37,963 bases of DNA, from IMG/VR virus record IMGVR_UViG_3300039049_000065, positions 1 to 37,963 of that record; one strand, written 5' to 3'. The position numbers were made by a program, and so were the translations under genes. The notes beneath the pieces were generated by a model that worked only from the letters and a program-made list of their open reading frames with translations, was not told where the DNA came from and did not search any database. This DNA comes from a virus. Below, piece by piece: positions 1 through 37,963 of the stretch. Each line of letters begins with the position of its first letter. Position 1 is the first letter of the stretch.

Positions 1-60
1 GAACTGAAGTCTGAAAAGGAAAAACGGCACATTGAGGAATCAAGGTTCCGCACTCGATAG
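1..60 (+). CDS. 3' end of the frameshifted tail assembly chaperone (partial, duplicate copy)
   Basis: The frame from base 1 to the TAG at 58-60 is the last 19 codons of the gpT-like extension that is complete at 37721-37903. It is partial only because the contig is opened here. The T/C difference at base 47 changes one residue, Phe here and Ser in the right-hand copy. It is not a separate gene. Confidence 0.85.
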   Translation, partial: ELKSEKEKRHIEESRFRTR

Positions 61-120
61 GAAAATTTTGTGGCTATTTCAAATATTGACCTGAGAGTCA
101 ATTCACAACAGGCCGTTCGT
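1..120. repeat. Left copy of 120-bp terminal direct repeat (circle junction)
   Basis: Bases 1-120 are repeated at 37844-37963 with one difference (T at 47, C at 37890). The repeat spans the end of the tail chaperone frameshift frame and the first codons of the tape measure gene. This is what an assembler leaves when a circular or circularly permuted genome is opened inside a gene. A genuine short terminal repeat is less likely, because the junction falls within coding sequence with both genes intact across it. Confidence 0.95.
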
Positions 121-2043
121 GGATTACGTCAGGCTCAGGGAGCATCACAGCAATTAACAAAATCGGTTGGCGGTTTACGTCAGGCGTTTGGATTTTTGAC
201 CGGGGGGTTGTTAATAGCTGGTGGTGTCAGGAATTATTTTAAAGGGTTTAACGAAGCAGAACAGGCAAGAACAGCGGTAAGAACTTTAGGGGTTGATGTT
301 GAAAATTTATCAAACAGACTTTTACTTTTAAGCACAAGTCTTGAGGGCGCATATTCACAGACAGAATTATTAGCCGCTAGTTATGACGTTGCCTCTGCTG
401 GCTTCATTGACGCAGCGGAAGCATCACAAGTGCTTGAGGCTTCAGCCTTGGGTGCTGTTGGTGGTATGTCAGACTTGGGAACGGTATCTGACGCGGTAAC
501 GAGTGTTTTAAATGCCTATGGTTTGGAAGCTGATAAAGCAAACAAGATAGTAGATGGATTTATACAAACACAAAATGACGGTAAAATTATTGTTGACCAA
601 TATGCACGACAGATAGGTAGAATCGCACCTACCGCAAAATCTGCTGGTATAAGTATTGATGAATTAAACGCGGCAATATCAACTGTTACAGCGCAAGGTG
701 TGCCAGTAGAACAAACATTTACAGGATTAAACCAAGCAATCGTATCTATATTAAAACCTACCGGGGAAGCAGAAAAAATAGCTAAAAAATTAGGCATAGA
801 ATTTAATGCAGCGGCGTTACAGGCAAAAGGTTTTGGGGGAATTTTAGAACAGATTGCAGCTAGTGGTGCAACGACAGACCAGTTGGCAAAACTGTTTGGA
901 AGTGTCGAAGCTATGAAGGCTGTATTTCCTTTGATAAATGATGATCTTGTCAAATTTAATCAAAATTTAGAAAATCAGGCAAATTCATCTGGTACTGCAC
1001 TAAAAGCAACAGAGGAGTTTCAAGGTACACTTTCATTCCAGTTCAGCCAAATAGTCAAAAATGTAGGTAATCTTGCAAGAGGTTTGGACGAAGTTTTAGG
1101 GCCAGCATTTAAAGGGATTCTAGGTACGGTTAATGATATTGTTTCTCGAATGAATGAAGCGGTGGCACTTATGCGAGTGTTTCCAGCATATCAAGAATTA
1201 GGAAAAGCAGGGGCAGACATAACTTTTGGTATGGAAAGCAAAGGCATGGAAAGACTTATTGCTGGCGTTGGCATGGCTGAAACTTCTTTGGCTGGTGCTA
1301 CAAATTTAAAAGACCTAGAAGCTGTCTCAACCCTGATTAACAAAATTAGAAATCAAGCAACCCGAGTAAATTCAAAAAGACAGGAAGATAATTTGATAGA
1401 ACTTTTAAACGCAATCGACACAATAAGAGAAAATATAAAACTAAGGGAGCTTGAAATTATAGAGGCACAAACAAAAGAGTCATCTAACAATGATGAAATT
1501 AATGACCAAATAAAAACTAAATCAAGTTTATTAGATGAAATTTTTGCTAAAAATTCTGTTCAATTCGATCAAGTAGCAGCACTAACCAAGTTATATACTG
1601 AAATGTCAATGACAATTCGTAATGGATTGGTTGATGCGATTGAAGGGGCGATCAATGGCACTAGAACGCTTGGAGAGGTCGCTTCAGCGGTCTTTAGCCA
1701 GATTCAGAGGTCTTTAATTACTTATGGTGTTAACGCGTTCCTCGGGAGCTTGGGAGGCGGTCTTGGTAGGTTCTTTGGTTTAAGTGGTGGCCGTTCTCTC
1801 GGTGGTGGTGTTATGAGAGGTTCTAGTTACATGGTAGGAGAAAGAGGGCCAGAGATATTTACACCGTCATCAAGTGGGCGTATTTCCACTGGTGGTGCTA
1901 CAAATGTAGTAGTTAATGTTGATGCCTCGGGTTCAGCCGTTCAAGGCGATGAGGACAGGGGCAAACAATTAGGCCTTGTTTTAAGTGCTGCAATACAAGC
2001 AGAACTTGTTAACCAAAAACGCCCCGGAGGTTTACTTGCATAA
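70..2043 (+). CDS. Tail tape measure protein
   Basis: 657 aa, GTG start with an AGGA-like ribosome site about 7 nt upstream. It sets tail length and is probably ejected with the DNA. Residues about 60-250 look like the TP901-type tape measure domain (repeated Ala/Gly-rich helices, a conserved SAG/GISIDEL stretch). A hydrophobic Gly-rich stretch follows near the C-terminus, then a VGERGPEIF-type motif typical of these proteins. It directly follows the two chaperone frames (37371-37903) and overlaps the next gene by one base, the standard siphovirus order. At about 0.15 nm per residue the length predicts a tail near 100 nm (inference). The first 51 bases are repeated at the right end of the contig. 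Confidence 0.92.
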   Translation: MAISNIDLRVNSQQAVRGLRQAQGASQQLTKSVGGLRQAFGFLTGGLLIAGGVRNYFKGFNEAEQARTAVRTLGVDVENLSNRLLLLSTSLEGAYSQTELLAASYDVASAGFIDAAEASQVLEASALGAVGGMSDLGTVSDAVTSVLNAYGLEADKANKIVDGFIQTQNDGKIIVDQYARQIGRIAPTAKSAGISIDELNAAISTVTAQGVPVEQTFTGLNQAIVSILKPTGEAEKIAKKLGIEFNAAALQAKGFGGILEQIAASGATTDQLAKLFGSVEAMKAVFPLINDDLVKFNQNLENQANSSGTALKATEEFQGTLSFQFSQIVKNVGNLARGLDEVLGPAFKGILGTVNDIVSRMNEAVALMRVFPAYQELGKAGADITFGMESKGMERLIAGVGMAETSLAGATNLKDLEAVSTLINKIRNQATRVNSKRQEDNLIELLNAIDTIRENIKLRELEIIEAQTKESSNNDEINDQIKTKSSLLDEIFAKNSVQFDQVAALTKLYTEMSMTIRNGLVDAIEGAINGTRTLGEVASAVFSQIQRSLITYGVNAFLGSLGGGLGRFFGLSGGRSLGGGVMRGSSYMVGERGPEIFTPSSSGRISTGGATNVVVNVDASGSAVQGDEDRGKQLGLVLSAAIQAELVNQKRPGGLLA

Positions 2044-2609
2044 TGGCTACTTTCCCCTCGATCACACCACAATACGGAATCTCAAAACGAAGCGCCCCGG
2101 CAACACGTACAATACGTTTCGGCGATGGCTACGAACACAGGATATTATTTGGCCTAGCAAGTCATCAAAATCCAAAAATTTATTCATTAAGGTTTGAAGT
2201 TTCTGAAACAGATGCAGACGTAATCGAGGCATTTTTAGATAGTAGGGCAAATGATTCAGCTAGTTTTACATTCACTCCACCGGGGGAAGGTTTTACAAAA
2301 ACAGGCACATACTCACAATCAGGTACAACTGTCACAATAACTATTAACAATCACGGTATTGCAATAGGAAAAGAGGTAACGATTGACTATACAAGTGGGT
2401 CGGCAACTGATGGAACATTTGTTGTTGCAACGGCTGTTAATGCAAATACCTTTACTGTTGTGGCTGCATCTAGCGCTACCAATAGTGGTAACGTATCGGT
2501 AACTGTTTCTGGTGCAGGTCAGTTTGTTTGTGAAAGCTGGACAAAAACAATACCATATTTGAACAGAGCCACAATCAACGCTACTTTTCGGGAGGTGTTT
2601 GAACCGTGA
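2043..2609 (+). CDS. Distal tail / minor tail protein (DUF2460-like) carrying an inserted beta module
   Basis: 188 aa. The start (FPSITPQYG...IRFGDGYEHR) and end (CESWTKTIPYLNRATINATFREVF) resemble minor tail proteins found just after the tape measure, comparable to lambda gpM/DUF2460. Residues about 89-155 form a Thr/Val/Gly-rich module (SQSGTTVTIT...GSATDG...NTFTVV) that interrupts the family's usual domain and recurs in the gpJ-like protein at 7534-7725. It starts on the last base of the tape measure stop codon and overlaps the next gene by 4 bp. Family assignment is from remembered pattern and position. Confidence 0.75.
   Translation: MATFPSITPQYGISKRSAPATRTIRFGDGYEHRILFGLASHQNPKIYSLRFEVSETDADVIEAFLDSRANDSASFTFTPPGEGFTKTGTYSQSGTTVTITINNHGIAIGKEVTIDYTSGSATDGTFVVATAVNANTFTVVAASSATNSGNVSVTVSGAGQFVCESWTKTIPYLNRATINATFREVFEP
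2307..2507 (+). repeat. Tail beta module, copy 1 (coding)
   Basis: This stretch encodes a roughly 65-residue module with the pattern Y-x-QSGTT-[VI]-TIT-...-HG-...-G-x-x-V-x-ID-[YF]-T-x-GSATDG-...-NTFT. The same pattern appears at 7534-7725 in the gpJ-like gene. The copies are clearly related in protein but diverged in DNA, so this is old module sharing and not a recent duplication. Confidence 0.8.
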
Positions 2610-3181
2610 GTACAGCAGCCATCGTTAGCGATCTCCAAAATATTAACCCAAGTTCAATAATCGAACTTTTCACATTAACAACCACAACAGCGCTGCATGG
2701 TTCAGCGTCAACATATCGTTTCCACGCTGGTAGTAGTTTAAATTCAAACGGCGAAATAGTATGGGCCGGTAATACTTATCAAAGATTTCCTGTAGAGGCT
2801 AGTGGTTTCAAATATCAAAAAGGTCAACTACCCCGACCAACTTTAACTGTTAGCAATGCTCTTGGTACTATAACTTCTATTCTTCTAACCGTTAATGCAA
2901 CTACAACTGGTAATGACTTAACCGGGGCAACTGTTACTAGAATCAGGACGCTTGCAAAATTTTTAGACGCTGTTAACTTTGCAGGAAATGTTAATCCATA
3001 CGGTACGCCCGATTCAACAGCAGAGTTCCCCCGAGAAATTTATCTTATTGATAGAAAATCACAAGAAAATAGAGAAATTGTAACTTTTGAATTGGCAACC
3101 CCCTCTGATATGGCGGGGGTTCAAGCGCCGAAACGTCAATGCACTCGTGCCCAATTTCCTAGTATTGGATTAGTAGTTTGA
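2606..3181 (+). CDS. Minor tail protein, gpL-like
   Basis: 191 aa, GTG start inside a GTGA overlap with the previous stop. The pattern (SSIIELFTL, WAGNTYQRFPVEASGF, RPTLTVSN, REIYLIDRKSQENREIVTFEL) fits the lambda gpL family of tail-tip proteins between the distal tail protein and the K/I/J genes. Lambda gpL has a Cys-rich C-terminal part that binds an iron-sulfur cluster. Here only one Cys (KRQCTRAQFP) is present and the protein stops soon after, so this version probably lacks the cluster. Position strongly supports the call. Confidence 0.78.
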   Translation: MSTAAIVSDLQNINPSSIIELFTLTTTTALHGSASTYRFHAGSSLNSNGEIVWAGNTYQRFPVEASGFKYQKGQLPRPTLTVSNALGTITSILLTVNATTTGNDLTGATVTRIRTLAKFLDAVNFAGNVNPYGTPDSTAEFPREIYLIDRKSQENREIVTFELATPSDMAGVQAPKRQCTRAQFPSIGLVV

Positions 3182-3888
3182 TGACTTGGAAATCTGAAGC
3201 ACTACTTCATGCCAAGGAACAAGACCCAAAAGAGTCATGTGGTCTTTTATTAAATATACGCGGAAAAGAAAAATATTTTCCTTGTCAAAATTTATCAATG
3301 ACTTCGCATCAATGTTTCATAATCAACCCCGAGGATTTTGTAATAGGGGATTCTTTGGGAGAAATTATTGGTATTGTTCATTCACACCCCATAACACCAC
3401 CTGTTGCATCAGAAGCCGACAAAATAAGCTGTGAGCAATCAAATCTACCTTGGTATATTGTTAATCCTAAAACAGAAACTTGGGGATTTTACAAGCCTTG
3501 TGGATATAAAGCGCCTTTACTTGGAAGGCCGTGGGTTTGGGGTGTTGCAGATTGTTGGTCGTTGATAGTTGATTGGTATAAAGAAGAAAAAAATATTGAA
3601 TTATTAGATTATGAAAGACCAGTAAGCGTGAAAGAATTTACAGATGATCCAGTGTTTGAAAAATATCTACCGAGTAGGGGTTTTAGATTATTAAAACCAA
3701 ATGAACCATTGAAAAATGGTGATGTTTTGGCAATGAGTATTCTTGGCAAAGGATTAAATCATGTCGGGATTTTTATAGATGGCGATATTTTACATCACTT
3801 AGGGGATAGACTGTCTTGTAGAGAGCCATACAATCCTTGGTTGTTAAAATGTACAGGAGGGCGGTATCGTTATGCTTCGCAAAATTAA
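3181..3888 (+). CDS. Tail assembly protein gpK-like: JAB/MPN protease plus NlpC/P60 domain
   Basis: 235 aa from the ATG at 3181 that overlaps the previous stop (TGATG); a TTG one codon upstream is possible. The N-terminal half is a JAMM metalloprotease fold: Glu in KESCG, then HSHPxxxPxxSxAD. The C-terminal half is NlpC/P60-like: Cys in VADCWSLI, His in LNHVGIFI, then LHHLG. Lambda gpK has the same two domains and works in tail-tip assembly; the NlpC/P60 half may also cleave peptidoglycan during entry. No separate endolysin was recognised in the genome, so this is the only visible candidate for cell-wall cleavage. It overlaps the next gene by 17 bp. Confidence 0.9.
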   Translation: MTWKSEALLHAKEQDPKESCGLLLNIRGKEKYFPCQNLSMTSHQCFIINPEDFVIGDSLGEIIGIVHSHPITPPVASEADKISCEQSNLPWYIVNPKTETWGFYKPCGYKAPLLGRPWVWGVADCWSLIVDWYKEEKNIELLDYERPVSVKEFTDDPVFEKYLPSRGFRLLKPNEPLKNGDVLAMSILGKGLNHVGIFIDGDILHHLGDRLSCREPYNPWLLKCTGGRYRYASQN

Positions 3889-4501
3889 ATTATATGGAGA
3901 ACTGGCAAAAGCAGTCGGCCATAAACAATTTGTAGATATAAATGTCTCAAGTGTCGCCCAAGCTGTAAGTTTTTTAATAAATAATTTTCCGCAGCTGGAA
4001 AGTCATATGGCAAATAGATATTATAAGGTCATCGCAAATGATGAAGAAGTTGGTGCGGACGAGCTTCACAATCCTATTGGTAAATCAGATATTTCTTTTG
4101 TTCCTGTTATTTCAGGTTCGGGGGGTAATTTCGGAAGAGTTTTGTTAGGTGCAGCACTGATAGGTTTTAGTTTAATGATGCCCGGCGGTGGTTTATTTGG
4201 TAATACGGCCTTTGGTGTTTTTGGTGGCCCAATAGCCAACGCTGGTTTATACGCTGGTATAGGTACTGCTGCAAGTGCTATTGGTGCTTCTTTGGTGCTA
4301 GGTGGTGTGAGTGGTATGTTATTCCCTGTACCAAAAATGCCTGAGTTCAGTTCTGAGCAAGACCCACGTTTGTCTTTTAGCTTCTCAGGAACACAACAAA
4401 CCAGCAGAGCCGGGACGCCTGTCCCGATTGTGTATGGAGAAATCTTCACAGGATCAGTTGTAATTTCTGCTGGCATTGATACGGAGCAAGTACAGGCATG
4501 A
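3872..4501 (+). CDS. Tail assembly protein gpI-like (ubiquitin-like fold)
   Basis: 209 aa. The N-terminal about 80 residues (KIKLYGELAKAVG..., YYKVIANDEEV...) look like the beta-grasp domain of lambda gpI. A Gly/Ala-rich, hydrophobic middle section follows, then a C-terminal TPVPIVYGE stretch that typically marks the partner of gpJ. It sits between the gpK-like and gpJ-like genes and overlaps both (17 bp and 4 bp), so the K-I-J order of lambdoid tails is preserved. Confidence 0.88.
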   Translation: MLRKIKLYGELAKAVGHKQFVDINVSSVAQAVSFLINNFPQLESHMANRYYKVIANDEEVGADELHNPIGKSDISFVPVISGSGGNFGRVLLGAALIGFSLMMPGGGLFGNTAFGVFGGPIANAGLYAGIGTAASAIGASLVLGGVSGMLFPVPKMPEFSSEQDPRLSFSFSGTQQTSRAGTPVPIVYGEIFTGSVVISAGIDTEQVQA

Positions 4502-7500
4502 CGGATAAAAACAAAATTATAAGAGGTTCTTTTGGTGGAGGTTCTTCCCCAGCACCCCCAAGACAACCGACAAGAACCCCTGATACGCTTCACAGCAAAC
4601 AATTTGCAACCTTTCTTGACCTTATATCAGAAGGAGAGATTGAGGGTTCTGCAACAGCTTCAAAAGAAGGAATAACAGACCGCACTTCAGCCGCTTATAT
4701 TAATGCTTATTTAAAAGACGTCTTTCTAAACGATACACCTGTTTTACAAGCAACAGCCAGTTCATCAAGTCCAACAGATTCGGATTTTAATTTTCAAAAT
4801 GTGACTTTTACACCGCGTTTTGGAACTGCAAACCAGACAAAAATAAATGGAATCGAGAGTTCTTCTTCAATAACGCCTGTCGGAGTTACACCAACAAATA
4901 GCGATGGAACAGAATCAGGCGCAAATACAGGAGCAGTAACAAGGCAAATAACGAATACAAATGTTGACCGGATAAAAGTTTCAATAACATTTCCACAAAT
5001 ACAACAATCAACGGAAGAAGGCGATTTGCTTGGTTCAAGTGTTGATTTAGCAATAGCTGTTCAATACAATTCGGGAGGATTTACAAATGTTATTACAGAT
5101 ACAATTACAGGTCGAACCGCTGACTCATATCAAAAAGACTATTCAATAACAATTTCAGGTTCTTTTCCTGTTGATATAAGAGTTAAAAGGGTAACAATAG
5201 ATTCACAAACTTCATCTTTAATTGATGCGTTTCAATTCACAAGTTTTGCAGAAATTATTGACGATGCAAGTACATACGCAAACTCTGCATACAACTCTAT
5301 ACGTCTTGATTCACAACAATTCAGTTCAATACCAAGGCGAAAATTCCGCATTAGAGGAATCAAGGTAAGGATTCCGGGTGCTGGTGCTTCTAGTTCTGGT
5401 ACACCAACAGTAGATACGGCTACCGGGAGAATAATTTATCCAGATGGCTATATTTTTAACGGTGTAATGGGTGCTGCTGTTTGGACTTCATGCCCCGCGA
5501 TGGTGTTGCTCGATTTATTAACAGATACACGGTATGGTTTTGGAGATCATGTTTCAGACAGCACTTTAGATTTGTTTTCGTTTGTAACAGCTTCAAAATA
5601 TGCAAATACCCTTGTTGATGATGGTTTTGGGGGACAAGAGGCAAGATTTTCATGCAACGTAAATATTCAAACAGCTAGTGAGGCTTTCGATCTAATAAAT
5701 GAACTTGCCGGTGTTATGCGCTGTATGCCAATCTGGTCGGCAGGTACTATAACGATTACCCAAGATTCTCCCAAAGATGCAAGTTATTTGTTTAATTTAA
5801 GTAATGTAACTGATGATGGTTTTAGTTATTCCGGTAGTAGTTTAAAACAAAGACATAGCGTAGTTTCTGTCTCATATTTCAATATGGACAGCCAAGAGAT
5901 TGATTACGAGGTAGTCGAGGATGCAACAGCTATAACAAAACTCGGTACGATAGTGAAACAGGTAAAGGCTTTTGCTTGTACGTCCAGAGGGCAAGCAGCG
6001 CGTCTTGGAAGAGCAATTCTTTTTGCTGAACAGAATGAAAGTGAAATTGTAAGTTTTTCTACTTCAGTTGATGGGGGTGTGATCGTTCGACCCGGTTCCA
6101 TAATTGAAATTAATGACCCTGTTAGGGCGGGAGTTAGAAGAGGAGGAAGATTAAAAGCTGTGGCATCAACTACAGTTATGACCGTTGATGATGTAAATAA
6201 TACAGATTTACCAACTGATAACAGCCCAACATTTAGTGTAGTTTTACCAAATGGGACAGTTGAAACCAGAAATATTTCCAGTATTTCAGCTGATGGGGTT
6301 GTTACTGTAAGTTCTGCTTTTTCCCAAACCCCGAATGTCAACACAATCTGGGTTATTGCAAATACAACTGTTCAAACACAAAAATTTAGGGTAATAACGA
6401 TTGAAGAGCAAGACGGTATAAACTACACAATAACCGCTTTGTCTTATGTACCCGGTAAATATGATTTTATTGAAGATGGTACGGCTTTACCAGCAAGAAA
6501 TGTTTCTGTATTAAATCAACTCCAACCGCCCCCATCTAACCTTTCAGCGGTAGAAACAATTGTTCCCATTAATAATCAAGCTGTTTCAAAAATATTTATA
6601 AGTTGGCAACCAATAGTTGGTGTAATTGAATATCAAGTAAATTATAGATTTAACAATGGTAATTTTGTATCAGAAAGAGTTTCAAGGCCAGATTTCATAA
6701 TTTTGAATAGTCAGCTTGGAACTTATGAGATACAAGTATTTAGCTACAATATACAAGGACAACTTTCTGCAACATCAAACGATTTAACTTTTATTGCTGT
6801 TGGAAAAACTGCATTGCCACAAGACCCAACTGGTTTAACAATAGAACCTGTTTCAGATCAGTTTGTACGATTACGTTTCACCCCGGCCACAGACATTGAC
6901 GTGACCCACGGAGGTTCTATTTCAGTACGCCATACACCATCTGTTGACCCAGCAGTAGCAACATTTAGTAATTCAACAGAGATAATACCTAAACTTTCTG
7001 GAAATATCAGTGAAACGCTTGTACCCGCTTTGACAGGCACTTACAGTATTAAATTTGTTGATGACGGCGGGCGCAGATCAACTAATGCAGCAAGAATACT
7101 TGTCACACAACCAGACCCACAACCACACCAAGTAATACTTACTGAAAGAGAGGATACAGATTCACCCCCATTCCAAGGAGAAAAAGTAAATACATTTTAT
7201 GACGCAGACTTCGATGGTTTGTTATTAGATGGAACTACATTGTGGGATTCTATTACAGGTAATGTTGATGACTTGGCAAATATTGATTTCGCCGGCCCAA
7301 TCAATTCAAGTGGTTCATATGAATTTACAAATAAAGTTGATCTTGGTGCAGTATTTAATCTCAGTTTAAAAAGAAGATTTGTAACATCTGGTCTTTTACC
7401 AAATGATCTTATTGATTCAAGAACTGCAAACATAGATACATGGACTGAATTTGACGGAACTTTAGCTGAAGATGTCGGTGCTAAATTACTTGTTGCCACA

Positions 7501-8154
7501 ACTCAATTAGACCTTTCAACATCAACGGCTGCAACTTATGGACAAAGCGGGACAACAATAACAATTACAAAAAGTGGCCATGGATATTCAGTTGGTGATC
7601 AAGTTTTAATTGACTTTACCGCTGGAAGTGCGACAGATGGAAATTACGTTATTCAAACAGTTCCTAATACAAACACTTTTACACTAACTGCCAGTGCAAG
7701 TGCAAGTATTTCTGCTGGAACCTCTTGTAATTACGGACCAAATTTCACACAATTTAATACTTTTGCAAACGGTGAATACATTGCAAGAGGTTTTAAATTT
7801 AAAGTAGAACTAACATCAGATGACCCGGCACAAAATATACTTGTTTCTGAACTTGGTTTTGAAGCGAGTGTAAAACGTAGAACAGAAACAGTAAACACAT
7901 CTATAGCGTCAGGGACTTCAGCAAAGACAGTGACATTCACTAATCCATTTTTCACTGGTACTGGTTCTTTAGGTGGTTCAAATGCTTTTTTACCTACGGT
8001 TGGCATAACACTAGAAGGTGCTGTTACTGGCGATTATTTTAAAATTACTTCTATAACAGGAACACAATTTGTTATTGAGGTGAGAGATTCAAGCAATAAT
8101 TTTAAAAATCTTAATTTTAGATATACAGCAATCGGGTTTGGTAAAGGAAGTTAA
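4498..8154 (+). CDS. Tail tip attachment / host specificity protein, gpJ-like
   Basis: 1218 aa; ATG within an ATGA overlap with gpI. This is the central tail-tip protein and probable receptor-binding hub. The N-terminal region (RTPDTLHSKQFATFLDLISEGEIEG) and the stretches VLLDLLTDTRYGFGD, FDLINELAGVMRCMPIW and NYTITALSYVPGKYDFIE are gpJ-family hallmarks. After about residue 680 there are fibronectin-III-like segments, and residues about 1013-1076 are the beta module shared with the gene at 2043-2609. The C-terminus ends in a Thr/Ser-rich beta region likely to be surface exposed. Lambda gpJ is about 1130 aa, so the length is normal. Confidence 0.93.
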   Translation: MTDKNKIIRGSFGGGSSPAPPRQPTRTPDTLHSKQFATFLDLISEGEIEGSATASKEGITDRTSAAYINAYLKDVFLNDTPVLQATASSSSPTDSDFNFQNVTFTPRFGTANQTKINGIESSSSITPVGVTPTNSDGTESGANTGAVTRQITNTNVDRIKVSITFPQIQQSTEEGDLLGSSVDLAIAVQYNSGGFTNVITDTITGRTADSYQKDYSITISGSFPVDIRVKRVTIDSQTSSLIDAFQFTSFAEIIDDASTYANSAYNSIRLDSQQFSSIPRRKFRIRGIKVRIPGAGASSSGTPTVDTATGRIIYPDGYIFNGVMGAAVWTSCPAMVLLDLLTDTRYGFGDHVSDSTLDLFSFVTASKYANTLVDDGFGGQEARFSCNVNIQTASEAFDLINELAGVMRCMPIWSAGTITITQDSPKDASYLFNLSNVTDDGFSYSGSSLKQRHSVVSVSYFNMDSQEIDYEVVEDATAITKLGTIVKQVKAFACTSRGQAARLGRAILFAEQNESEIVSFSTSVDGGVIVRPGSIIEINDPVRAGVRRGGRLKAVASTTVMTVDDVNNTDLPTDNSPTFSVVLPNGTVETRNISSISADGVVTVSSAFSQTPNVNTIWVIANTTVQTQKFRVITIEEQDGINYTITALSYVPGKYDFIEDGTALPARNVSVLNQLQPPPSNLSAVETIVPINNQAVSKIFISWQPIVGVIEYQVNYRFNNGNFVSERVSRPDFIILNSQLGTYEIQVFSYNIQGQLSATSNDLTFIAVGKTALPQDPTGLTIEPVSDQFVRLRFTPATDIDVTHGGSISVRHTPSVDPAVATFSNSTEIIPKLSGNISETLVPALTGTYSIKFVDDGGRRSTNAARILVTQPDPQPHQVILTEREDTDSPPFQGEKVNTFYDADFDGLLLDGTTLWDSITGNVDDLANIDFAGPINSSGSYEFTNKVDLGAVFNLSLKRRFVTSGLLPNDLIDSRTANIDTWTEFDGTLAEDVGAKLLVATTQLDLSTSTAATYGQSGTTITITKSGHGYSVGDQVLIDFTAGSATDGNYVIQTVPNTNTFTLTASASASISAGTSCNYGPNFTQFNTFANGEYIARGFKFKVELTSDDPAQNILVSELGFEASVKRRTETVNTSIASGTSAKTVTFTNPFFTGTGSLGGSNAFLPTVGITLEGAVTGDYFKITSITGTQFVIEVRDSSNNFKNLNFRYTAIGFGKGS
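7534..7725 (+). repeat. Tail beta module, copy 2 (coding)
   Basis: Encodes residues about 1013-1076 of the gpJ-like protein: GQSGTTITIT, then HGYSVG, then IDFTAGSATDG, then NTNTFTL. This matches the module at 2307-2507 in order and spacing of motifs. Its presence in two different tail-tip proteins suggests a mobile adhesion or decoration domain. Confidence 0.8.
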
Positions 8155-8210
8155 ATATGTTTATATTTAAGTTATCAACTATCATATACTTATACAAAAA
8201 GGATTAAGTA

Positions 8211-9839
8211 ATGGCAAATCACGATTATATAATAGCCAACCAATCAGGGGCGGCATTTCGTACAGATTTGAATAATGCCCTTGCTGCAATCGTTAGTAAC
8301 AACTCAGGGTCATCGGAACCGGCTGTAAAATACGCATATCAATGGTGGGCTGATACTAATACAGCTACTTTAAAAATTAGAAACTCAAATAATAACGGTT
8401 GGATAGAACTCTTACAACTTGATGGTACGTTAACTCTTGAAAATGGGTCTGCAAGTAATCCAGCACTAGCTTTCAGAGACGATCTGAACACAGGAATCTA
8501 CAGTGCTACAAACGATAAGTTTAATATTGCTACAGCAGGGGTTGAACGATTGGCCATAAGTTCCGATGTCACTGTTTTTAATGATACTGCTACAGATACA
8601 GATTTTAGAATTGAAGGAACAGGCGAGCAAAATTTATTTCGAGTTGTTGCATCTAGTGATCGCATTGGGGTGGGGACTGCAACACCTAGCAATCTTTTTC
8701 ATGTTGCTGGTGTTCTTGAATGTACTAACATAAAAATTCTTAGTACAAACTCGTTTGAAAGTAGTGCAAATGTTTTAGAAGGTCAAGGGAGTAAAGGTGC
8801 AAGAATAAGGTCAGCATTATCGGCTGCTGATACACCAAGTTTTTCAAGTAAAGATGATACAGACACTGGAATGTTTTTGCCGGGTTCCGATATAGTCGGT
8901 TTTACATGTGGTGGTACTGAAATTATGGAAGTGGCCAGCACTGGCGTTGGAATCGGAACTTCTGCGCCGGGTGCCAGTTTAGAAATATATACGTCTAACA
9001 ATACAATTACAAACCCTTTAAGTGCAAATAATAGGATTCGTTTCAGAGATAACGATTCAACTGGTACAAATAATCAGCCTATGGGTACTATTGAATGGTA
9101 TTCAAATGACTCAGGTAGGCAGGGAATAGCAGCCTATTTAACTGTTCAACATGATGGTAGTACTGGTAATGGTAAGTTTAGTTTTAGAACGGCTAATGGT
9201 GGAGACCCCGCAGAAAGATTTGTAATTAGAGCTGATGGAAAAGTAGGGATTTCTAGTAGTCCCGCAAGAATGTTAGATGTAGCTGTACCAAGTACACAGG
9301 GTAATGTTGGCTGTTGCTCATTTGGAAATAATAAGTCAGACAATGCCGCCGCTATAATGTTTGTGTCAACTGTAAGAGACAGTAGTTCCTCTGAGTCTTT
9401 CTTACAATGCAATAGAGACCAAAACAATGATGGTCAAGGTGCAGCAGCTATGTTTCTTATAAGAACAAACGGTGACTGTGATAGTGCATCTAACTCTTAT
9501 GGTGGAATTTCAGATATTAAATTAAAAGAAAATATAGTTGATGCGAAATCACAATGGGACGATATTAAAAATTTAAGGATAAGAAATTTTAATTTTAAGG
9601 CAAATCCAAGTCAAAAAATGCTTGGACTTGTTGCGCAAGAAGTAGAAACTGTATGTCCTTATTTAGTAAAAGAAGCTAAAGATGAAAATATAACAAGTAG
9701 CGGTTCAGGTGATGAAGGTACAACAACAAAGTCTGTTAAATATTCAATTTTATATATGAAAGCAATAAAAGCATTACAAGAAGCGATCGCTAAAATTGAA
9801 ACATTAGAAACTAAAGTTGCAGCATTAGAAGCTGCTTAG
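8211..9839 (+). CDS. Tail fibre with C-terminal S74 intramolecular chaperone
   Basis: 542 aa. The body has repeated short beta motifs (FRIEGTGEQNLF, GVGTATPSNLFHV, GIGTSAPGASLEI, KVGISSSPARMLDV) typical of trimeric fibres. The C-terminus is a peptidase S74 domain starting at GISDIKLKENI. Ser434 and Lys439 match the usual Ser-Lys dyad (five residues apart), so the fibre should self-cleave just before Ser434 after trimerisation. A coiled coil (IAKIETLETKVAALEAA) closes the protein. It lies 56 bp after gpJ, as expected for a fibre attached to the tail tip. A single GCGATCGC octamer is at 9783-9790. Confidence 0.92.
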   Translation: MANHDYIIANQSGAAFRTDLNNALAAIVSNNSGSSEPAVKYAYQWWADTNTATLKIRNSNNNGWIELLQLDGTLTLENGSASNPALAFRDDLNTGIYSATNDKFNIATAGVERLAISSDVTVFNDTATDTDFRIEGTGEQNLFRVVASSDRIGVGTATPSNLFHVAGVLECTNIKILSTNSFESSANVLEGQGSKGARIRSALSAADTPSFSSKDDTDTGMFLPGSDIVGFTCGGTEIMEVASTGVGIGTSAPGASLEIYTSNNTITNPLSANNRIRFRDNDSTGTNNQPMGTIEWYSNDSGRQGIAAYLTVQHDGSTGNGKFSFRTANGGDPAERFVIRADGKVGISSSPARMLDVAVPSTQGNVGCCSFGNNKSDNAAAIMFVSTVRDSSSSESFLQCNRDQNNDGQGAAAMFLIRTNGDCDSASNSYGGISDIKLKENIVDAKSQWDDIKNLRIRNFNFKANPSQKMLGLVAQEVETVCPYLVKEAKDENITSSGSGDEGTTTKSVKYSILYMKAIKALQEAIAKIETLETKVAALEAA

Positions 9840-9866
9840 TAATATTAGAATACTTAGAAAATTTTT

Positions 9867-10079
9867 ATGGCAACACCACAAGAAATTTATGACGAAACAA
9901 AAACTCGTCTTGATTTAAATATTGCAAAGGCACAAATGTTGGAACGAGAGATAAAAGAAAAAGTTGCAGAAAAAAACCAACTGATGCAGCCAATTATGGA
10001 AGATCAGGGTGCATTAAAACAGTTTGAAAAACTATCAGATGTTGTTACTGAAACTGTCGAAACAGTAGAATCAAAGTAA
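9867..10079 (+). CDS. Small coiled-coil protein, unknown function
   Basis: 70 aa, highly charged and helical (heptad-like Leu/Ile/Met spacing through residues 10-60), ending in repeated Val-Glu-Thr motifs. No signal or membrane segment. It follows the fibre by 27 bp and precedes another small tail-region gene; this position in marine phages often holds fibre-associated or chaperone-like small proteins. Function not recognised. Confidence 0.7.
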   Translation: MATPQEIYDETKTRLDLNIAKAQMLEREIKEKVAEKNQLMQPIMEDQGALKQFEKLSDVVTETVETVESK

Positions 10080-10102
10080 AATAAAACTAAATACCTATTA
10101 TT

Positions 10103-10417
10103 ATGGCTGTAACTTGGGATATTGTTCAACTAGACTCATTAAAAGCTGTAGGCAGCTTATCTGATGTTGTAACGCATATTCATTGGTCTGCACAAGAGAT
10201 AGACGGCGAGCATTACGGTTCTGCTTTTGGTTTTGTTGATCTCGCTGAAGCAAATTCTGATTCGTTTACTCCATATGCAGATATAACAAAAGATAATGCA
10301 ATTGCTTGGACTAAAGCTGCACTTGGTTCTGATGAGGTGACAAGAATTGAAACAAAAATTGCTGCACAGATAACAGAATCAAAAACACCAACTAAGACTT
10401 CTGGTGTACCTTGGTAG
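10103..10417 (+). CDS. Conserved small tail-region protein, unknown function
   Basis: 104 aa. The pattern WDIVQLDSL, then HWSAQEIDGEHYGSAFG, then FTPYADITKDNAIAWTKAALG and a final SGVPW resembles a family of about 100-aa proteins I remember from tail regions of marine cyanophages. There is no membrane segment or signal. It lies 23 bp after the coiled-coil gene in the same direction. Its role is unknown; a small virion or tail-fibre accessory protein is plausible. Confidence 0.72.
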   Translation: MAVTWDIVQLDSLKAVGSLSDVVTHIHWSAQEIDGEHYGSAFGFVDLAEANSDSFTPYADITKDNAIAWTKAALGSDEVTRIETKIAAQITESKTPTKTSGVPW

Positions 10418-10494
10418 AAATTATTGACAGACCCACATAGAGGGGGGCTAATGCACAGATTCCACAAAAGGTTATAATTGTCACAGGTACTAAT

Positions 10495-10508
10495 GCTTTC
10501 GCGAAGGC
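10495..10508. other. Short GC inverted repeat before the 10516 gene
   Basis: The 98-bp gap 10418-10515 contains a TTGACA (10424-10429), a TATAAT (10473-10478) that is not correctly spaced from it, and the near-palindrome GCTTTCGCGAAGGC eight bases before the ATG. The repeat could mask the ribosome site as a small hairpin or act as a protein site. There is no Shine-Dalgarno sequence between it and the start codon. A promoter here is possible but not well supported. Confidence 0.3.
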
Positions 10509-10515
10509 TTCTTTC

Positions 10516-10734
10516 ATGTTTCAAAAAATCGCTAATGTCTTGAGTATTATCTCATTTGTAATGGTAGCTTCAATGAGTGGCACAGCCTATTTCGGTTACA
10601 GGTATGTAACATCTGAACAGTTTAAAACTAGGGTTATGAATGAAATATTAGGCAACGTGCAAGGACTAATGCCAAAAGTTCTTGAAAAATCAATGCCGAA
10701 AACTACTGCACCTTTTCCATTGCCACAAAAATAG
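10516..10734 (+). CDS. Small membrane-anchored protein
   Basis: 72 aa with one hydrophobic segment near the N-terminus (about residues 7-29) followed by a soluble tail rich in Lys, Met and Pro. It ends one base before the next ATG. The pair with 10735-11385 resembles a two-gene unit I remember from cyanophages downstream of fibre genes. One membrane span and small size make a holin-type role conceivable, but nothing specific supports it. Confidence 0.65.
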   Translation: MFQKIANVLSIISFVMVASMSGTAYFGYRYVTSEQFKTRVMNEILGNVQGLMPKVLEKSMPKTTAPFPLPQK

Positions 10735-11385
10735 ATGGAAGTTCCTGAGATTGTAATACCTCAGATAAAAACAATACAACTACCTACAATACCAACAATA
10801 GAAGGAAATCCATACCAAGTACTAAATGTACCTTTGCCAAATATTAATTTACCCGGCTGCGTCAAAACACACAGAGACAGTTCAGTAAAAAATACAGCGA
10901 TAATAGAAGATGACCCCAGCGGTGCTTACTTTAGTTGCCCTACCGGGGAGTTGCCATCTTACACGCCGATTGATTATAACCCTCGAGAACTGACCATTGT
11001 AGAAGAAAAAAAAGAAGAAAAAATTAATACAGATACGCCGAAACCCCCAGAACAAAAACAACCAGAGATACCAAAAAAAGAAAAAGAAAAGATTGTAATA
11101 CCAGATTGCCCCGGCCCGAAAGATCAAAGAATTAAAGATTTTCGCAACGAATCTAGGCTAGAAAGGGTTATTGGCCATAAAAGAGGCGATGATGGGATTG
11201 AGTGCATTACCCTCTATGAAAACGTCCCTTTCAAAGATCAATTCATTCCGGAAATTTCTGTTATTGTATCTACTGCTGTTATTGGCTTGGTCGCTGCCAG
11301 TAGTCCATTACTACTTAACATCGTGAAGCCTTTGGTTAAAAATTTGGTAAAAAAATTGACCAAGAAAAAAGACAAATCTACTTAA
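10735..11385 (+). CDS. Proline-rich protein with C-terminal membrane segment, cyanophage-type
   Basis: 216 aa. The N-terminal 45 residues are Pro/Ile-rich (VPEIVIPQIKTIQLPTIPTI), residues about 85-125 form a Lys/Glu/Pro linker, then CPGPKDQRIKDFRN and LERVIGHKRG...CITLYENVPF. A hydrophobic segment (about 180-200) and a Lys-rich tail end it. Four Cys residues are present (GCV, SCP, DCP, ECI). The combination resembles a conserved cyanophage protein family of unknown role. It probably sits in the membrane or at the cell envelope with a Pro-rich rod outside. Its 3' end overlaps the convergent gene by 8 bp. Confidence 0.72.
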   Translation: MEVPEIVIPQIKTIQLPTIPTIEGNPYQVLNVPLPNINLPGCVKTHRDSSVKNTAIIEDDPSGAYFSCPTGELPSYTPIDYNPRELTIVEEKKEEKINTDTPKPPEQKQPEIPKKEKEKIVIPDCPGPKDQRIKDFRNESRLERVIGHKRGDDGIECITLYENVPFKDQFIPEISVIVSTAVIGLVAASSPLLLNIVKPLVKNLVKKLTKKKDKST

Positions 11386-12184
11386 TTTTGATTTCGTGGG
11401 TGTGTGGTAATACCTGATTAGCCTTTGGCACTAAATAAACATCTTTGCAAATATTAAAAAATACGCTGTCTTTTGCTATCAAAATACCCTCCTGTTTCAA
11501 CTTTCCACATTCTTTTATGCGGGCTATATTCCAATCAAGCTGTTTGTTCTTAAGTACCTGTTCTTGTATTGCTATCTGAGTTTGGGCGGCGTTTTTACAT
11601 TCTTTCTGCAACTGCCGGTCTAATGGGATTGTGAAAGTTAGGCTGATTCCTGTATTAAGCGCATAACTATCTTTGTTTGTGCCTGAATAATTTTCTTGGT
11701 AATACAAAATATTACCGGGATTATCTGGCGTACCGTCCCCAATGGGGTCGCCGTCATCGTCAAAATCTCCTACTAGATCAGTTGGGTCATATACTGGCGT
11801 GTAATAAACGTGATTAAAAGGCTTTCTATAGTTCACACCAAAAGTACTAAATGGAGAGATTGCAAGCTGTGGTCCCTGACAGATAATCCCACCGCCATAA
11901 TGGTTAGTAATTACATTACCTTGGTTCATTTGTATGGCCTGATTCGTGACCGAGCCATTATTGCTTTGGCTAACTGCATTTGCCAAAACTGAACTAGGAT
12001 TTAAACTTATTGCGAGAATACAGAGGTACTTGTAACAACGCTTTCTGATTCTATCTGTCTGGTAATTGTAGTGACGTTTTGTAGACCGGGTCCATGGTAG
12101 CTTTCTGAAAACTGAAAGGCTGCCCCAGAGGTTGAATCGTTTAACGTCCAATCGGGTTTTGTCGTTAAGTCTGCGCCTGTCCAT
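11378..12184 (-). CDS. Secreted protein, cyanophage-type; start codon unresolved
   Basis: The frame runs to a stop at 11378. The first ATG is at 12184, but that would overlap the previous gene by 178 bp and put about 45 Arg-rich residues before a convincing signal peptide (RKRCYKYLCILAISLNPSSVLANA). The natural N-terminus is probably near 12049, where only an ATC codon is available; a TTG lies at 12151. The mature part has VTNQAIQMNQG, GPQLAISPF, an acidic Asp/Gly/Pro stretch and a C-terminal helical part with Cys pairs (KECKNAAQ, IKECGKL, FFNICKDV). It resembles an envelope-associated protein family I recall from cyanomyophages. It is last of four minus-strand genes. Confidence 0.68.
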   Translation of the reverse strand: MDRRRLNDKTRLDVKRFNLWGSLSVFRKLPWTRSTKRHYNYQTDRIRKRCYKYLCILAISLNPSSVLANAVSQSNNGSVTNQAIQMNQGNVITNHYGGGIICQGPQLAISPFSTFGVNYRKPFNHVYYTPVYDPTDLVGDFDDDGDPIGDGTPDNPGNILYYQENYSGTNKDSYALNTGISLTFTIPLDRQLQKECKNAAQTQIAIQEQVLKNKQLDWNIARIKECGKLKQEGILIAKDSVFFNICKDVYLVPKANQVLPHTHEIKIK

Positions 12185-12438
12185 GTATAACTTACCCCGC
12201 CCGAAGAACCATTAACCGTTGTTGCATTCGGCGACATATCCCCGCCAGAATTTGTGATTCCTGTACCCGATACTGTGTATTCGTAACCAGTTTTATAATC
12301 CTTTGATGTAATGGTTTCTGTGATGCTTGTAGTTGTATTCGTGGTGCTTGACATAGTCCCGGTAACGAAGTTAGGGACAACAGGCTGACTATACGCGGGT
12401 AAAACATAAAAAAATATTAACAACCAAAACTTTTTCAT
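12007..12438 (-). CDS. Secreted Ser/Thr-rich protein, cyanophage-type
   Basis: 143 aa. N-terminal signal peptide (MKKFWLLIFFYVLPAYS) and a Thr/Ser-rich body: VTGTMSSTTNTTTSITETI, YEYTVSGTGI, GAAFQFSESYHGPGL, and a C-terminal VVTSTSVFSQ. This fits a cyanophage family next to fibre genes whose members are predicted to be exported or virion-displayed. It shares the YxYSVSGTG-type motif with its neighbour at 12445-12930, so the two are probably paralogues. Gap of 6 bp from that gene. Confidence 0.72.
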   Translation of the reverse strand: MKKFWLLIFFYVLPAYSQPVVPNFVTGTMSSTTNTTTSITETITSKDYKTGYEYTVSGTGITNSGGDMSPNATTVNGSSGGVSYTWTGADLTTKPDWTLNDSTSGAAFQFSESYHGPGLQNVTTITRQIESESVVTSTSVFSQ

Positions 12439-12444
12439 TTGCCA

Positions 12445-12930
12445 TTAATCAACACTCAAAGTACTCACATATTGACCAGTAATGGTAGAACCGGGGTCGC
12501 CACCACTTATGGTAATAACGTGATTGTCTATTGTTGCGCCCCCTGAGCCTATTGCCCCAGCTGCTGTAGATGTAAGGTCAGAAAAGTTAGAAACAGCCCC
12601 TGTGGTTGGCGCTGAGGTGGGAACTGCGTCACCCTCTAAATATGAAACAGTGTATTGAAAACTTTCGCCATCTGTTAGCTGACTTGCCGTAATATTTGTG
12701 TAAGCATTAACGCCGTTGGTAGTAGAACCAAGGCCGCCAAGAGTTCCCGCGGTAGTACCGTCAGTTGTATTAACGCCAGTACCAGAGACAGAATAACTAT
12801 TTCCTACTCGGTCAGCCGCTGTTGCTGCGCTCATAACTTCTACTTTTACCGAACTGGTAATTGTTGAGGTCATGTCAGCAAAGGCCGCTGAAGGGAAAAA
12901 TAGTAAAAAAATTGCTAGAGTTTTTTTCAT
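12445..12930 (-). CDS. Secreted Ser/Thr/Gly-rich protein, cyanophage-type
   Basis: 161 aa. Signal peptide MKKTLAIFLLFFPSAAFA with an AFA cleavage site, then a low-complexity Thr/Ser/Gly body with SYSVSGTGVN, SFQYTVSYLEGD and VITISGGDPGSTI. It appears related to 12007-12438 by the shared SGTG and FQ[YF] segments. Its ATG overlaps the stop of the upstream membrane gene (ATGA). Similar genes occur in cyanophage genomes near tail fibres; function unknown. Confidence 0.74.
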   Translation of the reverse strand: MKKTLAIFLLFFPSAAFADMTSTITSSVKVEVMSAATAADRVGNSYSVSGTGVNTTDGTTAGTLGGLGSTTNGVNAYTNITASQLTDGESFQYTVSYLEGDAVPTSAPTTGAVSNFSDLTSTAAGAIGSGGATIDNHVITISGGDPGSTITGQYVSTLSVD

Positions 12931-13196
12931 TTTTTTGACACCCCTACTTTGGAGTCAGAATTGTCAACTATCTTAACATTACCATTGAGTTTCTTTTTGT
13001 CAGTAGCCTTTTTGACATTTAGGCCATAGTTGGACATGACAGCACTTAGCAGCCCGGCGGCAAAGGTGGTATCTATCTGTCTTGTAGAATTACCAAAATA
13101 CGAATATGAAATAACTGCCAACGCCCACCCAAGTATGACAAGCTGTACTGCGTTGCCAATAAATCCTAACCCTTGTTTTTCTTCCTGTTCTTCCAT
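12927..13196 (-). CDS. Small membrane protein (holin-like at best)
   Basis: 89 aa. Acidic start (MEEQEEKQG), a hydrophobic segment at about residues 12-34 (FIGNAVQLVILGWALAVIS), a weaker second one near 45-58, then a Lys-rich soluble tail. It is first in the four-gene minus-strand cassette and overlaps the next by 4 bp. Size, acidic N-terminus and basic tail fit a holin. No lysis partner is nearby, so an anchoring role for the secreted proteins is equally possible. Confidence 0.65.
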   Translation of the reverse strand: MEEQEEKQGLGFIGNAVQLVILGWALAVISYSYFGNSTRQIDTTFAAGLLSAVMSNYGLNVKKATDKKKLNGNVKIVDNSDSKVGVSKK

Positions 13197-13263
13197 TGTT
13201 TTGCGAGGTATGGGCTAAATCTAGCAAAAAGCGATATGTTTGGGAAGTACTGCCCTAATTACC

Positions 13264-13428
13264 ATGATTCGTATTTTAAAACCCATATTATTAACTTTCT
13301 GCAAAACTAATGCAGTTAAAAAGTTAATTCTTGACCTGTTGAAAGCCTTGGTTAAATCCACAGACAATACCATAGATGACAAAATCGTTGAATATATCGA
13401 GATTAATTTATGGCCTAAAGAACAATGA
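13264..13428 (+). CDS. Small conserved helical protein, unknown function
   Basis: 54 aa from the ATG at 13264; a TTG at 13240 would add 8 residues but has no ribosome site. An amphipathic, partly hydrophobic N-terminus is followed by VKKLILDLLKALVKSTDNTIDDKIVEYIE, a pattern I recall from small phage proteins in cyanophages and other marine phages. It overlaps the next gene by 4 bp. It is divergent from 13196 with a 67-bp gap in which I see no strong promoter. Confidence 0.65.
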   Translation: MIRILKPILLTFCKTNAVKKLILDLLKALVKSTDNTIDDKIVEYIEINLWPKEQ

Positions 13429-13712
13429 AAAGCCTCATCAATGTCTTAACATCTAGGCCAAGTCTTGAACGTCAGTTCTATATTGAAAGCCTTGTTAAAG
13501 ACATACAATCATCAAAAAATATTGATGAATTAAAAAAAATGGCCGAGGAACTTTTGCGGTCAAATGCAAAACAATCTGATTTTATCGCAAGTGCCTTGGA
13601 AATAATGTGTAGCCAGCAAGAAATGCTAATACATTATGATCGCCGTAGAAACATAAAAAAAAAAGCGCCCCTAATGAAGCGCCTTAAATATATTTTGTTT
13701 GGAAAAGACTAA
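13425..13712 (+). CDS. Helical protein of unknown function
   Basis: 95 aa. ERQFYIESLVKDIQSSKNIDELKKMAEELLRSNAKQSDFI is predominantly helical, followed by a basic C-terminus (RRRNIKKKAPLMKRLKYILFGK). Similar ERQF...E-type small proteins occur beside the gene type at 13264 in cyanophages (recollection). Its stop overlaps the convergent gene at 13709 by 4 bp. Confidence 0.68.
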   Translation: MKSLINVLTSRPSLERQFYIESLVKDIQSSKNIDELKKMAEELLRSNAKQSDFIASALEIMCSQQEMLIHYDRRRNIKKKAPLMKRLKYILFGKD

Positions 13713-13873
13713 TCTAGTTCCTCGGTAATGTCTTTCCATTCGCACCAATCGCTATGACAATTTACCATAACTGTTAAACGATCTCTTTCAACATATTCAA
13801 AAGTTCGTTCTAAATCAGGGTCATAATAAATTTGTCCGATATAAGGGTTTTTTGGAAAAATTACACCAAACAT
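13709..13873 (-). CDS. Small acidic protein, unknown function
   Basis: 54 aa, ATG at 13871-13873, only 2 bp after the stop of the SSB-like gene, so it is the last gene of the minus-strand early operon. It begins MFGVIFPKNPYIGQIYYD, is acidic throughout, and contains a central VNCHSDWCEWKDI with Cys, His and two Trp. It overlaps the convergent plus-strand gene by 3-4 bp. No family recognised. Confidence 0.6.
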   Translation of the reverse strand: MFGVIFPKNPYIGQIYYDPDLERTFEYVERDRLTVMVNCHSDWCEWKDITEELD

Positions 13874-13875
13874 AG

Positions 13876-14205
13876 TTAGAAAGGTATTTCAGATTTGTCT
13901 TCAGTGTACCGAGATTGCTTTTTGGGGGCATTATCTTCATCTAGAGGTTGAATCCTACCAGAGTTGCCCCACATACCGCCCCAAATAGAAAATCCGGGAA
14001 CCTCGTCATAAGTTTTTTTATCAGTATATATTCTGATTGTTGAATCTTTTTCATCTACCTTATCGACTTGTTGCATAAGCCACATAGCACATTTTTTTGC
14101 TTCTTCTACTGGACAATCAATAATAAGGTTTTTTTCTGGCGCGTTTGGATTGGCGCTGTTGTTACCGACTACGCGAAAACGAAAATTAAAAGCGGAGTTA
14201 GACAT
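13876..14205 (-). CDS. Putative single-stranded DNA-binding protein with SSB-type C-terminal tip
   Basis: 109 aa from the ATG at 14205; a more upstream ATG at 14253 would overlap the previous gene. The N-terminal part is beta-rich (FNFRFRVVGNN, KNLIIDCPVEEA, STIRIYTDKK), with aromatic residues (MWL, FSIWGGMWG) that could stack on bases. It ends in a disordered charged stretch and the tip EDKSEIPF. Bacterial SSB proteins end in an acidic tip finishing DIPF that recruits repair proteins. This ending and the neighbouring annealing protein and exonuclease suggest an SSB analogue. No OB-fold signature was verified. Confidence 0.55.
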   Translation of the reverse strand: MSNSAFNFRFRVVGNNSANPNAPEKNLIIDCPVEEAKKCAMWLMQQVDKVDEKDSTIRIYTDKKTYDEVPGFSIWGGMWGNSGRIQPLDEDNAPKKQSRYTEDKSEIPF

Positions 14206-14210
14206 AATTT

Positions 14211-14435
14211 TTAAAAACTTTGAATTGGGGTGATGTTGTTTGCTTCTTCCCATGCGAGAAGTTTGTGAAGGTCATAGCGTACGCGAGGGGAACCCCACGA
14301 TACCGCATATCTTTCAAGTGTGTAATAGGGTGGACCAAATTTTTTTGCCCTCCAATCTTTGATAGTGGCGGGACTTAGCCCATATCTTTCCGCTACTTGC
14401 TCGGTGGTTAGAAATTGAGTCTCGGTGGTGTTCAT
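14211..14435 (-). CDS. AlpA/MerR-like helix-turn-helix protein
   Basis: 74 aa. FLTTEQVAERYGLSPATIKDW is a canonical winged/AlpA-type HTH (HTH_17), followed by a basic loop and RVRYDLHKLLAWEE, which usually forms the wing and C-terminal helix. Such proteins act as small transcription regulators or recombination directionality factors. No integrase is present, so a regulator of the early operon or of DNA replication is more likely. It overlaps the annealing protein gene by 4 bp. Confidence 0.82.
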   Translation of the reverse strand: MNTTETQFLTTEQVAERYGLSPATIKDWRAKKFGPPYYTLERYAVSWGSPRVRYDLHKLLAWEEANNITPIQSF

Positions 14436-15049
14436 GCTGTTAATGCTTTCCTCCTAGCTTTGATAAGGTCTATAAGTTTATTATATTGATCTTGGCTAAT
14501 TTTCCCCTCACTTAGCCTTGATGCGAGCGTATTAAAGTGTTGGTCTAATTGATGGTCAGACGTTGATTTAACAATGGCATCACGCGCAAGTACGGCTATA
14601 TTCTGTTTCGGTTCTGCGCCACCACGTTTTGTAGGTGCTGAATCTTTAGCTTTGATAATTTCATTACCTGTCCAAAGTTCTGAGCCTAGATTAAATTCTT
14701 TGGCTGCACAAAAACAAAAACCGCGGCGGTGGGAATCTGTTACGTCCCTCGCTGAAATCTTTGCAAGTTGTATTGGTTCATTTCTATTATCCATAATTGA
14801 ATACGGATAAACAGCACCTTTCTTACCCTCTGGGTCTGTGAAATATCCCATAAGATAACCTGAGCCGTTTGGGGCTGGCCAAACAACCCCAGTTGACTCA
14901 ACAGTTGGTGGTAATTCAAGATGAAAGTCCCACCCCGGTGCGAGTTCATTAAGATATTCAGAAGTTCTAGCCCATGAGACATAACTGTATTTTCCTTTTT
15001 TGTAGACGTCCTCGGGCTGAATAATACCTTTTAAGTTTGGTTTTTTCAC
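14432..15049 (-). CDS. DUF1071/Sak3-like single-strand annealing protein
   Basis: 205 aa. The start (KGKYSYVSWARTSEYLNELAPGWDFHLE) matches the opening of DUF1071-type phage annealing proteins (...YxSWAxAxxxL...P). LAKISARDVTDSHRRGFCFCAAKEFNLG matches their central helix region, where a DVTDS-type motif is conserved. These proteins bind single-stranded DNA and anneal complementary strands in phage recombination, in partnership with a 5'-3' exonuclease. The RecE-like exonuclease gene is two genes upstream in the same operon. The C-terminal 60 residues are probably a linker and small helical tail. Confidence 0.75.
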   Translation of the reverse strand: MKKPNLKGIIQPEDVYKKGKYSYVSWARTSEYLNELAPGWDFHLELPPTVESTGVVWPAPNGSGYLMGYFTDPEGKKGAVYPYSIMDNRNEPIQLAKISARDVTDSHRRGFCFCAAKEFNLGSELWTGNEIIKAKDSAPTKRGGAEPKQNIAVLARDAIVKSTSDHQLDQHFNTLASRLSEGKISQDQYNKLIDLIKARRKALTA

Positions 15050-15966
15050 GATGCTTTAATAACCTCCAAAATTGATGTTTCTTTTTGCGCTGGTTTTTCT
15101 ACCTTGTACATATTTGTATCAGGTCTTGGCGCAATAAACCTGATGGTAGGAATGTTTTGAACGTGCTTGTTAAAACACACTATGAAAGCGTTGAGAATAA
15201 ATCTTTGTGAAAACCAACCGCGTTTGCGATATTCGACATTGCTTAACTGGTTTCTGAAAGAAAGCACCGCGCTATCTGCCTGTAAATTTGCACCTAGCGT
15301 TACAGCGTCCCAAAACTCATACATTTGTATATCTGACCAGCCAGCGTCCATACAAATCAATGTAAAACACAAACCAATACTTTTAGGAAAACATTTGTAG
15401 TTTTTATGTTTTTTGGCAATAACGGAGTAAACGGCCTCCATTGTGTCTTTTTTTGATTCGTATATTTTCAGTATCTGGGCTGAAGTCGGTGCAACGGTGC
15501 TAGACCATGCACGTTTTGGCCAGTTGTTGTACAGGTAATAACACTTGATAGCAGCGGCAATTGTTTTGCCGTGGGTGCTGCCAGCAATATCTATACCGTC
15601 CCCAGCCGTCCTAGCAGTCCCAGTATCTACACAATCAAATATTCTGGGGTCCATATTAGTTCCAACCAGAATAGGAACTGTTTTACCTGTTTGCAAAATG
15701 GCTGCTAACCTATGTTGACCGTCTATAAGGTTGCCTTGTTCATCAAATGCAATTCCTTGGTTTGTTAATCTCCACTCACCGTTTTCAATGGCTGTGGTCA
15801 AACGTCTAAGATTTGATGCTTTGATACCGCGGTTGTTTCTATTCTTGGCTACAAGTATCTGTTTAGCCTTTTCTGGGGTCATCTGCATGACCTTGAATTG
15901 TTCTTTAGTCATTGTTGAGGAGCCAATGGGGAGGGCAAAGGGTTTGGATTCCGCTGGTACACTCAT
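15046..15966 (-). CDS. ParB/sulfiredoxin-fold protein, unknown role
   Basis: 306 aa from the ATG at 15966, which has a GAGG ribosome site 9 nt upstream. An ATG at 16038 gives 330 aa but lies deeper in the exonuclease gene, and one at 15912 gives 288 aa. Residues about 67-92 (TNQGIAFDEQG, IDGQHRLAAI) carry the ParB-like core motif, then VDTGTARTAGDGIDIAG. The rest is helical. Such proteins are common in phages and often annotated ParB-like nuclease; the family includes NTP-binding and nicking activities. Lying between the exonuclease and annealing genes, it may assist recombination or replication. It differs from the second ParB-like protein at 23418. Confidence 0.72.
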   Translation of the reverse strand: MSVPAESKPFALPIGSSTMTKEQFKVMQMTPEKAKQILVAKNRNNRGIKASNLRRLTTAIENGEWRLTNQGIAFDEQGNLIDGQHRLAAILQTGKTVPILVGTNMDPRIFDCVDTGTARTAGDGIDIAGSTHGKTIAAAIKCYYLYNNWPKRAWSSTVAPTSAQILKIYESKKDTMEAVYSVIAKKHKNYKCFPKSIGLCFTLICMDAGWSDIQMYEFWDAVTLGANLQADSAVLSFRNQLSNVEYRKRGWFSQRFILNAFIVCFNKHVQNIPTIRFIAPRPDTNMYKVEKPAQKETSILEVIKAS

Positions 15967-16717
15967 CGGTGTATCCTCGCCAGAGTCCAGTTTTAGTTGC
16001 TTCAGATATTTTAAGAAGCGCCTGTTCTTGGAGTTCATAACCTAAATCAATAAAGTCGTTGTCTAATTCGTATATTCCTATGTTGTAAGGAAATACTTTT
16101 TCTATTGCTACAAAGATGAAGCGATCAGCCCCAGTACCTTGTAGATAATGCGCGGCTTGGACATGATACATAAACTTCAAAATTGAAGATGTAAAAGCCT
16201 TTGGCGATGCGCCGCCCTCGCCACAAGTTTTAAGATCAACTATTGTATCGTTGTGAATTTTGTCGCAACGACATTTACAATCAAGACCTGTTGAGCTATG
16301 CGCCCACCAAAAAGATTGTTCAGATTGACCTTTATCTAAAAGCGCGTGAGCTTCGGGGTGCTGGCAGATTGCTAAAGTCATATTGTCAATAACTTTTGCG
16401 TCCGCCGGGGTGTAAGTAGTCAAGCCTTTTTGCTCATATTCAAGGGCAAGTTTTTTGCCCTCTTTAGTACGCTTTTCCTCAAGTACAACGTACTCTTTGT
16501 CAAAGTCGTCTGGCTCTAATACTTTTTTGTGAATCATGCTACCCAGTTTCATTGCTGGTGTTGGTAGCTTTGGCGGTGCAAGTTCATTATGTTTGTTATG
16601 CCATAAAGCCTTTGGACATTGTGATAGCAGTAATTTCAAGTCAGACGCGCTGTAAGCTGGGTCTGCCTGATAACTAGCAAAATCAACTGAAACTGGTTTT
16701 ACTTCGTGGATAATCAT
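15905..16717 (-). CDS. RecE-like PD-(D/E)XK exonuclease
   Basis: 270 aa from the ATG at 16717, which has GAGG about 8 nt upstream. The N-terminal YSASDLKLLLSQCPKALWH and KLGSMIHKKVLEPDDFD match RecE/DUF3799-type phage exonucleases (the GSxxHxxxLEP helix). The nuclease core includes LDCKCRCDKI (Asp152), then IVDLKTC (Asp161, Lys163) and YHVQAAHYL (Gln187, Tyr191). This is the usual partner of a single-strand annealing protein: it resects double-stranded ends so the partner can anneal them. It overlaps upstream and downstream genes. Confidence 0.88.
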   Translation of the reverse strand: MIIHEVKPVSVDFASYQADPAYSASDLKLLLSQCPKALWHNKHNELAPPKLPTPAMKLGSMIHKKVLEPDDFDKEYVVLEEKRTKEGKKLALEYEQKGLTTYTPADAKVIDNMTLAICQHPEAHALLDKGQSEQSFWWAHSSTGLDCKCRCDKIHNDTIVDLKTCGEGGASPKAFTSSILKFMYHVQAAHYLQGTGADRFIFVAIEKVFPYNIGIYELDNDFIDLGYELQEQALLKISEATKTGLWRGYTDECTSGIQTLCPPHWLLNND

Positions 16718-16917
16718 TTTATTAACCTCAAATCTGGGGTGCTGTGTTGAAAAGGTCCTAAAGGGCCATAAACAGTTTCCAGCTGTGGCCAAGTTTTGAA
16801 AATCAAAGCACGATTGTCTGGGTCTGCTGAAAGTGCAGCATGAGCAAGTTTGCTATAGAAACCACCGCCATGCAATATGGCTGTTTCTAATGTTTTTAAC
16901 TGTTCGTTAGTATTCAT
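16714..16917 (-). CDS. Small conserved protein, unknown function
   Basis: 67 aa from the ATG at 16917. An upstream ATG at 17049 would read through the terminator-like hairpin region and looks non-coding. The sequence LKTLETAILHGGGFYSKLAHAALSADPDNRALIF resembles small phage proteins with a GGGFYxKLAxAAL core that I recall from cyanophages. It overlaps the exonuclease start (ATGA), suggesting joint translation. No catalytic motif. Confidence 0.7.
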   Translation of the reverse strand: MNTNEQLKTLETAILHGGGFYSKLAHAALSADPDNRALIFKTWPQLETVYGPLGPFQHSTPDLRLIK

Positions 16918-16959
16918 GGTTAGAATAGAAGTGCCGTTGTGGTGCGGCTTGGAGTTAGA

Positions 16960-16998
16960 ACTCGCAAAGGTCAGGGGTGGCCTCTGCGGGTTTTTTTT
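16960..16998 (+). terminator. Plus-strand intrinsic terminator inside the minus-strand operon
   Basis: ACTCGCA (16960-16966) pairs with TGCGGGT (16985-16991) with one T:G pair, an inner AGG/CCT adds to the stem, and eight T follow (16991-16998). Read on the plus strand it is a classic intrinsic terminator. All neighbouring genes are on the minus strand, so it would stop antisense transcription. On the minus strand the A-run comes before the hairpin and does not terminate. It lies in the 138-bp gap 16918-17055. Confidence 0.65.
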
Positions 16999-17055
16999 AT
17001 GGTCAAGTACAAATTTAAATAAGCTGCAATGACCAGTAGCGAAAGACAAAATGAG

Positions 17056-17322
17056 TTATACATTTCTTCTCGCTGTTTTGTAGGCAACTTTTACCTTTGG
17101 TATCTCGGTGGAAATAATATAGTTTTCCCCGAAGCTGTTCCAATCAACAAAAATTGCTGGGGAAAGTTCCCCCGGTAGCTTTCTCATAAGAATTATCCGA
17201 GGTATTTTCTCCCCTTTAAGCGGCATCATTCCGCAAAAGACAAAGTGTTCTTGGTCACAATCTCTGATACAAGTTCTGCCGATAAGATCGCCAACTTTAA
17301 CGTCCATTGTTTTATCAGCCAT
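17056..17322 (-). CDS. Small protein of unknown function
   Basis: 88 aa. It begins MADKTMDVKVGDLIGRTC and continues RDCDQEHFVFCG, RIILMRKLPGELSPAIFVDWNSFGENYI, a mainly beta pattern with three Cys near the start. It overlaps the upstream gene by 8 bp in the early minus-strand operon. No membrane segment or recognised domain. Confidence 0.65.
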   Translation of the reverse strand: MADKTMDVKVGDLIGRTCIRDCDQEHFVFCGMMPLKGEKIPRIILMRKLPGELSPAIFVDWNSFGENYIISTEIPKVKVAYKTARRNV

Positions 17323-17536
17323 TAAAAGTTTCCTCCAATTTTTTTTCAGTTAAGTGAGCGTCAATAGCTCTTTCACAAGCATTTTGCGCGTCTTCTTGTG
17401 TGATTTCAGAATCCATCAGCAGAAGACATAACATCTGGCCGACTTCTTCTTGGTGCTTGGTTGTTGGTGCAGCAAACAAGATATAGAAACCTTGAAAAAG
17501 AGTTTCTTTCTTGTCCTTAGTAGCCTCAAATTTCAT
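17315..17536 (-). CDS. Small helical protein of unknown function
   Basis: 73 aa. Predicted mostly helical (LFQGFYILFAAPTTKHQEEVGQMLCLLL, then EDAQNACERAIDAHLTEKKLEE). It overlaps the 43-aa gene upstream by 4 bp (ATGA) and the next gene downstream by 8 bp, so it belongs to the early operon. No family recognised. Confidence 0.63.
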   Translation of the reverse strand: MKFEATKDKKETLFQGFYILFAAPTTKHQEEVGQMLCLLLMDSEITQEDAQNACERAIDAHLTEKKLEETFNG

Positions 17537-17664
17537 CTAGCGATCTCCTCACAAGCAGCGACAATACCAGCTTTACAATCTGCTAATGTCATGTCGTATA
17601 AAGTGCCAGAAAGAGTTGTATAAAACAACCCAGACATAGCAATCATCAGAAATAAATTTCTCAC
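17533..17664 (-). CDS. 43-aa exported or membrane peptide
   Basis: GTG start at 17664 preceded by a perfect AAAGGAGG ribosome site 7 nt upstream, inside the end of the previous gene (GTGA overlap), and ending in an ATGA overlap with the next. The peptide starts MRNLFLMIAMSGLFYTTLSG, a signal-peptide or single-span pattern. It then has a short soluble part with two Cys (LADCKAGIVAACEE). The strong ribosome site and exact overlaps support a real gene. A small inner-membrane or periplasmic early peptide is likely; the target is unknown. Confidence 0.7.
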   Translation of the reverse strand: MRNLFLMIAMSGLFYTTLSGTLYDMTLADCKAGIVAACEEIAR

Positions 17665-18146
17665 TTGGTTTCCTCCTTTTTGTGATTTTGGTTTGATTCT
17701 TTTAATGCAAGATCGAATGATTCCATAAGACGTTTTCTAAGATCGTCTTTGTACTGGATAGCAATCCTTAAGTCTGCTTCGTACTTTCTAATTTTTTTGA
17801 ACATTTCTGCGGGTACTTGTGAATACTCAAGAGCCTGTTCAAGTGCAAAATCAGAAGCGCTGTTAAACTCGTAAAACCAACACTCATTGCAGTTCATTGT
17901 TAGTTCCTCTAGCTCTGCGGAAGTATCGCCGCTAATATCTTCAAATTTGTAAGATTGCTTGGTAGCTAGTTCTTCTAGCAAAAGAAATCTTTTTATGTTC
18001 TGTAAAGCACCGCGGCCAGCAGTTTTTGTAGTATCTATATTTTTATAAATAGAAGCAACTTTATCGCAAAGCTGCTTGTACTCACGATCAGCATTAACAA
18101 ATGCCTCTCTTTTTTCCCAAAGTGTTTGCTGTTCTGATTTAGCCAT
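17661..18146 (-). CDS. Helical/coiled-coil protein, unknown function
   Basis: 161 aa from the ATG at 18146, which has GGAG 8 nt upstream; an ATG at 18179 adds 11 residues. It is highly charged and helical (LWEKREAFVNADREYKQLCDKVASIYKN; MFKKIRKYEADLRIAIQYKDDLRKRL), consistent with coiled coils at both ends and a short central region with CNECWFYEF. It overlaps genes on both sides in the early operon. No domain recognised. Confidence 0.66.
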   Translation of the reverse strand: MAKSEQQTLWEKREAFVNADREYKQLCDKVASIYKNIDTTKTAGRGALQNIKRFLLLEELATKQSYKFEDISGDTSAELEELTMNCNECWFYEFNSASDFALEQALEYSQVPAEMFKKIRKYEADLRIAIQYKDDLRKRLMESFDLALKESNQNHKKEETK

Positions 18147-18384
18147 TGTGGTAAGTCTCCAAAAATTTTCCAATAACATCTAGATCAGTTTGAAAAACTT
18201 TATCTATGTTTTCAACAATTTCTTTACCGCCAAAAAATTCATTAATGTGACGGCTAGTAGTCTTGCTGTGATTTTTTCTTGTAACAAAGTGATTTCCATT
18301 TTTACTCTTAAAAGCTACAAAAGTGCTGTAAGACTTGAGGATAGTACCTTGTTCACAATCGTAGGTGGTAACATTCTTAGACAT
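18139..18384 (-). CDS. Small conserved early protein
   Basis: 81 aa. The pattern TYDCEQGTILKSYSTFVAFKSKNGNHFVTRKNHSKTTSRHINEFFGG resembles short proteins I recall in cyanophage and cyanobacterial genomes (SYxTxVAxK...SxTTSRH). They often occur in regulatory or early gene blocks. Function unknown. It is second in the early minus-strand operon and overlaps its downstream neighbour by 8 bp. Confidence 0.68.
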   Translation of the reverse strand: MSKNVTTYDCEQGTILKSYSTFVAFKSKNGNHFVTRKNHSKTTSRHINEFFGGKEIVENIDKVFQTDLDVIGKFLETYHNG

Positions 18385-18390
18385 CTTTAA

Positions 18391-18576
18391 TCAAACCGCC
18401 CCAGTTGTTTTTTGTGCAGCGATCTGAAGAAGTGCCTCGCGGATAGTACCAACTGGGCTATCTTCGTGAGCCTCTTGAAACTCTTCTTCATCATCAGGTA
18501 GATTGTGTTTTGCCTCAAAGAGAATATCCTCAAGGTTTTCTAGCTGTTCTTCGTTAAAGTCGAAAGTAATTTTCAT
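18391..18576 (-). CDS. Small acidic protein, first gene of minus-strand early operon
   Basis: 61 aa, strongly acidic (DFNEEQLENLEDILFEAKHNLPDDEEEFQEAHED), mostly helical. As the promoter-proximal early gene of a phage, and being a small acidic DNA-mimic-like protein, it could be an inhibitor of host or restriction proteins, but that is inference only. The promoter at 18623-18651 lies about 40 bp upstream of its start. Confidence 0.62.
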   Translation of the reverse strand: MKITFDFNEEQLENLEDILFEAKHNLPDDEEEFQEAHEDSPVGTIREALLQIAAQKTTGAV

Positions 18577-18622
18577 GACCGGGAAAAGGGCGAGTGGTAA
18601 AGGGAATCTCTCCCATACCTCT

Positions 18623-18651
18623 ATTATGAATCATTCTTAGCCATTTGTAAA
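18623..18651 (-). promoter_or_regulatory. Minus-strand early promoter (sigma-70 type)
   Basis: On the minus strand: TTTACA (18651-18646), 17-bp spacer, CATAAT (18628-18623), each one mismatch from consensus. Transcription would start near 18615 and run into the 18391-18576 gene and the whole recombination operon. The leader contains a short GGGA/TCCC hairpin. This and the plus-strand promoter share TTCATAAT at the -10 region. Confidence 0.72.
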
Positions 18652-18709
18652 CATCTATAAGATAAAGTTAGAATATTATAATAAAACTCAATGTTAAAGA
18701 TGTTCAGGG

Positions 18710-18738
18710 TTGCGTTATTCCTGATATTAGTTCATAAT
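18710..18738 (+). promoter_or_regulatory. Plus-strand early promoter (sigma-70 type)
   Basis: TTGCGT (18710-18715), 17-bp spacer, CATAAT (18733-18738). The -35 is weak, the -10 has one mismatch and repeats the TTCATAAT of the opposite promoter. Just downstream a small hairpin ACCCG-GAGG-CGGGT (18747-18760) lies in the leader with a GGAGG in its loop, too far (about 26 nt) from the ATG at 18781 to be its ribosome site. The 204-bp intergenic region 18577-18780 has an AT-rich centre (18671-18688) between the two promoters. Confidence 0.55.
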
Positions 18739-18780
18739 TCATTCATACCCGGAGGCGGGTCACACTTGCAAAATTTTTAA

Positions 18781-19254
18781 ATGAAAACTTTAACAAAGAA
18801 AAAAACTGGCCGAGTCACAGTTTCAAGAGTTTATACAAGACTTTCAAGAAACGGCTGGATTTCATACAACTGTGAACTAAGACAAGGTAAGACTTGTTTA
18901 GCTGCTGTAGACCAAGAAGGTAATGGCGGTTGTGAAAGAGTTGATTGGAACAACACAGATCATTATTTGTTGTTGCATCACTACATACTCAACACTCAAA
19001 AAGACTTTTGGAGAAAGTATGAACTAGAAGCGCTTCAGATGATGGTTGAGGAAGGTTGGAAAGATGAGATTAAAGAAAAAATTGAGCTACAAAGAAAATT
19101 TCTTTTATGGGAAAAGTTAGCTCTAAAAAAACCAAAAACTTGGTCTGAAGCTAGAAAGATTCAAGAAAAGCTAGGTTTCTTTGACGATATGGTTGGTGCT
19201 TGGACAACAGTTTATATTGAGCAGAAATACGGCCACATTTATTACAAGGACTAA
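18781..19254 (+). CDS. First plus-strand early gene, unknown function
   Basis: 157 aa. N-terminal half beta-like (GRVTVSRVYTRLSRNGWISYNCELRQGKTCLAAVD), then a helical charged half (LEALQMMVEEGWKDEIKEKIELQRKF, then a WSEARKIQEKLGFFDD segment). No Shine-Dalgarno sequence is seen before its ATG. It is the promoter-proximal gene of the block that ends in the DNA methyltransferase. No family recognised. Confidence 0.65.
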   Translation: MKTLTKKKTGRVTVSRVYTRLSRNGWISYNCELRQGKTCLAAVDQEGNGGCERVDWNNTDHYLLLHHYILNTQKDFWRKYELEALQMMVEEGWKDEIKEKIELQRKFLLWEKLALKKPKTWSEARKIQEKLGFFDDMVGAWTTVYIEQKYGHIYYKD

Positions 19255-19256
19255 TA

Positions 19257-19403
19257 ATGAAAAAACTTTTTTATGCAGAACTTGAGCCTTGGGCTTGCGT
19301 CACCGCCGAAGCAGAAAGCAAAATTGAATTTATAAAAAAGATTCAAAAAGAAACTAAGGCGAATGAAAAAATTGTATTTATTAAGGAACTTAAAGGAGGT
19401 TAA
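19257..19403 (+). CDS. 48-aa small protein
   Basis: ATG at 19257, two bases after the previous stop. It reads MKKLFYAELEPWACVTAEA..., then a basic helical part, and ends in KELKGG. Its last codons (AAA GGA GGT TAA) also form the ribosome site GGAGG for the next gene at 19409, linking the two. Unknown function. Confidence 0.6.
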   Translation: MKKLFYAELEPWACVTAEAESKIEFIKKIQKETKANEKIVFIKELKGG

Positions 19404-19408
19404 AAAAA

Positions 19409-19555
19409 ATGCTTGAATACAATCCAATTCCAACAGACAAAAGACAATTTGATTCTGGTGTACAAATGACCAGAAAAAGAAAAAGAAACAAAAAACATAA
19501 AAATGTTTTTCTAGAAATTAAAAACTTGAACAATGGAGGTACAAAAAATGTATGA
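19409..19555 (+). CDS. 48-aa basic protein
   Basis: ATG at 19409, 8 nt after GGAGGT. MLEYNPIPTDKRQFDSGVQ is followed by a very basic run of Arg, Lys and Asn (RKRKRNKKHKN), which could bind nucleic acid, and it ends NNGGTKNV. Its final GGAGGT (19535-19540) is again the ribosome site of the next gene, whose ATG lies inside it at 19548. The repeat of this arrangement supports it being real. Confidence 0.6.
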   Translation: MLEYNPIPTDKRQFDSGVQMTRKRKRNKKHKNVFLEIKNLNNGGTKNV

Positions 19556-19757
19556 CCCTGATTCAAAGAAAAAAATGACCAAGGTTGAAGCAATACAACT
19601 TTTTAGATTTATCTACAAAGTAAAAGCTATTCAACTTGGTTATAGAAGGGGAGACGATATTGCAAAAAGAACTGAGTGGAATGATTACACAGATGCACTT
19701 TGTAAAGACAATCTGATTACTGACAAACAATACGATTCATGGAGTAACCCTTTCTAA
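19548..19757 (+). CDS. Small protein of unknown function
   Basis: 69 aa from the ATG at 19548, placed 7 nt after GGAGGT; the in-frame ATG at 19533 lacks a ribosome site. It reads MYDPDSKKKMTKVEAIQLF, then a helical body, and ends YDSWSNPF. It abuts the RHH-like gene (TAATGG overlap by one base). No domain recognised. Confidence 0.65.
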   Translation: MYDPDSKKKMTKVEAIQLFRFIYKVKAIQLGYRRGDDIAKRTEWNDYTDALCKDNLITDKQYDSWSNPF

Positions 19758-19957
19758 TGGATAGCGAAAGAATTTATTTTCGGGCATCATGCCAAAAACA
19801 ATATGATGCTATACACCACTTAGCACAAGAGTTTGGTTGCTCTGCATCACAAATAGTAAGGTTTGCAATGGACGAATGGCTAAGAGAAAATTTTATTAAA
19901 CAAATAGAATTTGCTCAAGCTACAAGAGAAATAAACTTTCTGAAAAAAGTGGAATGA
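19757..19957 (+). CDS. Ribbon-helix-helix-like DNA-binding protein
   Basis: 66 aa. RIYFRASCQKQYDAIHHLAQEFGCSASQIVRFAMDEWLRENF has the strand, helix, GxSxSxIVRxA helix order of Arc/CopG ribbon-helix-helix proteins. It sits directly before the C5 DNA methyltransferase (4-bp overlap) and may regulate it or the plus-strand early promoter. The call rests on the pattern; no operator was identified. Confidence 0.62.
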   Translation: MDSERIYFRASCQKQYDAIHHLAQEFGCSASQIVRFAMDEWLRENFIKQIEFAQATREINFLKKVE

Positions 19958-20859
19958 AAAAGCTAACAATTTTAGATACATTTAGCGGTATAGGGGGTTT
20001 CTCTTATGCCGCTGAACGTCTTGTTGGGGGTTTTGAAACAACACAGTTTGTTGAAAACAATCCTTACTGTCAAAAAATTTTAAAAAAACATTGGCCAAAC
20101 GTACCTATTCACGATGACATCAAAACATACACAGCAAAACCTTTTCAGTTTGACGTCCTCTGCGGAGGGTTCCCCTGTCAGGATTTATCCGTTGGAGGCC
20201 AACGCCAAGGAATCACGCCCGAGACACGTTCTGGACTTTTCTTTGAACTTGTCAGAATCATTCGCTTGGTACGACCCCGGTACGTTTTGTTGGAAAACGT
20301 GGCAGCGTTGCTTAATTTCGGAATGGACATTGTTCTCAGGGAACTTTCCGAAGCAGGGTACGATGCTGAATGGTCGGTTATATCAGCCGAACAAAGAGGC
20401 GCTTGTCATAAAAGAGAAAGAATTTGGATCATTGCCTACCCCAAACACAATGGATTATCTACCGCCGAGGGGGTTGGATTCAATGATAAAACAGACACAG
20501 AAACACAGGAAAGGGCGCAAACAGATAGGCAACTTGAGGGAAGCAGTAAACCCAGTAGCGGTAGAACTCTTCAACAAGTTACAGAATCTACCGACCCCAT
20601 GTTCAAGGGATTACAAGGACGCCGGGGAAAATTTAAACTTCAAAAAGATAGCGGAGAAAGGCAAGTTATCTGGCGTTCTCAACCACACTTACTCAACCCA
20701 AACTGGAAAGGGTACATATCTCAACCCACCGTTTGTAGAAGAAATGATGGGCTATCCAATCGGGTGGACAGACTACGCGCCCTCGGAAACAGCATAGTCC
20801 CAGCCGTAGCAACAATACCACTTGGAAGAATACTTGACCTTGAAAAAAATGAGTACTGA
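19954..20859 (+). CDS. dcm: DNA (cytosine-5-)-methyltransferase
   Basis: 301 aa. Motif I LDTFSGIGGFSYAAE (7-21), motif IV GGFPCQDLS with catalytic Cys75 (71-79), motif VI ENV (114-116), motif VIII QRGACHKRERIWI (147-159), motif IX/X RVDRLRALGNSIVPAVA (270-286). It transfers methyl from S-adenosylmethionine to C5 of cytosine. The region between motifs VIII and IX, where the target-recognition domain sits, is only about 110 residues and low-complexity; a second gene (20114-20797) lies in another frame over this part. The enzyme probably modifies phage DNA and supplies the substrate of the dioxygenase at 24736. Preceded by an ATGA overlap with the RHH gene. Confidence 0.95.
   Translation: MKKLTILDTFSGIGGFSYAAERLVGGFETTQFVENNPYCQKILKKHWPNVPIHDDIKTYTAKPFQFDVLCGGFPCQDLSVGGQRQGITPETRSGLFFELVRIIRLVRPRYVLLENVAALLNFGMDIVLRELSEAGYDAEWSVISAEQRGACHKRERIWIIAYPKHNGLSTAEGVGFNDKTDTETQERAQTDRQLEGSSKPSSGRTLQQVTESTDPMFKGLQGRRGKFKLQKDSGERQVIWRSQPHLLNPNWKGYISQPTVCRRNDGLSNRVDRLRALGNSIVPAVATIPLGRILDLEKNEY
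20114..20797 (+). CDS. Embedded overlapping gene inside dcm (SPVRIYP / LNPPFVEEMMGYPIGWTD family)
   Basis: 227 codons, open in the +1 frame relative to dcm and entirely within it. It has features of a protein family I remember from phage and metagenome proteins near C5-methyltransferases: an SxEGSPVRIYP start, CWKTWQRC (59-66), FPKQGTMLNGRLYQ, two LPTP repeats (107-110, 159-162), RDYKDAG, and a C-terminal LNPPFVEEMMGYPIGWTD (203-220). The last motif uses the same DNA as motif IX/X of the methyltransferase; GSPVRIYP overlies motif IV. No ribosome site is seen at 20114, so initiation is unclear. Function unknown; an accessory of the methyltransferase is the natural guess. Confidence 0.6.
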   Translation: MTSKHTQQNLFSLTSSAEGSPVRIYPLEANAKESRPRHVLDFSLNLSESFAWYDPGTFCWKTWQRCLISEWTLFSGNFPKQGTMLNGRLYQPNKEALVIKEKEFGSLPTPNTMDYLPPRGLDSMIKQTQKHRKGRKQIGNLREAVNPVAVELFNKLQNLPTPCSRDYKDAGENLNFKKIAEKGKLSGVLNHTYSTQTGKGTYLNPPFVEEMMGYPIGWTDYAPSETA

Positions 20860-21061
20860 ACAATCACTTTCTTATGAGTTCAAGCAGCATTTCTGTTATA
20901 CAGAACTTCATAAATGGAAACACTATTTACGCGAAAAAAGAACGCTTGAAGAGGTTGAAGTAGCCATTGCTGCAACTACATCAATCATTAATGAAATAAG
21001 AAATTTAGAGGACAAAATCTACAATGAAAACATTCCAGAATACGATGACCCTTTAATTTAG
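20849..21061 (+). CDS. Small helical protein of unknown function
   Basis: 70 aa from the ATG at 20849, overlapping the end of dcm by 11 bp; an ATG at 20822 adds 9 residues but lies deeper in dcm. Mostly helical and charged (YTELHKWKHYLREKRTLEEVEVAIAATTSIINEI), acidic C-terminus (YNENIPEYDDPLI). It is plausibly translated by coupling with dcm. No family recognised. Confidence 0.65.
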   Translation: MSTEQSLSYEFKQHFCYTELHKWKHYLREKRTLEEVEVAIAATTSIINEIRNLEDKIYNENIPEYDDPLI

Positions 21062-21114
21062 GGTTATTATCGGTTTGTAAGAGATTACTTTCGGCTCGCT
21101 ATCCAAACACCTAC

Positions 21115-21279
21115 ATGAATATTTGTATGTACCTTAGAGCCGATGATGGGGCAGCCTTAAGAGAATTTCTACGCAGAAATCCAAAGGTTAATACACATGG
21201 AAATAATCCAGAGAGTTTGGACGCTGGTTTGATCTCTCGGGTTTGTTACTCTTTGGAGGAAGCACTTAATAAAATTTAG
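21115..21279 (+). CDS. 54-aa small protein
   Basis: ATG at 21115, stop TAG 21277-21279. MNICMYLRADDGAALREFLRR, then NNPESLDAGLISRVCYSLEEALNKI. Two predicted helices joined by a polar loop. No Shine-Dalgarno sequence before it, so this is weaker than its neighbours, but it fills the gap 21062-21279 in the same direction. Its stop codon abuts the 5' arm of the structured-RNA candidate. Function unknown. Confidence 0.5.
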   Translation: MNICMYLRADDGAALREFLRRNPKVNTHGNNPESLDAGLISRVCYSLEEALNKI

Positions 21280-21391
21280 CCGGGGAGCCTGACGACCTTT
21301 GCAAAGCGGGTCTGAAAGTCTAACAATATTGCAGAATCCAAGCTGCAAAAGACAGGGAGGTCTACGCGAGGTGGCTTATCTATCCCCCGGC
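21279..21391 (+). ncRNA. Candidate structured RNA between convergent genes
   Basis: Hand folding gives a closing stem GCCGGGG (21279-21285) with CCCCGGC (21385-21391); AGCC (21286-21289) with GGCT (21373-21376); GACC (21294-21297) with GGTC (21309-21312); GTCT (21318-21321) with AGAC (21350-21353), extended by TTGCAG (21329-21334) with CTGCAA (21343-21348) around an 8-nt loop. A second GGTC (21359-21362) and GTCT (21360-21363) offer alternative pairings, so it could switch. It is GC-richer than the genome and not in a plus-strand gene; its 3' end overlaps the NrdR-like gene antisense. I tested hammerhead (a CTGACGA is present), twister-sister, hatchet, tRNA and common riboswitches and none fits. 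Confidence 0.45.
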
Positions 21392-21588
21392 AACTCTTTA
21401 GATAATTTTTTTGCCTTTATATCATCAATAGTTTTTTCTGGATTCTGTATTGTGTACCACCTATGGCCGCAATCAAAACAAACTCTTCGCCTGATTTGTT
21501 TAAAGTCTTTGTTTACAACTATGCTTACAACTTTCTGGATTGTGTAGATTTCGCAATTAGGGCAAAGCACCCATGAGATTCTTTTCAT
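21376..21588 (-). CDS. NrdR-like zinc-ribbon protein
   Basis: 70 aa. Cys9-x2-Cys12 and Cys37-x2-Cys40 form a zinc ribbon, with RRR at 33-35 and CGHRWYTIQNPEK, very like the N-terminal part of the bacterial regulator NrdR (CPxC...RRRxCxxCxxRFTTYE). NrdR senses nucleotides through a C-terminal ATP-cone, which is absent here; the protein ends at 70 aa. It may be a stand-alone DNA-binding zinc ribbon. It overlaps the resolvase gene by 32 bp on the same strand. Confidence 0.7.
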   Translation of the reverse strand: MKRISWVLCPNCEIYTIQKVVSIVVNKDFKQIRRRVCFDCGHRWYTIQNPEKTIDDIKAKKLSKELPGDR

Positions 21589-22030
21589 ATACTCGATCAG
21601 TTGATTGTATTGTTATCATTGCCCCCGGTTTTTTTGGGCCGGGTTTTTTATTATCGCAATAATATTTTCGGGCTTGCAAACTTACCACTTGCGAATCATC
21701 AGCAAACGCTGATAATGTTAAAGCATCTAAAGTACTCCTACATAACTTGTCAATATCGCCCCTGTTTTTTGACGTAGGAAATCTAGGCGCAGATTGCCGC
21801 GTTTCTCCTTTAGCGTTTAAATGAGACTTCGGACGCATAAACCAAAATACTAATTCAACGTGTACTGGTTCTTGTATAATCTCGCCGACATTTTTATTTG
21901 CCTCCAATCTTACCGCCTCACGCCATGGTTTCACTTTCTTACTTGATTCAATCATACGCCCATTTCCAACGTGTCTCTTGCTACCCTGTGGTGCAGCCTC
22001 AATACCTTCAACGATAAAACAGTAATACAT
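21557..22030 (-). CDS. rusA: RusA-family Holliday junction resolvase
   Basis: 157 aa from the ATG at 22030; an ATG at 22042 adds 4 residues and would overlap the divergent gene start. FIVEGIEAAPQGSKRHV at the N-terminus, then GDIDKLCRSTLDALT and FADDSQVVSLQARK carry the conserved acidic residues (two Asp in GDIDK, and the DDSQVV pair) that bind metal in RusA nucleases. The enzyme cuts branched DNA from recombination or replication before packaging. A plus-strand terminator (21624-21650) lies within its C-terminal coding sequence. Confidence 0.9.
   Translation of the reverse strand: MYYCFIVEGIEAAPQGSKRHVGNGRMIESSKKVKPWREAVRLEANKNVGEIIQEPVHVELVFWFMRPKSHLNAKGETRQSAPRFPTSKNRGDIDKLCRSTLDALTLSAFADDSQVVSLQARKYYCDNKKPGPKKPGAMITIQSTDRVYEKNLMGALP
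21624..21650 (+). terminator. Plus-strand intrinsic terminator within rusA
   Basis: CCCGG (21624-21628) pairs with CCGGG (21639-21643); further pairing with the flanking C and G runs is possible. Six T follow (21644-21649). It would end plus-strand transcripts from the early block (dcm and the RNA candidate) inside the antisense-coding rusA gene. The minus strand here codes for the resolvase's Lys/Pro/Gly repeat (KKPGPKKPG), so one sequence serves both purposes. Confidence 0.6.
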
Positions 22031-22031
22031 A

Positions 22032-22799
22032 ATGAGTTTCATTCCAGAGAATACGCCGTTCGTATCTTTGCCTACAGCCTTAAAGGGCAGAATCGACCCA
22101 CACCAATTAGCGGTACTTTGGGTGCTGCAAAGCTACTACCCGAACATTTGGCCTAGTTATAGCACAATCGCGCAAGACGCTGGTATGTGCCGTTCTAAAG
22201 TAATCCATACCGTTGAACAACTTTGTTCACTTGGCTGGTTGCAGAAAGTTTCAAGGACAGATGAACACGGCCAGAAAACTAACGCATATCGAGTAACAGT
22301 TTGGCACGAATGCAAAGTACCCAGCCCACAAAAAGCTAGTATTGATGCGGGGTGTATTTCAACGACCAGTGTACCAGATACACCACCCCTAGTAGCTGAC
22401 GTAAACCCCCCCGGTGTACCACATACACCCGAAGTAAAACAAACTAAACTAAAACAAAAAACTAAAAAGGGCGCATATACGAAAGACTTTGAATTTTTTT
22501 GGAATATGTACCAATCCATGCACGCTGAAAAAAGTATCAGCCAATCAAAAAAACCAGCGTTTACTGAATGGCAGAAGCTGGATAAAAAAACTAAAGAAAA
22601 ACTACCCGAATGTCTGGAAGCTGATATAAAGGCAAGGATTAAAAAATTTAGAAACGATGAATGGTGTCCAATGTTTCCTGATTGCCATAGATGGATTAGC
22701 AAAGGCCAATATGAACAGTTTTTGGAGTTGCGGAAACCAGAAAATCAATCAAAATTAAGACCTTGGTTAAAAAATAAAACTAAAGAACAACCTTTTTAA
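22032..22799 (+). CDS. Replication protein with N-terminal winged helix
   Basis: 255 aa. Residues about 8-75 (LPTALKGRIDPHQLAVLWVLQSYY, PSYSTIAQDAGMCRSKVIHTVEQLCSLGWLQKV) form a winged HTH of the HTH_36 type found in phage O-like initiators and primosomal proteins. A Pro/Thr-rich linker (about 100-150) follows, then a helical C-terminal part (FEFFWNMYQS...WQKLDKKTKEKLPE, DCHRWISKGQYEQF). That tail matches phage replication proteins that recruit a host helicase. It starts 2 bp from the divergent rusA start, so its promoter must lie inside rusA. No polymerase or helicase gene is present, so the phage probably uses host enzymes. Confidence 0.75.
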   Translation: MSFIPENTPFVSLPTALKGRIDPHQLAVLWVLQSYYPNIWPSYSTIAQDAGMCRSKVIHTVEQLCSLGWLQKVSRTDEHGQKTNAYRVTVWHECKVPSPQKASIDAGCISTTSVPDTPPLVADVNPPGVPHTPEVKQTKLKQKTKKGAYTKDFEFFWNMYQSMHAEKSISQSKKPAFTEWQKLDKKTKEKLPECLEADIKARIKKFRNDEWCPMFPDCHRWISKGQYEQFLELRKPENQSKLRPWLKNKTKEQPF

Positions 22800-22805
22800 C
22801 ACACC

Positions 22806-23279
22806 ATGAAACCATACAAAAGAGCCGCGATTGATCGTGATGTTACATTCAGAGCGCCAAACTACAACTGTCACGCTTGCAACGACACCGGGATAGTTCA
22901 CAACGCAGACGGACTTATAAATAATTATTTACCTGATTACGATAAACAGGAAAATGGTAAGCGTATGGCTGGTTGTGATCTTGCAATCATCTGTTACTGC
23001 GAAGCCGTCTACCCAGTTTATGACGAAGATGCTAAGTTAGTTTCTCACGGATTCAGAAATGGCGATGGAGATATTAGAAACAACGTAGGGGTTGATATTG
23101 ATAAAGATACAGTTAGAGAACTACATAATCTGAGAAAAAAGGCTTGGAAAGAAACAGCTAATCTAATGAATAAATTAATTCAGAAAAACCTAAAAAATAA
23201 AAAAGCAGAATTACCCCAAGAAATCCAAAAAGTAAAAGAACAGTTGAAAAATGCAAGGACTATCTTACCGACTCTCTAA
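22806..23279 (+). CDS. Cys-rich (zinc-binding?) replication-associated protein
   Basis: 157 aa. Cys22-x2-Cys25 followed by a TG pair (NCHACNDTGIV), and later Cys57, Cys63 and Cys65 (GCDLAIICYC), could bind zinc in a DnaJ-like or zinc-ribbon manner. The C-terminal half is a long charged helix (about 100-150). It lies 6 bp after the winged-helix replication protein, so a helper in replication initiation is plausible. No family assigned. Confidence 0.65.
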   Translation: MKPYKRAAIDRDVTFRAPNYNCHACNDTGIVHNADGLINNYLPDYDKQENGKRMAGCDLAIICYCEAVYPVYDEDAKLVSHGFRNGDGDIRNNVGVDIDKDTVRELHNLRKKAWKETANLMNKLIQKNLKNKKAELPQEIQKVKEQLKNARTILPTL

Positions 23280-23421
23280 AGACTACATTGTCTACGACCC
23301 ATTGCAAAAATGCAATTATAGAATCCTAAACGGCAAGCGTATTTGGTTACAGCCTAAACCTGTAGAGTTTTATCCTAAGAAAAAAGGGTTAAACTCAGAA
23401 CAGATACACCTCGACTTATGA
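23251..23421 (+). CDS. 56-aa basic protein
   Basis: ATG at 23251 overlapping the previous gene by 29 bp, stop in an ATGA overlap with the ParB-like gene. Sequence pattern: MQGLSYRLSKDYIVYDPLQK, then NYRILNGKRIWLQPKPVEFYPKKKG. Compact beta-rich basic protein. The exact overlap with the next start supports expression. Function unknown. Confidence 0.62.
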   Translation: MQGLSYRLSKDYIVYDPLQKCNYRILNGKRIWLQPKPVEFYPKKKGLNSEQIHLDL

Positions 23422-24038
23422 CCCAAACACCGAGCTACCCAATCGTAGCCCCAGAGCATATAAAGCAATCAAGAATTATTGACCTTACACTATACAAAAA
23501 TAATCCTCGAGTTCATAGCGAAATTCAGATTGAACGGCTGGTTAATTCTTTAAAAGAGTTTGGTTTTACAAATCCTGTTCTTATAGACGATACCGGGAAT
23601 GTGATTGCTGGACATGGAAGGATTACAGCAGCAAAAAAAATTGGAATGGATTCAGTTCCAACAATTACCCTATCCCATCTATCAGAAGAGCAACGTAAAG
23701 CGTACATTATTGCAGACAATCAACTGGCCCTTAACTCATCTTGGGACGATGACCTATTAAAGAAAGAATTAGAACAATTATCAGAAACTGGTTTTGATCT
23801 TTCACTACTCGGTTGGGGGGACGATATTCCAACCTTTGCAGATGAACCTGACTACGGTTCTTTGGACGACTTCGATGACCCAACTGACGCACTAGCCAAC
23901 AACGTCTATAAAGCAATTCAGATAGAATTTAGACCGGAAGATTATGAACACGCAAAAGCTATAGTTGCAGATGCTAGAAAAAAAGGAATCTATGTAGGCG
24001 AAGAGCTAGTTAAAGCATTAGAACAAATCATTAAATGA
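23418..24038 (+). CDS. ParB-domain protein of the DNA-modification cluster
   Basis: 206 aa. IIDLTLYKNNPRVHSEIQIERLVNSLKEFGF, PVLIDDTGNVIAGHGRITAAKKIG (motif at 60-72) and VPTITLSHLSEEQRKAYIIADNQL match the ParB N-terminal domain found alone or fused to DNA methyltransferases in phages. The C-terminal part (about 130-206) is acidic then helical. It overlaps the FkbM gene by 4 bp. In phages with TET/JBP-type dioxygenases, ParB-domain genes are recurrent neighbours (recollection). It may bind DNA or NTP and position the modifying enzymes; nuclease activity is not shown. Confidence 0.85.
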   Translation: MTQTPSYPIVAPEHIKQSRIIDLTLYKNNPRVHSEIQIERLVNSLKEFGFTNPVLIDDTGNVIAGHGRITAAKKIGMDSVPTITLSHLSEEQRKAYIIADNQLALNSSWDDDLLKKELEQLSETGFDLSLLGWGDDIPTFADEPDYGSLDDFDDPTDALANNVYKAIQIEFRPEDYEHAKAIVADARKKGIYVGEELVKALEQIIK

Positions 24039-24739
24039 AATTATCCCAAGGAGAGATTAACGGTATTAAATTTTTTTACCGGGAGGGTTTTTCTGATGCC
24101 AAAACTTTCATAGAAGTACTTAAGCAAGATTGTTACCAAAAAAAAGGAATGACCATTAAGGCCAACGAATCGTGGCTTGATTGTGGCGGTAATGTAGGTG
24201 CTTTTTCATTATTGGCAGCCTCAAAAGGTGCATCAACTGTTTGTTATGAGCCTGACCCTTACAGCTGCGAAATGATAGAAAAAAACCTTAAATTAAATGG
24301 TTTTGAAAATGCAGTAGAAATAAAAGAAGCGGCTCTTGTCCATGATGAAAGAAAGTCTACAATTTTAACTATCGGGCCTAACGGCGGGGTTTGGCGTAAT
24401 TCAATAATGCACAAAGGCATTAGGAAAAAAGGTATTAAAGTACCTTGTATAAATTTTGATTCTCAAGCCGCTTTAGCCGATAATTGTAAAATGGATATTG
24501 AAGGCGCAGAAATACCAATTCTGACGCATAGTATGGCTACCTTTGAAAAACTTGTTTATGAATGGAGTTTTGATTATGACCCATACATACCAAAACTTTG
24601 GAATGTGATCGACAAACAAAAAGCTGATTACCGAGTAGAAGCAGAATACAAGTCTCTGCACTATGTTGAAAGGGACGTTACATTTTGGGGTGCTACTTGG
24701 TTTCCTAAAAACTCTATGGTTTATTGCTTTGCATTATGA
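24035..24739 (+). CDS. FkbM-family S-adenosylmethionine methyltransferase
   Basis: 234 aa. Motif I WLDCGGNVGAFSLLA (47-61), YEPDP (71-75) binding the cofactor ribose, and CKMDIEGAEIPIL (151-163) are hallmarks of the FkbM (Methyltransf_21) family of O-methyltransferases. FkbM enzymes methylate sugar or other hydroxyl groups. The gene overlaps both the ParB gene and the dioxygenase gene by 4 bp. In that setting the likely acceptor is an oxidised base or its adduct in phage DNA, for example the hydroxyl of 5-hydroxymethylcytosine; this is inference. A role in lipopolysaccharide or protein methylation is an alternative. Confidence 0.88.
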   Translation: MKLSQGEINGIKFFYREGFSDAKTFIEVLKQDCYQKKGMTIKANESWLDCGGNVGAFSLLAASKGASTVCYEPDPYSCEMIEKNLKLNGFENAVEIKEAALVHDERKSTILTIGPNGGVWRNSIMHKGIRKKGIKVPCINFDSQAALADNCKMDIEGAEIPILTHSMATFEKLVYEWSFDYDPYIPKLWNVIDKQKADYRVEAEYKSLHYVERDVTFWGATWFPKNSMVYCFAL

Positions 24740-25518
24740 AACTACCTGAACTAATCCTGAAGCCTGTCACATCGCCCCTTAAAATCGGCGATTCTGTAGG
24801 TGGTTTTGAGCCTAACGTATTTGATGATTGTGTTTTAATCGACCCCGATGGAACCCCAGTAGGATTATTTATAAAAACTTTGCCAGATGATTTGCAGAAC
24901 TTAGTTAACATTGCAGACCGGGAGATACAAACAAAGAGAGTTCCTAAATCTGATATGCGCCGTTCTAGTGGTTTGCATGATGAGGAATCAGAAGTTAAAC
25001 AGTATTCAACTATTCTCGGTTCTTGTCCACCAAAACCACACATGAGAAGGCCATACGCTACCCGGTCATCAGTTCACGCCGTAAAAAGTGCCAATATTTT
25101 TGCAAAGGCAATGCACGTTGCTGGTATTAAATCGTTTGAACTTGTTAAAAAATTTATTCCAACCGTGGCAGATGCACACCTTATGAAAATACGCGAAAGG
25201 ATACCAGAGCAATGGCGTTTTGCTAATAATTTTTCTTCTACAATTTCTAATTGCAATATTTCCGCGCCAGTTCATCAAGACCACGCCAACGTAAAAGGTG
25301 CTATAAATATGATAATTACCAAAAGGCGTAACAGCAAAGGAGGTAATCTTCATGTACCTGATTACAACGCTACCTTTGACCAAACTGATAATTCATTATT
25401 GGTTTACCCAGCTTGGCGCAATCGTCACGGAGTTACCCCGATTATTCCTACATATCAAGGCGGCTACCGTAACTCTCATGTGTGGTACGCCCTTGACTCT
25501 TTTAACAAACTAACCTAG
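24736..25518 (+). CDS. TET/JBP-like 2-oxoglutarate/Fe(II) dioxygenase (probable 5-methylcytosine oxidase)
   Basis: 260 aa from the ATG at 24736, overlapping the FkbM stop (ATGA). The double-stranded beta helix is C-terminal: APVHQDHANVKG gives iron ligands His180 and Asp182, GGNLHVPDYNATF is the family's central strand pattern, NRHGVTPI gives His231, and GGYRNSHVWY gives Arg245 for 2-oxoglutarate. The arrangement, including FANNFSSTISNCN before the HxD, matches TET/JBP phage enzymes shown to oxidise 5-methylcytosine. A cytosine C5-methyltransferase in the same genome supplies the substrate. The N-terminal about 100 residues are a distinct region of unknown fold with Cys and Met-Arg-Arg motifs. 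It ends in TAGTG with the terminase small subunit. Confidence 0.85.
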   Translation: MKLPELILKPVTSPLKIGDSVGGFEPNVFDDCVLIDPDGTPVGLFIKTLPDDLQNLVNIADREIQTKRVPKSDMRRSSGLHDEESEVKQYSTILGSCPPKPHMRRPYATRSSVHAVKSANIFAKAMHVAGIKSFELVKKFIPTVADAHLMKIRERIPEQWRFANNFSSTISNCNISAPVHQDHANVKGAINMIITKRRNSKGGNLHVPDYNATFDQTDNSLLVYPAWRNRHGVTPIIPTYQGGYRNSHVWYALDSFNKLT

Positions 25519-25841
25519 TGGACAAAAAGAAAGCAACACAGGCAGAAAAAGAACATAGAACTTACAGAATAGCTGCGTTACTTGCGCGTGGTGTAACTCG
25601 GTCAGAAATAATAAAATATACCGCGGCTGAGTGGGGGTTGAAGTTAAGACAGACAGAGCAGTATATCCAAGATGCGCGTATCGTTCTCAAGAAAGATTTT
25701 GATATTGACAGAAGGCAATTTACCGCGGACATTTTAAGCCAGCTTTCTACGCTGCAAAAAGAGGCCAGAAACAACAACCAATTACACGTTGCTTTAGGGT
25801 GTATAAATGCAATGGCTAAGATCGCCCAAATTTCAACATGA
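25518..25841 (+). CDS. terS: Terminase small subunit
   Basis: 107 aa, GTG start overlapping the dioxygenase stop (TAGTG). ALLARGVTRSEIIKYTAAEWGLKLRQTEQYIQDARIVLKKDF is an HTH-like DNA-binding segment, followed by a helical oligomerisation part (DILSQLSTLQKEARNN). Small and immediately upstream of TerL with an ATGA overlap, so it is almost certainly the DNA-recognition subunit of the packaging motor. Confidence 0.85.
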   Translation: MDKKKATQAEKEHRTYRIAALLARGVTRSEIIKYTAAEWGLKLRQTEQYIQDARIVLKKDFDIDRRQFTADILSQLSTLQKEARNNNQLHVALGCINAMAKIAQIST

Positions 25842-27181
25842 GCATACTTTCTAAGGAGGGTTCAGTACTTGATCGCCCCGGTAGCGCTGGTATTTCGGTT
25901 GATATTGATGTATTGCTAGAAAGAATAAGAAACGACTTACACGAACCACAAAAGGCTTTTTTTGATGATAATTCCACAGAAATATTAGGACTTTCGGCTG
26001 GTTATGGTGCTGGCAAGACTAGGGCATTATGCGCGGCTTGTGTGAAACTAGCTGCGTTGAACGTAGGATTTACCGGGGCTGTTATGGAGCCAACAGGGCC
26101 ATTAATCCGTGATATATGGCAAACAGACTTTGAACAGTTTTTGGAGCATTATGAAATACCCTACACGTTTAGAGCTAGTCCACTTCCGGAGTATATTTTG
26201 CACCTACCGGGAGGGGATACCAAGATATTGTGCAGAAGTTTTGAAAACTGGTCACGCATAATCGGATTAAATTTAGCTTTCGTGTTGGCAGATGAAATAG
26301 ATACAGTAGCCCCAACAGTTTGCGATAGAGCCTTTCCTAAAATACTTGGAAGGCTAAGGGCTGGCAATGTAAGGCAGTTTTGCGCGGCAAGTACCCCAGA
26401 AGGTTTTAGGTGGATGTGGAATACGTTTGGCTCTGACGAAGCAAAGGAAAGGGAGGACAGAAAGCTAATACGAATGAGGACACAAGACAACCCACACTTG
26501 CCAGACGACTTTATTGAAAGAATGCAAAGCAACTACGACCCTAGTATGTTGCAAGCCTACCTCAATGGAGAATTTACAAATCTAACTACCGGGCAAGTTT
26601 ATGACCGTTTCGTCAGGGCTGATAATGTAGTTAACTCGGTTCCTGATTATTCGCGGGAGCCTTTGAGAATCGGGGTGGACTTTAATATTGGAAATATGAG
26701 CGCCGTTATCGGAATTAAATTAAATGATGAATTGTTAATAATTGATGAGATTGTATCAGCACATGATACAGATGCACTTGCTCAAGAAATCAAACGCCGA
26801 TACCCTACCAGTAAGATTTATGTTTATCCTGACGCAAGCGGAGGGAATCGCTCTACAAATGCAAGCAAAACAGATATACAGATTCTTGAAACCTATGGCT
26901 TCACTAATCTATCAGCAAAAAGCAACCCGCCAATACGCGATAGGGTCACAGCCGTACAGGGTTTGTTATGTAACGGAAAAGGGAAAGTACGTTTACAAAT
27001 CAATGCCAGTTGCAAACGTATGATTGAATGTTTAGAGTTGCAATCATATACTGAAAAGGGCGAGCCAGATAAGGAGGCCGGGTACGATCACATGAATGAT
27101 GCGCTAGGTTATTTGATCTGGCGGGAGTTCAACCCACTTCATGCACGTTCTGGTCGTGGAACTGGTGTTCGATTGTATTAA
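25838..27181 (+). CDS. terL: Terminase large subunit
   Basis: 447 aa. Walker A GYGAGKT (55-61), Walker B AFVLADEID (147-155), motif III-like AASTPEGF (183-190), then a nuclease domain with GVDFNIG (Asp281), YPDASG (Asp332) and YDHMNDALGYLIW (Asp417, Asp421). This is the ATP-driven packaging motor and headful or cos nuclease. Translationally coupled to TerS. The packaging type cannot be decided here; the circular assembly is compatible with permuted headful packaging or with cos ends. Confidence 0.96.
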   Translation: MSILSKEGSVLDRPGSAGISVDIDVLLERIRNDLHEPQKAFFDDNSTEILGLSAGYGAGKTRALCAACVKLAALNVGFTGAVMEPTGPLIRDIWQTDFEQFLEHYEIPYTFRASPLPEYILHLPGGDTKILCRSFENWSRIIGLNLAFVLADEIDTVAPTVCDRAFPKILGRLRAGNVRQFCAASTPEGFRWMWNTFGSDEAKEREDRKLIRMRTQDNPHLPDDFIERMQSNYDPSMLQAYLNGEFTNLTTGQVYDRFVRADNVVNSVPDYSREPLRIGVDFNIGNMSAVIGIKLNDELLIIDEIVSAHDTDALAQEIKRRYPTSKIYVYPDASGGNRSTNASKTDIQILETYGFTNLSAKSNPPIRDRVTAVQGLLCNGKGKVRLQINASCKRMIECLELQSYTEKGEPDKEAGYDHMNDALGYLIWREFNPLHARSGRGTGVRLY

Positions 27182-27217
27182 TGAACTACTATGTAATTAA
27201 AACTAGGGAGACTTATT

Positions 27218-28648
27218 GTGTATAGCGGTTACGGCAGACAATACAGCAGAGGCAACACAGGGGTAACTACTGATGTTAACGACCCTAGTTCAACTTGGTT
27301 TAATCAAGAACCGCATTGGTTGCTAATAGAGGATTTAGCCGGGGGGACATATTCCATACGCATGAAACACAGGCGTTATTTGCCACAAGAGCCAAGAGAG
27401 CAAGACGATTCATACGAAAACAGATTAGCTAGAAGCACTTGCCCGCCATATCTACAGCGCCTTGAACGTATGCTTGCGGGTATGCTTACAAGAAAGCCTG
27501 TCAGGTTGCAAGATGTAAACGACACAATAAGAGAACAACTATTTGACGTAGACCTACAAGGTAATGATTTGAATATCTGGACTTATGAAACAGCTAGAAA
27601 AATGATTCGTTATGGACACGTTGGGGTTTTAGTTGATACACCGGCTGAGGGTAATGGCCGTCCATATTGGGTAGCTTATACACCGAGGGAAATATTAGGC
27701 TATCGAACAGAAGTAAGAGGGGGTCAAACTACATTTACTCAACTTAGGCTGATGGAAAAGGTCTACGAGCCTGACGGCGAGTATGGCGAAAAACTGATTG
27801 AACAAGTTAGGGTGTTATATCCGGGGCGCTATGAGATACACAGAAAAAATGATGACGGCAAATACACAGTTTTTGATGAAGGCACTACAACTACACCACA
27901 AATACCCTTTGCAGTTGCATATTCAAACCGTGTAAGTCTTATGGAATCTAGGCCGCCGTTAGAGGATATTGCGGAGTTAAACATCAAAGCGTACCAAGTG
28001 CAAAGTGACCTTGATAACCAGCTACATATATCCGCTGTACCATTGCTAGGTTTCTTTGGATTTCCACAAAGTTCTGAAGAAGTAAGCGCGGGACCGGGAG
28101 AGGCGATTGCATTTCCCGCAGATGGTAGAGCCGAGTACATTGAACCAACTGGAAGGTCGTTTGATTCACAGTTTCAAAGGTTAGACCAGCTTGCACAACA
28201 GATAAATGAACTAGGTTTGGCCGCGGTATTAGGACAGAAGTTAAGCGCAGAAACAGCGGAGGCTAAAAGGATAGACCGAAGCCAAGGGGACAGCACAATG
28301 ATGGTAGTAGCGCAACAGATGCAAGACCTAATAGACAACTGCTTAACTTATCACGCCCAATACTTAAATACTTCAGAGATTGGTAGCAGTTTTGTTAATC
28401 GTGATTTCCTAAGTACAAGGCTAGAGCCACAAGAAATACAATCCTTGTTACAACTTTATACCGCTGGTACGATCACACAAAAAACATTATTAGATCAACT
28501 AACTCAAGGCGAGGTGCTAGGGGACGAGTTTGACGTTGAGGAGGAGATTGAGGCTACACAAACAGGCGGCCTAATGGAAATGCAACCACTAGAACCAGAG
28601 GAAGAAGAGGAGCCAGAGGAAGAAGAGGACGAACCAGAGGCGGCGTAA
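27218..28648 (+). CDS. Portal protein (DUF4055-like)
   Basis: 476 aa, GTG start with GGGAG about 9 nt upstream. PHWLLIEDLAGGTYSIR, YENRLARSTCPPYLQRLERMLAGMLTRKPVRL and VGVLVDTPAE in the first 160 residues are typical of DUF4055 portal proteins. The long helical region near NELGLAAVLGQKLSAETAEAKRIDRS corresponds to the portal crown and stem. The C-terminal about 20 residues are almost entirely Glu and Asp. Located directly after TerL and before the MuF head protein, as expected for the portal ring. Confidence 0.92.
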   Translation: MYSGYGRQYSRGNTGVTTDVNDPSSTWFNQEPHWLLIEDLAGGTYSIRMKHRRYLPQEPREQDDSYENRLARSTCPPYLQRLERMLAGMLTRKPVRLQDVNDTIREQLFDVDLQGNDLNIWTYETARKMIRYGHVGVLVDTPAEGNGRPYWVAYTPREILGYRTEVRGGQTTFTQLRLMEKVYEPDGEYGEKLIEQVRVLYPGRYEIHRKNDDGKYTVFDEGTTTTPQIPFAVAYSNRVSLMESRPPLEDIAELNIKAYQVQSDLDNQLHISAVPLLGFFGFPQSSEEVSAGPGEAIAFPADGRAEYIEPTGRSFDSQFQRLDQLAQQINELGLAAVLGQKLSAETAEAKRIDRSQGDSTMMVVAQQMQDLIDNCLTYHAQYLNTSEIGSSFVNRDFLSTRLEPQEIQSLLQLYTAGTITQKTLLDQLTQGEVLGDEFDVEEEIEATQTGGLMEMQPLEPEEEEEPEEEEDEPEAA

Positions 28649-28651
28649 CTG

Positions 28652-30961
28652 ATGGCTTTGCCTGATGCCATTTATAGAAATGCTATTGACCTTAATAGAT
28701 TTGGAAATAAAGTCTCTACTGATGTTTCAAAAAGGTTTGTAGATATTTGTGTTCAATCGGTTAGGCAACTGGCCGAGCTAGACCGCAAAGGTTTGGGCGA
28801 TAGTTACCGGGCTGCACGATTACGTTCTATTGTGGCGCAGCTGGAAAAAAGTCTAAGCAACTGGAAAAAATTTGCCAATACAAACGTAGTAAGGGAGTTG
28901 CAAGGATTAGCCGGGGTACAGGCGGGCTTTATTGAAAAGCAGCTAACGCAAGTCATACCAAGAGGTATGAGGCAAAACATACAAGTTAATGGTATTGAAA
29001 TATCGCCAAAGTTTGCAGAATCTGTCGTAAGCGTAGACCCTACAAAAATTAGATCAAGGGCTGTTGGAAAACAGTTGGCAGCATTTTTAGGAGAGTCGGA
29101 GTTGTCAGATAATCTAGGTGCAATAATGACGCTACCCAACGGAAACATAGTCCAGCAAGCCTTTGATAAGATCGCTGAGGATTCTGTTCAACTGTTTAGG
29201 CGTACTGTTCAAGATGGATTATTGACCGGGGAAACAACGCCCCAGATTACACGCCGATTGCTAGGTAATAGCAGAGAAGGGGATAACGCTAATATTTTGC
29301 AGATGGCACAGAAAGGCGGGATAATGACGACCCCACCTATCAACCAAGTAAGAACCCTCGTCAGAACTAGCATTAACCAAGTTTCCAATAATGCGGCACT
29401 TTCTGTTTACCGGGCTAACAGCGACATAACAAAAAAATACAGGTACACCGCAACACTTGATAGCAGAACTACGGCTGTTTGTGGTGCTTTAGATGGAAGG
29501 GTATTTGAATATGAACAGGGTCCAATGCCACCCCAGCACTTCAACTGTAGATCAACGATTATTCCTGAGATCGACTACGATAACTTACCTTTCGACCCAC
29601 CACCCACAGGTAGAAAGCGTGCTTCAGCCGATGGCCCTGTGTCTGCAAATATGGATTATTCAAAATGGTTATTCTTACAACCACAGGCAGTTAAGGCAAG
29701 AATACTAGGGGGAAAACTTAACCCGGTCACAAACAAATATGAAGGTGCTTTTAGATATTTTGACAGATTGGTAGGAAAAGAAAAAGACACCAGAAAGGCG
29801 CTGTCTAAATTTGTAAGGGCAGATGGTAGCAGAGTTTCTTTAGTAGAGTTGAAAAACAGATACGGTAAGCCTGAGAATATCCCAGTAGGGCCACAGCCAC
29901 GCCCAGTAACAGCAAAGCCTATCAAAAGGAAACCAGCACTTGGAACCTACGCACCTACAAAACAACCAAAGATTGCAGTATCTAGGGGCAAGGACATTGT
30001 AGGAGGCAGACTACAGAAGCTAGACGGTTTCAGAAAAGATTACAAAAAGCTATTGCGCGAACACTCAGATTTAAGAGTAGAAAGAAAGCGATTAGTTGAT
30101 AAGATTAATAATTCATTTGTTATGAAAGAACGTATTGACGCTAGAGTTGAATACGACAAAGTAGTTGCTCGATTAACTGACCAAAGGGCAAAGATTAGAG
30201 CAGTAGAAAGACAGGGTACGTTGCAAATGTTTGATATTAGAAAAGAAGCCATAGCAAACTCAGCAGTTACAAGAAAAGAACTTAAGAACGCACTAGACCA
30301 GATTGATTTTACCGGGGACTTAAAAGCTACAAGGGAAAGAATAAAGGGCGAAATGGAAGAGTTCGGTTTGATGTTCAACGGCGCTGGTATAACAAAGAAG
30401 GGTAAATTTATTCAAGGTCGTTCTAATCAGATCAAAACAGTACAGGTTAGAAAAGGTAGGGCGCACAATCAACCTGAGTTCATGGGAACTGAGTTTAGTA
30501 AGATCAAAGTACCAGCAACTAGCGAAGGATATTTTGGAGAGAATGACGCAAAAGCAACTCTATTTCACGAAATCGGCCACAGTTTAGAAGGCTTTGAGGA
30601 GAAAAACTTAGATTTAGCAGTAGCTTTTAGAACAAAAAGGATAAAAAGTGACTTTCCTGTGAGTCCAAAAAAACTGAAAGGTACAATCATGGACGGCTAC
30701 GCACAAAGAGAATCAGTTTTAGCAGATAGTTTCATTTCTCCTTATGTTGGCCGACCTTATAAGCAAAGAACATCAGCAGATCGCACACCAGCAAACCAAA
30801 TGCCAAAAGGATTAAAACCGGGGCAAGAATATGACTCAGCTACAGAAGTGATTAGTATGGGGGTAGAACATTTTAGTGATCCCGAGTCTATGTTTCGTTT
30901 ATATCAAGCAGACCCGGAACATTTTTACATGATCTTGTCCCTTACTAGAACTGTTTATTAA
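28652..30961 (+). CDS. MuF-type head morphogenesis protein fused to a zincin metalloprotease domain
   Basis: 769 aa. Residues about 225-310 carry the MuF minor-head signature (LVRTSINQVSNNAAL, then YTATLDSRTTAVCGALDGRVF and PPQHFNCRSTIIPEI, including two Cys). After a long basic linker (about 330-560) a zinc-protease domain follows: FHEIGHSLE (HExxH at 639-643), then YAQRESVLADSF and ATEVISMGVEHFSD, where the third ligand Glu probably lies, and a final DPEHFYMILSLTR. Plain MuF proteins are usually 250-500 aa. The fusion fits MuF proteins that carry enzymes into the virion and deliver them to the host, but a role in processing head proteins is also possible. Confidence 0.88.
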   Translation: MALPDAIYRNAIDLNRFGNKVSTDVSKRFVDICVQSVRQLAELDRKGLGDSYRAARLRSIVAQLEKSLSNWKKFANTNVVRELQGLAGVQAGFIEKQLTQVIPRGMRQNIQVNGIEISPKFAESVVSVDPTKIRSRAVGKQLAAFLGESELSDNLGAIMTLPNGNIVQQAFDKIAEDSVQLFRRTVQDGLLTGETTPQITRRLLGNSREGDNANILQMAQKGGIMTTPPINQVRTLVRTSINQVSNNAALSVYRANSDITKKYRYTATLDSRTTAVCGALDGRVFEYEQGPMPPQHFNCRSTIIPEIDYDNLPFDPPPTGRKRASADGPVSANMDYSKWLFLQPQAVKARILGGKLNPVTNKYEGAFRYFDRLVGKEKDTRKALSKFVRADGSRVSLVELKNRYGKPENIPVGPQPRPVTAKPIKRKPALGTYAPTKQPKIAVSRGKDIVGGRLQKLDGFRKDYKKLLREHSDLRVERKRLVDKINNSFVMKERIDARVEYDKVVARLTDQRAKIRAVERQGTLQMFDIRKEAIANSAVTRKELKNALDQIDFTGDLKATRERIKGEMEEFGLMFNGAGITKKGKFIQGRSNQIKTVQVRKGRAHNQPEFMGTEFSKIKVPATSEGYFGENDAKATLFHEIGHSLEGFEEKNLDLAVAFRTKRIKSDFPVSPKKLKGTIMDGYAQRESVLADSFISPYVGRPYKQRTSADRTPANQMPKGLKPGQEYDSATEVISMGVEHFSDPESMFRLYQADPEHFYMILSLTRTVY

Positions 30962-31263
30962 TGGCTGTCAAACTACGCATCACAGAAGGTACAGAAAATG
31001 CAACGCTAACTTTGCGTACGTCCCCCGGTCTTGTTTCCTTTGCTGGTAGCGAGGAGATAAGAAAAGATATTGAGTTTGAGTCTCAGTTTGCTTACAACTC
31101 AGTAGGGCATAAATTGAATCTGGCTAGCTGTTTTGCGATGGATTTGTATATTTTTATGGTTGATCTTTTTGACGCTAAAAATGTAGAGATTTTAGAAGGC
31201 CAAGAGCAAATAAAAGCTGATGACAAAGAATTAGGTATAATAGAAAAAACCGGAGTTTCTTAA
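30961..31263 (+). CDS. Small protein of the head gene block, unknown function
   Basis: 100 aa. Begins MAVKLRITEGTENATLTLRTSPGLVSFAGSEEIRKDIEF, mostly beta, followed by a helical Cys/Met-rich part (LASCFAMDLYIFMVDLFDAKNVEIL). One-base overlaps with genes on both sides. No domain recognised; its position suggests a head-associated protein. Confidence 0.66.
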   Translation: MAVKLRITEGTENATLTLRTSPGLVSFAGSEEIRKDIEFESQFAYNSVGHKLNLASCFAMDLYIFMVDLFDAKNVEILEGQEQIKADDKELGIIEKTGVS

Positions 31264-31328
31264 TGCCAGCTTCAATGTACAAAATGGGTGGAAAAAAGAA
31301 AAAGAAAAAGGGAGGTAAAAAAAGATGA
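31263..31328 (+). CDS. 21-aa lysine-rich peptide gene
   Basis: ATG 31263 overlaps the previous stop by one base, and TGA 31326-31328 overlaps the next ATG. The product is MPASMYKMGG followed by a Lys/Gly tail (KKKKKKGGKKR). Its final AAAGGGAGGTAAAA also contains the GGGAGG ribosome site for the next gene at 31325. Very short Lys-rich frames like this recur beside MuF and scaffold genes in marine phages (recollection). It may be a peptide that binds DNA or RNA, or only a leader translated for coupling. Confidence 0.55.
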   Translation: MPASMYKMGGKKKKKKGGKKR

Positions 31329-31522
31329 CCCCATTAACTTTTTCTGTAGACGGTTCTGACCCTAAACCCGAGCCAGTTTGTCCAATGCCTACAAAGCCAG
31401 ACTTTGGAAGTATGACAAAGGCGCAGTTAGAAGAGTTTGGCCGTACTATTGGTATTGAACTTGATAAACGACTAACTCACAAAAAGCTAGTGGCGTTAAT
31501 CGAGGAAGCTGTCAATGCCTAA
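31325..31522 (+). CDS. Small protein with SAP/HeH-like helix pair
   Basis: 65 aa. A Pro-rich start (SDPKPEPVCPMPTKPDF) is followed by MTKAQLEEFGRTIGIELDKRLTHKKLVALIEEA, which looks like the helix-extended-loop-helix of SAP/HeH domains often seen in small phage head and tail proteins. Preceded by a strong GGGAGG site and overlapping its downstream neighbour by 8 bp. Confidence 0.68.
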   Translation: MTPLTFSVDGSDPKPEPVCPMPTKPDFGSMTKAQLEEFGRTIGIELDKRLTHKKLVALIEEAVNA

Positions 31523-31739
31523 GTTAAGGCGTACAGCAAAAGATAAAAAAACTGGCCTACCTAAGAAATATCTTTCGGGAGCTAGAAATAAGGCGGCAAA
31601 AGCAAGAGAGATCAAGCGCACCGCTGAAGCCTACAAACGTGGCGAGTTCATAGACATTGCTGCGGTTTCACGATCACGCACTAAACAAGATGTCACAAAA
31701 AGCAAGAAGAAAACCACTAAGCGGCGCAATAAAAAGTAG
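31515..31739 (+). CDS. Very basic small protein
   Basis: 74 aa. Lys/Arg-rich: MPKLRRTAKDKKTGLPKKYL, then GARNKAAKAREIKRTAEAYKRGE, and a C-terminal run of Lys, Arg and Thr. Such proteins lie between portal and capsid genes in several marine phage groups (recollection). They may bind DNA in the head. Overlaps the next gene by 50 bp (next start 31690). Confidence 0.66.
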   Translation: MPKLRRTAKDKKTGLPKKYLSGARNKAAKAREIKRTAEAYKRGEFIDIAAVSRSRTKQDVTKSKKKTTKRRNKK

Positions 31740-31947
31740 CCTCAAGAAAAAAGCTGAGGGTACAAAGTTTTTTTATGGCGAACTTGCAGAGGTTTATAGA
31801 AAAGGTCAAGGCGCTTACCTTTCATCAGGTAGCAGAAACGTACCAATGGGTGCTTGGGCGATGGGTAGGGTAAATAGCTACATGAGAGGAGACAAAGCCA
31901 GAACAGCCGATTCTGCGATATACGCAAGATATAATAAAAGAAGATAA
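31690..31947 (+). CDS. Small basic protein with WAMxRVNSxxRG motif
   Basis: 85 aa from the ATG at 31690; an ATG at 31657 lies further inside the previous gene. A Lys-rich start is followed by FFYGELAEVYRKGQGAYLSSGSR, WAMGRVNSYMRGDKARTADSAIYA. This pattern resembles a cyanophage family with VYxxGxxAY...WAxxRVNSFxxG...TAD (DUF5824-like by memory). Function unknown; basic charge suggests nucleic acid or assembly interaction. Confidence 0.68.
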   Translation: MSQKARRKPLSGAIKSSLKKKAEGTKFFYGELAEVYRKGQGAYLSSGSRNVPMGAWAMGRVNSYMRGDKARTADSAIYARYNKRR

Positions 31948-32099
31948 TGGCCCCACTTACAAAAAAACAAAAAGAAACTTTGAAGGCTCATTCGGTACAT
32001 CACACCAAAAGGCACATGAATTACATGGTACGAAAAATGCGCGAGGGTATGAGTTTTGCAAGGGCGCATAGAATGGCACAGGAGAAAATAGGCAAATGA
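31947..32099 (+). CDS. 50-aa basic protein
   Basis: ATG at 31947 overlaps the previous TAA by one base and its TGA overlaps the ATG at 32096. Pattern: LTKKQKETLKAHSVHHTKRHMNYMVRKMREGMSFARAHRMAQEKIGK, with repeated His and Met (shown here in parts: HSVHHTKRHM, MREGMSFARAHRMA). Proteins with SVHHTxxHM and GxSFxxAHxxA are common small proteins in marine phage head blocks (recollection). Probably a structural or DNA-binding helper. Confidence 0.65.
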   Translation: MAPLTKKQKETLKAHSVHHTKRHMNYMVRKMREGMSFARAHRMAQEKIGK

Positions 32100-32389
32100 C
32101 TGAAAAAGAAAAAATACAGAAAAAATTAAAAAAGTATGGACTTAAAGGAGTCAACATACCCAAAAGAACAACTGGCCACCCTACAAGTTCTCATGTTGTT
32201 TTAGCTAAAGAAGGAAATAAAGTGAAACTAATCAGGTTTGGACAACAAGGAGTTCAAGGTAGCCCACCTAAAAAAGGGGAATCAGAGCAATCAAAGGATA
32301 GAAGAGCTAGGTTCAAAGCAAGAATGGCTAGACATATTGCAAAAGGTCCTATGAGTGCAGCGTATTGGGCTGACAAAGTGAAATGGTAA
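32096..32389 (+). CDS. Conserved small protein of the head gene block
   Basis: 97 aa. After a Lys-rich start, HPTSSHVVLAKEGNKVKLIRFGQQGVQGSP and FKARMARHIAKGPMSAAYWADKVKW match a family often found between portal and capsid genes in marine phages (IRFGQQGV and MSAAYWAxKVKW are its landmarks, recollection). Function unknown. The 33-bp gap to the scaffold gene has no clear terminator. Confidence 0.74.
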   Translation: MTEKEKIQKKLKKYGLKGVNIPKRTTGHPTSSHVVLAKEGNKVKLIRFGQQGVQGSPPKKGESEQSKDRRARFKARMARHIAKGPMSAAYWADKVKW

Positions 32390-32422
32390 GCTAATATGTG
32401 AACAAATTTACCCTGCGGGTTT

Positions 32423-33130
32423 ATGTCAGAAGAAATCAACCAAGAGGCTGCGCCAACTGGTAACAACAACGAAGAGCTACTTTCACAAATCAAGGCTCTC
32501 GAAAGTCGCGTTCAATCAATGGACGCAAAAAACAAAGAATTACTAGACGAAAAGAAAAAGTTTCAGAAGCTAGAACAAACGCTTTCTACAATGCCTGACG
32601 GTACGGACGTACAAAAACTACTAGAGTTCAAACAAAAGGCCGAGCAAGCGGAACTAGAGGCCAAAGGAAAGTATTCAGAAGCGCTACAGGCTCGAGATCA
32701 GCAATTTAGAGAAGCAAGTGCAACAAAAGATGAACAGATAAAAAAATTAGAACAAAGAGTAAAAGAGTTGGAGCTTATTACGCCAACGGTTTCTGCTTTG
32801 GCTGATATTGTCCATGACCCTGACATGGTATTAAAAACAAAACTTAGCCCGGAGCAAATTAAAAGGCGGGAAGATGGAACGGTTGTTGTTGTTGATGGAT
32901 ATGAGGAAACCCCAGTTGCTAAGTGGGCTGAGAGTCTACCAGATTGGTTAAAGAAATCTGACCCCGCGAGAGGCTCAGGCGCACCGATTGGTAGAAAAAC
33001 ATCAGGAAACCTACCTATTGGAATGGACAAAAACCCATTTGAAAACGGTGGAAACCTTACAGAACAAATGAGATTGTATAAAACAAATAGGCCACTTTAT
33101 GACCAATTAAAGGCGGCTGCTAAAAATTAG
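32423..33130 (+). CDS. Scaffolding protein
   Basis: 235 aa. Acidic disordered start, a long coiled coil at about residues 17-120 (ELLSQIKALESRVQSMDAKNKELLDE; EASATKDEQIKKLEQRVKELE), and a C-terminal region with LPDWLKKSDPARGSGAPIG and TEQMRLYKTNRPLYDQLKAA. Position immediately before the major capsid gene, charge pattern and coiled coil all fit a capsid assembly scaffold. Confidence 0.82.
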   Translation: MSEEINQEAAPTGNNNEELLSQIKALESRVQSMDAKNKELLDEKKKFQKLEQTLSTMPDGTDVQKLLEFKQKAEQAELEAKGKYSEALQARDQQFREASATKDEQIKKLEQRVKELELITPTVSALADIVHDPDMVLKTKLSPEQIKRREDGTVVVVDGYEETPVAKWAESLPDWLKKSDPARGSGAPIGRKTSGNLPIGMDKNPFENGGNLTEQMRLYKTNRPLYDQLKAAAKN

Positions 33131-33133
33131 TTG

Positions 33134-33162
33134 TTGATTTTATAGTTTTTTGGTTATTATAG
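33134..33162 (+). promoter_or_regulatory. Candidate promoter for the major capsid gene
   Basis: TTGATT (33134-33139), 17-bp spacer, TTATAG (33157-33162). Two mismatches in each hexamer compared with sigma-70 consensus. It lies in the 110-bp gap before the capsid gene and would allow extra capsid transcription independent of the upstream operon. Confidence 0.45.
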
Positions 33163-33178
33163 ATCGTAACTAGGGAAA

Positions 33179-33207
33179 GGCTGCGCCGGACTCTGTAGGG
33201 CTGCGCC
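33179..33207 (+). repeat. Tandem GGCTGCGCC hairpin repeats in the capsid gene leader
   Basis: GGCTGCGCC occurs at 33179-33187 and 33199-33207, 20 bp apart. Each copy is a mini inverted repeat (GGC-TGC-GCC) and the second extends to GGGCTGCGCCC. They are GC-rich islands in the otherwise AT-rich capsid leader and could stabilise the mRNA or bind a regulator. No Shine-Dalgarno sequence is evident between them and the ATG at 33241. Confidence 0.5.
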
Positions 33208-33240
33208 CGCAATATCGTACACTTTACCAAAAGATTTTCA

Positions 33241-34272
33241 ATGGCTACTCTCCGTAGTGACATGATCATCCCAGAGGTGTTTACGCCGTACGTCATAGAA
33301 CAGACCACACAAAGGGACTCTTTCCTTGCAAGCGGTGTTGTTCAACCGATGGCTGAATTAAACGCTACTGAGGGCGGTGATCTAATAAATGTACCTTTCT
33401 TCTCTGCAAACTTGAGTGGAGATTTTGAGGTTTTATCTGATTCAAGTTCTTTAACACCCGGTAAGATTACAACTGACAAACAAGTTGGGGTAATCCTACA
33501 CAGAGGCCGTGCATTTGAATCAAGAGATTTAGCAGCGCTTGCAGCGGGTTCTGACCCAATGGCTGCGATTGGTCAAAAGATCGGAGCATATATTGCTAAC
33601 CAAAGACAGAAAGACCTTTTAGCTTGCCTAGACGGTGTATTTGGTTCTATAAATGCAAACGATTCTAACTCAGCTTTCTTTGATCTATGTATTGACTCTG
33701 AAAGCGGCGACACACCAACAGGACTTAGTCCAAAGCACGTTGCTAAAGCTAGATCAATCCTTGGAGATCAGGGCGACAAACTTTCAGTAGTTTGTATGCA
33801 TAGCAAGGTCTACTATGATCTCGTTGAGAGAAAAATGGTTGACTATGTTCTTGCAAGTGACGGAAACGGTGGTTCTGCAACTGCATCTGGTGGTACTATT
33901 GCTCCAGCATACGGCGGTGGAAACGATACAGTTCCAACATATTGCGGTTTACGCGTGATTGTATCAGATGATGTTTCTACAACTGGTTCTGGTTCATCTA
34001 CAGAGTATTCAACATATTTCTTTACTCCCGGCGCTGTAGCAAGTGGCGAGCAAGCGGGTCTAACAACTGAGACAGACAGAGACATTTTGGCTAAGTCTGA
34101 CGCAATGGCTGTTGACCTACACTACTGCTACCACCCAGTAGGGTCTAAGTGGGCTGTTACAACAACAAACCCAAATAGAACAGTTCTAGGAACCGTAGCT
34201 AACTGGTCGAAAGTTTACGAGACAAAGAACATCGGTATCGTTAGAGCTACTAACGTATCTACTCAAGACTAG
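33241..34272 (+). CDS. Major capsid protein (HK97-like fold)
   Basis: 343 aa. MIIPEVFTPYVIEQTTQRDSF at the start, then INVPFFSANLSGDFEVLSDSSSLTPGKITTDKQVGVILHRGRAFESRDL, HSKVYYDLVERK and YGGLRVIVSDDV-type segments in the A domain, which fit the phage major coat families that form the icosahedral head. It lacks an obvious cleaved N-terminal delta domain; the separate scaffold gene upstream replaces it. Its own promoter candidate and leader suggest high expression. Confidence 0.94.
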   Translation: MATLRSDMIIPEVFTPYVIEQTTQRDSFLASGVVQPMAELNATEGGDLINVPFFSANLSGDFEVLSDSSSLTPGKITTDKQVGVILHRGRAFESRDLAALAAGSDPMAAIGQKIGAYIANQRQKDLLACLDGVFGSINANDSNSAFFDLCIDSESGDTPTGLSPKHVAKARSILGDQGDKLSVVCMHSKVYYDLVERKMVDYVLASDGNGGSATASGGTIAPAYGGGNDTVPTYCGLRVIVSDDVSTTGSGSSTEYSTYFFTPGAVASGEQAGLTTETDRDILAKSDAMAVDLHYCYHPVGSKWAVTTTNPNRTVLGTVANWSKVYETKNIGIVRATNVSTQD

Positions 34273-34284
34273 AGGTAATTAATT

Positions 34285-34650
34285 ATGCCATCAGTATTTG
34301 AAGCAACAGCCGGGGCCGCCCTCGGTGTAGGTTCTGACCAGACAGGTTCTGTCACTCAGGCCACAAGTAAAGCCACTGCGGTAACTCTTAACCAAGTTGC
34401 TGGGGTCATTACTTTAAACAACGCTGCACTAGCCGCTGCCGCTGAAGTATCTTTCACAGTTACAAACTCTGAAATTACTGCAAGTGATGTAGTTGTGGTT
34501 AATCATGCAAGCGCTGGTACAGCCGGTTCTTATTTAGTTCAAGCAAACAGTATTGCCGCTGGGTCTTTCAAGATCACAGTTGCTAATGTTTCTGCTGGTT
34601 CTTTATCAGAAGCAATTGTACTTAACTACCAGATTCTAAAGGCTGGTTAA
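34285..34650 (+). CDS. Capsid decoration or Ig-like head protein, unknown
   Basis: 121 aa with a GGTAATTAATT leader. Almost entirely small and beta-forming residues: AVTLNQVAGVITLNNAALAAAAEVSFTVTNSEI, SDVVVVNHASAGTAGSYLVQANSIAAGSFKITVANVS. This reads like a compact beta-sandwich with an immunoglobulin-like strand pattern. Placed 12 bp after the major capsid gene, it is a good candidate for a capsid decoration or fibre-like protein. Confidence 0.7.
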   Translation: MPSVFEATAGAALGVGSDQTGSVTQATSKATAVTLNQVAGVITLNNAALAAAAEVSFTVTNSEITASDVVVVNHASAGTAGSYLVQANSIAAGSFKITVANVSAGSLSEAIVLNYQILKAG

Positions 34651-34796
34651 TGGGGATATTCGCATTTAGGCGTTTAAGAGAACAGGAGGCCGCAAAAGTG
34701 GCCTCGGTTCCCCCAAAACCCAAAAAAAAGACCAAATCATCACAAGTAAATGGCAATAACCATAACAGCAACAGTAGGAAGCGCATCAGCAAATAG
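34650..34796 (+). CDS. 48-aa basic protein, overlapping the next gene
   Basis: ATG at 34650 overlaps the previous stop by one base; stop at 34796 lies 47 bp inside the next gene. MGIFAFRRLREQEAAKVASVPPKPKKKTK, then an Asn/Ser/Lys/Arg tail. Short Pro/Lys-rich proteins of this kind follow capsid genes in many phages and often carry a C-terminal Lys tract. The long out-of-frame overlap is unusual. Confidence 0.52.
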   Translation: MGIFAFRRLREQEAAKVASVPPKPKKKTKSSQVNGNNHNSNSRKRISK

Positions 34797-35310
34797 CTAC
34801 CTGACTTTAGATGCAGCAAACGCTATTGTTGAAGGATTAGTAGCAGATGATGACGTTGTAGCTTGGGATAGTTCTTCAAACGACAACAAAAATAGGGCTT
34901 TATATACAGCAACACAGCGGATTGACCGCGAAAGATTTTTAGGTGCTAGGGCTTCAGACACACAAGCACTACAATGGCCAAGAACAGGAGTCAGAAAGCC
35001 AGACACTTTTACAAGTACTTATACAACTGGTTTCCCTTACCGAGTCACAACAGATTATTACACGGACACAGAAATACCTGACCAAGTGAAAAAAGCACAA
35101 GTGATATTAGCAGTTTATTTAAACAATAACCGTGATGGTCTTGGGTTATCGGGTTTGGAAGATTATAAAAGAGTTGGTGTAGGCGGCGTAGCCGTTGAAC
35201 CAGATAAGTTCGGCGCTGTTGGCGCTGATAGAGTGCCGCCGCTTTTTGAACGGTACTTTACTGGGCTGCGAATCAGCGGACCGGGTAACATTTCACTAAA
35301 AAGGAGTTAA
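34750..35310 (+). CDS. Head-tail connector / DnaT-like-domain protein
   Basis: 186 aa. ASANSYLTLDAANAIVEG, then LYTATQRIDRERFLGARASDTQALQWPRTGVR and DQVKKAQVILAVYLNNN match a common phage neck family (annotated as DnaT-like or gp6-type connector). It forms the ring under the portal. Located after the capsid block and before other neck genes, with 4 bp to the next start. Confidence 0.82.
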   Translation: MAITITATVGSASANSYLTLDAANAIVEGLVADDDVVAWDSSSNDNKNRALYTATQRIDRERFLGARASDTQALQWPRTGVRKPDTFTSTYTTGFPYRVTTDYYTDTEIPDQVKKAQVILAVYLNNNRDGLGLSGLEDYKRVGVGGVAVEPDKFGAVGADRVPPLFERYFTGLRISGPGNISLKRS

Positions 35311-35314
35311 TTTA

Positions 35315-35536
35315 ATGGGCTACTATCCCGCTGCCAAAATCATCAACGATACAGCCGCACATACTGGCCGTTTCGGTTGCATCAAAGCATTGCAAGATTC
35401 AGTTATTAATACTTTGGTAGCTGAAAACATCACAGGAGATTTAACCGACTTGCAGTTTAAATCCAATACAGCAATCGAAGGAGTTATAACAAGTGTAAAA
35501 CTAGATAGCGGTACTGTTATTGCTTATTTGGTCTAA
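35315..35536 (+). CDS. Small head-tail region protein (decoration/spike-like)
   Basis: 73 aa. HTGRFGCIKALQDSVINTLVAENITGDLTDLQFKSNTAIEGVITSVKLDSGTVIAYLV resembles a family of about 70-90 aa proteins beside connector genes in siphoviruses and podoviruses, ending in an SGTVIAYL-type motif. Beta-rich and probably trimeric. It overlaps the next start by one base. Confidence 0.72.
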   Translation: MGYYPAAKIINDTAAHTGRFGCIKALQDSVINTLVAENITGDLTDLQFKSNTAIEGVITSVKLDSGTVIAYLV

Positions 35537-35901
35537 TGCCGTCATTTGCAAAAGCTATACAAAAAGTAATCGACAAAGTTGCGGAGATACCGGGCGTTGG
35601 TACAAGCGTGACGGTAAGAAGGGTAACACTGGGTAGTTACAATGCTTCCACAGGAGTTATTAGCGAAACAACAGCCGATACGACAGTTAAAGCAGTTTTG
35701 CAAGACATAAATGATAGAGAGGTCAACGACCTTGTGCAAGCCGCAGACCTTAAATGTACTGTGGCGGCTGATGCCTTGACTTACACCCCTTCAACAAAAG
35801 ATCGTGTTGTAATTGATAGCAAGGTGCATCAAATCGTCCGAATCAAAACATTTCGTAGTGGTGCTAGTGTTTTGTCCTATGAGCTTTATTTAAGAACATG
35901 A
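35536..35901 (+). CDS. Head closure / stopper protein
   Basis: 121 aa. VTVRRVTLGSYNASTGVISETTADTTVKAVLQDI..., DLKCTVAADALTYTPSTKDRVVIDSKVHQIVRIKTF, SYELYLR follow the pattern of phage neck stopper proteins (SPP1 gp16/HK97 gp7-like): a beta-barrel with a long N-terminal helix. It sits between the connector and the gp10-like protein and overlaps the latter by 4 bp. Confidence 0.78.
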   Translation: MPSFAKAIQKVIDKVAEIPGVGTSVTVRRVTLGSYNASTGVISETTADTTVKAVLQDINDREVNDLVQAADLKCTVAADALTYTPSTKDRVVIDSKVHQIVRIKTFRSGASVLSYELYLRT

Positions 35902-36347
35902 TGATTATTCCCCCAGAAAGAATAGGTGGACACATGGAGTTTCAAATAAACCAACTTCTTAGGGCTGTTGTTTTAGAAGCTGATGCAAGGGCAAAAATGG
36001 GTAGCCCGGTAGATACTGGTAGATTTCGTTCTGATTGGCAGATTGGAGAAAACGCCCCGGACGGCAAACCAAATATAGACGGAAGTTTTCCAAAAGGTAT
36101 TACACCACCCAAAGGCTCTAATTATCCCGCTGGCTTTGCTGAAAAGATTGGGAATGTTTATCACATACACAACAATTTACCGTACGCTGAGGCGCTTTCT
36201 GGAACCGGTCAGGGCGTACCCGCTTCATGGAAGGCTATCGGAAGGACAGGTAGTGACCAACAATCTGGCCCTTGGGTAGATAAGATCGCAAAAGAACTTG
36301 AGGATTGGTCGGTACAAGAATATCAAAAAATATTGAGGAGAACATAA
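35898..36347 (+). CDS. HK97 gp10-like tail completion/neck protein
   Basis: 149 aa; ATGATG start, the second ATG equally possible. LRAVVLEADARAKMGSPVDTGRFRSDWQIGE has the SPVDTGRxxxSW signature of HK97 gp10-type proteins. C-terminal helix KIAKELEDWSVQEYQKIL. These complete the neck-tail joint. Followed directly by the tail terminator gene. Confidence 0.86.
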   Translation: MMIIPPERIGGHMEFQINQLLRAVVLEADARAKMGSPVDTGRFRSDWQIGENAPDGKPNIDGSFPKGITPPKGSNYPAGFAEKIGNVYHIHNNLPYAEALSGTGQGVPASWKAIGRTGSDQQSGPWVDKIAKELEDWSVQEYQKILRRT

Positions 36348-36772
36348 TGGCTGCAATAGATTTAAACACAGTAAGGGGCGTTATCGAAGGTAGACTAAAC
36401 ACAGAACTTGCAAGTAGCCCCGCCGTCCCGGTAGTTTTTTACAACCAAAGTTATGAACCAACTCCCGGAGATTCCTTTGTTCAATGTCTGTTTAGTTTTG
36501 GAGAGGGAGAATATCTAAGTCTTGGTGGTACTAGCGATAGCAGTAACAAGGTTGTGGGTGCTGTTACAATCAATATATTTACTGGACAAAGCATTGGCGC
36601 GGGAGCTAATTATGTAATTGGAAAACGTATCCGCGACTTGTACAATCGACAGGTCGTTTCGGGTGTGGTTTTTGACCCTGTTAATGGCCCTACCCCAGTT
36701 GCAAACCCAGAGCCAGAAGGTTTCTTCCAAACACAACTTAGAATGACCTTTGAAGCATACGAGGACTTATGA
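36347..36772 (+). CDS. Tail terminator protein
   Basis: 141 aa from the ATG at 36347, which overlaps the previous stop and has GAGGAG 7 nt upstream; an ATG at 36305 lies inside the previous gene. VRGVIEGRLNTELASSPAVPVVFYNQSYEPTPGDSFVQCLF, VTINIFTGQSIGAGANYVIGKRIRDLY and FFQTQLRMTFEAYE fit the lambda gpU/DUF4128 tail terminator family that caps the tail tube at the neck. Confidence 0.84.
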   Translation: MAAIDLNTVRGVIEGRLNTELASSPAVPVVFYNQSYEPTPGDSFVQCLFSFGEGEYLSLGGTSDSSNKVVGAVTINIFTGQSIGAGANYVIGKRIRDLYNRQVVSGVVFDPVNGPTPVANPEPEGFFQTQLRMTFEAYEDL

Positions 36773-36918
36773 CCGAAATTACAGAAGATATGCTTGACAT
36801 TATCGAAAAGGTAAAAGGCAAGCGAAACCCAGCACTATGGGACCCCCGCTGTGAATCCTACCAGCGATCACAGCAAAAAACCAAAACTACTACTGTTAAC
36901 TCTGATTCAAAGAGTTAA
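36769..36918 (+). CDS. 49-aa protein after the tail terminator
   Basis: ATG at 36769 within an ATGA overlap. MTEITEDMLDIIEKVKGKRNP, then WDPRCESYQRS, and a Thr/Lys/Ser tail. Short helix plus disordered tail. The overlap supports translation. Function unknown. A 32-bp gap without strong ribosome site follows before the tube gene. Confidence 0.55.
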   Translation: MTEITEDMLDIIEKVKGKRNPALWDPRCESYQRSQQKTKTTTVNSDSKS

Positions 36919-36950
36919 TATGTAGCTAAACAACCCCTTTCTTATTTATC

Positions 36951-37367
36951 ATGGCTTTTTTTCGTGGAGAGGAAGGATCAGTTAATTTTAAAAATGGCTC
37001 AGGTACAACTGAAGCTGTTGTTAGTACTAGAAACTGGTCACTTACCGTAAACAAAGAAATCTTAGAATGTACCGATCACGGAGACACTTCTAGAGCATAT
37101 GTCGGTGGATTAATTTCTGCTACCGGGAGCGTTGAGCTTCTTTATACCGCGGCTGACAGCAACGAAACAGCAAATCTAATTGATGATGTTATTGTTACTG
37201 AAGATGCCGGGGACGCACAGTTTGAGTTATTCCTCGATACATCAGGCTCAAAAAAAGTCAGTTTTTCAGGAATTGTTACCTCTGCTGATATGGGCGCTGC
37301 CGTTGGCGATCTTGAAGTTCTGACCGTGAACTTTACCGCTAATGGTGCTATTACTTTTGCTATTTAA
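36951..37367 (+). CDS. Major tail tube protein
   Basis: 138 aa. GEEGSVNFKNGSGTTEAVVSTRNWSLTVNKEILECTDHGDTSRAYVGGLISATGSVELLY and the later FSGIVTSADMGAAVGDLEVLTVNFTANG follow the beta-sandwich pattern of siphovirus tube proteins (NWSLT...E, tdhGd...G...G...). Directly before the tail chaperone, as in most siphoviruses. Confidence 0.9.
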   Translation: MAFFRGEEGSVNFKNGSGTTEAVVSTRNWSLTVNKEILECTDHGDTSRAYVGGLISATGSVELLYTAADSNETANLIDDVIVTEDAGDAQFELFLDTSGSKKVSFSGIVTSADMGAAVGDLEVLTVNFTANGAITFAI

Positions 37368-37370
37368 TTT

Positions 37371-37727
37371 ATGTCTACAAATCCTCGCACCGTTGACCTT
37401 TTAACTACTGAGTTCAATATTCAAGAAAGACGAAAGTTTGAATTGAAAAATGATGCCGGTAAAAAAGTGATCGACTTATATTTCAGACCACTTACAAGGT
37501 CAGACAGAATCGCTGCAAACTCAGCGACAAATAGCACAGACGCGTTAGCGATCAGCACCCGGATACTTTGTATGTTAGCTGAATTGGAAGATGGCTCAAA
37601 GGCTTTTGCTTTAGCCGATGCACCAAAACTACAACGCGAGCTACCAGAAAAAGTATTGAACGAACTTGAATTATTCTTGTTCGGAATGGACCCCGCCCCA
37701 GTATTGGGCGAAGCAAAAAACGCCTAG
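37371..37727 (+). CDS. Tail assembly chaperone, gpG-like short product
   Basis: 118 aa. NIQERRKFELKNDAGKKVIDLYFRPLTRSDR, then a helical region (LAISTRILCMLAELEDGSKAF) and LPEKVLNELELFLFG. This is the normal-frame product that keeps the tape measure protein soluble. It ends at the TAG 37725-37727, just after the A AAA AAC slippery sequence at 37715-37721. Confidence 0.88.
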   Translation: MSTNPRTVDLLTTEFNIQERRKFELKNDAGKKVIDLYFRPLTRSDRIAANSATNSTDALAISTRILCMLAELEDGSKAFALADAPKLQRELPEKVLNELELFLFGMDPAPVLGEAKNA

Positions 37728-37903
37728 AGCAAGATAGTTGGCTCAACTTTGAGTTTTTCTTATCTTGCGAGCTAGGAATGACCGTAGGAGAACTTCGGAA
37801 CCGTTTAACAGACAAAGAATTTTTATTCTACGCTGCTTATTTTGAACTGAAGTCTGAAAAGGAAAAACGGCACATTGAGGAATCAAGGTCCCGCACTCGA
37901 TAG
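37371..37903 (+). CDS. Tail assembly chaperone, gpGT-like -1 frameshift product
   Basis: A -1 slip at A AAA AAC (37715-37721) would continue in the frame CGC CTA GAG..., giving a product of about 177 aa. The extension reads DSWLNFEFFLSCELGMTVGELRNRLTDKEFLFYAAYFELKSEKEKRH in parts: a CELGMTVGELRNRL core typical of the gpT segment, then a charged helix to the stop 37901-37903. In lambda and most siphoviruses a small fraction of ribosomes make such a G-T fusion. The extension has no good start codon of its own upstream, which supports frameshifting. Confidence 0.83.
37715..37721 (+). promoter_or_regulatory. -1 ribosomal frameshift slippery site A AAA AAC
   Basis: In the chaperone frame the codons are GCA AAA AAC GCC TAG. 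A AAA AAC is a classic X XXY YYZ heptamer. The stop codon is two codons downstream, so only slipping ribosomes pass. No strong hairpin just after it was found by eye. Confidence 0.85.
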
Positions 37904-37963
37904 GAAAATTTTGTGGCTATTTCAAATATTGACCTGAGAGTCAATTCACAACAGGCCGTTCGT
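37844..37963. repeat. Right copy of 120-bp terminal direct repeat
   Basis: Matches bases 1-120 except C at 37890 in place of T at 47. It includes the end of the gpT-like frame (stop 37901-37903) and the first 51 bases of the tape measure gene, whose GTG is at 37913-37915. The single difference inside the overlap indicates either strain variation in the sampled population or one read error. Confidence 0.95.
37913..37963 (+). CDS. 5' end of the tape measure gene (partial, duplicate copy)
   Basis: GTG 37913 and 16 further codons identical to 70-120. Partial only because of the contig end; the complete gene is at 70-2043. Confidence 0.9.
   Translation, partial: MAISNIDLRVNSQQAVR

Follow-up and report, generated by a model that had tools for sequence, protein, structure and literature searches.

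In this work, we describe a family of structured RNAs in marine cyanophage-like siphoviruses. The DNA analysed here (the window) is a virus record of 37,963 bases whose closest cultured relatives are the Prochlorococcus siphoviruses MED4-184, P-HS2 and MED4-117, and it is nearly certain that its positions 21279-21391 are one copy of an uncatalogued, plus-strand, four-way-junction RNA family of ~90-150 nt. We show that a broad group of these phages carries one copy of this RNA per genome and that the RNA is embedded in mRNA between the replication or early side and the packaging and structural genes. The original prediction had proposed a structured RNA with a 7-bp closing stem at this place, unassigned to any known class. 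The RNA is real, its coordinates hold, and the prediction understated what is a new, widespread class of marine phage RNA. Judged from sequence comparison, the newness lies in the RNA class, with no library family matched; the functional kind is undetermined.

The best explanation overall, without being a probable one, is that the new family acts in cis as an antiterminator of the late operon. More broadly, it is not far short of an even chance that this RNA class, with one copy in each genome of a large group of picocyanobacterial siphoviruses, has a mechanism of its own: at the passage from early to late expression, the RNA would reprogram the cyanobacterial transcription machinery or, in a translational version, bring in ribosomes where no Shine-Dalgarno sequence is present. 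Marine picocyanobacterial phages are very abundant, and to our knowledge the late-gene switch of the siphoviruses among them has not been established. A conserved RNA of ~110 nt with an invariant junction in cultured phages makes the question of this switch directly testable. An antiterminator would add a further RNA-only architecture to put and EAR and give an RNA handle on cyanobacterial RNA polymerase; a catalytic or ribosome-recruiting RNA would be still more unusual.

Structure and covariation

Covariation among relatives is decisive for the reality of the RNA, despite the unremarkable stability of the single copy. The original prediction had called for a covariance search with related loci, an Rfam scan and a comparison of stability with shuffled sequence. 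On the last point, the window copy folded alone has no excess stability (z -0.93; 37 of 200 shuffles equally or more stable), and 13 relatives gave z from -1.37 to -3.35. Cmscan with Rfam 15 returned no family at gathering score in the whole window or in the loci of 14 relatives, and scans at relaxed E-value gave sub-threshold noise only. By these stability and Rfam tests of the window copy alone, the element could have been dismissed. The covariance search with related loci did find the compensatory changes in the stems, and they are strong and on the plus strand. Among 96 distinct aligned copies, 96.2% of the 2497 base-pair cells of the proposed structure are paired, compared to 81.0% in shuffles; two-sided changes occur in 18 of 27 pairs and in 373 cells (111.7 in shuffles), and the covariation score is 0.449, compared to 0.197 for shuffles and at most 0.104 for slid versions of the structure. 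Parsimony on a tree built from the RNA alignment itself counts 84 two-sided events. When mutual information was scored over 80 columns without an assumed structure, the top 10 column pairs, and 11 of the top 12, were proposed pairs, and RNAalifold on the model-fitted alignment recovers P1, P2, P3b and P4 unaided. This alignment was fitted to the structure of the model, which favours pairing, the mutual-information ranking uses the identical alignment, and the copies count as only 8.1 effective sequences at 85% identity. G-U cells (264) exceed A-C cells (60), also without column pair 78/167 (224 and 33), and the plus strand is therefore the selected strand.

Table 1. Features of the RNA copy and its surroundings, in window coordinates
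Feature	Position	Strand	Remarks
dcm gene	19954-20859		Upstream of the structured RNA
Upstream ORF, 54 aa	21115-21279	+	PHROG 34258, unknown function; TAG stop overlaps P1 by one base
Structured RNA, four-way junction, 113 nt	21279-21391	+	Covariance models R1 (126.5 bits) and R2 (96.7 bits); covariation
P1, 5' strand GCCGGGG	21279-21285	+	Exactly 7 bp with 21385-21391; first G is the final base of the TAG stop
J1/2, AGCCUGAC	21286-21293	+	Nearly invariant AGCCUGAY; columns 8-14 at least 98% identical
P2 hairpin, GACC..GGUC	21294-21312	+	Stem 21294-21297 with 21309-21312; fully variable among phages
J2/3, UGAAA	21313-21317	+	Columns 70-74 invariant, partly set by search pattern
P3 and hairpin P3b across asymmetric internal loop	21318-21353	+	
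P3 stem	21318-21320 with 21351-21353	+	Column 76/168: CG 70, UA 24, UG 2
P3b hairpin	21329-21334 with 21343-21348	+	6 of 6 pairs with two-sided changes
P4: GGG/YYY, bulged A 21378, AGG/CUU, distal stem, loop GCGAG	21355-21381	+	21355-21360 with 21375-21377 and 21379-21381
P1, 3' strand CCCCGGC	21385-21391	+	99.9% of P1 cells paired
NrdR-like zinc-ribbon ORF, 70 aa, convergent	21376-21588	-	Overlaps the 3' end of the RNA
RusA-like resolvase	21557-22042	-	PHROG 140, Pfam RusA; antisense to the read-through path
Intrinsic-terminator-like hairpin with U-run	21624-21643	+	233 nt downstream of the RNA, inside the RusA ORF
Downstream genes co-directional with the RNA	22032-27181	+	Replication initiator, ParB-like, methyltransferase, 2OG-oxygenase-like, probable small terminase (by position), large terminase

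The RNA consists of P1 and three arms (four inner helices with P3 and P3b taken separately; Table 1), and relatives are 89-148 nt long compared to 113 nt in the window phage. P1 varies visibly (GCCGGGG/CCCCGGC to GUCGGGG/CCCCGAC; column 2/250 is UA in 75 and CG in 21 of the 96 copies), and its 3' strand lies outside every search pattern and is still found in the retrieved copies. P2 has two-sided changes in all five modelled pairs with 98.7% of cells paired, and variation from GACC/GGUC to GACUUG/CAAGUC and GACA/UGUC is seen by eye. In P4 (helix 5), 99.0% of cells are paired and three pairs have two-sided changes. The weakest pairs are the third pair of P3 (unpaired in 27 of 96 copies) and the outermost pair of P3b (34 of 87). 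RNAalifold also offers an alternative in which columns 9-10 pair with 75-76, which is incompatible with P3. P3 is the supported state because column 76/168 covaries (two-sided cells in 24 of 96 copies) while the alternative has no two-sided change. A pseudoknot or loop-loop contact was sought in the mutual-information ranking, which gave no extra covarying pair of comparable strength. The original prediction had further suggested two states, with GACC and AGAC competing for GGTC/GTCT at 21359-21363. This idea was not sustained: GGTCT is not conserved, as close relatives have AGGCTA, AGGTTG, AGGTTT or AGACTA in its place and distant relatives GGGCGG.

Constancy of 98% or more is reached in 17 unpaired columns, in some of them with help from the search pattern. 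The invariance of J1/2 is likewise partly set by the pattern for pattern-fetched loci, and J1/2 is also preserved in loci of the window clade fetched via neighbouring proteins and not by pattern; the exception is G9 to T in locus L118 (L numbers denote loci). From the letters alone, CUGAY at the end of J1/2 and UGAAA of J2/3 could form tandem sheared G.A pairs that stack on P2, in a kink-turn-like manner. An insert of ~30 nt in the P3b loop lengthens this hairpin in L009 (1122-1257), L084 (3433-3570) and L132 (196-333) and is thus common to RNAs from different sub-groups.

Family members and known RNAs

Out of 95 loci, fetched by means of three neighbouring proteins, came 23 distinct stretches that conserve the element; covariance model R1 was made from 21 distinct complete close-relative copies with identical borders. 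Run on 67 loci fetched by the downstream methyltransferase, R1 found the highly divergent copies L180, L182 and L203 (50.8-56.7 bits), from which a relaxed DNA core pattern was derived. This pattern matches at least 119 IMG/VR stretches, a lower bound for the size of the family. It fixes GGGGAGCCTGA, TGAAAG and CAGGG, so that invariance there is partly by construction; the P1 3' strand, P2, P3b, most of P4 and the AUC junction lie outside it. Among the listed pattern matches, R1 matches 102 of 104 further IMG/VR loci (68 of 70 and 34 of 34), the misses being L209 and L219. Model R2, built from 96 copies, recovers 15 of 15 tested members and gives nothing at E≤5 in the 627,796 bases of 95 loci in which R1 had no significant match. 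A pattern match in a Hymenobacteraceae genome (L111) was rejected as chance, with local repeats flanking it and no match by R2. For L123, a 12.2-bit match is false, and the true copy is missing from the neighbour-ORF cluster table; this locus is omitted, or listed with the false row, in the counts of terminators, other-arm copies, ORF order and packaging genes given below. The positional counts over 110 copies (26 of the window clade and 84 others) use the corrected L123.

The RNA is present exactly once per record in 20 of 20 records, and in ten further records eight have a single copy and two isolates have none. Cultured carriers are P-HS2, MED4-184 and MED4-117. No copy was found in the cyanophages KBS-S-2A and S-H1, though their TerL proteins are 74-75% identical.

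Several known identities were tried and rejected. A tRNA or tmRNA can be set aside, with no gene found by ARAGORN in the window, and so can the EAR/epsC RNA, whose family accession we take to be RF01735, with no match among the 4227 Rfam families. Some copies contain the strings CUGAUGA, GAAA and GUC that recall the hammerhead ribozyme. The hammerhead core consists of CUGANGA, stem II, GAA next to stem II and a cleavage site at the end of stem III. Here, however, strand order and helix placement differ: only CUGAY is conserved, P2 begins immediately after it and is followed by UGAAA, the GA of CUGAUGA falls within the variable stem P2, and the core arrangement is absent. Association with a pathway, as for a riboswitch, was also rejected, the neighbouring genes being unrelated to one another. 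No description of this RNA was found among open-licence PMC papers.

Known systems nevertheless offer partial likenesses. The HK022 put RNA of lambdoid early operons has ~70 nt and two stem-loops without a closing junction, and suppresses termination and pausing of the polymerase that transcribed it (PMC9378689). Like put, the RNA described here is a phage RNA on the sense strand at the promoter side of a long operon, while action in cis on polymerase is only a working model here. Unlike put, it is a closed four-way junction of 89-148 nt ahead of late genes, and identity with put was rejected for this architecture. The EAR or epsC motif is a compact multi-helix RNA inside a long operon with reported antitermination (PMC2864571, PMC8955417); host group and operon type differ from those found here. 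The pLS20-type plasmids have a processive antitermination system for a long operon with terminators, whose RNA component, conAn, lies at the operon start (PMC8955417); that system differs in having two components, a protein and an RNA. Marine phages and cyanophages also carry manA, wcaG and PhotoRC-II, structured RNAs found by comparative genomics; according to PMC2864571, manA and wcaG are located within potential 5' UTRs of genes for metabolism, exopolysaccharides or photosynthesis, and PhotoRC-II precedes photosynthetic reaction-centre genes. They are marine phage structured RNAs likewise, but none was matched to the window RNA by cmscan.

Genomic setting and possible functions

The RNA keeps a tight distance to the gene before it. 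In all 26 window-clade copies, a co-directional upstream ORF overlaps the start of the RNA by 1 nt, and in 72 of the 84 others it ends 3-9 nt ahead of the RNA, compared to 172 of 4200 random plus-strand points (4.1%). The original prediction was right that the RNA starts at the stop codon of 21115-21279, lies downstream of dcm and ends antisense to the NrdR-like gene, with which its final 16 nt overlap. Its placement between convergent transcription units is confined to the clade of the window; most relatives have the RNA between two co-directional genes. Upstream ORFs fall into many unrelated clusters, as do downstream ORFs. An ORF of at least 45 aa starts with ATG within 79 nt after the RNA in 77 of 84 copies outside the window clade and in 3 of 26 inside it. 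The leader from RNA to ATG has 4.8% G, compared to 23.2% for other genes, and a Shine-Dalgarno-like motif occurs in 0 of 58 such leaders and in 29 of 138 other starts; the leaders are often shorter than the 20-nt span used for this comparison. The G-poor flanks keep the fold of the RNA independent.

Scoring TerL, TerS, portal, capsid and ParB-like genes as packaging-side genes, we find that in 84 of 109 contexts all detected ones follow the RNA on its own strand, that in one (L226) they are opposite, and that 24 have none on the DNA analysed. TerL lies 337-4592 nt downstream of the RNA (61 loci). Five copies (L208, L226, L248, L269 and L300) are in the other genome arm. In phages that we call Synechococcus-type from G+C content and gene resemblance, the common order is replication gene, small YHH ORF, RNA, small MDQ/PNPKIR ORFs and terminase, with additional genes inserted on either side of the RNA. 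The frequent MDQ/PNPKIR ORFs were considered as a constant adjacent protein partner and rejected, because they were not found in the window, L208, L226, L227, L269 and L300. Read-through of the upstream stop codon or frameshifting was rejected as well: 101 copies have a stop codon -1 to 9 nt ahead of the RNA; read on in the frame of that stop, 86 of them hit a further stop within the RNA and 15 stay open to its end, and the lengths of the copies are not mutually in frame.

Terminator-like sites on the RNA's strand are concentrated upstream, with 36 in the 1.5 kb before the RNA compared to 5 on the other strand (all loci); in six loci (L214, L245, L248, L271, L281 and L283) such a site ends shortly ahead of the RNA. 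Sites more than 500 nt after the RNA are rare in all loci. Outside the window clade, the late side has almost none of them, and they are found more often upstream of the RNA. Within it, 14 of 25 loci have a plus-strand site after the RNA. The hairpin at 21624-21643 has one stem pair exchanged from C-G to G-C in L008, L009 and L010, and a second group of the clade has a site ~32 nt after the RNA. The right part of the window holds 21 terminator-like sites, not above the 18.1 expected from shuffles. This distribution agrees with the RNA standing close to the beginning of a new late unit, without demonstrating antitermination.

We suggest, tentatively and as an inference made without transcript, terminator or antitermination data, that the RNA is a cis-acting processive antiterminator for the late operon, similar to put and EAR. 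It would act while being transcribed: the transcription complex, alone or together with a protein, would bind to the surface formed by the invariant junction (AGCCUGAY / UGAAA / A / AUC), and polymerase modified in this way would continue across the sequence behind the RNA and on into the long late operon, as happens with put RNA and EAR. In the window phage, the sequence to cross would comprise the terminator-like hairpin and the opposite-strand gene. The single copy, the one strand, the fixed place before a long operon, the independence of neighbours and the insulating flanks suit such cis action on a transcription complex, and a general criterion of antitermination, a sense-strand position ahead of a long operon, is met in the 84 contexts counted above. 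Against antitermination stand the 11 of 25 window-clade loci without a terminator-like site just after the RNA, the scarcity of such sites on the late side in the other phages, their number in the right part of the window, which does not exceed that of shuffles, the absence of the RNA from KBS-S-2A and S-H1 despite related terminases, and the copies in the other arm. We hold antitermination no more firmly because a translational role accounts better for the leader and because a ribozyme or a role in trans is not excluded.

The RNA could be a cis-acting 5' leader that controls or boosts translation of the next gene, either as a riboregulator or as a bacterial counterpart of an intergenic IRES. 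The frequent ATG ORF close behind the RNA agrees with this, and the G-poor leaders free of Shine-Dalgarno motifs are better explained than by antitermination. Such a leader is unlikely, though it deserves serious consideration, given that few window-clade copies have such an ORF, the RNA meeting a convergent gene instead, and that the downstream gene families are mutually unrelated. The invariant unpaired core is typical of catalytic or binding RNAs and, together with the tight stop-codon spacing, would suit a self-cleaving or processed RNA that splits early from late mRNA or shields a new 5' or 3' end. No Rfam 15 ribozyme family matched, however, the hammerhead arrangement is absent and no conserved cleavage-site context was identified, and we regard processing as unlikely.

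A phage RNA released from the mRNA to act in trans, e.g., in regulation or as a component of the packaging machine, might have its own start in the six loci where it directly follows an intrinsic terminator, and the insulation of its fold by G-poor flanks and the terminase genes nearby in many genomes are in keeping with this. The RNA nevertheless stays within mRNA, on one strand and in a constant place, can be as far as 4.6 kb from TerL, occupies the other arm in a few phages, and was not found in the two phages with related terminases; release is an unlikely account. A metabolite riboswitch is improbable: a multi-helix junction with an invariant core would be expected of one, but the downstream gene or pathway is not consistent and no conserved expression platform was seen at a fixed distance. 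A DNA-level element, such as an origin or a recombination or packaging site, would be compatible with the exchange of neighbouring genes right at the RNA borders; it is disfavoured and most improbable, the excess of G-U over A-C cells pointing to selection on the plus-strand transcript. Among these readings, we retain antitermination in cis as the working model.

Flanking genes

Unrelated extra genes are inserted right at the RNA borders in the YHH-to-MDQ region of L220-L310 and others, as if these borders were a hotspot for gene gain. In L271, L281 and L283, AT repeats (TTATTATTATT) lie on both sides of the RNA, immediately after the intrinsic terminator. Downstream of the RNA in L258 and relatives, the short MDQ ORF overlaps the start of the MPNPKIR.. 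ORF in a different frame.

In the window, the NrdR-like ORF (Pfam Zn_ribbon_NrdR, 23.7 bits, under the cut-off of 27.2) is a zinc ribbon that stands alone without the remainder of NrdR and occurs in only six IMG/VR loci, every one of the window clade. The 5' ends of the RusA and replication-initiator genes overlap by ~10 nt (22032-22042), and there is therefore no promoter for either gene between them. Another frame inside dcm holds a 227-aa ORF (20114-20797, plus strand) that resembles a real protein. At 24035-25515 (plus strand), an FkbM-type methyltransferase is followed by a protein with weak likeness to a Tet/JBP oxygenase domain (22.7 bits, cut-off 34.9), which PHROGs assigns to a queuine tRNA-ribosyltransferase family (phrog_6059). 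The pair adjoins the ParB-like/methyltransferase-like gene, with which it possibly forms a DNA-modification cluster.

What the first reader, a model, noticed from the sequence alone, without database searches (positions are those of the whole stretch)
24035..25518. Minimal DNA cytosine hypermodification pathway: C5-methyltransferase, TET/JBP dioxygenase and FkbM methyltransferase
Seen: a C5-methyltransferase (19954-20859), a 2-oxoglutarate/Fe(II) dioxygenase with H180-x-D182...H231...R245 in the TET/JBP arrangement, and an FkbM methyltransferase whose gene overlaps the dioxygenase gene by 4 bp. Known: phage TET-like enzymes oxidise 5-methylcytosine to 5-hydroxymethylcytosine, which other enzymes then decorate, usually with sugars. 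No glycosyltransferase is visible here. Inference: the FkbM enzyme may methylate the new hydroxyl directly, giving 5-methoxymethylcytosine or a similar base, a short three-step route I do not know as described. Such DNA would resist many restriction enzymes.
Basis: partly seen in the sequence, partly recalled or inferred. Interest (0 to 1): 0.93.

Follow-up and report, generated by a model that had tools for sequence, protein, structure and literature searches.

The report
Phage cassette predicted to methylate hydroxymethyl-thymine
A marine cyanophage carries a compact, widely shared three-gene cassette (ParB, a methyltransferase and a TET-type oxygenase) that probably oxidises the methyl group of thymine in the phage's DNA and then caps it with a new methyl group, which would give a DNA base not described in the literature I could search.

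Summary
The genes are there: a C5-methyltransferase, an FkbM methyltransferase and a TET/JBP-type dioxygenase. The cytosine pathway is not supported. The true unit is ParB-FkbM-TET-TerS-TerL, in overlapping genes. The C5-methyltransferase lies 3 kb away and was found in only 1 of 42 related contigs, in none of 3 marine isolate genomes that have TET plus FkbM, and in none of 7 actinophages with a related TET. No thymidylate-synthase-type hydroxymethylase is present, so TET should make the hydroxymethyl group in situ, most likely on thymine. Relatives with 75-79% identical TET carry ADDT and kinase genes of thymidine hypermodification instead of FkbM. In one pair of phages ParB, TET and TerL are 97, 90 and 93% identical and FkbM/glycosyltransferase is exchanged. 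This FkbM subfamily occurs beside TET in 134 of 135 loci. Best reading: thymine to 5-hydroxymethyluracil (TET), then O-methylation by FkbM to 5-methoxymethyluracil. Chemistry is inferred. Isolated phage P-HS2/MED4-184 has the cassette and no C5-methyltransferase, so LC-MS of its DNA would decide.

The parts
23418..24038 (+). ParB/Srx N-terminal domain protein (206 aa), first gene of the cassette
   Evidence: PF02195 E=2e-6 over cut-off; phrog_620 ParB-like E=3e-50; conserved directly upstream of FkbM/TET in relatives
24035..24739 (+). FkbM-type SAM methyltransferase (234 aa), tailoring-slot gene
   Evidence: PF05050 E=4e-10; profile match to PDB 2py6 'Methyltransferase FkbM' E=1e-4; class I methyltransferase fold, pLDDT 93; TET neighbour in 134 of 135 close relatives
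24736..25518 (+). TET/JBP 2-oxoglutarate/Fe(II) dioxygenase (260 aa); Fe ligands H180, D182, H231, 2OG-binding R245
   Evidence: Tet_JBP weak sequence match; fold matches NgTET1 Z 19.2, TET2 19.0, CcTet 17.4, CMD1 16.5, next FTO 14.3; ligand residues invariant in 88 relatives
25518..25841 (+). small protein (107 aa), probable terminase small subunit by position
   Evidence: no Pfam family; phrog_34910 of unknown function; between TET and TerL in close relatives; TerS role is inference
25838..27181 (+). terminase large subunit, end of the overlapping gene run
   Evidence: PF17289/PF03237 over cut-off, phrog_2 terminase
19954..20859 (+). C5-cytosine methyltransferase: accessory gene, judged NOT part of the cassette
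   Evidence: PF00145 E=1e-41; present in 1 of 42 related contigs, 0 of 4 phages, 0 of 7 actinophages

Best explanation
The unit is a DNA thymine hypermodification cassette, ParB-[tailoring slot]-TET, expressed as one run of overlapping genes leading into the terminase. TET hydroxylates the 5-methyl of thymine in phage DNA, giving 5-hydroxymethyluracil (inferred). FkbM, which occupies the tailoring slot in this phage, transfers a methyl group from SAM to that hydroxyl, giving 5-methoxymethyluracil (inferred). ParB probably brings the enzymes to DNA (inferred). The cap would protect DNA where bare 5hmU protects little. Shown here: gene content, conservation, fold, strict FkbM-to-TET dependence and slot exchange. 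Not shown: any chemistry.
For: Fold and catalytic residues of TET/JBP. FkbM close relatives sit next to TET in 134 of 135 loci, the one exception being cut off by the contig end, while 65 TET loci have no FkbM match at all and one more (L069) only a distant one. The slot exchanges FkbM for PF20691 TAGT, ADDT/kinase genes or nothing; 34 changes on a tree of 101 TETs; L050 (FkbM) and L069 (TAGT) are 97/90/93% identical in ParB/TET/TerL. Thymine: no C5-methyltransferase in 41 of 42 contigs, in MED4-117, MED4-184, HTVC112P, or in 7 actinophages (motif scan); no PF00303 synthase/hydroxymethylase in 25 records; TETs 75-79% identical to FkbM-linked TETs are linked to ADDT plus a P-loop kinase (L221, L260); L194 has ADDT, FAD-oxidase-like protein, FkbM, kinase and TET in one run. 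Position 253, where TET2 His1904, NgTET1 His297 and CcTet Arg393 contact the base (PMC11040006), is Leu in 85 of 88. 5hmU alone resists only about 8% of Type II enzymes (PMC7653180), so a cap has a use.
Against: No nucleoside has been measured. The pocket argument is one residue; Asn at 185 matches TET2 Asn1387, so the pocket does not exclude 5mC. JBP itself could not be compared. FkbM enzymes are best known on sugars and natural products, and its model resembles nucleic-acid methyltransferases only at the level of a common fold. This phage and one near-identical one do carry a C5-methyltransferase, and 5 of 16 high-light Prochlorococcus genomes have one, so some 5mC could be present. Methylation of a carboxyl or ring position is not excluded.
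Confidence: 0.55

Rival explanations
1. One reading: the phage C5-methyltransferase makes 5mC, TET makes 5hmC, FkbM makes 5-methoxymethylcytosine.
For: All three genes are in this window. The TETs that are the nearest solved folds act on 5mC. Asn185 aligns with TET2 Asn1387.
Against: C5-methyltransferase absent from 41 of 42 related contigs and from every related isolate searched; 3 kb away with a RusA gene on the other strand between; nearest relative is in Synechococcus phage S-H1, and no Synechococcus phage was among the phages with a match to this TET; ADDT/kinase partners of close TETs point to thymine.
Confidence: 0.1
2. TET makes 5hmU (or a further oxidised base) and FkbM methylates another site: the carboxyl of 5-carboxyuracil as an ester, a ring position, or an amino group made by other enzymes.
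For: TETs can oxidise stepwise. In L194 FkbM sits with ADDT and a weak FAD-oxidase match (E=0.002), a set that could make an aminomethyl group for N-methylation.
Against: In the common cassette no enzyme making an amino group is seen, and exchange with glycosyltransferases fits a hydroxyl acceptor.
Confidence: 0.2
3. FkbM modifies a sugar, lipid or host glycan and has nothing to do with DNA.
For: Usual activity of the FkbM family (general knowledge).
Against: 134 of 135 close relatives are next to TET, also with the gene order changed (ParB-FkbM-TET, and ParB-TET-FkbM in L003, L177, L188), in a cassette that otherwise holds DNA-modifying genes.
Confidence: 0.07

Closest known systems
Phage TET/JBP gene clusters with ParB, kinase and aGPT-Pplase/ADDT (predicted by Iyer et al. 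2013, not held, recalled; cited for phage CaiB in PMC9302106)
   Same: ParB next to TET next to the terminase, in overlapping genes; here also found in marine relatives with ADDT and kinase
   Different: FkbM takes the place of the ADDT/kinase tailoring genes
TET plus TET-associated glycosyltransferase (TAGT, PF20691) with a C5-methyltransferase: glycosylated 5hmC in phages (Burke et al. 2021, recalled, not held)
   Same: TET followed by decoration of the hydroxymethyl group; TAGT occupies the same slot in relatives
   Different: No C5-methyltransferase in the cassette; a methyl group in place of a sugar; probable thymine substrate
Kinetoplastid base J pathway (JBP thymine hydroxylase plus glucosyltransferase; general knowledge)
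   Same: in situ thymine hydroxylation by a TET/JBP enzyme, then a cap on the hydroxyl
   Different: methyl cap; phage; JBP could not be compared here
tRNA mnm5U route (MnmC: FAD oxidase plus methyltransferase; general knowledge)
   Same: resembles the oxidase plus methyltransferase pair in L194
   Different: DNA; FkbM-type methyltransferase; resemblance by gene content only

Membership tests
TET/JBP dioxygenase | HxD...H Fe(II) ligands and Arg binding 2OG | tested here: met
   H180, D182, H231, R245 invariant in 88 relatives
TET/JBP dioxygenase | double-stranded beta-helix fold nearest to TET enzymes rather than AlkB/FTO/PHD | tested here: met
   NgTET1/TET2/CcTet/CMD1 Z 19-16, FTO 14, AlkB 13
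TET/JBP dioxygenase | Pfam PF12851 over its curated cut-off | tested here: not met
   window protein 22.7 bits against 34.9; the distant relative HTVC112P gp18 scores 103 bits. Described as a divergent relative on fold and residues
5mC-oxidising TET | His/Arg base contact (TET2 His1904, NgTET1 His297, CcTet Arg393) | tested here: not met
   Leu253 in 85 of 88 (residue roles from PMC11040006)
5mC-oxidising TET | activity on 5mC DNA | not testable with these tools
   needs enzyme assay
FkbM methyltransferase | PF05050 over cut-off and the K-x-D-I/V-E-G-x-E motif | tested here: met
   40.4 against 22.7 bits; K152, D154, I155, E156, G157, E159 invariant in 54
C5-methyltransferase/TET/TAGT cytosine pathway | conserved C5-methyltransferase partner | tested here: not met
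   1 of 42 contigs, 0 of 4 and 0 of 7 phage genomes
Thymidine hypermodification pathway | hydroxymethyluracil-directed tailoring genes (kinase, ADDT) in the same operon | tested here: inconclusive
   absent from the window; present with 75-79% identical TETs (L221, L260) and together with FkbM in L194; kinase matches to Pfam are weak in the marine loci
Queuine tRNA-ribosyltransferase (PHROG 6059 label) | tRNA-guanine transglycosylase domain | tested here: not met
   Pfam scan finds only Tet_JBP; fold is TET: the PHROG label is a misannotation

The most novel reading that the evidence does not exclude
A common class of marine phages makes 5-methoxymethyluracil in its DNA by an exchangeable ParB-FkbM-TET cassette, and FkbM is a general methyl cap for 5-CH2-X thymine derivatives (in L194 perhaps 5-methylaminomethyluracil). 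I found no description of 5-methoxymethyluracil as a DNA base or of FkbM as a DNA-base enzyme in the held literature.
Probability: 0.45. Interest if true: 0.8.

Novelty: new variant of a known kind. Interest (0 to 1): 0.66.

Why it matters
It turns an unlikely-looking gene triple into a testable, widespread system: one oxygenase clade that installs a hydroxyl on thymine and a swappable gene that decides how it is capped (methyl, sugar, amino acid, none). If right, phages use the cheapest possible cap, a methyl ether, and a new DNA base can be looked for at once in a cultured Prochlorococcus phage. FkbM enzymes would gain a DNA substrate, and the many TET/ParB phages labelled "queuine tRNA-ribosyltransferase" could be re-annotated.

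Tried and rejected
phmmer of the single TET protein against PDB gave mainly repeat-driven TAL effector matches, each far too weak on its own: rejected as artefact. The PHROG/RefSeq label queuine tRNA-ribosyltransferase: rejected. The 'DNA methylase' label of the ParB gene in MED4-117/184: no methylase domain in the window homologue, which matches ParB_N only. Asn185 as a thymine-specific residue: rejected, because TET2 has Asn1387 at the same place (PMC11040006). FkbM fold search: only shows a class I methyltransferase; no substrate can be read from it. Six-frame TAGT search missed L081/L083, where a direct Pfam scan of L081 found it, so negatives of that search are weak; I relied on the own-profile scan. 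A scan for further L194-like operons found only L194 itself. The KIN label of KayaCho (L135) in the census rests on a profile match not checked by Pfam. Iyer 2013, Burke 2021 and Lee 2021 could not be read here (Iyer and Lee looked up and not held; Burke not found by search), so prior mention of FkbM there could not be checked.

Full report
Observation. The window is a virus record of 37,963 bases. Its nearest cultured relatives by these proteins are the Prochlorococcus siphoviruses MED4-184/P-HS2 and MED4-117. The dioxygenase start is ATG 24736; it overlaps FkbM by 4 bp. ParB (23418-24038) overlaps FkbM by 4 bp, the small gene at 25518 overlaps the dioxygenase by 1 bp, and TerL overlaps that gene by 4 bp. 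This is one unit, ParB-FkbM-dioxygenase-TerS(?)-TerL. The C5-methyltransferase lies 3 kb upstream, with a RusA gene on the other strand in between.

What the dioxygenase is. Pfam Tet_JBP matches only weakly, but a profile of its relatives matches TET2 (E=6e-5), CMD1 and NgTET1 among solved structures, and nothing else up to E=1. An AlphaFold2 model from 81 relatives has mean pLDDT 95. VIA-align ranks NgTET1 (Z 19.2, rmsd 3.0, 214 aligned), TET2 (19.0), CcTet (17.4) and CMD1 (16.5) above FTO (14.3) and AlkB. H180, D182, H231 and R245 are invariant in 88 sequences.

What FkbM is. It matches PF05050 over cut-off, and PDB 2py6 'FkbM' by profile. The model (pLDDT 93) is a class I methyltransferase whose best matches are RNA methyltransferases such as RlmK and Trm5 at Z about 15. 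The fold does not tell the substrate.

The C5-methyltransferase is not part of it. A PF00145 search of whole records found it in 1 of 42 contigs that carry this TET (the near-identical phage of L009), in 0 of 4 phages (MED4-117, MED4-184, HTVC112P, Tonitrus) and in 0 of 7 actinophages with a related TET (Tonitrus counted again). A motif scan of the first loci found only the window's gene. Many of these contigs are fragments, but the isolates were searched whole. Its relatives occur in 1,442 phage records as an ordinary phage methyltransferase; the nearest is in Synechococcus phage S-H1, and no Synechococcus phage was among the records with a match to this TET. Hosts cannot be counted on for 5mC: 5 of 16 high-light Prochlorococcus genomes have a C5-methyltransferase (the genomes may be incomplete).

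The tailoring slot. In 264 TET loci (125 groups at 95% TET identity) the stretch between ParB and TET holds FkbM most often; otherwise it is empty or holds a TAGT glycosyltransferase, ADDT/kinase genes or other genes (identities from Pfam). The slot changes at least 34 times on a quick tree of 101 TETs (parts weakly supported). L050 (FkbM) and L069 (TAGT) have ParB 97%, TET 90% and TerL 93% identical, so a methyltransferase and a glycosyltransferase have been exchanged in an otherwise conserved locus. L034, 88% identical to the window in TET, has no slot gene at all. Close FkbM relatives (E under 1e-70) have TET beside them in 134 of 135 loci, the last being cut off, while 65 TET loci have no FkbM match and one more, L069, only a distant one. 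No locus has TAGT and this FkbM together; the distant FkbM of L069 is on the other strand, 4 kb away. The gene order may change: HTVC112P, L177 and L188 have ParB-TET-FkbM. FkbM thus needs TET, TET does not need FkbM, and FkbM stands where a sugar transferase stands in sister phages. The simplest reading is that FkbM acts on the hydroxyl that TET makes.

Which base. There is no C5-methyltransferase to make 5mC in most of these phages and no PF00303 hydroxymethylase in any of 25 records, so the hydroxymethyl group should be made in DNA from a methyl that is already there: thymine. Actinophage relatives combine TET with ADDT and Ploopntkinase3 (Tonitrus, CaiB, Kozie), the ADDT gene being annotated aGPT-Pplase2 (glutamyl/putrescinyl thymine) in Tonitrus. 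In the marine clade L221 and L260 have ParB, a GATase-like protein, ADDT, a P-loop kinase-like protein and TET; their TETs are 75-79% identical to TETs with FkbM. L194 has ParB-ADDT-FAD-oxidase-like-FkbM-kinase-TET; its ADDT is over cut-off, its oxidase and kinase matches are weak. At position 253, where TET2 His1904, NgTET1 His297 and CcTet Arg393 bind the base (PMC11040006), this family has Leu (85 of 88). Asn185 equals TET2 Asn1387 and does not discriminate. Together these favour thymine, without proof.

Purpose. DNA with 5hmU throughout resists about 8% of Type II enzymes and further decoration raises this (PMC7653180). A cap on 5hmU would therefore be useful. The run of genes into the terminase suggests modification late, before packaging (inference).

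Novelty. Phage TET/ParB/ADDT/kinase clusters and TAGTs are known kinds. FkbM as an alternative cap in these cassettes, and 5-methoxymethyluracil as a DNA base, did not turn up in the searches of the held library; the key papers (Iyer 2013, Burke 2021, Lee 2021) could not be read, so this is not a full check. I file it as a new variant of a known kind.

Limits. All chemistry is inferred. IMG/VR contigs are mostly fragments. The identity clusters and the quick tree give counts of changes that are approximate.

Noticed in passing
window 20084-20797 (+), inside the C5-methyltransferase gene 19954-20859: A 237-codon open frame in the +1 frame of the methyltransferase gene (227 aa from ATG 20114); 0 of 2000 synonymous-codon shuffles reach that length (max 195). 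Homologues at 30-36% identity lie in another frame within C5-methyltransferase genes of phages S-H1 (L293), ctjLE16 (L294) and Mwe-JY08 (L292): a conserved overlapping gene pair; no Pfam family.
   Followed up: partly
L194:5777-9944: ParB-ADDT-FAD-oxidase-like-FkbM-kinase-TET in one run; oxidase plus methyltransferase recalls MnmC of tRNA and could make 5-methylaminomethyluracil in DNA. No second copy found.
   Followed up: partly
L144:5628-9952: ParB-FkbM (distant) followed by a 433 aa protein with a CxxxCxxC motif (radical-SAM-like by eye, no Pfam family) and preceded by a DNA-methyltransferase-like protein (by eye, not scanned); no TET seen. A possible oxygen-free counterpart of the cassette.
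   Followed up: no
PHROG 6059 and RefSeq records such as NC_020857.1, NC_051582.1: TET/JBP proteins of many phages are labelled queuine tRNA-ribosyltransferase; the window protein has no such domain.
   Followed up: yes
L227:4155-5060, L241:901-1839, L223:6877-7599: Unknown slot genes between ParB and TET: a protein of about 300 aa shared by L227 and L241 that looks like a glycosyltransferase by eye, and an unrelated 241 aa protein in L223; no Pfam match for L227 and L223. Candidates for further base-tailoring enzymes.
   Followed up: no
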